Positions 1 through 33,026 of a DNA stretch of 33,026 nucleotides are shown here, piece after piece. Source of the stretch: Anaerolineae bacterium (GTDB taxonomy: Bacteria; Chloroflexota; Anaerolineae; Anaerolineales; RBG-16-64-43); assembly GCA_003141675.1 (NCBI GenBank), contig PLND01000076.1, forward strand, positions 2,645-35,670, in the 5' to 3' direction. A program made the translations under genes and the position numbers. The first letter of the stretch is position 1. Each line of letters starts with the position of its first letter. Below the pieces are notes generated by a model. The model was not told the DNA's origin. It did no database searches and saw only the letters and a program-made list of their open reading frames with translations.

Positions 1-516
1 GCCGCCATCCGCCAAACCAACACGGCCATGATCTTCACCAACCAGTTGCGCCAGAAAATCGGCGTGATGTTCGGCAATCCCGAGACCACCAGCGGGGGAA
101 TGGCGCTCAAGTTCTACGCCTCGGTGCGGCTCGACGTCCGCCGGGTGCAATCCATCAAGGTGGGAGCCGAAGTGGTGGGCAGCCGCACCCGCGTGCGGGT
201 GGTCAAGAACAAGGTCGCCCCGCCCTTCCGCGAGGCCGAATTCGATATCATGTACAATGAAGGCATCTCCAAGACGGGCGATCTGATAGACATCGGCACC
301 CAGCTTGGATTGATCACCAAGCGCGGCGCGTTTTTCTCGTTCCAGGATACGCGCATCGGACAGGGACGGGAAAACGCCAAGCAGTATTTGAAAGAGCATC
401 CGGAGATCACCGAAGCGCTCGACGCAACCATCCGCGAAAAGACTTTGACGGGCGCGGTGGCGGTGGATCTCTCCTCTTCCGCCGAGGAAGGGGAGGAAAC
501 GGATGCGGAAGCCTAG
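1..516 (+). CDS. recA: RecA recombinase, C-terminal part (5' end outside window)
   Basis: RecA is the ATP-dependent strand-exchange protein of homologous recombination and the co-protease of the SOS response. The reading frame is open from base 1, so the gene begins upstream. About 171 residues are visible. They start in the conserved stretch around [21 protein letters not shown], which holds the glutamine that senses ATP and DNA-binding loop L2, followed by [14 protein letters not shown] and the C-terminal domain ([19 protein letters not shown]). The protein ends in an acidic tail ([10 protein letters not shown]), usual for RecA and thought to modulate DNA binding. The Walker A and B motifs lie outside the window. 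A GC palindrome, TTGCCGGGCCGGCAA, follows the stop at about 523-537 but has no downstream T-run. recX follows, separated by a structured gap. Confidence 0.97.
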
Positions 517-536
517 GCGGTTTTTGCCGGGCCGGC

Positions 537-851
537 AACAGAACAATTTTGCGTGGAGGCTAGACCGGAGAGGATCTGCGTTCCGGCCACTCTCCACGGG
601 CTACGGACTGTCGACAAAGTTTTTTGGAACCTTCCCGCGGAGGTGCGGGTGATGCCATCCAGGCATATGCCGCCGGACTTCGCAATACGTTGTCACCGGT
701 CGTTCTTCCCAAACATCTCAAACCGGCTTTGGGCGGGCGACGCACCTCCCTGCTTCGTTCCGAACGGTTAGGCTTTCACCAACCGGGGGTTTCCACTCCG
801 CTTTGTTCCGTTCTTCGGCAGCCGCAGCCCATCCTGGGTACGGCTGTTTTT
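537..851 (+). ncRNA. Candidate structured RNA or leader between recA and recX
   Basis: This gap has no convincing ORF but shows nested long-range pairing. AACAGAACAA (537-546) pairs with TTGTTCCGTT (803-812) with one mismatch. GTGGAG (553-558) pairs with CTCCGC (796-801) with one G-U. Both belong to one closing helix. Inside it, GGAGGTGCG (639-647) pairs perfectly with CGCACCTCC (741-749), and a smaller hairpin (GGAGAG 567-572 with CTCTCC 590-595) sits in the 5' arm. An intrinsic terminator closes the region at 819-851. A long closed rod with a terminal stem resembles 6S RNA in outline, but I cannot match 6S consensus bases, and the conserved signatures of tmRNA, RNase P RNA and SRP RNA are absent. 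It could be a stand-alone RNA or a cis-acting recX leader. No clear promoter is visible upstream. Confidence 0.45.
819..851 (+). terminator. Intrinsic terminator just upstream of recX
   Basis: CAGCCG (819-824) pairs with CGGCTG (841-846), an inner CCC/GGG pairing closes a small loop, and TTTTT follows at 847-851. The T-run ends five bases before the recX Shine-Dalgarno sequence (857-862), so transcription of recX from recA must read through it. In E. coli recX is likewise expressed by readthrough of a terminator after recA; the same logic is inferred here. Confidence 0.6.
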
Positions 852-865
852 GATTCGAGGGAGTG

Positions 866-1528
866 ATGCCGGGTATTATCGCCGCCCTCCGCCTGCAGCG
901 GAACGGCCGGAAGGTGACGGTGGAAATGGTTGGGGCGGAATCGTTTTCGCTCTCGCTGCCCCTCGCCGACGGCTTGCATCCCGGTCAGACGCTGGAGGAA
1001 TCGGCGATCGAGGAATTGACCGGCCGGGAGCGCCTCGAAACCGTCTACCGCCGCTGCCTGTCTTTGATCGCCCGCCGTCCCCGCTCGCGGACGGAGCTCC
1101 AGCGGTATCTTCGCGCGCGGAAAACGGAGGACGAAGCGGCGCAGGAAGTGATGCGGCGCCTGGCCGAGCGCGGGCTGCTCGACGACCGCGACTTCGCGCT
1201 CCAGTGGGTGGAAAACCGGCAGGCGTTCCGGCCGCGCTCGCGGCGCGCCCTGCAGGCCGAACTCCGCAGACTGGGCGTGGCCGAACCGGACGCCCAGGAC
1301 GCGCTCGCGAGCGTCCGCGAGAACGACGCGGCGCTGACCGCCGCGCGAAAAAAAGCGGCGCGATTGTACTCTTCGGCCCGGGGAACTCCGAAACCCCGGC
1401 AAACCTTTGAAAATAAGATGACGGCATTTTTGGCGTCGCGCGGATTTGATTTTGACCTCGCGCGGGAGACGGCCCGGACGGTATGGCAGGACGCGGCCGA
1501 TCCGGCCCGGCACGAGGGTGAAGCTTGA
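866..1528 (+). CDS. recX: RecX family regulatory protein
   Basis: RecX binds RecA filaments and inhibits or remodels them. The product is about 220 residues, somewhat longer than E. coli RecX (166). The N-terminal ~60 residues are an extension rich in hydrophobic and acidic residues. The RecX three-helix repeats follow: YRRCLSLIARRPRSRTELQRYL, then RRLAERGLLDDRDFALQWVENR and RSRRALQAELRRLGV. These carry the typical R-S-x-x-E-L and G-L-(L/I)-D-D-x-x-F-A signatures. GTG at 863 and ATG at 866 are adjacent; ATG 866 is preferred because GAGGG (857-861) sits at good spacing. The C-terminal half (FENKMTAFLASRGFDFDLA) matches the last RecX repeat. It lies just downstream of an intrinsic terminator, so expression is probably lower than recA. 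Confidence 0.9.
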   Translation: MPGIIAALRLQRNGRKVTVEMVGAESFSLSLPLADGLHPGQTLEESAIEELTGRERLETVYRRCLSLIARRPRSRTELQRYLRARKTEDEAAQEVMRRLAERGLLDDRDFALQWVENRQAFRPRSRRALQAELRRLGVAEPDAQDALASVRENDAALTAARKKAARLYSSARGTPKPRQTFENKMTAFLASRGFDFDLARETARTVWQDAADPARHEGEA

Positions 1529-1552
1529 ACGATATATCGAGGAGGTTAAACA

Positions 1553-3091
1553 ATGGGTGATATCTCTTTGGTCCTTACGATCGTGTTTGTTGCCGCGGGC
1601 ATTGTGCTTGGGGTAATTCTAGGATTCGCCGTCCGCCACATGATGGCGGCCCAGCGGATGACCGCGGAGAAAACCACAATCGAGCAGATGAAAGCCGCCG
1701 CGGAAGCTCACGCGCGCCAGATCGAAGTGCAGGCCAAGGACTCCGCGCTGAAGGTGCGCGACGGCGCGGAAGAGGAAAATCGCCGGCGCAGGGCGGACCT
1801 GGCCAACGAAGAGGAGCGTCTGAACCGCCGGCGTACGGAAGTGGACCGGCGCATGGAGCGCCAGGAACAGCGCGAACAGATGCTTAACAAACGCCAGAGC
1901 GCGCTGGACCGGCGCACCGGTGAACTGGAAAAAGTGCACGCCGAACGGCAGGCGGAACTGCAGAAAGTTGCCGGTATGACCGTGGAGGAAGCGCGCGGCG
2001 TCCTGCTGGCGGATGTGGAAAAAGAATCGCGCGCGGACATGGCCCGCACGATCCGCCAGATCGAGGACGAGGCGCGCCAGGAAGGCGAACGCCGCGCCCG
2101 CGAGCTGGTGGCCGACGCCATCCAGCGCGTGGCCTCGGATCACGTCGCGGAGGTGGCGGTGTCGGTTGTCCCGCTGCCCAGCGAGGAGATGAAAGGCCGG
2201 ATCATCGGCCGCAACGGCCGGAACATCCGCGCGTTCGAGCAGGCGGCCGGTGTGGACGTGATTGTCGACGACACACCCGAGGCGGTGACGATCTCCTCCT
2301 TCGATCCGGTCCGTCGCGAGGTGGCCCGCCGCTCGCTGGCCAAGCTCATTCTCGACGGACGCATCCATCCGGCGCACATCGAAAAGGTGCTCGAAGATTC
2401 CCGGAAGGAAGTGGATAAGGTTATTCTGGAGGAAGGCGAACGGGCCTCCTTTGAAACCGGTGTCCCGGGGCTGCATCCGGAAATTCTCAAGAAGCTCGGC
2501 ACGCTCAAGTTCCGCACTTCCTATGGTCAGGAACAGCTATCCCACGCGATCGAAACCGCGCTGCTGGCGGGCGTGATCGCGGCGGAGCTTGGCGCCGACG
2601 TGGCGGCGGCCAAGGCCGGCGGATTGCTCCACGATCTGGGCAAGGCGATGGACCACGATGTGGAAGGCACGCACGCGGCGATCGGCGCGGACTTCGTCAA
2701 GCGTCACGGGGTGCCGGAGAAGATCGTCAACATCATCGCCGCGCATCACCACGAATCGGAGCAGGAAAGCGTCGAGGCGGTGATCGTCGAGGCGGCCGAC
2801 GCGATTTCCGGTGCGCGGCCCGGCGCCCGGCGCGAGAACCTCGAGCAGTACGTCAAGCGCATCCGCACTCTGGAAGAGATCGCCCTTTCCTTTGAGGGAG
2901 TGGAAGAGGCGTACGCGCTGCAGGCCGGCCGCGAAGTTCGCATCATCGTCCGGCCGGAGAATTTAGACGACCTGGCGTCGGTGCGCCTGGCGCGCGACGT
3001 CGCCCGCAAAGTCGAGGAAGGATTGCAATATCCGGGGCAGATTAAAGTGACCGTCATCCGGGAAACCCGGGCGGTGGATTACGCGAAATAA
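1553..3091 (+). CDS. rny: Ribonuclease Y
   Basis: RNase Y is a membrane-anchored endoribonuclease that initiates mRNA decay in many bacteria lacking RNase E. The 512 residues match the usual family length and layout. One N-terminal transmembrane helix (about 4-26) is followed by a long charged coiled coil (about 30-190) rich in E, R and Q. A KH RNA-binding domain (about 202-262) has the GRIIGRNGRNIR loop. An HD phosphohydrolase domain (about 328-421) contains the catalytic metal-binding pair H360-D361 in GGLLHDLGKAMDHD and a second histidine cluster AAHHHESE. The ATG has a strong Shine-Dalgarno (GAGGAGG, about 1540-1546). It lies 24 bases after recX and is probably co-transcribed with it. Confidence 0.97.
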   Translation: MGDISLVLTIVFVAAGIVLGVILGFAVRHMMAAQRMTAEKTTIEQMKAAAEAHARQIEVQAKDSALKVRDGAEEENRRRRADLANEEERLNRRRTEVDRRMERQEQREQMLNKRQSALDRRTGELEKVHAERQAELQKVAGMTVEEARGVLLADVEKESRADMARTIRQIEDEARQEGERRARELVADAIQRVASDHVAEVAVSVVPLPSEEMKGRIIGRNGRNIRAFEQAAGVDVIVDDTPEAVTISSFDPVRREVARRSLAKLILDGRIHPAHIEKVLEDSRKEVDKVILEEGERASFETGVPGLHPEILKKLGTLKFRTSYGQEQLSHAIETALLAGVIAAELGADVAAAKAGGLLHDLGKAMDHDVEGTHAAIGADFVKRHGVPEKIVNIIAAHHHESEQESVEAVIVEAADAISGARPGARRENLEQYVKRIRTLEEIALSFEGVEEAYALQAGREVRIIVRPENLDDLASVRLARDVARKVEEGLQYPGQIKVTVIRETRAVDYAK

Positions 3092-3129
3092 CGATATCCA
3101 ATTACCATCGCCGCGATCGAAATAATATC

Positions 3130-3199
3130 GTAGCCGCGATCGGCGATCGCGGCTACAGTTTTACCAAATACGTTTGCAAGGATCGCCGACCGCGGCTAC
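3130..3199. repeat. REP-like palindrome, copy A (full plus half unit)
   Basis: Bases 3130-3156 form a near-perfect palindrome with arms GTAGCCGCGATCG and CGATCGCGGCTAC. A half unit (GATCGCCGACCGCGGCTAC, 3181-3199) follows after 24 bases and runs directly into the end of the minus-strand response-regulator gene. Related copies occur at 7668-7697 and 15380-15406. It lies between the convergent rny and response-regulator genes, so it could act as a bidirectional hairpin terminator, but there is no clear T-run. Confidence 0.75.
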
Positions 3200-3588
3200 T
3201 AATTTTTTGGCGGTTCCACTTTTTTCTCGTTCGCTTCCAACACCTTGCGCATCGCTTGCAGTAGCGTGCTCAGCCGGACCGGTTTCATCAGGAATCCGTC
3301 GCCGAGGATTCGGCTGGTCACCTGATCCTCAGGCGAACCGCGCGCGGAGAAAAACAGAATCGGCGGAGGATCCGGCATCGTGGTCTTTAACCTCTGGGCG
3401 ACAGTAAAGCCATCCATATCCGGAAGCATGATATCCAGCAGGATGGCGTCCGGGCGCTTCTTGGCGATTTGTACGAGCGCTTCTGCCCCCCGCTCAACCG
3501 GCAGCACCTGGTAGCCGGCGCGGCTCAGAATGAGCGTCACCAGCTTCAGGGTGTCGGCGTCATCTTCCACAACCAGCACATCCGCCAT
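3199..3588 (-). CDS. Single-domain response regulator (receiver only)
   Basis: The 129-residue product is a stand-alone CheY-like receiver. Visible signature residues are the acidic pocket (VLVVEDDAD near the N-terminus), the phospho-accepting aspartate in AILLDIMLPDMDG, the conserved Ser in LFFSARGS, and the conserved Lys-Pro in GFLMKPVR. No output domain follows, so it would act by protein-protein contact or within a phosphorelay. The start at 3588 (MADVLVVEDD) is preferred to a much longer upstream extension because GAGAGGAAG lies just upstream and homology begins there; the extension is antisense to the neighbouring lamin-tail gene. No histidine kinase is encoded nearby, so its partner is unknown. 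The stop codon abuts a REP-like repeat. Confidence 0.93.
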   Translation of the reverse strand: MADVLVVEDDADTLKLVTLILSRAGYQVLPVERGAEALVQIAKKRPDAILLDIMLPDMDGFTVAQRLKTTMPDPPPILFFSARGSPEDQVTSRILGDGFLMKPVRLSTLLQAMRKVLEANEKKVEPPKN

Positions 3589-3746
3589 ACGACAACTTCC
3601 TCTCTCATGAAGTTTCATCGGCCCCGACGGCCCCGGGGAAACCCGACGAGTCGTCTCTATTTTATTCATATCCCGGCAAACGCGCCAGCGCGGTTTGTCC
3701 TTATCTCCCCGCAGAATGTCATGAATCTCCGTGCGACGCCCTTTTT

Positions 3747-6569
3747 CTATTGTAAATACCAGGCTTCCCACCACCATCCCAGCCCGCTGCCGGAGGATCC
3801 GACTTCGGGAATCTTCATGGGATCCGCCGACCTTCCGAAGATACGGGGAGCCGTCCAGGCGAAGCACTCTCCGTTCCGCCATGTAAACCATCCGTAGGAT
3901 TCTGCCATCCGGGTCGATTCTTCCCCGCCCGTGGTGAGAAATCCGCCGCCGACGGCAACCGGCCCGTCGCTGGAGGCGCAATCCACATCGCGCCACCCCT
4001 CCGCGATCACAACATGCGGCGCGGGTTTCGGATTCAGCAAGTCGGGTGGCAGGCGGTTCGTTTCGCCCGGTGTCGGCGGGAAACCGAGACGCAGTTTGCC
4101 CTCCCCGTCCGGGAAGCGGTCCCAGCCGCTGTCGGGCCAGCGCGTGCGGGTGTATAGCATGCCGTCCACCGCGCGGCCGTCCGGCGCGAGGAGCCACATC
4201 CCGTCGCCTTCGTCATTAAGCGCAAGATGCGTCTGGCTACGAAAGAATACGAGGTATTCCTTCGGATGAATCACCGTTCCGGGATGGATCACGTACGGGT
4301 GGCTGCCCCCATTCAATCGGTCGTCGAGCATCCATCCTCCCAAATCGATCGATATGGAATTGGTGTTGAGCAGTTCGATGAACTCGTCGTAATAATCCGC
4401 GCTCCCATCGTGGTTCCAATCGCTGCCGGGCTTGGGAACAAACTCGTTGATCAGGACTCCCTTTGGGATTCGGGTAGCCGTCGGGGTGGGGAACAGCGCG
4501 CTGTTGGCCCGTCCCGGCGTTCCGCGGATCGGGTCGCCGCGCGCATCGCGGCCACACAGGACCCAACCGGTATTGGTCATCCAGGTTGGCGGATCGATGG
4601 ATGCTCGCTCCATGCTGGCGTACGCCGGAGATGCGGCGCCCGCCGGCCACGCTGCTCCCCCCGCGCTGTCGATGATATTTCCTGCCGGATCCAGAAGGCG
4701 AAGCTCTTCCCCCGAATTGGAGAGCGCTCCCGTGTACAGTTGATTGGCGGGCACATCGCTCACCGTGTCATCTCCTCCGCGCTCGAGCAGATAATATTCG
4801 CCCGGCCCAATCGATCCTTCCAAATGAATTGCTATGTCATTTCCGTCGGTCAGCGCCCACCCGTCCAGAGGAATCGAATCCGAACCCGGATTCCACAGTT
4901 CGATCCACTCGTCGTCGGTATTGGCCGCCGTGCCGGCCCAGGCCGCTTCATTGATCACCACCGAATACGCTGGAAATGAAACCGAAGCGGCGGTTACGGT
5001 GGGGGTCGGGGATGGAGTGCATGTCGGCATCGCTCCCCCGCAGAAACCCGAGAAGGCGGATCGCGGCGTACCGTTGATCGGATTCCCATAAGCGTCCGCG
5101 CCGTTGCGATGCAGCCCGTCATTCGAGCACCACGAAGAATCGCTTTCTGCGCCGTCTGAAATGTGCTCCATACTGAGTGGTACGGGCGCTGAGGATCCTG
5201 CCGGCCAGGGTCCGCCGTTGTTGTTGGCGGTGTCGATCAAATTACCGGATGGATCGGAGAGCCGGAGAATTTCTCCGCCGTTGGAGAGGCTGCCGGTGTA
5301 AATCTGATCCGCCGCGATATCGCTGATCGTGCCGTCGCGGGTGCGCTCAAGCAGGAAGTATCCTCCCGGCTCGATGGTTCCACTCAGCGCAATGTGGATG
5401 TCGCCACCGTCGGTCAGTGTCCAACCGGAAAGATCGACCGGTGTGGAACCGGGGTTCCACAGCTCAATCCATTCGTCGGAGGAAGAAGCGGCCGTGCCCG
5501 CCCAGGCCACCTCGCTGATGATCACACTTTGGGGATCGTAGGGTGCGGTGGTTGGGGTTATTGTCGGCGTGCCCGTCTCCGTGGCGGTTCCGGTGCCGGT
5601 GAGGGTCGGCGTGGATGTGGAAGTGCGATCCGGAGTCCGGCTGGGAGTCGGCGCGGCGCAAAAACCGGAGAAGGATTGCCGGGGAGTTCCGTGGATCGGA
5701 TTACCGCCTGCGTCCAATCCGCTTCGGTGCACGCCGTCGTTGGTGCACCACGAAGAATCCGAAGCGGGGCCGTCGCCCGTGCGTTCCATCGCCGCAAACG
5801 ATGCCGCCTGCCCCGCCGGCCATGGTCCGCCGTCGCCGTTTGCGGAATCCGCAACCTTCCCGGCCGGATCGTATAGGAAGAGCGCCTCGCCGGAATTCGA
5901 CAGCGCCCCGGTGTAAATCTGGTCGGCCGTGATATTGTTGACCGTCGTGTCGTCGGTGCGTTCCAAAAGGTAGAACCCTCCGACGCCGATCGTTCCGCCG
6001 AGGTTGACGTGGATATCTCCTCCGTCGGTGAGCACCCAGCCCGCCAGATCTACGTCCGATGCTCCCGGATTCCATAGTTCGATCCACTCATCGGAAGAAG
6101 AAGCAGCCGTGCCCGCCCAAGCCACCTCGCTGATTACCACCCATGCCGAAGCGGCCGTCGCCGTCGAAGTACTCGTTGGCGTTGATGTCGGCGTTATCGT
6201 GGGCGATTCGGATAAGGTAGAGGTGGCTGTCGACGTTTCAGTCAGGGTAGTCGTTGGCGTTGGGGTTTCGGTTGGCGATTCGGAAGTGGTGGATGTAATT
6301 GTCGGCAGGAGCGTCTCAGTGAGAGTTTCGGTCAAGGTCACCTCGACCGAAGCGGTAGGCGTTTCGGTTGATGTTTGGGTCTCCCACACCGTATCGGCCG
6401 GAGTTAATGTTTCCGTTTCAAGTACCGTGGGCAAGAAAAAATCCGAAACGGTCGGCGTCGCCGATTCCGTTTCGGATTCCTGTGGCACAGTTCGTCTCGA
6501 AGAAGAAAAAGCGCTCAGCAGCAAACAGAATACAAGCGCAAACAGAAAATATCCTCCCCCTCGCTTCAT
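3747..6569 (-). CDS. Secreted multi-lamin-tail-domain protein
   Basis: This 940-residue exported protein opens with a signal-like hydrophobic segment (FLFALVFCLLLSAFSS, about 8-23). A Thr/Ser/Pro-rich linker with TPTxT and TETxT runs follows (about 35-142). Four lamin-tail-domain-like units come next: about 143-303, 347-510, 535-690 and 702-840. Units 1-3 are close copies with the pattern VVIxEVAWAGTAA, DEWIELWNPG, GWxLTDGxDI and DQIYTGxLSN; unit 4 diverges (INEFVPKPGSDW). Short Pro/Thr linkers separate them. The last ~95 residues (from HVVIAEGWRDVDC) form an unrecognised Cys- and Trp-rich tail. Lamin-tail domains in bacteria are usually on secreted proteins, often with nucleases or proteases, but no enzyme domain is visible here. 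An adhesive or structural surface role is inferred. The start has AAAGGGGG a few bases upstream. Confidence 0.88.
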   Translation of the reverse strand: MKRGGGYFLFALVFCLLLSAFSSSRRTVPQESETESATPTVSDFFLPTVLETETLTPADTVWETQTSTETPTASVEVTLTETLTETLLPTITSTTSESPTETPTPTTTLTETSTATSTLSESPTITPTSTPTSTSTATAASAWVVISEVAWAGTAASSSDEWIELWNPGASDVDLAGWVLTDGGDIHVNLGGTIGVGGFYLLERTDDTTVNNITADQIYTGALSNSGEALFLYDPAGKVADSANGDGGPWPAGQAASFAAMERTGDGPASDSSWCTNDGVHRSGLDAGGNPIHGTPRQSFSGFCAAPTPSRTPDRTSTSTPTLTGTGTATETGTPTITPTTAPYDPQSVIISEVAWAGTAASSSDEWIELWNPGSTPVDLSGWTLTDGGDIHIALSGTIEPGGYFLLERTRDGTISDIAADQIYTGSLSNGGEILRLSDPSGNLIDTANNNGGPWPAGSSAPVPLSMEHISDGAESDSSWCSNDGLHRNGADAYGNPINGTPRSAFSGFCGGAMPTCTPSPTPTVTAASVSFPAYSVVINEAAWAGTAANTDDEWIELWNPGSDSIPLDGWALTDGNDIAIHLEGSIGPGEYYLLERGGDDTVSDVPANQLYTGALSNSGEELRLLDPAGNIIDSAGGAAWPAGAASPAYASMERASIDPPTWMTNTGWVLCGRDARGDPIRGTPGRANSALFPTPTATRIPKGVLINEFVPKPGSDWNHDGSADYYDEFIELLNTNSISIDLGGWMLDDRLNGGSHPYVIHPGTVIHPKEYLVFFRSQTHLALNDEGDGMWLLAPDGRAVDGMLYTRTRWPDSGWDRFPDGEGKLRLGFPPTPGETNRLPPDLLNPKPAPHVVIAEGWRDVDCASSDGPVAVGGGFLTTGGEESTRMAESYGWFTWRNGECFAWTAPRIFGRSADPMKIPEVGSSGSGLGWWWEAWYLQ

Positions 6570-6584
6570 GCATCCCCCTTTCCT

Positions 6585-6608
6585 CGATCCGGTTTTTTTA
6601 CCGGATCG
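6585..6608. terminator. Perfect hairpin between the epimerase and lamin-tail genes
   Basis: CGATCCGGT (6585-6593) and ACCGGATCG (6600-6608) form a 9-bp perfect stem around a T6 loop. Read on the minus strand it follows the epimerase stop and precedes the lamin-tail gene's ribosome binding site. There is no U-run after the stem, so terminator function is uncertain; it could also be a leader hairpin of the downstream gene. Confidence 0.4.
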
Positions 6609-6623
6609 GACGCGCGCAGTATA

Positions 6624-7616
6624 TCACGAGTCGATCGGCTTGCCTTCGGCCAAACGCGCCTTCACCAACCCTTCGATCCAGGTATACGTGCGCGCCAAAC
6701 CCTCTTCGAGCGTCACCTTCGGTTCCCATCCGAGCATCTTGCGCACCAGGGTGTTATCGGAATTCCGTCCGCGCACGCCCAGCGCGCCGGGCACGTGCTT
6801 CTTCTCGAGTTTCACCCCGGCTATTTTCATGATCATGTCCGTGAGCTCATTAATGCTCACCAGCCGGTCCTGCCCGAGATTGACTGGTCCGTGGAAATCC
6901 GAGTCCATCAGCCGGCGGACTCCCTCGACGCAGTCGTCGACATAGCAGAAAGTGCGGGTCTGTTCGCCGTCGCCCCAGATCTCGATCGACTTTTCCCCCT
7001 TGAGTTTGGCCACCGCCACTTTGCGCGAAAGCGCGGCGGGCGCCTTCTCGCGGCCGCCTTCCCATTTCCCCAAGGGTCCGAACATATTGTGGAAGCGGAC
7101 GACATGCGTTTCGATTCCGAATTGTTCGCGGTAATGCATGCACAGCCGCTCGGTGACGAGCTTCTCCCAGCCGTAGGCGTCCTGCGGCTGGGCGGGATAG
7201 GCGTCCTCTTCCTTGAGCGCGGGCGAGTGCACGTCGGTCTGTTTGAATTCGGGGTAGATGCAGGCGGAGGAACTGAAAAGGTAGCGGCGGATTCCGTTGA
7301 TGCGCGCCGCCTCGAGCGAGTGGGTGTTGATGAGGATGTTGTTGTGCAGGATCTGAGCGTGGAACTTGGAGATGAATCCCATCCCGCCCATGTCGGCGGC
7401 GAGGCCGTACATCTCCTCGATCCCGCGCGTGGCCTGCAGGCAGTTGTCCCACCGGCGCAAATCCAGGATCTCGAATTCGTCCGCTGCGGAAGGTTCGTAT
7501 TCCGGATATTTCAGATCCACGCCGCGGACCCAGTAGCCTTCTTTTTTAAGTCGTTTCACCAGATGATGGCCGATAAACCCGCCGGCCCCAGTGACCAAAA
7601 CTTTTTTGGCTGCCAT
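6624..7616 (-). CDS. GDP-mannose 3,5-epimerase-like NAD-dependent epimerase
   Basis: This is an extended SDR sugar-nucleotide epimerase of 330 residues. The N-terminal NAD-binding glycine motif is GAGGFIG (10-16). Several blocks match the plant GDP-mannose 3,5-epimerase family very closely: AADMGGMGFI, SSACIYPEFKQ, PQDAYGWEKL, GGREKAPAA, GDGEQTRTF and GVRGRNSDNTL. Expected catalytic residues are present: Cys119 (plant Cys145), Tyr148 and Lys152 of the YxxxK pair, and Lys191 (plant Lys217). The family converts GDP-D-mannose to GDP-L-galactose or GDP-L-gulose through keto intermediates. The substrate here is inferred from motif identity; some bacterial relatives may act on other NDP-sugars. It probably supplies a sugar for surface glycans. 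No other sugar-nucleotide gene is adjacent. Confidence 0.85.
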   Translation of the reverse strand: MAAKKVLVTGAGGFIGHHLVKRLKKEGYWVRGVDLKYPEYEPSAADEFEILDLRRWDNCLQATRGIEEMYGLAADMGGMGFISKFHAQILHNNILINTHSLEAARINGIRRYLFSSSACIYPEFKQTDVHSPALKEEDAYPAQPQDAYGWEKLVTERLCMHYREQFGIETHVVRFHNMFGPLGKWEGGREKAPAALSRKVAVAKLKGEKSIEIWGDGEQTRTFCYVDDCVEGVRRLMDSDFHGPVNLGQDRLVSINELTDMIMKIAGVKLEKKHVPGALGVRGRNSDNTLVRKMLGWEPKVTLEEGLARTYTWIEGLVKARLAEGKPIDS

Positions 7617-7667
7617 GATTTCTCCGTTTCACCGTTGGATTATTACCGCGATCGCGTTGTTCGAGGT

Positions 7668-7697
7668 GTAGCCGCGGTCGCCGATCGCGGCTGCTAC
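7668..7697. repeat. REP-like palindrome, copy B
   Basis: GTAGCCGCGGTCGCCGATCG followed by CGGCTGCTAC forms an imperfect palindrome of the same family as 3130-3156, with a small insertion in the right arm. Fragments of the same core lie at about 7646-7656 and 7706-7720. It lies in the 135-base gap between the CE7 esterase stop and the epimerase start. Confidence 0.65.
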
Positions 7698-7751
7698 AGA
7701 AAACCTATCGCGGCTGCCAGGGACATTATATCGCAGGAAGAAAACCGCCCG

Positions 7752-8726
7752 TTACATCCCAGTTAAAAAGGAAAAAATCCTGTCGTTGGCGCCATTGATA
7801 TGTTCGTGGACGAAATCCGGATAAATGTCCATCCGCTTGGGGGAGGTGATTTTGTTATAGGCGGCGAACTGGCTGGAAGGCGGGCAGACCGTGTCCATCA
7901 ACCCGATGTTCCATAACACCTCAGCGCGGATGCGCGGGGCCAGGTGCTGGATGTCGATGTAACCGAGCGTTTCAAACACCTTGGCCTCGTCCTCGTGCCG
8001 CGGATTCGAGCGGCGGAAGTAATCCTTGATTTCCTGGTAGGCGTCCTTGGCCTCGTCCATATTCCACACCCGCAGGTAATCGCTCAGGAAGGGGTACACC
8101 GGCGCCGCCCGCCGGATGCGCGGCTCGAGCGCGGCGCAGGCCACCGTCAGTCCGCCGCCCTGGCTCCAACCGGTGGCGCCCACGCGGGCCGGATCCACAT
8201 CCGGCATCTCCATGACGATTTTCGCGAGCTCCGCCGTGTCGAGGAAAATCTGGCGGAAGAGCAGCTTCTCCGGATGGCCGCGCAGCGCGTCGTCCAGGCC
8301 GCGGATGATGTGGCCGTGAACGGTGTTGCCGCTCACGATGCTGTGATCTTCCGATGGCCCGCCCTGGCCGCGCACATCCAATGCGGCCACGGAAAATCCC
8401 TGCGATACGTAAGCCAGCTTGTCGGACCAATCGCCCGAATCGACGCTATAGCCGTGGAAGATCAACACCGCGGGATGCGGGGTCTTCGCCTTTTCGGGCC
8501 GCAGGAATTTGGCGTGGATGCGCGCTCCGCCTACGCCGGTGAAATACATATCAAAGCATTCGGCGCCGCGCGCCTTGAATTCCGCGGGCTTTAGTTCTAC
8601 TTGCGGATCGAGCGACCGCATTTCCGCGAGCGCACCGTCCCAAAACTTGTCAAAATCGGCGGGACGTGGGTTGGATCCCAGATACTTCTTGCAGTCTTCG
8701 AGCGTGTAATCAAAGGTCAGTGGCAT
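7752..8726 (-). CDS. CE7-family acetyl xylan esterase / cephalosporin-C deacetylase
   Basis: This 324-residue alpha/beta hydrolase belongs to the AXE1/CE7 family, which removes acetyl groups from xylo-oligosaccharides and some antibiotics. Family signatures are all visible: the RGQGG motif (119-123) that shapes the oxyanion site, the nucleophile elbow GWSQGG with Ser188, the acid Asp278 in IGLMDTVCPP, and the HEH motif (307-309) with the catalytic histidine. Length is as expected for CE7 monomers (about 320), which form hexamers. There is no signal peptide, so it should be cytoplasmic, acting on imported acetylated sugars. Its ribosome binding site (AAGGG) lies inside the end of the preceding cupin gene, 5 bases away, so the two are co-translated. 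The GH31 glycosidase further upstream fits a plant-glycan diet. Confidence 0.92.
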   Translation of the reverse strand: MPLTFDYTLEDCKKYLGSNPRPADFDKFWDGALAEMRSLDPQVELKPAEFKARGAECFDMYFTGVGGARIHAKFLRPEKAKTPHPAVLIFHGYSVDSGDWSDKLAYVSQGFSVAALDVRGQGGPSEDHSIVSGNTVHGHIIRGLDDALRGHPEKLLFRQIFLDTAELAKIVMEMPDVDPARVGATGWSQGGGLTVACAALEPRIRRAAPVYPFLSDYLRVWNMDEAKDAYQEIKDYFRRSNPRHEDEAKVFETLGYIDIQHLAPRIRAEVLWNIGLMDTVCPPSSQFAAYNKITSPKRMDIYPDFVHEHINGANDRIFSFLTGM

Positions 8727-8731
8727 AATAT

Positions 8732-9013
8732 TTATCCCTTGTCCTCGGAATCCCGTTGCGCCCGTTTTCCGCCAAGCGCGTGGATGGTGTGAGTTCCGGC
8801 CACCCGTTCCCCGAAGTGCGGCACCCCGGCGGGGATGTACTCGTCGAACGGATGCTTGTGCTCGGCGGTAATCCCGGCGTCCCGGCCGGTCCAGATGGCG
8901 ATTTGGCTGCCGTCCGCGCCCTTGAAGACGTAGCCTTCCAGCTCGGCCACGGAATGCGACGACGAATGAACGCGGTCCTTGGGATTATTCATAAACTCCG
9001 GAAAATCGTTCAT
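8732..9013 (-). CDS. Cupin-domain protein with internal in-frame deletion
   Basis: The 93-residue product begins MNDFPEFMNNPKDRV and contains AEHKHPFDEY, the usual first cupin metal-binding motif, then IPAGVPHFGE, the end of the second, and THTIHALGGKR. In the family as I know it, about 25 residues (a barrel hairpin ending in the A-G-x-E-Y-F segment) stand between FDEY and IPAGVPH. Here they are absent and the frame is kept. The junction is near 8835-8838. The barrel is therefore probably incomplete, and the gene may be decaying or produce a minimal fold. The start at 9013 is chosen for its GAGGAAT ribosome binding site; an in-frame upstream extension to 9145 has no such support. It sits directly before the CE7 esterase. 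Confidence 0.7.
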   Translation of the reverse strand: MNDFPEFMNNPKDRVHSSSHSVAELEGYVFKGADGSQIAIWTGRDAGITAEHKHPFDEYIPAGVPHFGERVAGTHTIHALGGKRAQRDSEDKG

Positions 9014-9141
9014 GGCGATTCCTCGGAAAATCGCTTCGCATCCCGGGCGTTTTCGGGTCCTCCATCCGCCCAACTTTTTCCGAGCGGGAAGGTCTTGCTC
9101 GCTTTGCGGCCAGCTTAATCCAACAACGATTAATCCGCCGC

Positions 9142-9795
9142 TCAAGCGACAAATTGATCGATCTTAAGGACGATCGTCTCCATCGCTCGGATCGATCCCG
9201 GAACGTCGCCCGGAATTTCCAGTCCGTGATCCACCCCCGGCAGCACCAGGCTTTCGCCGCCGGTGGCTTGCAGGACTTCGGCCAGCAGGGATTCATCATA
9301 GAGGCCATCCGCTGTCCCGATCACAAAAAGCCCGTGATGCCGGCGGGTCATCATGCCCTGGCGGATTTGCGGGTCCCGAAGGACCGGCGTCAGCCAGATG
9401 AAATCAGCCTCCGAGAGCGACGGCTCGGCCGCGAGCAGCGATCCCAGCGCGATGGTGCCGAGGGATTTTCCGATCAGCGTTATTTTTTCATACTTCCCGG
9501 CTGATAGGGCGGCGCGGATTGCCGCGGAAGCATCAGCCGCGATCCAGCGGGATTGTTCCCTGTCCGGCATTTCCTGGAACCCCGGATTGGTATAGTCATA
9601 TTCGACGTTCAGGACGTCCGCTCCCTTGGATAGCATCGCCAAGGCGGGATAATAACAACCCGGCATGCTGGTGTTATAGCGCAGCCCGGGAAAAATTACC
9701 GCCAAACGCTCGGCATGGGGGCCGTTCCGAACCACCGTATTAGGGACCGGCAAACCGCAATAACCGGTTATTTCCAAAACGTCGAAAGTTTTCAT
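9142..9795 (-). CDS. Alpha/beta hydrolase
   Basis: The 217-residue protein has a compact alpha/beta-hydrolase layout. The nucleophile elbow is LIGKSLGT with Ser111, a likely acid is Asp163 in VIGTADGLYD, and the likely catalytic histidine is His190 in GVDHGLE. LAVIFPGLRYNTSMPGCYYP near residues 31-50 gives an early strand-loop like the oxyanion region. No lid domain or signal peptide is visible, and the substrate cannot be predicted. The start at 9795 (MKTFDVLEITGY) has AAAGGAAG upstream; a longer frame to 9900 runs into a repeat element and is rejected. It precedes the cupin by 128 bases on the same strand. Confidence 0.85.
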   Translation of the reverse strand: MKTFDVLEITGYCGLPVPNTVVRNGPHAERLAVIFPGLRYNTSMPGCYYPALAMLSKGADVLNVEYDYTNPGFQEMPDREQSRWIAADASAAIRAALSAGKYEKITLIGKSLGTIALGSLLAAEPSLSEADFIWLTPVLRDPQIRQGMMTRRHHGLFVIGTADGLYDESLLAEVLQATGGESLVLPGVDHGLEIPGDVPGSIRAMETIVLKIDQFVA

Positions 9796-9854
9796 CAAGG
9801 CTTCCTTTTGATCCGGATAACAATCTCTGGCAGGCTGCTGAAATAGTCGGGATT

Positions 9855-9973
9855 TGTCATTGCGAGCTCCGCCCCGGACCCAGCTCTGCGAGAGGTACAT
9901 TTGCCGGGGCGAGGCCGGGGCTTCGCTCCCTTCCCCCGGAGAACACGAGGGCAGGCGGTCGCACGCAATGACA
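9855..9973. repeat. Short element with TGTCATTGCG terminal inverted repeats
   Basis: TGTCATTGCG (9855-9864) and CGCAATGACA (9964-9973) are perfect 10-bp terminal inverted repeats enclosing about 99 GC-rich bases that contain further inverted pieces (GCCGGGGC and GGCCGGGGC). The element codes for nothing convincing and fills most of the gap between the aminotransferase and the hydrolase. It resembles the short, non-autonomous palindromic repeats common in bacterial genomes with CATTGCGA ends. Confidence 0.6.
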
Positions 9974-10028
9974 TAAACCTGTCTTGACGCATCCTGTTGG
10001 AAGGGTCAACCGACGGGTTTATCCGCAA

Positions 10029-11276
10029 TCAATATTTTTTAATCACACGCTCGAGCGCGTCCAGGCCGCGTTCCAGCTTTTCCATTTCCGGCCCGAAACT
10101 GATGCGGGAGTAGTGCTCATAGCGTGCGTGGAAACGCCTCTTGTCGGGGTTGACATCGAAGAATATGCCCGGGATCGTGATCACGTTTTCCTTCAACCCT
10201 TCTTTGAATAAATTCATTCCGTCGTTGAGCGGGGCGGGAAGCCCTTCCAGATTTGCCCACACATAGAACGTGCCGGCTGGATCGACCTCCACGCCGATGC
10301 CCATGCGCTTCAGGCGCTCAAGCACATAGTTGCGCTTCCTGCGGAAATGCTTCTGGATCGCAAGCGTCTCCTGCCTGGCGAACTCCGGTTTAAGCAGGTC
10401 GAGCGCCGCCGTTTGGAACGGATGGTTGGCGCCGCCGTCGAGGAATGAGCCGGCGCTGCCGATCGCGTCGATCACGTCGCGCGGGGCGAGCGTCCAGCTG
10501 ATGCGCCAGCCCGGGTAGCGCCAATTCTTGGTCATACCATCCACGACGATGATCGGGTCGCTGTCCACGTCCTCCACGAACTCGGCGGCGGAAACCGTCC
10601 GTCCCAACTCGCCGTGGTAGAGGTAATGCGAGTAGAACTCATCCAGAATAACCGAGCAGCGACACTTGCGCGCCAGCTCGCACCAGGAGTTAAGTTCCTT
10701 CCCCTCCACGACCTGCCCGGTGGGATTGCACGGGTTGCTCACCAGCAGCGCGCTGAGCCCGCGTCCGAGGATTTCTTCCTCCAGCTCGGTGAGCGCAATA
10801 TGATAGCCGTGGTTTGCCTCCAGCAGAATAGGGATGGCGGTGAAGGCTTTGAAGATTCCGAGCAGCTCCGCGTAGGCCGTGTAATCGGGGATGAAGTGCC
10901 CCATATTGACGTTTCCCAGCGCCGACGCCAGCCGGGTGAGCGCCATCCGGCCGCCGCTGGCGATGCTGACGTTGTCGGCGGTGTATTGGGAGGGCTTGCC
11001 CCGGCGGAAATGTTCGTTGTAGTAATCGGCGACCGCCTGGCGCAGGGCATCGTTGCCTTCAATGGGCGAATACTGCCGATCGGACGCGGAGATGGGGATG
11101 GCCTCGACGCGCGGCGGCGCACCGGGAATCTCGCCGGTTTCCGGCGAACCCTGGCCGAGGTTGGCCCAATCCGGGTTGTCGTAGGAAAAGCCGAGCTGCA
11201 TCGCCTCGTGCATGACATAAATCACGCCGGTGCGCGGGACGAAACGAAAACCTGGGGTGGGAGATGGTTCAATCAT
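10029..11276 (-). CDS. Class I/II PLP-dependent aminotransferase
   Basis: This 415-residue fold-type I aminotransferase uses pyridoxal 5'-phosphate. Visible landmarks are QYSPIEGNDALR near residue 68, VSNPCNPTGQ (179-188), the PLP-ring aspartate/tyrosine block ILDEFYSHY (210-218), and the Schiff-base lysine K250 in VVDGMTKNWRYPGWR. Further anchors are GGANHPFQ and, near the C-terminus, YSRISFG with the substrate-carboxylate arginine. The family covers aspartate, aromatic, alanine and other transaminases, and I cannot assign the substrate. The start at 11276 is the most upstream ATG in frame; it has only a weak ribosome binding site (CGAGAA). The gene stands alone between two repeat-bearing gaps. 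Confidence 0.9.
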   Translation of the reverse strand: MIEPSPTPGFRFVPRTGVIYVMHEAMQLGFSYDNPDWANLGQGSPETGEIPGAPPRVEAIPISASDRQYSPIEGNDALRQAVADYYNEHFRRGKPSQYTADNVSIASGGRMALTRLASALGNVNMGHFIPDYTAYAELLGIFKAFTAIPILLEANHGYHIALTELEEEILGRGLSALLVSNPCNPTGQVVEGKELNSWCELARKCRCSVILDEFYSHYLYHGELGRTVSAAEFVEDVDSDPIIVVDGMTKNWRYPGWRISWTLAPRDVIDAIGSAGSFLDGGANHPFQTAALDLLKPEFARQETLAIQKHFRRKRNYVLERLKRMGIGVEVDPAGTFYVWANLEGLPAPLNDGMNLFKEGLKENVITIPGIFFDVNPDKRRFHARYEHYSRISFGPEMEKLERGLDALERVIKKY

Positions 11277-11544
11277 TTATTCTCGAATGCTTTCCAATAA
11301 ACTATCCGGGGAATTCTTTTCCCCCGGGGTATTCCCTCCGGAGGGCTCATTCTACCCGAAGGTGTCAAAATAATAAATGGAAAACTATTCCATCTGTCAC
11401 ACCGAGCCCTTCCAGGGCGAGGAGTCGCGGACTTCCAGTGGAAAATCGTTTTTATATTTAACAACCGAAGGCGGAATAAACCTCAAATATATCGCCTGCC
11501 CCGACGAGAGCACCACCAGGAGATAATTATCTGAATCCAGCATC
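11277..11544. other. Non-coding gap upstream of the aminotransferase with small palindromes
   Basis: No supported ORF. The gap contains CCGGGG...CCCCGG (about 11308-11337), the self-complementary CCCTCCGGAGGG (about 11334-11345), and a fragment ACACCGAGCCCTTCCAGGGC with GGCGAGGAGTCGCGGACTTCC (about 11400-11437) that looks like a worn intergenic repeat. The aminotransferase promoter should lie here, but I cannot define it. Confidence 0.5.
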
Positions 11545-11991
11545 CTATGGTGCGGTGGCCAGAATCTCCTCTAAGATTTTTCCGGCCGAGAGGACGAACA
11601 ACGGGCATTGGTTCTGGAATACACCTGTCTCTCGGGCGCGTTTCAATTCGTCGGGGATTTTTAAATTGGTGGATATCAATTCCCGGCAGAGCACTGTGTG
11701 ATGTTCCCGTTGAAATTTTTCAAGGAGCTCGTTCGCCATCCTATAAGCCTTTTCCCTGGCGGCAGTGTCAGCGGGATCAGTGTTCCCGAACCTGGCTCCG
11801 ATAACCAGCGCCGCACCGGAGAGCGCGCCGCAAACGTACCCGTTGCGGCCCAGGCCGGCTCCCAGCGATGCCGCCATTTTTATCGCGGCCTGTTCGTCCA
11901 CGGTCAATTCCGAGGAAAACGCTTTGACGATCGATTGGGCGCAATTGAAACCTTTCCGCATGTATTCCGCTGCGATTTCCGGTCGATCCAT
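11545..11991 (-). CDS. C_GCAxxG_C_C family redox-type protein
   Basis: The 148-residue protein carries the cysteine pattern that names the family: Cys in GFNCAQS near residue 15, CGALSGA around residue 54 (matching GCAxxG), and two later cysteines in VLCREL and NQCPLF. The family is helical and thought to bind metal or undergo redox reactions, and it is often encoded near oxidoreductases or transporters; its reaction is not established. The start at 11991 (MDRPEIAAEYM) has an excellent AGGAGG ribosome binding site at the right spacing, so the longer upstream frame is rejected. It lies downstream of the nitroreductase and the small broken ORF on the same strand. Confidence 0.88.
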   Translation of the reverse strand: MDRPEIAAEYMRKGFNCAQSIVKAFSSELTVDEQAAIKMAASLGAGLGRNGYVCGALSGAALVIGARFGNTDPADTAAREKAYRMANELLEKFQREHHTVLCRELISTNLKIPDELKRARETGVFQNQCPLFVLSAGKILEEILATAP

Positions 11992-12008
11992 CGGTGCACC
12001 TCCTGAAC

Positions 12009-12044
12009 TAGATCCCCGTCCTCTGGAGAGGGGATCCGGATCTA
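12009..12044. repeat. Hairpin in the gap before the C_GCAxxG gene
   Basis: TAGATCC at the left pairs with GGATCTA at the right, and GATCCCC pairs with GGGGATC inside it, around CTCTGGAG. The left base group is about 12009-12017 and the right end is 12044, which also forms the stop codon of the small broken ORF. It may be a terminator or translational element; no T-run follows. Confidence 0.4.
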
Positions 12045-12195
12045 CTTCCATGCCTTGAGATTGTAGAGTTTTGTGTACGCCGCGATGAGGTTTTCACTGC
12101 CCATAAACAGGATGCTCGTTCCCGCCGGAAGCGCGTCCTGACGGATGGCCACCGTGCGTGAAGCCGAGGAGAGAGAATTTAATCGCGGGGTTCAT
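12042..12195 (-). pseudogene. Small ORF broken by a one-base shift
   Basis: ATG at 12195 has a good ribosome binding site (AAAGGAATCC) and begins MNPAIKFSLLGF, but that frame soon stops. One base over, a clearly coding-like frame reads VAIRQDALPAGTSILFMG and ends in AAYTKLYNLKAWK at a TAG (12042-12044). Removing one C from the CCCC run after ATGAA (about 12187-12190) would join them into a protein of about 50 residues. I do not recognise the family. It could be a true pseudogene, an assembly error, or (less likely) programmed frameshifting. It sits 46 bases after the nitroreductase. Confidence 0.35.
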
Positions 12196-12241
12196 TTGTG
12201 GATTCCTTTCTGGACGGAAATAATTGTGACAAACCCCGAGG

Positions 12242-12748
12242 TCAGGCAAACGGTTCGCCGTATTTTTCACGGTGGATCACCTCGGAAGCCGGCTTGCGTT
12301 GCTTCTTGCCCCGCCCGAGTTTCCGCAGCGGATATCCGAATGGGACCACGGCGATCACGTCCATCGCCTTCGGGATATTCAACAGCGGCTTGAGCTCGTC
12401 TATTTTCATAAACCCCACCCAATTCGAGCCGACCCCTTCCGACCATGCGGTCAGGATCATCGATTGGATCGCACGGCTGGCGTCGGATACCGCGTAGACG
12501 CTTTTGTCGATTGCCACGACCACCGCCAGCGGCGCCTGGGCGATATACGGCCCGGTGCGCAGCATTCCGCCCAACTGGCGAAGCGTGTCACGGTTCTCCA
12601 CCACGATGAAGTGCCAGGGCTGGCCATTCATACTGCTCCCCGTCAACCGCGCGGCTTCAACGATCCGCTGAACGGTCTCCTTTGGAATCGGTTTATCCTG
12701 AAAGCTGCGGACAGCCAGGACTGTGCGGACGGCGTCAAAAACTTCCAT
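12242..12748 (-). CDS. Nitroreductase-family FMN oxidoreductase
   Basis: The 168-residue protein has the nitroreductase pattern: an N-terminal VRSFQDKPIPKETVQRIVEA segment with the FMN-phosphate-binding Arg-Ser, SMNGQPWHFIVVEN (FMN contact), an AVVVAIDKS strand, and DASRAIQSMILTAWSEGVGSNW, the helix forming the dimer and FMN site. FGYP near the end, followed by a basic GRGKKQRKP, is also typical. Such enzymes use FMN and NAD(P)H to reduce nitro compounds, quinones or other substrates; the physiological substrate is unknown. The start at 12748 is set by AGGAGGAACC directly before ATG; a longer frame upstream overlaps the GH31 gene and is rejected. Confidence 0.92.
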   Translation of the reverse strand: MEVFDAVRTVLAVRSFQDKPIPKETVQRIVEAARLTGSSMNGQPWHFIVVENRDTLRQLGGMLRTGPYIAQAPLAVVVAIDKSVYAVSDASRAIQSMILTAWSEGVGSNWVGFMKIDELKPLLNIPKAMDVIAVVPFGYPLRKLGRGKKQRKPASEVIHREKYGEPFA

Positions 12749-12804
12749 GGTTCCTCCTATGCGTGAAGACAGCGAACGAATCGCTTCTAATCGTCGATCG
12801 AAAT

Positions 12805-14796
12805 TTATTCCCCGGGCCGGAAGATTTTTTCCAACCCGCTGCCCTTCTTGAGAAAAACCGGGACGCTCTTCAGCGGCGCCTCGACGCTGCGCCATTCCCC
12901 TCCCGGATGCAGAGTGCCTTTTTCCGCATCCCTCCATTCCGTTCCCGCCGGCAAATATACTCTCCGTCCGCGCGCGCCCTGCTCGAGCACCGGCGCGACG
13001 AGGATAGAAGGCCCCAGCAGGAACTGGTCCTCGACCGTCTCGCACTCCCTATCGTCCGGGAAATCCACAAACAGCGGCCGCATCGGTGGCAATCCCTTCT
13101 CGGCCGCGAGGAGCATTTGCCGCTGAAGATACGGACGCAGCCGCTCGCGCAGGAACAGCAGCTGGCGGATGATCTCGTAGGCTTCTTCCCCGAAGGACCA
13201 CACCTCGTTGCCGGCGCCCGTCGCGGGCATGGGTTTTTCTGCGGGCAGGCGGTATCCGTGCAGCCGGAAAATCGGGCAGAAAACGCCGTACTGGAACCAG
13301 CGCACGATCAGTTCGCGGAAGTACACCGTGCGGATATCGCCGCCGTGGAATCCGCCGATGTCGGTGGTCCACCACGGAATCCCGCTCAGACCCATGTTCA
13401 ATCCGGTGCGCACCTGGGCCCGGAGCGACTCGAACGTCGAGGCGATATCTCCCGACCAGACCGCCGAAGAAAAGCGCTGGCTGCCGGCCCACCCCGAACG
13501 GGAGAGGGTGACGAAATCGGTCTCGCCCGCCGCGCGCATTCCGTCGTAGAAAGCCTTCTGATGCAGCAGGGGATAGATGTTTGCCACCTCCACCCCGTTC
13601 CCCAAATGGAACCGCAGGTTCGCGGGGTTCCACGGGTTTACATCCGGTTCATCGTTATCCAGCCAGAAGATTTTCACCCCGAGGTCGAAATAATTTTTCT
13701 TCACCGTGTCCCATAAAAATTTTCGCGCGTCGGGGTTCGTGGCGTCGTAATAGGGGTAGTAGGCCGGGCCGTTCATCCCGTGGTCGACAAACACCTGCTG
13801 GGCGTCCGTGCCGTATTCGTTGTTGATCAAGAGGCCCCGCTCGCGCATCGCGAAATAATTTTCGCTCAGCGGGCTGACCGTGGGCCAGATCGAAACCATC
13901 AGCCGCACGCCCATCGATTCGAGTTCGCGCACCATGGCTTGCGGGTCCGGCCAGCAGGCGGGATCGAAGCGCCAATCGCCCATGTGCGGCCAGTGGAAAA
14001 AATCGGCGACGATCACCGCGAGCGGCAGCCCCCGGCGTTTGTATTCGCGCGCCACGCTGAGCAGCTCCTCCTGCGTCTCGTAGCGCAGCTTGGATTGCCA
14101 GAAGCCCGCCGCCCACTCCGGCAGCACAGGCGCGTGGCCGGTGGCGTCCGCGTAGCGTTCCAGGACTTCGGCGTACGATCCGCCGCAGACGATGAAATAG
14201 TCCAGTTGCTGCGAACCCTCCGCCACCCAGCGCGTGGCGTCGCGCCCCAATTCCACGCGGCCGATGGAGGGATTGTTCCACAGGAAGCCGTACCCCCGGC
14301 TGGAAATGAGGAAAGGTATGGACACGGCCGTATTGCGCTGCTTCAAATCGATTACGCATCCTTTTTGATCGAGCCGTCCGGTCGCGTGCTGCCCCAACCC
14401 GTAGATGCGCTCCCCTTCCTCCGCTGCGAACGTCGCTTCGATTTGATACAGGCGCCCATTCCGGTATTTAAAGTTGCGGTTCGGCTCGTTGCAGGCCGCC
14501 CACACCGGTTCCCGGAGAAGATTCCGCCCCGACGGCGCATGAGAGAATTCCAGCCGCCCGTCACGCGAAATCTTTGCGCAGATCGATCCGTTGCGGATGG
14601 TCGCGGCCTCATCGCCAAGTTCGATAGTTGCCCGTGCTGCGGCTGCGGGTTCGAGCAGCGCTTGCGGGAGGGAAAGCCGTTCGCCGGCTAGGTTGGCCCG
14701 AACCCGCAGGCCGCTCGCGCCCCAGGGTTGCAACCAGACAATTTGTTGATTCTCATGCCAGACGAGAATTTGCTCTTCCTGCGAGAACAATCCCAT
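12805..14796 (-). CDS. GH31 family alpha-glycosidase
   Basis: The 663-residue enzyme belongs to glycoside hydrolase family 31 (alpha-glucosidase, alpha-xylosidase and relatives). An N-terminal beta-sandwich (about 1-220) includes ERIYGLGQH and the strand-loop SSRGYGFLWNNPS. The (beta/alpha)8 barrel follows, with PEWAAGFWQSKLRY, the nucleophile Asp380 in IFWLDNDEPD, a likely acid/base Asp450 in AVWSGDIAST, and PWWTTDIGGF. C-terminal beta domains include RPLFVDFPDD and GPSILVAPV. No signal peptide is present, so it acts on imported oligosaccharides. The WLDxxEP form is common in alpha-xylosidases and sulfoquinovosidase-like members, but substrate cannot be fixed. The start at 14796 has GGAGGAAACG immediately upstream, which favours it over an ATG 27 bases earlier. 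Confidence 0.93.
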   Translation of the reverse strand: MGLFSQEEQILVWHENQQIVWLQPWGASGLRVRANLAGERLSLPQALLEPAAAARATIELGDEAATIRNGSICAKISRDGRLEFSHAPSGRNLLREPVWAACNEPNRNFKYRNGRLYQIEATFAAEEGERIYGLGQHATGRLDQKGCVIDLKQRNTAVSIPFLISSRGYGFLWNNPSIGRVELGRDATRWVAEGSQQLDYFIVCGGSYAEVLERYADATGHAPVLPEWAAGFWQSKLRYETQEELLSVAREYKRRGLPLAVIVADFFHWPHMGDWRFDPACWPDPQAMVRELESMGVRLMVSIWPTVSPLSENYFAMRERGLLINNEYGTDAQQVFVDHGMNGPAYYPYYDATNPDARKFLWDTVKKNYFDLGVKIFWLDNDEPDVNPWNPANLRFHLGNGVEVANIYPLLHQKAFYDGMRAAGETDFVTLSRSGWAGSQRFSSAVWSGDIASTFESLRAQVRTGLNMGLSGIPWWTTDIGGFHGGDIRTVYFRELIVRWFQYGVFCPIFRLHGYRLPAEKPMPATGAGNEVWSFGEEAYEIIRQLLFLRERLRPYLQRQMLLAAEKGLPPMRPLFVDFPDDRECETVEDQFLLGPSILVAPVLEQGARGRRVYLPAGTEWRDAEKGTLHPGGEWRSVEAPLKSVPVFLKKGSGLEKIFRPGE

Positions 14797-14859
14797 CGTT
14801 TCCTCCCCGGCGGAATCTGCCAACCGTGAAATAGTATCTATTTTATCGGTGTGGCGATT

Positions 14860-15264
14860 TCAAGCACGAGTATGGCTCAATTCCTCCAGCGCGTCCAACG
14901 CCTTTCGCCGGCTTTCCCAGGGGACGAAAAGATGGTCATGATAAAACGCCGAAACGGGATTCACACTGATGCCCGCCTGTGCCAGCCGGCCGAGGATCGC
15001 GGCCAGAAAACCGACGGCGAGAAGCGAGGAATGGACCGTCAGGGTAATGCAGGCCCAGGTTGATTCAAACCGGAAATTCGAATCCCGCGCCTGCCGCTCG
15101 GTCATGATCAGCGTAGTGCCTTCCCCTTCGCGGAAGATCCCAAGCGGTGAAAATGGCAGTCGGTTTGTATCCTCCGGTTTCATCGTGCAAAAAACGTATG
15201 GAATCTCGCCGAGAGAGGGATTCATTTCCGAAAGCAACTTTTTCAGATTCGTTTCTCCGGTCAT
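14860..15264 (-). CDS. ACT-domain protein (COG3602/DUF2241-like)
   Basis: The 134-residue product starts MTGETNLKKLLSEMNP and contains GEIPYVFCTM, then EGTTLIMTERQA, ITLTVHSSLLAVGFLAAI and SAFYHDHLFVPW. These are the hallmarks of a small family with tandem ACT-like folds, often annotated as ACT-domain or DUF2241 proteins. ACT domains usually bind amino acids or other small ligands and regulate enzymes, but no target is known for this family. The start at 15264 is supported by GAGGGAAG; an ATG 30 bases upstream lacks a ribosome binding site. It lies upstream of the GH31 gene with a 63-base gap. Confidence 0.85.
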   Translation of the reverse strand: MTGETNLKKLLSEMNPSLGEIPYVFCTMKPEDTNRLPFSPLGIFREGEGTTLIMTERQARDSNFRFESTWACITLTVHSSLLAVGFLAAILGRLAQAGISVNPVSAFYHDHLFVPWESRRKALDALEELSHTRA

Positions 15265-15357
15265 CTTCCCTCTTCTCGTTTCGCTCCGACTCATACCCAG
15301 TGCGTGTTTTTCTTGGGCAGTGCCATAAAAAATATAACCGGGATTAACGAATTTTTG

Positions 15358-15406
15358 TAGGCGCGATTGCCGATAATTTGTAGCCGGGATCGGCGACCCC
15401 GGCTAC
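15358..15406. repeat. REP-like palindrome, copy C (half plus full unit)
   Basis: A half unit (GTAGGCGCGATTGCCGA, 15358-15374) precedes a full palindrome at 15380-15406 with arms GTAGCCGGGATCG and CGACCCCGGCTAC. The right end overlaps the stop codon of the minus-strand GNAT gene (15403-15405): its TAG is the TAG of the repeat arm GTAGCC. Confidence 0.72.
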
Positions 15407-15861
15407 AACTGCTTTTCATAAAACACGCTTAATGGGTCGGGCGTATATGGCCCAAATGCGAGTATCGATCGGTATCCCGCTTTTTCATACAAGCGCATCG
15501 CATCATGCTGCAGGATTCCGGTTTCCAGGCGGACGAGGAAGATCCCCTGCGCGCGGGCAACCTCTTCCAGATGCCGCAGAAGGCTTCTCCCCAGCCCGTT
15601 CTTCCGGAAACCCGGCCTGACGTAGAAGCGTTTGAGTTCCGCATACTCGGTTCCATAACACTGGATCCCGCCGCAACCGGCCGGTTTTCCGTCGGATCGC
15701 AAAACAAAGAACGCCACTTTCTCTTTAATTAATTGTTCGACGCTCAATCCGTGCTGGCTCTCGGGCGGATATTGCGGCGCGAGGTATGCCTCGAGCTCGC
15801 CAACGAGCGCGCTCGCGTCGGCTGTGTCGGGTGGTTCCGGTGTGATGGAAATATTTGACAT
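15403..15861 (-). CDS. GNAT-family N-acetyltransferase
   Basis: The 152-residue protein fits the GNAT fold. Strand and turn AGCGGIQCYG is followed by AELKRFYVRPGFRKNGLGRSLL, whose R-x-x-G-x-G segment is the acetyl-CoA pyrophosphate loop (motif A). Then come RLETGILQHDAMRLYEKAGY (motif B) and a final VFYEKQL. The acceptor substrate is unknown. The stop codon is provided by the adjacent REP-like repeat. The start at 15861 has only a weak ribosome binding site (GGTTGGA). It lies 59 bases downstream of the alpha/alpha-toroid gene and may be co-transcribed with it. Confidence 0.9.
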   Translation of the reverse strand: MSNISITPEPPDTADASALVGELEAYLAPQYPPESQHGLSVEQLIKEKVAFFVLRSDGKPAGCGGIQCYGTEYAELKRFYVRPGFRKNGLGRSLLRHLEEVARAQGIFLVRLETGILQHDAMRLYEKAGYRSILAFGPYTPDPLSVFYEKQL

Positions 15862-15920
15862 GGAAATCCAACCCGCCCGGAGAATTTCCGGGGCGCGATG
15901 GCATCAGACCGACGGTTGTA

Positions 15921-16862
15921 TCATGCGAATCGTCCCGCCCGGCGCAGGATCGTTGCAGCCTGCAGCGAAATCCAGCGCTCCGTTTCTTCCCGTCCGCCCA
16001 GCTGCTTCCAGGTTCGGCCCCGATACGGGCTGCGGCCGCACCACCGTCCATTCCGGCCGCGCAATCCTTCCAACCAATCCAAAGCCGGTTGCACGCCGGG
16101 CCGGTGAAGCGCATCCAGCTCCCCCAGCACACGCAGCGTGAATAAAAGATCGGCCTGGTAGAAGAGCGGGAAATTCAGCTTGAACCATAGCGGATTGGGA
16201 GGACGGTTCCCCGGTGTGGGATAACCGGCCCGTAGCAGCCGTCCGTCTTCGGTGAGGAAGGCGATCCCATGGGCGATGGCCGAGCGAACCTCGCGCGAAC
16301 GGCGCGGCGCTGGAATCGCCGCAAGCCCATAGAGGGACCGCACGACGCCCCACGCACAGGGTTCGCCGTAGTTGTGTTCGCATCGGCAATGATCATTGTG
16401 GATTGACCCCGCAAGAAGGCGAATGATGTTTTCCACACACGGCTCGTCCGCCCTCTCCGCACGCAAGGCATAGCGAAGGATATTCCCCCACAGGCAGGAA
16501 AGCTCGAATGCGTTCTCCCGCAACCGCCTGTCGATTTCCTCGGCCGTGGTCTTCAACATAAAATGCACTCCGCGGCGATAACGCGGATCGCGTCCATCCG
16601 CGCGCAGCTCCTCCAGCAGCAGCATGCACCAGTGCGTGCTGAAATATTTCGGCGTGTAATAACTGCGTTCGTTTTTCCAATTTCCCACTTGCGTCTGACG
16701 GGAGAGAATCGCGGGGGCAGGACCTTGCCGGAAGATATCCCGCCGGGCAGCGGCCACGCGCCGGTTGGATTCCGGTAAATCCAAAAGATCTTTCAACGCG
16801 GCGTAGCGGATGGTGGGTGTTTCGGCGCCGATCAGCCAGGACGTGAATTCATTTTCTTTCAT
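15921..16862 (-). CDS. Prenyltransferase/squalene-cyclase-like alpha/alpha-toroid protein
   Basis: The 313-residue protein is almost wholly helical and resembles proteins of the squalene-cyclase/prenyltransferase-like superfamily. It has repeated helix-turn units with QTQVGNWKNERSYYTPKY, STHWCMLLLEEL and RGVHFML, and later DWLEGLRGRNGRWCG, a QW-like turn. The N-terminus ESNRRVAAARRDIFRQGPAP is typical of a group of uncharacterised bacterial relatives, some of which carry misleading annotations. The DxDD or DxDTA catalytic motifs of true cyclases are not evident, so I do not call it an enzyme. Cysteine and histidine residues in HNDHCRCEHNYGEPC might bind a metal. The start at 16862 has GGAGGGCCG just upstream. 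Confidence 0.75.
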   Translation of the reverse strand: MKENEFTSWLIGAETPTIRYAALKDLLDLPESNRRVAAARRDIFRQGPAPAILSRQTQVGNWKNERSYYTPKYFSTHWCMLLLEELRADGRDPRYRRGVHFMLKTTAEEIDRRLRENAFELSCLWGNILRYALRAERADEPCVENIIRLLAGSIHNDHCRCEHNYGEPCAWGVVRSLYGLAAIPAPRRSREVRSAIAHGIAFLTEDGRLLRAGYPTPGNRPPNPLWFKLNFPLFYQADLLFTLRVLGELDALHRPGVQPALDWLEGLRGRNGRWCGRSPYRGRTWKQLGGREETERWISLQAATILRRAGRFA

Positions 16863-16982
16863 CGGCCCTCCAAAGCGTCGGGATGGCTGGATCGATTGGT
16901 TCCCGCTGTCAGTCGAACCCGGTCCGCGCCGGCGCGCACGTTAATTTCCATGATGGCGGAGATGAATTTATCGGCGCCTTTA

Positions 16983-17223
16983 TCACACCCCGGCGAAAAT
17001 TATTTCTCTGGACATCACCGGATAAAAAGTTGCCACAAGGATCAATGCCTTACCCACCAGCCTGATCGAGCAAAATCCATTTTTTCGCTCGCAACGCCGC
17101 AAGGCGAGGATCCCCAGGATAAAACCTGCCAGCGGCTGGAGAAACGAACCAACCAGGAGAATGGCGCCGTAGATGACCGCCGGGCCGACCCCCAGATCGA
17201 AAATTCGTCTTCCTTTGGCGCAT
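16983..17223 (-). pseudogene. Small membrane protein broken by a single-base shift
   Basis: The frame ending at the TGA 16983-16985 reads GVGPAVIYGAILLVGSFLQP, LAGFILGILALRRCERKNG and ALILVATFYPVMSREIIFAG. This gives two or three hydrophobic segments around a basic turn, like a small integral membrane protein. Upstream it meets a stop at 17223-17225 and has no ATG. Deleting one T of the TTTT run (17200-17203 on the plus strand as AAAA) would fuse it to ATG 17223 (MRQRKTNF) for a continuous protein of about 79 residues. This is either a recent frameshift or a sequencing error. Weak spots are the lack of a strong ribosome binding site and a TATAAT that overlaps the ATG. Confidence 0.45.
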
Positions 17224-17442
17224 TATATCGTGATCCATCGGCCGAGGACACCGGGATGAACCGAACGATTGTCTGGTTTGGTGGAAAGTTGGAAATAGAT
17301 TCGGAGTAAGGTAACCCAATAATAGTCTGGTCCGCGCAACCTGTTGATTTTGGACGATTTGGAATAAACGTACCAAAAAGGAAGAGGCGAAACGTAGACG
17401 GGTTTCACGTTTTACCAAGGACAAAACTAAGTAGGATTTAGC

Positions 17443-17751
17443 TTAGTCGCTTTCACGCAATTTATAATTGTCGCGGAATTTCTCAATGAAGGTTGGATCC
17501 AGGAGCGGCATCGGATTCGTATACAAATCGACCGGAAGCTGGTAATTATTCCTGCAATCCGGACAGGTCCAATTGGAGGGATGTTCGCCGTTGGCCAGTG
17601 AAAACGTGTATCCGCATTTGCAGACGGGGCACCATACTTCAATGGCTTCGTAGGTGCAATGCTGCAAATAGCACGGTTCTTCCAGGTCCTCGCAAAGATA
17701 TACCGACTCTTTTTTACAAGCTTGACATCGGAACAACACTAGTTCGCTCAT
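17443..17751 (-). CDS. Small zinc-ribbon-like cysteine-rich protein
   Basis: The 102-residue protein has ordered cysteine pairs: FRCQACKKE (Cys9, Cys12), a CYLQHC pair, VWCPVCKCGY and NWTCPDCRNNY. This suggests two or more zinc knuckles or rubredoxin-like ribbons. The C-terminal ~30 residues (PVDLYTNPMPLLDP) carry no cysteine. I do not recognise the family by name. The start at 17751 (MSELVLFRCQ) has AGGGA upstream; an in-frame ATG at 17799 adds a segment without homology-like character. A TATAAT-like box lies about 63 bases upstream on the coding strand. A role as an adaptor or metal carrier is possible but unproven. Confidence 0.72.
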   Translation of the reverse strand: MSELVLFRCQACKKESVYLCEDLEEPCYLQHCTYEAIEVWCPVCKCGYTFSLANGEHPSNWTCPDCRNNYQLPVDLYTNPMPLLDPTFIEKFRDNYKLRESD

Positions 17752-18029
17752 GATGCATCCCTGCCGAAAGCAGCCATGCCCCCGTTCATCGCTGCTCAAG
17801 TCATCCGGCGTATATTATATCCGTTCCCGCATCCGGATGAGCCAATCATACCAATATTCTATACACTTGACCCCCTCCGAAAGTACCTGATTTTAATTGC
17901 CAATCCTTCCCGCCATTTTCCCTTTTATTGCGAACAAACGGCTCTTCCTGTCTTTTTCAACATTTGTCGGAGATTATTCTCAAGATCGGCGGTGAAATCG
18001 GATCTTATTGGCTTTTCAGTTTGTCTGGA

Positions 18030-18299
18030 TTAAATCACTGTGATAACTTTATCCAGGGCGTTTAATTCCTTATATAATTTTTCGACATATTCCCGGTCTT
18101 TGGCAATGATATTAATTGTCAAGGACAGGTATTTGCCGCCCTGGCTCAATTTTCGGCTGATTTTTTCGGAGCTTAAATCGTCGGCATAGTTCTTCATCAC
18201 GGCGAGTACGCTGGTTTCGAATTCGTCGCAGCATTCGCCGACGATTTTGACCGGAAAAACGCACGGGTAAATTGATGGGGTTTTCTCGCTGTCTGACAT
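18030..18299 (-). CDS. DUF493 (YbeD-like) family protein
   Basis: The 89-residue product matches the DUF493/YbeD family in length and pattern. It has an N-terminal strand YPCVFPVKIVGE, a helix with FETSVLAVMKNYA, then SRKLSQGGKYLSLTINIIAK and a C-terminal DREYVEKLYKELNALDKVITVI. These give a ferredoxin-like (ACT-like) fold, thought to bind a ligand or regulate a partner. In proteobacteria ybeD neighbours lipoate genes, but there are none here. Its base composition is more AT-rich than its neighbours. The ribosome binding site is weak (AAGGA, about 13 bases from ATG). Confidence 0.85.
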   Translation of the reverse strand: MSDSEKTPSIYPCVFPVKIVGECCDEFETSVLAVMKNYADDLSSEKISRKLSQGGKYLSLTINIIAKDREYVEKLYKELNALDKVITVI

Positions 18300-18406
18300 T
18301 TTTTCCGAATATCCTTATCCGGCAATTATACGTTGCCGCGCCTCCCTCAAGCATTCCCCATCCTGGCTTTCGGATGCCTTCGGTTTTGGAGCAGAACTTT
18401 GACGGG

Positions 18407-18838
18407 CTATTTCACCCCCGGCGCAGGTTTCCGCTTCAGCGCGACCAGTTCTTGAATATCCTTTGCGTCCTTCGCGGTTTTTACGGGCGCGTACAACCAG
18501 CGCCCGTCGTGGAATTGCGACGCCTTCGAAAACACTTCCGCCACCCGCTTCCCCAATTTCAATAGCTTGGCTTTTTCGATCTGTTCCTTCCCAAGAACAA
18601 CCTGGGCGATGCAAAACCCGTCCTGGGGGAATAAATTAAGCAGGGTTTTCCCGCTCCTTCGAAACCATAAATTCCATCCGTAATTCTTCCCGCCGTACGA
18701 TAGTTCCCCGTCCAGCTGGTAGCTGCGTTTCATGAAATCAATCAGCGCTATGTACAGGCCATGCCTCTTCCCCAGGGCACGTTCGATTTCCTTTTCGGCG
18801 GGACGATGTTCCTTATCGAGGAATATTCCTACGCTCAT
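18407..18838 (-). CDS. DUF3788 family protein
   Basis: The 143-residue protein matches the DUF3788 family: IERALGKRHGLYIALIDFM, then YGGKNYGWNLWFRRSGKTL, LNLFPQDGFCIAQVVLGK and FHDGRWLYAPVKTAKDAKDI. Related proteins are distantly similar to the YdhG/YjbR-like group of small soluble proteins; no activity is established. It is cytoplasmic, with no signal peptide. The start at 18838 has GAGAGG about 8 bases upstream. It lies 45 bases downstream of the DUF2807 gene and could be the last gene of that operon. Confidence 0.82.
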   Translation of the reverse strand: MSVGIFLDKEHRPAEKEIERALGKRHGLYIALIDFMKRSYQLDGELSYGGKNYGWNLWFRRSGKTLLNLFPQDGFCIAQVVLGKEQIEKAKLLKLGKRVAEVFSKASQFHDGRWLYAPVKTAKDAKDIQELVALKRKPAPGVK

Positions 18839-18883
18839 GGTTTCGACCTCTCCCCGAAGAATTGCGGCCGGAAACAGGAACGC

Positions 18884-19864
18884 TCATTTGTCTCCCAATT
18901 TGCGGACGCTGCCCAGTCCGCTGACGTCCTTGTTTACCTGTGGGGAGCCGTAATAGCTCACCGAACCCGTCCCGCTGATATTGGCCGTCAGCTGGAGCTT
19001 GACCCATACGGTGGCGCTGCCCAGGCCGCTAATATCCACCGTCGCGTTTTGCGCTTCCAGCGCCCCGCCGCCGAAACTGCCAAGTCCGCTGAGGTCCAGT
19101 GCGATTGCCTGCGCCGTGCCGTCGGCGGTGACCGACCCCGCCCCGCTTAAATCGAGCGTTAGGGATTGAACGGTCAACTGCGAGAGGGTCACGCTTCCGG
19201 CGCCGCTGACGGATATTTTTAGCGCGGCGGTATTTAAACCCTCGACCTTCACGCTCCCGGCCGAAGAGAGATCAATCCGGCCCAGATCTTTCACCGTCAG
19301 GTTGATCCGCACTTCCCGGCTGGGGGTGACGCGCCGGCTCCAATCGATTCCCGTCGACCGGATTTGAAGCGTTCCATCGACGACGCGTGTCGTCAGCTGT
19401 GGCAGAAGATTGTCGTCGGCTTCCACCGTGACGGAAGGAGCATCTCCCTGGCGGATCGTGACGACGGCGGGATAATCGATCGATACGCTGTCATACGCCG
19501 GGACGGTCCGTGTTTCCGAGACGATCACACCGGATCCGTGCACTGACCCTCCCACGCCGGAACAGCTCACAAATGGGGATTCCGTCCACACACATCCCCA
19601 GTTGGGGGGCATGGTCCATCGCAGCGGCGCGGCGAATACGACCGCGAGCACCGCCCCGCCAACGACCAGGACCGAGACGATCTGCCGCGCCCAAATCCAG
19701 CGCGAGCCCAAAATCAATCCCACGCCGAGCGCCATTAACGCATATGGGCTGATATAGAGCAGCGCCCACAGATTGGCGGATGGCACGATTCCAATTTGGG
19801 CCAGAATCCAAATCACACCGGCGGCGATCATCACCAGCGGCCAGAAGATCGAACGGGTTCGCAT
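18884..19864 (-). CDS. Membrane-anchored DUF2807 (auto-transporter adhesin head-like) protein
   Basis: The 326-residue product has three N-terminal hydrophobic helices (about 6-85: SIFWPLVMIAAGVIWILAQI, YALMALGVGLILG, VSVLVVGGAVLAVVFAA), like LiaF/DUF5668 membrane segments. An extracytoplasmic DUF2807 beta-helix domain follows (about 130-326). It shows the family's repeated turns: VPAYDSVSIDYPAVVTIRQGD, then LSSAGSVKVEG, VSGAGSVTLSQ, LSGAGSVTADG, LSGLGSFGGG, ISGLGSATVW, ISGTGSVSYYG and VSGLGSVRKLG. Each G-x-G-S turn marks one coil of the right-handed beta helix. Such proteins are linked to cell-envelope stress and adhesion. The start at 19864 has GGAGGAGAATACC upstream. It is 20 bases after the preceding membrane-protein gene, an operon pair. 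Confidence 0.88.
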   Translation of the reverse strand: MRTRSIFWPLVMIAAGVIWILAQIGIVPSANLWALLYISPYALMALGVGLILGSRWIWARQIVSVLVVGGAVLAVVFAAPLRWTMPPNWGCVWTESPFVSCSGVGGSVHGSGVIVSETRTVPAYDSVSIDYPAVVTIRQGDAPSVTVEADDNLLPQLTTRVVDGTLQIRSTGIDWSRRVTPSREVRINLTVKDLGRIDLSSAGSVKVEGLNTAALKISVSGAGSVTLSQLTVQSLTLDLSGAGSVTADGTAQAIALDLSGLGSFGGGALEAQNATVDISGLGSATVWVKLQLTANISGTGSVSYYGSPQVNKDVSGLGSVRKLGDK

Positions 19865-19884
19865 GGTATTCTCCTCCATCTTCC

Positions 19885-20460
19885 TTATTGCGAGTGTTTG
19901 TCTTGCGAATCGGGGCCGGGCTGCGCGGAACCCCTGCCCCAATGGGAGCGGATCAGTACAAGATAGAGACCGAGCAGGATGAGCGCGGCCGGGAAGATCA
20001 GCGGGCCGACCCCCGTCCGCCGGGAAGCGAAGATGATCCCCTCGAAGAACGCGCCGAAAACAATCAGGAAAAAGGCGCCGATCTGCATCACGCGCACGCC
20101 CGCCCGGCGCGAGGGTTCGTTCCCGCTATACGCGCCCATAAGGAAGATCCCCAGCCCGACGGAAATGAGGATCACCGTCCAGCCGTACGACCAGCTTTCC
20201 CAGTAACCGGTCAGGCTCTGCGCAAGCAGCATCAACCCGATGACCGCAATGATACTGCCCGGGATCGCCAGCCCGGCGGCAGACTTCCCGCCCGCCAGCA
20301 TCCCGACGAAGAACAAGCCGCCAAAAGCGATAATGATAAGCGGCCACAGGACTCCCCAAAAGTTGAAACCCGGAAACCCCTGAGCAAGTAATGCGAGCAA
20401 ACCGAGAAGGATCAGGATGGATCCTCCAACGATGGAACCGCTGTTGCGTCTTGTGGACAT
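19885..20460 (-). CDS. Polytopic membrane protein (LiaI/LiaF-like N-terminal type)
   Basis: The 191-residue protein has five or six hydrophobic helices: GGSILILLGLLALLAQG, LWPLIIIAFGGLFFVGML, IPGSIIAVIGLMLLAQSL, WTVILISVGLGIFLMGA, IGAFFLIVFGAFFEGII and FPAALILLGLYLVLI. Repeated hydrophobic hairpins with G-rich turns are common in LiaI/LiaF-like envelope-stress proteins. The soluble tail is short and polar (GPDSQDKHSQ). It precedes the DUF2807 gene by 20 bases on the same strand, so the two likely work together at the membrane. The start at 20460 has AAGGAGAAGGACA upstream. An upstream in-frame extension lacks support. Confidence 0.8.
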   Translation of the reverse strand: MSTRRNSGSIVGGSILILLGLLALLAQGFPGFNFWGVLWPLIIIAFGGLFFVGMLAGGKSAAGLAIPGSIIAVIGLMLLAQSLTGYWESWSYGWTVILISVGLGIFLMGAYSGNEPSRRAGVRVMQIGAFFLIVFGAFFEGIIFASRRTGVGPLIFPAALILLGLYLVLIRSHWGRGSAQPGPDSQDKHSQ

Positions 20461-20736
20461 TGTCCTTCTCCTTTCGAATGGAAACCGCGTCCCTTCGCGT
20501 ACGGACCGGAGGATCGGATTTCCATCCCAAATGTAGCACAGAATCAGCGCCCGGGTTCCCGCCGACATTGTCAACGGACGCGATGGATCGCTCCCGCGGG
20601 CCAGATAGTAAACTCACTCCGGAAAAACTGCATGATTACTGCGACTAGCCGACATAATAAAACGTTGAATCATCCGGTGAAATAACCGTTGAAGTGACCG
20701 GACAATCCGGTACGATAATTCTTACGACCGGGGAAG

Positions 20737-21084
20737 TTACAACGCGGCGCGGATACCGTCCAGCTTTATTTTTGCTTCCGGGATAAATGCCAGCAAGCGG
20801 CTGATCGTCTCGCATCCGTAATTCGGGCAATAGGCGCAGTTTGGGTGCCCCCGGCCGACGGCGCAGAGTCGCGGTTCGCATTCCAGGCAGTGCCCGCCAA
20901 GCCGGCCGTCCGAGGCCAGACACCCATCACAGGTAACGTAGGCGGCGTCGATCTTGGGATTGTTGTGCTCTGTTCTCCACTGCGCTGCCACCCGTTCCTT
21001 AGCCGCTTCATCTTTGGCCTGGGTTGCCTGATAAGCGGCGCAAACCGAACAATCCAATCCGCAGACGGCGATAATGGGTTCCAT
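20737..21084 (-). CDS. DUF3795 cysteine-rich protein
   Basis: The 115-residue protein starts MEPIIAVCGLDCSVCAAY, the typical opening of DUF3795 proteins. Its cysteines recur as CGLDCSVC, TCDGCLAS, GHCLECEPRLC and NCAYCPNYGCE, a dense pattern expected for zinc or iron-sulfur binding. The C-terminal LLAFIPEAKIKLDGIRAAL is the family's usual helical end. Function is not established. The ribosome binding site GGAGGG lies about 8 bases before ATG. The downstream gap to the DUF2807 pair has no visible ORF. Confidence 0.88.
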   Translation of the reverse strand: MEPIIAVCGLDCSVCAAYQATQAKDEAAKERVAAQWRTEHNNPKIDAAYVTCDGCLASDGRLGGHCLECEPRLCAVGRGHPNCAYCPNYGCETISRLLAFIPEAKIKLDGIRAAL

Positions 21085-21247
21085 AGATTAACCCTCCGGT
21101 GGATATTTATCTTCTCATGATTTAATATAGGCGGGAGGGTGATTCTTTTCAGCTTGTAGCAATACGGATTAATGTTGATGCGTTCTATTGGTAATTTCCG
21201 ACCCCCTTCCCAGAATGGGCAGAGAGAGGTGGAAACTCGCAAAATAA

Positions 21248-21967
21248 TTATTTCTCGTCCGCAGGTGCAATCCTCTTGCGATGGACTCCGTCGCATAACG
21301 GCTTTTTTGCGGATCGTCCGCAGGAGCACAGCGTCACCCGATTGCGGATTTCCAGCAACCGGCCGTCCGACCGTCGGATGGGAATGCCCCCCATCACCCA
21401 TAAGGCGCCCGCCACCGGACCGTCCGAAAGAATATCGGTCGTCGCCGCGATCTCCTGCGGTAAATCCTGCTCGTTGTCCGCTTCCTCTCCGATCAGCGCG
21501 TAGGTCAGGCAACCGGACGGGCAGCGCTCGACCATCGCAATCACCTGGGATCGCACGCTGGAATCGGCCGATTGCCCTACGAGCTGATCGATGGTCGACC
21601 GGCGCGTACCGCAGAACCCGGATTCCATGCAGAGGTAGTCGTCGCGCCGGAAGGCGAACTGGGCGCCGCCCGGAAGGTCTTGGCGACGCTCGAGGGTGGA
21701 GCGCTCGTCGGCCGTTTCGGTTCCGTCGAACGGGATGCGGGCGTGAGTTGCGTCGCAGAACGGCATCGTGCTCGATTTCCCGCAGCGGCAGAGCAGATAC
21801 GTCTTGCGGGTTTTGATCGTTTCAGTCTTTTTCCATGTGAGCGGTTCGCCGTACTCGGAAACAACCTGAATTTTCCGCACCAGGGGAATATCCCCTGAAA
21901 CCGCATACGGGCCGTTCCGCTTTACGACAATTATTCTTTCATCGCGGTTGATTTCGGAATTATCCAT
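21248..21967 (-). CDS. Double-CDGSH iron-sulfur protein with a middle ferredoxin-like segment
   Basis: The 239-residue protein carries two CDGSH-type 2Fe-2S sites, which use three Cys and one His. Site 1 is CRCGKSSTMPFCDATH (Cys60, Cys62, Cys71, His75) and site 2 is CSCGRSAKKPLCDGVH (Cys214, Cys216, Cys225, His229). Between them are Cys113, Cys119, Cys149 and Cys153 in DYLCMESGFC and ERCPSGC, resembling the divergent 4Fe-4S (Fer4_19) motif found with CDGSH domains. The N-terminal strand RIIVVKRNGPYAVSGDIPL is also typical. The protein may carry or transfer electrons or clusters; partners are unknown. The start at 21967 has GGAGG 10 bases upstream. A GTG 21 bases earlier (21988) is the alternative. 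Confidence 0.9.
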   Translation of the reverse strand: MDNSEINRDERIIVVKRNGPYAVSGDIPLVRKIQVVSEYGEPLTWKKTETIKTRKTYLLCRCGKSSTMPFCDATHARIPFDGTETADERSTLERRQDLPGGAQFAFRRDDYLCMESGFCGTRRSTIDQLVGQSADSSVRSQVIAMVERCPSGCLTYALIGEEADNEQDLPQEIAATTDILSDGPVAGALWVMGGIPIRRSDGRLLEIRNRVTLCSCGRSAKKPLCDGVHRKRIAPADEK

Positions 21968-22041
21968 AACCGGCAGACCTCCGCTCACTGCGCCTGATTT
22001 TACTACCGGCGGGTATTATTGATGGAGGTCTTTTATCGACG

Positions 22042-22076
22042 AAACCCTTAGGCTCTAGACGAGACCCTAAGGGTTT
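22042..22076. terminator. Perfect 11-bp hairpin between the YkgJ-like and CDGSH genes
   Basis: AAACCCTTAGG (22042-22052) and CCTAAGGGTTT (22066-22076) pair perfectly around a 13-base loop. On the minus strand this follows the YkgJ-like stop by about 120 bases and precedes the CDGSH gene. A short T-run is present on both sides, so a bidirectional terminator is plausible. It could also be a member of a repeat family. Confidence 0.5.
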
Positions 22077-22198
22077 TCCAACGCAGGGCGAATAAGCGGA
22101 TTGGAGATTCTTTCTTTTCGTCCCGCGAGGAGTTACGTTCAATTTAGTCTGGAGATGCCGATTGAATAAATTGTCTTCGCCATCCGGCGTTTATTATC

Positions 22199-22603
22199 TT
22201 ATGAACTTTTCAATGGCGGCTGGATCTTGGAATGTTCCTCCCGGCCGATATAATGGCTTATACAGGGGAGATAACCGTCCTGGTATGCCTCCAGCGCTTC
22301 CGCCCGATCTCTGGGGAACAGTTGGCACACGATCGGTTTGTATGGAGTGTCGTGCAATCGGCAACCACGCGCTGAGGAAAGAAAAATGCATCCGCGCTTT
22401 CCTTCCACGGTACGATACAGCCAGACGCCGTCTTCGTCTTCCTCCGGTCCCGTGAACTCGCTCGGATCCGCAAAATGATTCGAGATCAGGTTGGCATATT
22501 CATCCGGCAGGACATCGACGCCATATTTACAGCATAGATCCGCGCAGTCGAATTTAAGGCAAGGGGGCATTTGAGAATTATGATCTATCGATTCATCGTG
22601 CAT
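22199..22603 (-). CDS. YkgJ-like cysteine-cluster protein
   Basis: The 134-residue protein shows the YkgJ/UPF0153 pattern: CLKFDCADLCCKYGVDVLPDE near the N-terminus, then GCIFLSSARGCRLHD and KPIVCQLFPRD, and finally LPCISHYIG. The Cys clusters are thought to bind zinc or iron-sulfur. Function is unknown; some relatives are near flagellar or Fe-S genes. The start at 22603 (MHDESIDHNSQ) is supported by AAGGA about 9 bases upstream; TTG at 22627 would add 8 residues. It is the first gene of the long minus-strand block and lies beside the divergent gap. Confidence 0.85.
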   Translation of the reverse strand: MHDESIDHNSQMPPCLKFDCADLCCKYGVDVLPDEYANLISNHFADPSEFTGPEEDEDGVWLYRTVEGKRGCIFLSSARGCRLHDTPYKPIVCQLFPRDRAEALEAYQDGYLPCISHYIGREEHSKIQPPLKSS

Positions 22604-23173
22604 TATATTAAATCCTTCCAGATCCAATTCAGATCAGGATCACGATCCTTAAATTTTACCCTTTTCCAATCCATATATCCTCACTCCCAATGGTTTTTTT
22701 GGAACATGGGCTACTTAGCCGATCTCTAAAGAAGGCGATCTTCGATTGGATGCGATAATTGTTTATCATTTTACTAGAGTTTCGAAAATATTTTTCCCCT
22801 TCCTTCCCGATACCATTCATCGCGAAGATCTATTCGATCCCACCTGCCACTTCCATTTTGGGTGTCTCTTCCCGAACATTAACCTAAACATGCCGTTTTA
22901 TTTCAGGACTGATGGACCAGCTGTGTAAGCTTCACCATAACCTACCTGTGGCAACTTCCTTCTCCGTGTTAGGGAGAAGGAACCGGGATGAGGGTATCCC
23001 TTATCACCCATTTCATCAGTCAACGATACAAACTCGATCACCAGAAGTTTTAACCTCGATCTCTCTTTGTTCCATTCGTGCTCTGAGTGGGTTCTTCATC
23101 TCCCTATGGCACGGTCCTTGCACCTATTTCCGCGGGCGTCCGGTGCCTGTTTCAATAGACCGGACGAAGATCT
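22604..23173. other. Divergent intergenic region
   Basis: No supported gene in 570 bases. It separates the minus-strand YkgJ-like gene from the plus-strand M23-like gene, so it should hold promoters for both. It is more AT-rich than its surroundings near 22630-22900. One palindromic repeat (22956-22995) lies inside. I could not define -35/-10 pairs convincingly. Confidence 0.6.
22956..22995. repeat. TTCCTTCTCC/GGAGAAGGAA palindromic repeat, copy 1
   Basis: TTCCTTCTCC (22956-22965) and GGAGAAGGAA (22973-22982) form a perfect 10-bp stem with a 7-base loop, followed by CCGGGATGAGGG. The trailing sequence and the arms recur in altered form at about 27998-28057. This is a typical intergenic palindromic repeat. 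Confidence 0.65.
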
Positions 23174-26100
23174 ATGACTGGATTTGGAATATACCGGAAA
23201 TTCGGCCCGATCCTACTTAGCCTCGCCGCGCTGCTACTCCTGGGCGCGGGGGGCTATTCGTCCCTACCCTCCGCCGTAGCCGGTACGCCTACTCCCGGCG
23301 ACCGCGACCGCATTATTGCGCTCGTCGCCGAGAAGGTGCAGGAGCATCAGGAGGTGATGGCCTTCCATATATATACCGTATCGGTGGAGGAGATTCTCTT
23401 CTCCCAGGACGGCGGCTGGGCTCTGGCCACCCTGAACTACAAACAGCCGGATACCGGCGATGTGATCCCCACCGAACCCGGGCTCGCCATCGGCCGCCGT
23501 ACCGTCGACGATTGGACCGTGACCGTTCAGGCGGATTCCGACTGGGCCGCTGTGCTCCAGGCGGCGCCAGAGGATCTGATCCCGTCCGACACCAAGCGCC
23601 AGTACTCCCCCCCTTCCGCAGACGAACAGCACGCGATGGCCAAGACCTTCACCGGTTACAAGCTCCCCTGGCCGGCCGGGGAAACGAAACGGCTTACCCA
23701 GAGCGTGTCCCATCCCGCGACGGAAACGTATGCTTTCGATTTCGCCGATTCCACCACACCGATGTTCCCGCTGGTAGCCTCGCGGGCCGGGACGGTGAAG
23801 TACGCCGTGTGGACTTATCCCAATGGCTATTGGGACGGGAACGCCAACCACGCGAACTACCTGGTGCTGGAAGATACCTCGACGGTTCCCACCAGCTACA
23901 TGGTGTATCTGCACCTGGCCCAAAACAGCATTCCGGTTGCGCTGCGCACGCACGGCGCGCACGTCTACCGCGGGCAATTCATCGCAATCGCCGATGATAC
24001 CGGCTATTCGACCGGCAGCCACCTGCACTTCCAGGTGCATACCAACGCCGGTTCGTGGTGGGGCAATTCGGTCGACATTACCTTCGACGACGTTTCGATC
24101 AACGGCGGCCGCCCGCGCACGCCCACCGAAGCTTCCGCGTACGGCGGGCAGGGCTCGTGGTACTACACGTCGGCCAACAACTCCGGCACCGATTTCACAC
24201 CGCCTGATGCCGGGCTCACCGCTCCCGCCGACCAGTCGGTGGTAAATCTCACCACCGTCCAACTCCAGGGCTATGCCACCGATTCAGGCACCGGGTTCAG
24301 CCATGCCTACTTCATCGCCAACACTGGCGACGGATGGCAGCAAGTCGGCCCGATCTTTTCCTCCTCGCCGTTCACTTACGATTGGGACTTGTGCGGGGCG
24401 CAACTTCCGGCCGGCGCGATCAACCTCTCGCTGCGCGCCTGGGACCGCGACGGAAACGAAACGGTCGGATACCCCGGCCTTCGTTTGATTATCCACGCCA
24501 ACTCCTGCCCGCCCCCGCCGCCCGCATGCACACCGACCCCGGACCAGGTGGCGCTGTACGCGGGTAAGGATTTCGGCGGCGATTGCATCGTCGAGGGGAC
24601 GGGCGACTACGCCAACGGTTCGGTACTGGCCCCCGTGGGAGCCGAACACGCGGAATCCATCCGCGTCGGCGCCAACGTTCTGGCCACGCTGTACAGCGAT
24701 AACAATTATTCCGGAAGGGTGGAGGCGTTCGATTCCGACGACCGGAACCTCGCAGACAACCCGATCGGCGCCGATACGGTCCGGTCGATGCGGATCACAT
24801 CGCGCACCGTCACGCCCGGTGTCGCCACGATGGTCTGGCCGCCGGAAGGCGCGACGTTCCAGCGCGGCGATTCAATCGTGCTCTTCTGGCGCACCGGCCT
24901 TTCGGCCCTCTTTACCGGCGTCGAGTTTTCCACCACCGGAGGGCTGGGCGAGCAGCGCTTGCCCTATCATGTGCTGGAAGGCAACGATAACTCGACCCTC
25001 GGCACGCAAACCTGGTATTTGATCCAACGTTCGTGCGCGGGGAACCCCGCTTGTATCAGCGATTGGCAGGATCGGCGCTGGACGGTCGTGGCCGCGCCGA
25101 CCTGGCCGGCCGCGGTCAACGCGCCGTTCAGCGACGGGATCGAGGGCGACGTTTCCAAATGGAGCGCAAGTGGCTTCTGGCGCGTCACCTCCAGCCCCGT
25201 GAATAACGGAACCCACGCCTGGGTCTACAACCAGGCGGGAAGCTCGACCTATAACAACGGCTCTCCGAACTACGGCTTTCTCACCTCGCCGCCGATTAAC
25301 ATCCCCGCCACCGGTTACTCCCTGAACTTCAAATACTGGTTCGACGGGGAAGGCGCCAACCCGCATTGGGATCAGCGCCGAATCCAGATCGCGGTCGACG
25401 GCGGGAATTATGCCAACCTCTACCAGCTCACCGACGACGCGCAACGAGTATGGCAATCCGCCCCCTTCCTCGACCTCTCGGGATATGCCGGCCATACGAT
25501 CCGCGTGCGCTTTGCATTCTATTCGGGGGATGAAATCGGCAATGCCAACACCGGCTGGGCAATCGACGATTTTTCCGTCGCCGCGGCAATCGCGCCCGCC
25601 TGCGGCGATACGAACGAACCGAATAATTCCCCGGATGCCGCCACGCCGGTTTCCACCGCCGCGCCGGTGAACGGGCAGATCTGCCCCGCGGGCGATGAGG
25701 ATTATTACAGTTTCACCGCAACCGGGGCGAGCCGCATTGTCGCCAACCTCGACGGCGTGACCGCGCTCAAACCGCACATGGAGATTCTCGACGGCGACGG
25801 GACGAGCGTGCTGGCTTCCTCCGACGCCGCATCGGTGGGTTATCAGCTTCCGGGCGCCGGAACGTATTACGTCAAAGTGCGCTCGCAAAACCATCCGGGC
25901 GAGGGCGGGACCGATCACGGATATACGCTCAGGCTTCTTGTAGATTCCGATCTTCCAACCGTCTCGTGGGTGACTCCCTCGCAATCGGGCCAGTTCCTGG
26001 CCGCCCTGCCGGTGAACCTCGTCGTCTCGGCCGCCGACAGCGGCGGAATCCAGAAGGTGGAAATTTACAGTCACTCCTCGGATTGGACCGGCGGCAACTG

Positions 26101-26950
26101 GACGGCCGTATGCACCGACACCGACGGTTCCAATGGTTGGTCCTGTCCGCTCGATCCGGCCACGCTGCCGGAGGGATCGGCATTGGCCTTCCAGGCGGTG
26201 GCCACTGATTGGGTCGGGAACCAGATGGTCGCGGTGGTATGGGGAATCGCCAACGACCTCACCCCGCCGGCGCTCTCCGTCACGCCCCTCCCGGCCACGC
26301 AGGATTCCACCGTGGTCAATCTGAACTGGATTGCGAGCGATTCCTTCTCCGGCCTCGATTCCTTCCGCGTGCAATTGCGGATCGACGGCGGATCGTGGGC
26401 CGACTGGCTCACCGGCTTGGCGCCGGACACCCGCCAAACAGTTTACGCCGCGCAGCCCGGACACAGCTATGCCTTCCGCGTTCTCGCCCTCGACCGCGCC
26501 GGGAATATCTCGCAATCCGAAGTCTCCACTACGATCAAAGGTTGTACTCCGGACTCGTTCGAATCCGATAATTCCGCGCTGTTTGCCAAGGAACTGGTGC
26601 CGGGCACGGCCCAGCGGCACGCCATCTGCCCGTCGGGCGACGAGGATTGGGGATTCTTCCAGGCAACCGCCGGCACAACCTACCTCATGCGCGCGCTCGC
26701 GCAAGGACCCACGGCCTGGATCGTGCTCGATCTCATCGACAGCGACGGGACTACCCGACTGCTGCGGGCCCTCCCGCCTTCCGCGGGTATGATCGGGCAA
26801 GGCGCCACACTTTGTTGGACCGCCCCGCGTGACGGAATTTTCTTCCTGCGCGCCGCGCACCAGGACGCGATGGCCGCCGGCGATGATACGGCGTACGATC
26901 TGATCGTCACCAGAGGCTACTGCGGTTTCCTGCCGGGCATCCTTCGCTAG
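23174..26950 (+). CDS. Large secreted multidomain protein with M23-like peptidase domain
   Basis: The 1258-residue exported protein begins with a signal peptide (about 8-37). An M23/LysM-associated-like fold covers about 185-290, with TYAFDFAD, SYMVYLHL (His247) and the TGSHLHFQVH motif (His283, His285). The first M23 zinc histidine expected four residues before Asp189 is not in place (Thr there), so catalysis is doubtful. Then follow an Ig-like segment (about 345-445), a beta/gamma-crystallin-like segment (about 456-545: VALYAGKDFGG, VLATLYSDNNYSG), and a jelly-roll or MAM-like domain (about 650-805). A pre-peptidase C-terminal domain (about 810-925), Ig-like and FN3-like domains, and a second pre-peptidase domain (about 1120-1250) complete it. 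It ends GYCGFLPGILR, recalling the Leu-Pro-rich C-termini common on Chloroflexota secreted proteins. Surface-binding or wall-associated function is inferred. Confidence 0.85.
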   Translation: MTGFGIYRKFGPILLSLAALLLLGAGGYSSLPSAVAGTPTPGDRDRIIALVAEKVQEHQEVMAFHIYTVSVEEILFSQDGGWALATLNYKQPDTGDVIPTEPGLAIGRRTVDDWTVTVQADSDWAAVLQAAPEDLIPSDTKRQYSPPSADEQHAMAKTFTGYKLPWPAGETKRLTQSVSHPATETYAFDFADSTTPMFPLVASRAGTVKYAVWTYPNGYWDGNANHANYLVLEDTSTVPTSYMVYLHLAQNSIPVALRTHGAHVYRGQFIAIADDTGYSTGSHLHFQVHTNAGSWWGNSVDITFDDVSINGGRPRTPTEASAYGGQGSWYYTSANNSGTDFTPPDAGLTAPADQSVVNLTTVQLQGYATDSGTGFSHAYFIANTGDGWQQVGPIFSSSPFTYDWDLCGAQLPAGAINLSLRAWDRDGNETVGYPGLRLIIHANSCPPPPPACTPTPDQVALYAGKDFGGDCIVEGTGDYANGSVLAPVGAEHAESIRVGANVLATLYSDNNYSGRVEAFDSDDRNLADNPIGADTVRSMRITSRTVTPGVATMVWPPEGATFQRGDSIVLFWRTGLSALFTGVEFSTTGGLGEQRLPYHVLEGNDNSTLGTQTWYLIQRSCAGNPACISDWQDRRWTVVAAPTWPAAVNAPFSDGIEGDVSKWSASGFWRVTSSPVNNGTHAWVYNQAGSSTYNNGSPNYGFLTSPPINIPATGYSLNFKYWFDGEGANPHWDQRRIQIAVDGGNYANLYQLTDDAQRVWQSAPFLDLSGYAGHTIRVRFAFYSGDEIGNANTGWAIDDFSVAAAIAPACGDTNEPNNSPDAATPVSTAAPVNGQICPAGDEDYYSFTATGASRIVANLDGVTALKPHMEILDGDGTSVLASSDAASVGYQLPGAGTYYVKVRSQNHPGEGGTDHGYTLRLLVDSDLPTVSWVTPSQSGQFLAALPVNLVVSAADSGGIQKVEIYSHSSDWTGGNWTAVCTDTDGSNGWSCPLDPATLPEGSALAFQAVATDWVGNQMVAVVWGIANDLTPPALSVTPLPATQDSTVVNLNWIASDSFSGLDSFRVQLRIDGGSWADWLTGLAPDTRQTVYAAQPGHSYAFRVLALDRAGNISQSEVSTTIKGCTPDSFESDNSALFAKELVPGTAQRHAICPSGDEDWGFFQATAGTTYLMRALAQGPTAWIVLDLIDSDGTTRLLRALPPSAGMIGQGATLCWTAPRDGIFFLRAAHQDAMAAGDDTAYDLIVTRGYCGFLPGILR

Positions 26951-26975
26951 TGGTATTATCGCTTCAAGCGCCGCC

Positions 26976-27983
26976 ATGAAGCTCGTCATCCAGATCCCCT
27001 GTTACAACGAAGAACAAATATTGCCCGCGACGCTGCGGGCGCTTCCGCGCCGCATTCCGGGCGTGGATGCCGTCGAGCTGCTTGTGATCGACGACGGCAG
27101 CAGCGACGGCACGGCCGAAGCCGCGCGGAAATCCGGGGCGGACGCGGTGATCGCGCTGCCGAAGCATGCCGGCCTGGCGGCGGCTTTTACCGCCGGGCTG
27201 GAAGCAGCGCTGGCGCGCGGCGCGGATGTGATCGTCAACACCGACGCCGACAACCAGTATTCTGCCGCCGACATTCCCGCGCTGATCGAACCGATCCTTG
27301 CGGGCCGGGCCGAACTGACAGTGGGAGACCGCGGTGCGGCGGGGATGAAGCGGTTCTCCCTCGCGAAGCGACTCTTCCAGCGGATGGGAAGCGCGCTGAT
27401 CGGATTGGCTTCCGGGATGCGAATCCCCGACGCGGCCAGCGGTTTCCGTGCCTACTCGCGGAATGCCGCGCTGCGCACGCTGGTGATGAGCAATTTCTCC
27501 TATACTCTCGAAACGCTGATCCAGGCCGGTGCCCGGCGCGAGGCGGTGGAATTCGTCCCCGTCCGCACCAACCCGCCCGTGCGCCCCTCGCGCCTGGCCG
27601 ACGGCATTCTCCATTACCTGATCTTTTCCGGAGCCACACTTCTGCGCTCGTTTGTGATGTACCGCCCTCTGCGCGTGTTTTCGATTCTCGGCAGTTTGTT
27701 CTTCGCCGCCGGGCTGACGCTCGGCGCGCGCTATCTCTACTTCGCCGCTTCGGGCTTCGGCGCCGGACATGTGCAATCGGTCATCCTCGCCGCCGTGCTG
27801 CTCATCGTCGGGATCCAAATCTTCCTCATCGGGCTGGTGGCTGATCTGATCGGCTTCAACCGTCGGATTCTGGAAGAGACCCTCTTCCGCACGCGCCGGA
27901 TGGAATTGGACCGGGCGGCGGAGGGACAAACCCGGTCGGGAAAAACAAAACTGCGCGCGCGTTCGCGCGCCAAGAAGCGTTGA
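26976..27983 (+). CDS. GT2 glycosyltransferase with C-terminal membrane helices
   Basis: The 335-residue protein has an N-terminal GT-A domain of the GT2 family: VIQIPCYNEEQILPATL, LLVIDDGSSDGTAEAA, HAGLAAAFTAGLEAAL, VNTDADNQYSAADI (the DxD-type metal site), and later AASGFRAYSR. Two hydrophobic helices follow (about 240-265 and 270-295: ILGSLFFAAGLTLGARYLYF, VILAAVLLIVGIQIFLIGLV), with a very basic tail. This layout resembles dolichol-phosphate-mannose synthase-like or ArnC/GtrB-like enzymes that move sugar to a lipid carrier. The donor sugar is unknown. It starts 25 bases after the M23-like gene with no strong ribosome binding site, and the GT4 gene follows. Confidence 0.92.
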   Translation: MKLVIQIPCYNEEQILPATLRALPRRIPGVDAVELLVIDDGSSDGTAEAARKSGADAVIALPKHAGLAAAFTAGLEAALARGADVIVNTDADNQYSAADIPALIEPILAGRAELTVGDRGAAGMKRFSLAKRLFQRMGSALIGLASGMRIPDAASGFRAYSRNAALRTLVMSNFSYTLETLIQAGARREAVEFVPVRTNPPVRPSRLADGILHYLIFSGATLLRSFVMYRPLRVFSILGSLFFAAGLTLGARYLYFAASGFGAGHVQSVILAAVLLIVGIQIFLIGLVADLIGFNRRILEETLFRTRRMELDRAAEGQTRSGKTKLRARSRAKKR

Positions 27984-27997
27984 CCATCCTATTCTCC

Positions 27998-28057
27998 TTC
28001 CCCTTCTCCCCTTCCCGTTATACGGGAAGGAGGAAGGGGCCGGGAGATGGAGGATGA
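27998..28057. repeat. TTCCTTCTCC-type palindromic repeat, copy 2, contributing the GT4 ribosome binding site
   Basis: CTTCCCGT (28011-28018) and ACGGGAAG (28022-28029) form an 8-bp stem, and the flanks CCCCTTCTCC and GGAGGAAGGGG extend it with one bulge. The trailing CCGGGAGATGGAGGATGAG resembles CCGGGATGAGGG of copy 1. The GGAGG at 28049-28053 is the best Shine-Dalgarno for the ATG at 28059, so the repeat appears to supply a translation signal. Confidence 0.55.
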
Positions 28058-28058
28058 G

Positions 28059-29288
28059 ATGGAAGGTCGAAACATTTCTATGCTATCCGTCTGCGTCGCC
28101 ACCACATCCTTCCCCCGCTGGGAAGGCGATTACCGCGGGACCTTCATTTGGGAAGCGTGCCGCGCGCTCTCTATGCTCGGCACGCATGTGCTCGTCGTCG
28201 CGCCGCACGCCGAGGGGGCGAAGACCCATGAGGACATGGCGGGCGTGGAAATTTTCCGCCCGCGGTATCTCCGTCCGGAGCGTTGGGAGATTCTCTTGGA
28301 TACGCCCGGCGGATTGCCGGTTGTGTGGGAGAAGGGCGGCCCGGGACGGCTGATCGTGCTTCCGCTGCTGGCCGCGCATGCGCTGGCCATCGCGCGGATC
28401 GCCCCCCGGTGCGATCTAATTCACGCCAATTGGACCTTTTCCGCGTTCGCCGCCGGTCTTGCCGCGCCGATCCACCGCCGCCCGATCGTCTGCACCGTGC
28501 AGGGCAGCGACATCTATCGCGCCGCGCGCATCCCCTTCGCCGCCGGATTGGCCCGGCGGGCGCTGCGCGGCGCTCGAAAGGTGATCGCACTCAGCGCGTC
28601 GCTGGCCGAGGGCGCCGCGGCGCTGGGCGTGGATCCGGATCGGATCGCGGTCATTCCCAACGGTGTGGACGGAGCGAGGTTTCACCCCAACGGAACCCCG
28701 CGCGAACCCGTCCTGCTTTTCGCCGGATCGCTCATCGAGCGCAAAGGGCTGCGCGCGCTGCTCAATGCGATGGCGCTGATCCACCGCCGGCATCCCGCGC
28801 ACCGTCTGGTGCTGATCGGCGACGGTCCCAAGCGCGCGGAACTCGAAACACAGGCTCGGACCCTGGGCATCGGCGAGGCGGTGTATTTCACGGGGAGTCT
28901 TTCGCCCGAAGAGGTCGCCCGATGGATGCGGCGCGCCGAGTTGTTCGTCCTGCCCTCGCTCGAAGAAGGACAGGGCGTGGCCTTGCTCGAAGCATTGGCC
29001 TCCGGAACGCCAAGCGTAGCGGGCCGTGCGGGCGGAATCCCCGAAGTGCTTTCCCCGCAGTGGGGGATAATGGTCGAGCCGGGGAATCCGGAAGCGTTGG
29101 CGGATTCCATTTTAGGATTGATCGACTCGCCCTCGAGCCGTCAGGCGATGGGACGCGCCGCGGCCGCCGACGTACACGCCGTTTACGATTGGCCCGTGGT
29201 TGCCCGCCGCATTCTCGACGTTTACCGGGAAGCGCTTGAAGTTCACACACCGGTTCTCCGCCAAGTAGGAAATTCCGGCCAGGTATGA
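28059..29288 (+). CDS. GT4-family glycosyltransferase
   Basis: The ~409-residue protein is a GT-B-fold GT4 retaining glycosyltransferase. The N-terminal domain has SFPRWEGDYRGTFIWEA, VVAPHAEGAKTHEDMAGVE and DLIHANWTFSAFAAGL. The C-terminal domain holds IPNGVDGARFHP, LLFAGSLIERKGLRALL (donor-binding), GDGPKRAELE and the E-x7-E motif in LPSLEEGQGVALLEALASGTP. Sugar and acceptor are unknown. It is adjacent to the GT2 gene, so both may build the same surface glycan. The start is taken at 28059, with GGAGG 5 bases upstream; 28047 and 28080 are in-frame alternatives. Confidence 0.93.
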   Translation: MEGRNISMLSVCVATTSFPRWEGDYRGTFIWEACRALSMLGTHVLVVAPHAEGAKTHEDMAGVEIFRPRYLRPERWEILLDTPGGLPVVWEKGGPGRLIVLPLLAAHALAIARIAPRCDLIHANWTFSAFAAGLAAPIHRRPIVCTVQGSDIYRAARIPFAAGLARRALRGARKVIALSASLAEGAAALGVDPDRIAVIPNGVDGARFHPNGTPREPVLLFAGSLIERKGLRALLNAMALIHRRHPAHRLVLIGDGPKRAELETQARTLGIGEAVYFTGSLSPEEVARWMRRAELFVLPSLEEGQGVALLEALASGTPSVAGRAGGIPEVLSPQWGIMVEPGNPEALADSILGLIDSPSSRQAMGRAAAADVHAVYDWPVVARRILDVYREALEVHTPVLRQVGNSGQV

Positions 29289-29320
29289 TATGGTTTAAGG
29301 CGTCCACCAAGGAGGAGCTG

Positions 29321-30865
29321 ATGACCCACCGAGCCTTGATAAATCGGAAAGTTGCGATTGCCGCGGTTGCGGTTTTTTCCGCGTTGACCTTCTCCCTCCC
29401 GACGCCTGTTCAAGCCGCCGCCACCGCGAAGCTCCTGAGCACCAACTTCACCCTGGTGAACTTGGATAAAAACAATCCGGCCACCGGCTCGATCTCCTAT
29501 CTGCTCGATAGCGGCGCGGCCTGGCCGGGTGTTTCCGCCGGCAACCTCAGCTTCAGTCTGCCGCCCAACGGCGGTTCGATTCAGATCAAACAGTATTTCG
29601 ATCCGACCATGCAACCCGGACGCGGATCGGTCGTGATCGCCTCCGATAACCCGGTGGGCGCCATCGTGCAGATCCAGGCGCGCGGACAGGTTCCCACCCA
29701 GGGAGCCTACACCGGCTTTCTGGAAGGGCGCACCGTCTTCTACGTGCCCCTCGCGGCGCGCAACCGGTCCACGCTCAGCGGCGTAGCCAACAGCCAAATC
29801 ATCATCCAGAACGCCGATTCCGACGCGGTCACCGTGACGGTGGATTTAATTCCCAATGCCGGCTTAAGCGGCAGTTACACGAAAACCATCGATTCGCTTG
29901 CGCCCGGCGTTTCCTATTATTACGATCTTTCGATGGAGACCAACCTTCCCGACGATTGGGTCGGCTCGGCGGTGGTCACCGCGCTGGACGGGAAGAAGAT
30001 CACGGTGGTATCCAACTTCTTCCAGGGCGCCGACATTCTGCAAACCTTTGACGCCTTTCCTGCGGAAGACCTCGGCCCGCAGTGGATCGTGCCGATCTTT
30101 TTCTCGCGCTTGGATAACGGCCTGAGCACAGTGATCACGGTGCAAAATATCGGCGGGGCGGAGATCGCCGCCGGCGCGCTGGCGATGCATTGCACCACCA
30201 TCTGGGGCAACACCCCGGCGGAACTGAACTTCACTAATCCCACGGCGATCGCGACCAACGGATCCTATTCGTTCAATCCGATCGGCGACGCGCAATTGTA
30301 TCCGGTGGGTTGGACAGGAACGTGCGATCTGCACGCGGCCGGGGCGAATCTCGCAGCGATTGTCCAGATGCGCTACTACAACTCGCCCAGCGGCAACATC
30401 GGCGCCTCGGCCTACGAGGCAGTGCGCGCCGGCGGGACTGACCGGGTGATGTTCATCCCGCTGGTGGCCAAGGTGCTGCCGAACGGGTTTGCCAGCGTGG
30501 TCGGGATCCGCAATCTCGGTACCAGCGCAACCACGCTCAAACTGTTCTATATTCCCGCCACCAACGGCAACTGCCCCGTTTCCACCTGCGACATTAACCA
30601 CGACGGCAATGTGGACGCGGCCGACACAATCGAGGTGGACGGCGTGATCATCCCCGGCAGCAGCAGCCTGCAGCGCAACCACCGGCTGGGGACCGGCACC
30701 CAGAGCAGTGAAGCGGAAAACACGTTGCCCGACAACTGGGAAGGATCACTGCGGATCGAATCCTACGCTCAGCCGATCGACGGCTACGTCCAGCTGACCT
30801 ACTACAAGAACGTCAGCGGCGACCAGTTCATGGCGCATCGCGCGTTCACCCGCGCCCTTCCGTAA
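29321..30865 (+). CDS. Secreted protein of four tandem modules with an inserted EF-hand loop
   Basis: The 514-residue protein has a signal peptide (about 1-33, ending QAAA). It then carries four tandem ~115-residue modules. The second half of each shows a pattern like LPDDWVGSAVVTALDG: LPDDWVGSAVV (209-219), PVGWTGTCDLH (328-338), LPDNWEGSLRI (469-479), and a divergent first copy QPGRGSVVIAS (98-108). The first half of modules 2-4 is VFYVPLAARN (139-148), WIVPIFFSRL (255-264) and MFIPLVAKVL (377-386), each followed by a Q/R-N motif (QIIIQNADSD, VITVQNIGG, VVGIRNLGT). In module 4 an insertion GNCPVSTCDINHDGNVDAAD (416-435) contains a dockerin-like calcium loop (Asp424, Asn426, Asp428, Asn430). 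No known family is recognised. ATG 29321 has AAGGAGGAG upstream. Confidence 0.78.
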   Translation: MTHRALINRKVAIAAVAVFSALTFSLPTPVQAAATAKLLSTNFTLVNLDKNNPATGSISYLLDSGAAWPGVSAGNLSFSLPPNGGSIQIKQYFDPTMQPGRGSVVIASDNPVGAIVQIQARGQVPTQGAYTGFLEGRTVFYVPLAARNRSTLSGVANSQIIIQNADSDAVTVTVDLIPNAGLSGSYTKTIDSLAPGVSYYYDLSMETNLPDDWVGSAVVTALDGKKITVVSNFFQGADILQTFDAFPAEDLGPQWIVPIFFSRLDNGLSTVITVQNIGGAEIAAGALAMHCTTIWGNTPAELNFTNPTAIATNGSYSFNPIGDAQLYPVGWTGTCDLHAAGANLAAIVQMRYYNSPSGNIGASAYEAVRAGGTDRVMFIPLVAKVLPNGFASVVGIRNLGTSATTLKLFYIPATNGNCPVSTCDINHDGNVDAADTIEVDGVIIPGSSSLQRNHRLGTGTQSSEAENTLPDNWEGSLRIESYAQPIDGYVQLTYYKNVSGDQFMAHRAFTRALP

Positions 30866-31398
30866 TGAAGCGTTCGCTGATCGGATGCATTTTGTTGGGT
30901 CTGGCTCTCGCCGGTTGCAAGCCGGCACGCACGCCTGTCGCCACGGGCGCCGATCCCTACCCGGCCGACGGGAAATACTTCGGACCGGTGGCGACCGATG
31001 CGGAAAAGGTCCTCCTCACTCCGTTGCCGCCCTCCGACGCTCCCCAGCCCGAAGCGGGCATGGCCGCACTTTCCGGTGCGCTGTATTCCTACACTATAAA
31101 TAAAATCATCCCCGAGACGATGTTCTATCTGACCAAAGCCCAAGGGGATAATCGCGACTCGATGCCGGGATTTCTGGCCGGCCCGGATGCTACCCTCGGC
31201 GACCTCGTCGAACATTCCGATCCCTATGGAAACTTTCAATTGGCTGACATTCCGCCAGGACGTTACTTCTTAATCGTTTCCGCCCCCTACAATTGGTGCC
31301 CGGCTGAGGCTTCTCTGGGCGACCCGACCCCGCGGCTGATCATCCTCTCGGCAGGCGACCGGTTGGCGCTTGGAATCGTGTATGTCTCGTGGCCGTGA
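30865..31398 (+). CDS. Predicted lipoprotein with carboxypeptidase-regulatory-like fold
   Basis: The 177-residue product has a type II signal peptide with lipobox LALAGC (Cys18), so it should be lipid-anchored. It then has GALYSYTINKIIPETMFYL, followed by DPYGNFQLADIPPGRYFLIVSAP, the strand-loop common to carboxypeptidase regulatory-like/SpaA-type beta-sandwich domains (GxFxLxxIPPGxYxL). It ends with a hydrophobic LALGIVYVSWP. The ATG overlaps the TAA of the preceding gene (TAATG at 30863-30867), indicating translational coupling, so the two products probably act together at the cell surface. No enzyme motif is visible. Confidence 0.85.
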   Translation: MKRSLIGCILLGLALAGCKPARTPVATGADPYPADGKYFGPVATDAEKVLLTPLPPSDAPQPEAGMAALSGALYSYTINKIIPETMFYLTKAQGDNRDSMPGFLAGPDATLGDLVEHSDPYGNFQLADIPPGRYFLIVSAPYNWCPAEASLGDPTPRLIILSAGDRLALGIVYVSWP

Positions 31399-31410
31399 TC
31401 CATTATTCTG

Positions 31411-31474
31411 TACGCGGATTTCGCAGAACAAACGGATTACTCGGAATGTATTTACATTATTGGAAATCCGCGTA
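31411..31474. repeat. TACGCGGATTTC inverted repeat upstream of the nuclease/TIR-like gene
   Basis: TACGCGGATTTC (31411-31422) and GAAATCCGCGTA (31463-31474) are perfect 12-bp inverted repeats 40 bases apart. Inside them AATGTA (31445-31450) and TACATT (31453-31458) form a second palindrome. Nested palindromes are common in intergenic repeats but could also form a terminator for the lipoprotein operon. Confidence 0.6.
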
Positions 31475-31538
31475 ATCCGCGAACAGATTTCTTCTGCGGA
31501 GTAAATTGCGGCCAACGCATGTTTTTGGGAGACGGTTT

Positions 31539-32303
31539 ATGTGCGCTAAAGAATTCGAAGACCGCCTGGAAAACATTCTGAGGAACGCGCATATTTCTTA
31601 CAGGCGCCAGCCTTTCATCGGCGGGCTGCGTCCCGATTTCATCGTCACCGGTCCGCACGGGGAAACGGTCATCCTCGAGGCCAGGGAGTGGGACCCACGC
31701 GGGGGCAACACCGCCCGCGCCATCCGGCAGGTCCAGCTTTACAAGAAAGCCACCGGCGCCGATCACGCGCTGATCGTGATGCCGGATCTGAAGAAGAATT
31801 ACAAACGCAAGGGGGTGATCAAGGTGGATGCGGTCGTGCCCACCCTTCGAAAAATGTTTCTCCAACCCGCCCACGTTCCGCCGCAGCCTGCGGCTGCACC
31901 CGAATCGACTCGGCGCATGGTCTTTGCCGCGATGCCTTTTTCCAGCGAGTACGACGACACCTACTTCATCGCCATGTCCCACGCCGCCCAGCAGGTCGAT
32001 GCCGCCTGCAAACGCGTGGACCGCTCGGAGTTTTCGGGCGACATCGTCGATGAGATCAAACGGCTGATCGCTTCGAGCGTAGCGGTGATCGTCGATCTTT
32101 CGGAAGCCAAACCGAACGTCCTCTATGAAGCCGGCTTCGCGCACGCGTTGAAAAAGCCGACGGTGCACATCTCCTCGACGCCGCTTTCCGATCTCCCCTT
32201 CGACGTCCGCAATTGGAATACGCTCCCGTATCAGCGCGGCCAAACGATCAAACTCCAGGAGCCGCTGGCCAGAAGGTTGAAGGCCGTGATGGGGAAGAAA
32301 TAG
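31539..32303 (+). CDS. PD-(D/E)xK-like nuclease fused to a deoxyribosyltransferase/TIR-like domain
   Basis: The 254-residue protein has two parts. Residues 1-110 look like a PD-(D/E)xK-type nuclease domain: FEDRLENILRNAHISY, GGLRPDFIVTG (Asp33), ETVILEARE (Glu47, with Arg49 where Lys is usual) and the helix AIRQVQLYKK (Gln65). Residues 127-212 resemble nucleoside 2-deoxyribosyltransferase-like/TIR-like folds: VFAAMPFSSEYDDTY, KRVDRSEFSGDIVDEI, VAVIVDLSEAKPNVLYEAGF (Glu197, likely catalytic) and AHALKKPTVHIS. These are linked by a Pro-rich stretch (about 110-125). Such a pairing would suit a nucleic-acid-triggered effector that cleaves DNA or consumes NAD or nucleotides, but that is inference. 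The start at 31539 has GGGAG upstream. It is solitary, flanked by palindromic repeats. Confidence 0.8.
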   Translation: MCAKEFEDRLENILRNAHISYRRQPFIGGLRPDFIVTGPHGETVILEAREWDPRGGNTARAIRQVQLYKKATGADHALIVMPDLKKNYKRKGVIKVDAVVPTLRKMFLQPAHVPPQPAAAPESTRRMVFAAMPFSSEYDDTYFIAMSHAAQQVDAACKRVDRSEFSGDIVDEIKRLIASSVAVIVDLSEAKPNVLYEAGFAHALKKPTVHISSTPLSDLPFDVRNWNTLPYQRGQTIKLQEPLARRLKAVMGKK

Positions 32304-32316
32304 CCATAAGGATTGT

Positions 32317-32434
32317 CGTCATTCCCGCGTGTTCTTAGCGGGAATCCATACCTCGTTTAATGAATTACTGGATTCCTGGATACCCGCTACGGTCACGCGG
32401 GCATGACGGGCTAGCGGATGCTGTCATTCCCGTG
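32317..32434. repeat. CGTCATTCCCGCG-ended short repeat element with partial copy
   Basis: CGTCATTCCCGCGTG (32317-32331) and CACGCGGGCATGACG (32394-32408) are 15-bp terminal inverted repeats differing at one base, enclosing about 62 bases. Inside is GCGGGAATCCAT, and a partial third end TGTCATTCCCGTGT follows at 32421-32434. This type of ATTCCCGC repeat is widespread as non-autonomous intergenic elements. It separates the nuclease/TIR-like gene from the convergent cdd gene. Confidence 0.65.
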
Positions 32435-32499
32435 TACTCAACTATGAGATAAATATATTCTTCTCTTCTCCACCCCCCTCTGAAGCAGAATAACCTTTC

Positions 32500-32907
32500 C
32501 TACTTCTCTCCAAACGCCATCGGTAATAGTTTATCCAGCGTAATCACCCGGCCGATCGATCCCTTTTCATCGGCGAGGATCACCTCAAGCCCAAGTCCGA
32601 ACTCCGCCAGCGCTTGGCGGCAGGCGCCGCAAGGCGCTGCTCCGTCCGCGGTGACGACCGCGATGGAGAGGAACTTGCGCTCGCCGGCGGCCACGGCCGA
32701 AAACAGCGCCACACGCTCGGCGCACAGCCCCACGGGGTAGGAAGCATTCTCGACGTTGGCGCCGGTGTAGATTAGGCCTTCCGTCGAACGCAGCGCCGCG
32801 CCCACCCTGTAGCGGGAATATGGCACATAGGCATTGGCTCGCGCGGCGCGCGCCTTCTCCACCAGCTCTTTCCGTCCTTCCGCGCCCGCTTCAGGTTTTT
32901 TTGGCAT
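32500..32907 (-). CDS. cdd: Cytidine deaminase
   Basis: Cytidine deaminase hydrolyses cytidine and deoxycytidine to uridine and deoxyuridine in pyrimidine salvage. The 135-residue length fits the tetrameric class. Zinc-site motifs are clear: NASYPVGLCAERVALFSAV (Cys-Ala-Glu, with the catalytic Glu) and APCGACRQALAEF (two zinc Cys). VPYSRYRVGAAL is the substrate-binding N-terminal segment. The ATG at 32907 lies inside the end of the glmU frame, so cdd is translated after glmU and overlaps it by 17 bases. The ribosome binding site is weak (GAAGAAGAACG). The upstream glmU suggests no pathway link beyond nucleotide-sugar metabolism. Confidence 0.95.
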   Translation of the reverse strand: MPKKPEAGAEGRKELVEKARAARANAYVPYSRYRVGAALRSTEGLIYTGANVENASYPVGLCAERVALFSAVAAGERKFLSIAVVTADGAAPCGACRQALAEFGLGLEVILADEKGSIGRVITLDKLLPMAFGEK

Positions 32908-33026
32908 CGTTCTTCTTCAATTTTTTAGCCGGCACGCCGACCACCGTTTCGCCGTCGGGGACGTCGTGTCTCACCACCGAACCGGCTCCAGTGCGCGCGC
33001 CCTTGCCGATTTTAACCGGCGCCACC
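32891..33026 (-). CDS. glmU: GlmU, C-terminal fragment (gene continues outside window)
   Basis: Only the last ~45 residues are visible, on the minus strand. They read VAPVKIGKGARTGAGSVV followed by DVPDGETVVGVPAKK, the end of the left-handed beta helix of GlmU. GlmU makes UDP-N-acetylglucosamine from glucosamine-1-phosphate (acetyltransferase plus pyrophosphorylase). The IGKGARTGAGS turns and the final GVPAKK are characteristic, although other left-handed beta-helix acyltransferases share this end. The stop (TGA, 32891-32893) lies inside the cdd coding region. The frame is open to the window edge. Confidence 0.75.
   Translation of the reverse strand, partial: VAPVKIGKGARTGAGSVVRHDVPDGETVVGVPAKKLKKNDAKKT

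Follow-up and report, generated by a model that had tools for sequence, protein, structure and literature searches.

The window analysed here, a stretch of 33,026 nt from the 2.8 Mb genome of an Anaerolineales MAG, carries in order the 3' part of recA (1-516), a gap reaching from 517 to 862 or 865, recX and rny (Table 1). The gap is present as a single copy in the source genome, as determined by DNA search. It had been described as non-coding in a preliminary description of the sequence, which our comparison supported, since indels of 1, 2 and 4 nt among the window, G001 and G002 disfavour a conserved reading frame, and that candidate was ruled out. In two genomes of the same family, the gap lies at the same place, its first 130 nt are approximately 75% identical, and the terminator is present as well. 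Across the order, syntenic recA-recX gaps measured 284-616 nt, with one exception of 178 nt. No TATAAT occurs in the recA-recX gap of the window, and transcription presumably reaches this region out of recA. Elsewhere in the window, the minus strand (3747-6569) encodes a protein of 940 residues in which Thr/Ser-Pro-rich linkers separate four lamin-tail domains (PF00932), adjoined by a response regulator (3199-4197, minus strand) in an overlapping frame.

Table 1. Genes and predicted RNA features of the recA-recX region, in coordinates of the window.
Feature	Position	Strand	Remarks
recA, 3' part	1-516	+	TIGR02012 match; directly 5' of leader
Candidate anti-antiterminator strand CCGGGCC	527-533	+	Can pair with element at ~600-606
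P1 hairpin	552-598 (552-558 with 592-598)	+	GC-to-AU compensations; three-genome consensus
Antiterminator element GGGCTACGGACTG	598-610	+	Invariant in three genomes; covariation across leaders
Middle domain	626-793	+	Variable sequence; P2 (626-632 with 787-793) as closing helix
Local hairpin CCCGCggagguGCGGG	634-649	+	Invariant in three genomes
Intrinsic terminator	819-851	+	819-824/841-846 and 827-831/835-839; U-tract 847-851; conserved in relatives
recX, controlled gene	863-1528 (start GTG 863 or ATG 866)	+	RecX Pfam and NCBIfam matches
rny	1553-3091		3' of recX

Folded alone, the gap was not significantly stable on either strand (sense z = -1.46, with 7 of 100 shuffles as good; antisense z = -1.31), and support for its predicted structure comes from comparison, the fold of the single sequence being unremarkable. 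The three-genome consensus keeps P1, P2, the local hairpin and the terminator, P2 largely without variation. Thus the 5' hairpin and the terminator proposed earlier were recovered, the former retained with compensatory changes. A proposed 9-bp helix (639-647/741-749) is present in the window but absent in relatives, in which the 741-749 side has diverged and the invariant stretch 634-649 forms the local hairpin instead. A proposed closing helix was not confirmed: its core (541-546/804-809) may have a counterpart in G001, none was seen in G002, and the helix would cross the long-range helices that are conserved. The strand CCGGGCC pairs in the full-length consensus and is invariant in the three genomes, hence it carries no covariation signal either way.

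The preliminary description had missed the element at 598-610, a rival of the terminator for its 5' arm, into which the 3' strand of P1 leads straight. This element nearly copies the 3' arm of the terminator (GGGTACGGCTG, 836-846) and can therefore pair with the 5' arm at 822-830, positions 598-606 forming 8 of 9 pairs with a pairing probability of ~0.9. When the window RNA from 527 to 850 was folded, the antiterminator was predicted at ~0.9 and the terminator at ~0.09. Throughout the class, the upstream element lies 180-380 nt from the terminator and copies its 3' arm. RNAalifold was run on nine separate close groups, and the result rests on eight of them: with the RNA ending at the 5' arm, the antiterminator was predicted in every group read but D, seven of the eight (A, B, C, F, G, H, and I), and with the full-length RNA, the terminator was predicted in A, B, G, H, and I and the antiterminator persisted in C and F. 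Comparison showed that the two predicted helices share the 5' arm of the terminator and exclude each other.

Covariation was tested by matching to each terminator arm its own upstream region and the regions from leaders with different arms. Among 76 leaders of the order, the own region fitted the arm better (mean rank 0.71, median 0.84, p = 4e-7, a value in which kinship by descent remains since the test treats leaders as they come), and the reversed, complemented and reverse-complemented controls gave p = 0.11, 0.99, and 0.40, respectively. Approximately 40% of the order leaders ranked below 0.75. The same test on 34 class leaders gave p = 0.006, with controls at 0.96, 0.33, and 0.36. Matched variants included GGCCAC/GTGGCC in L073, GGCAAT/GTTGTC in L053 (with one G-U pair), GGTTAC/GTAACC in L086, GGGCTACGG/CCGTAGCCC in L012, and CACGGTTGTT/AACAACCGTG in L117. 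In a set of 40 leaders preselected for a good element, for which the 76-leader rank test remains the fair test, approximately 87% of cells were paired in both helices and 8 of 10 pairs in each had changed on both sides, vs. 26-47% paired in slid controls. An element picked blind outscored stretches elsewhere in the same leader (p = 1.6e-5) and showed no own-versus-other preference (p = 0.14), the latter because a later hairpin was often picked.

Loci of recX were gathered from the named genomes as well as from whole genomes of the family, order, class and phylum; a scan with the RecX protein of the window as the sole query returned no match. Of 88 order leaders, 65 had a hairpin-plus-U score of 26 or more, compared with 4 of 88 dinucleotide shuffles; among class leaders the figures were 30 of 40 and 3 of 40. 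A distribution reaching into the phylum's other classes was not supported (12 of 40 leaders, 7 of 40 shuffles). In family f62 (L197 and L201), which belongs to another class of the same phylum, GGGGCTGAGGCA..TGTCTCGGCTTTG and a T-rich tail precede recX and resemble the Anaerolineae motif; this hairpin is possibly a deeper relative of the Anaerolineae leader. The motif AGC[C/U]GUGGC in the terminator 5' arm was found in 60 of 75 strong recX terminators and in only 7 of 121 other terminators of the same loci. It occurred in none of the 17 best hairpins behind recA at loci where recX was not found adjoining. A terminator belonging to the 3' UTR of recA only was thus ruled out, as the motif is absent behind recA lacking recX and recX keeps the leader. 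A pattern search in 14 genomes placed the well-paired form next to recX in G000, G001, G002, G014, G027, G061, and G086, these seven being the genomes with both a match and a recX position at hand, and most other matches were without a continued stem.

The U-tract is poor or interrupted in some relatives (TGTGCGTTTAA). In L014 and L015 (G004 and G003; same family, another genus), the recX-proximal hairpin is kept, with GCAGCCGTGCC/GGCACGGCTGC in L014; in the latter leader the U-tract is missing and recX starts within ~15 nt, and termination there may work differently. Two loci on contigs titled Candidatus Methanoperedens (L061, JAPZAO010000008.1) and Proteobacteria (L094) contain a recX like that of Anaerolineales, the former also with the leader and TATAAT; these contigs are probably mis-binned.

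Most recX genes located elsewhere than behind recA nevertheless have a leader bearing the same terminator. TATAAT was present 180-400 nt before the hairpin in 50 of the 60 order leaders that have no recA upstream, where about 5 would be expected, vs. 1 of 28 order leaders behind recA. Comparison of these loci showed that the leader travels with recX and, when the two genes are apart, has its own putative promoter. A long recX leader, one of the two identities first proposed for the gap, is supported by this behaviour and by the recX-specific terminator motif. Many order leaders with their own promoter (for example L113, L126, L106, and L110) have a small hairpin, UCC-GNAA-GGA, with a GNRA-like loop just after TATAAT. 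A leader peptide was set aside after a few 5' ends had been read by eye, for example those of L113 and L126, in which the ATG is in or beside a small hairpin that relatives without the ATG keep.

Taken together, an intrinsic terminator directly upstream, a covarying alternative helix and linkage to the same gene across species were found, and on this comparative evidence we consider it likely that the recX leader is a cis-acting transcription attenuator distributed across the class. The alternative that survives best, although we regard it as unlikely, is an ordinary terminator between recA and recX, whose fixed partial read-through would lower recX expression with no switch. The terminator is plainly present, and fixed read-through would be a simple means of keeping RecX below RecA; such a terminator, however, leaves unexplained the conserved, covarying upstream copy of its own arm, the recX-specific sequence of that arm and the leaders of ~300 nt with their own promoter. 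Quite improbable, in our estimate, is a stand-alone gene for a trans-acting small RNA with its terminator before recX by chance. Distinct ends would be plausible for such an RNA, with TATAAT at one end and the terminator at the other, and a terminated leader RNA is expected under either model; yet the RNA always adjoins recX where it was seen, in single copy, 27 of 28 recA-recX loci have no promoter in the gap, and the middle is not conserved.

The preliminary description had also suggested that the gap encodes a stand-alone, 6S-like RNA, and had matched it to no known family. The latter statement held in Rfam searches: at gathering score, cmscan detected no family in any part of the window, the gap gave weak chance matches only at E 10, and 20 relatives had no match at gathering score, one further relative giving a chance match only at E 10. 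T-box and all other Rfam families were rejected for want of a covariance-model match, and a search for tRNA and tmRNA found none. The 6S RNA of the source genome was located elsewhere (G000:C78:5700-5875, 71.4 bits vs. a cut-off of 46.4), and 6S RNA (RF00013), to whose long closing stem the leader bears a likeness in outline only, was rejected as the identity of the gap on size, position and sequence. Hence the possibility that the gap holds 6S RNA, or a different known family diverged beyond recognition by Rfam models, as size and the closing-stem outline had suggested, is hardly credible.

Under the attenuator reading, RNA polymerase would enter the leader from recA, or from the leader's own promoter where recX lies elsewhere, and would synthesize in turn P1, the antiterminator element, the folded middle domain of ~170 nt and the 5' arm of the terminator. 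If this arm pairs back with the element, the middle domain would be closed and transcription would continue into recX; if it pairs with the next strand (835-846), the terminator would form and transcription would stop just before recX. Three suppositions enter the model: transcription would stop at the hairpin in vivo, P1 and, in the family of the window, CCGGGCC may sequester the element when the terminator forms, and some signal would set the balance between the two folds.

A word-level search of the middle region detected no word conserved throughout the class, an observation that weighs against a small-molecule aptamer of the classical kind. Given the variability of the middle domain, likelier signals than such an aptamer would seem to be a protein, the ribosome as it completes recA, or the speed of transcription. 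The first base of CCGGGCC lies 11 nt beyond the stop codon of recA, where the edge of a ribosome terminating there would be. In L158, the final codons of a recA-like upstream frame overlap with the element that matches best (GGCCACAGT), ~220 nt before the start of the recX alignment, so one may speculate that in this locus the switch could depend on translation of recA; element-recA distances in other families do not require coupling to recA translation. More tentatively, and with some doubt on our part, the middle domain might sense a cue related to DNA damage and set the supply of RecX by antitermination, a form of RNA-level feedback unknown in other bacteria. Were this so, the candidate cues would include the RecA and RecX proteins, a ribosome reaching the end of recA, and nucleotide supply, and the leader would represent a new and old class of regulated recX leader.

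RecX, which regulates RecA, a protein of DNA repair, restrains RecA filaments, and its supply relative to RecA therefore matters; the known accounts of recX control invoke LexA, promoters and transcription reading through from recA. A literature search, with subscription papers mostly outside its range, found no riboswitch, attenuator or antiterminator for recX, and the leader appears to be an undescribed family of transcription attenuator. A switchable recX terminator kept across dozens of families in one class of Chloroflexota suggests that recombination is controlled at the RNA level in a large, little-studied group, of which cultured relatives carry the leader. The proposal is concrete and testable, as the strands and compensatory mutations are defined.

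Attenuators in which a terminator competes with an antiterminator are familiar from riboswitch, T-box, PyrR and trp-type leaders. With these systems the recX leader shares two exclusive helices that use the 5' arm of the terminator, directly upstream of one gene; it differs in the spacing of 180-380 nt between element and terminator and in a middle without a class-wide conserved core at the word level. With regard to recX itself, the gene is co-transcribed with recA in E. coli and M. smegmatis, and in M. tuberculosis a recX promoter lies inside recA (PMC3062782). Common to those systems and the Anaerolineae locus is that the level of recX is set by transcription out of recA or from its own promoter. 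The published accounts of co-transcription (PMC3062782) give promoters and read-through and no competing antiterminator, whereas the putative attenuator of Anaerolineae has one and moves with recX.
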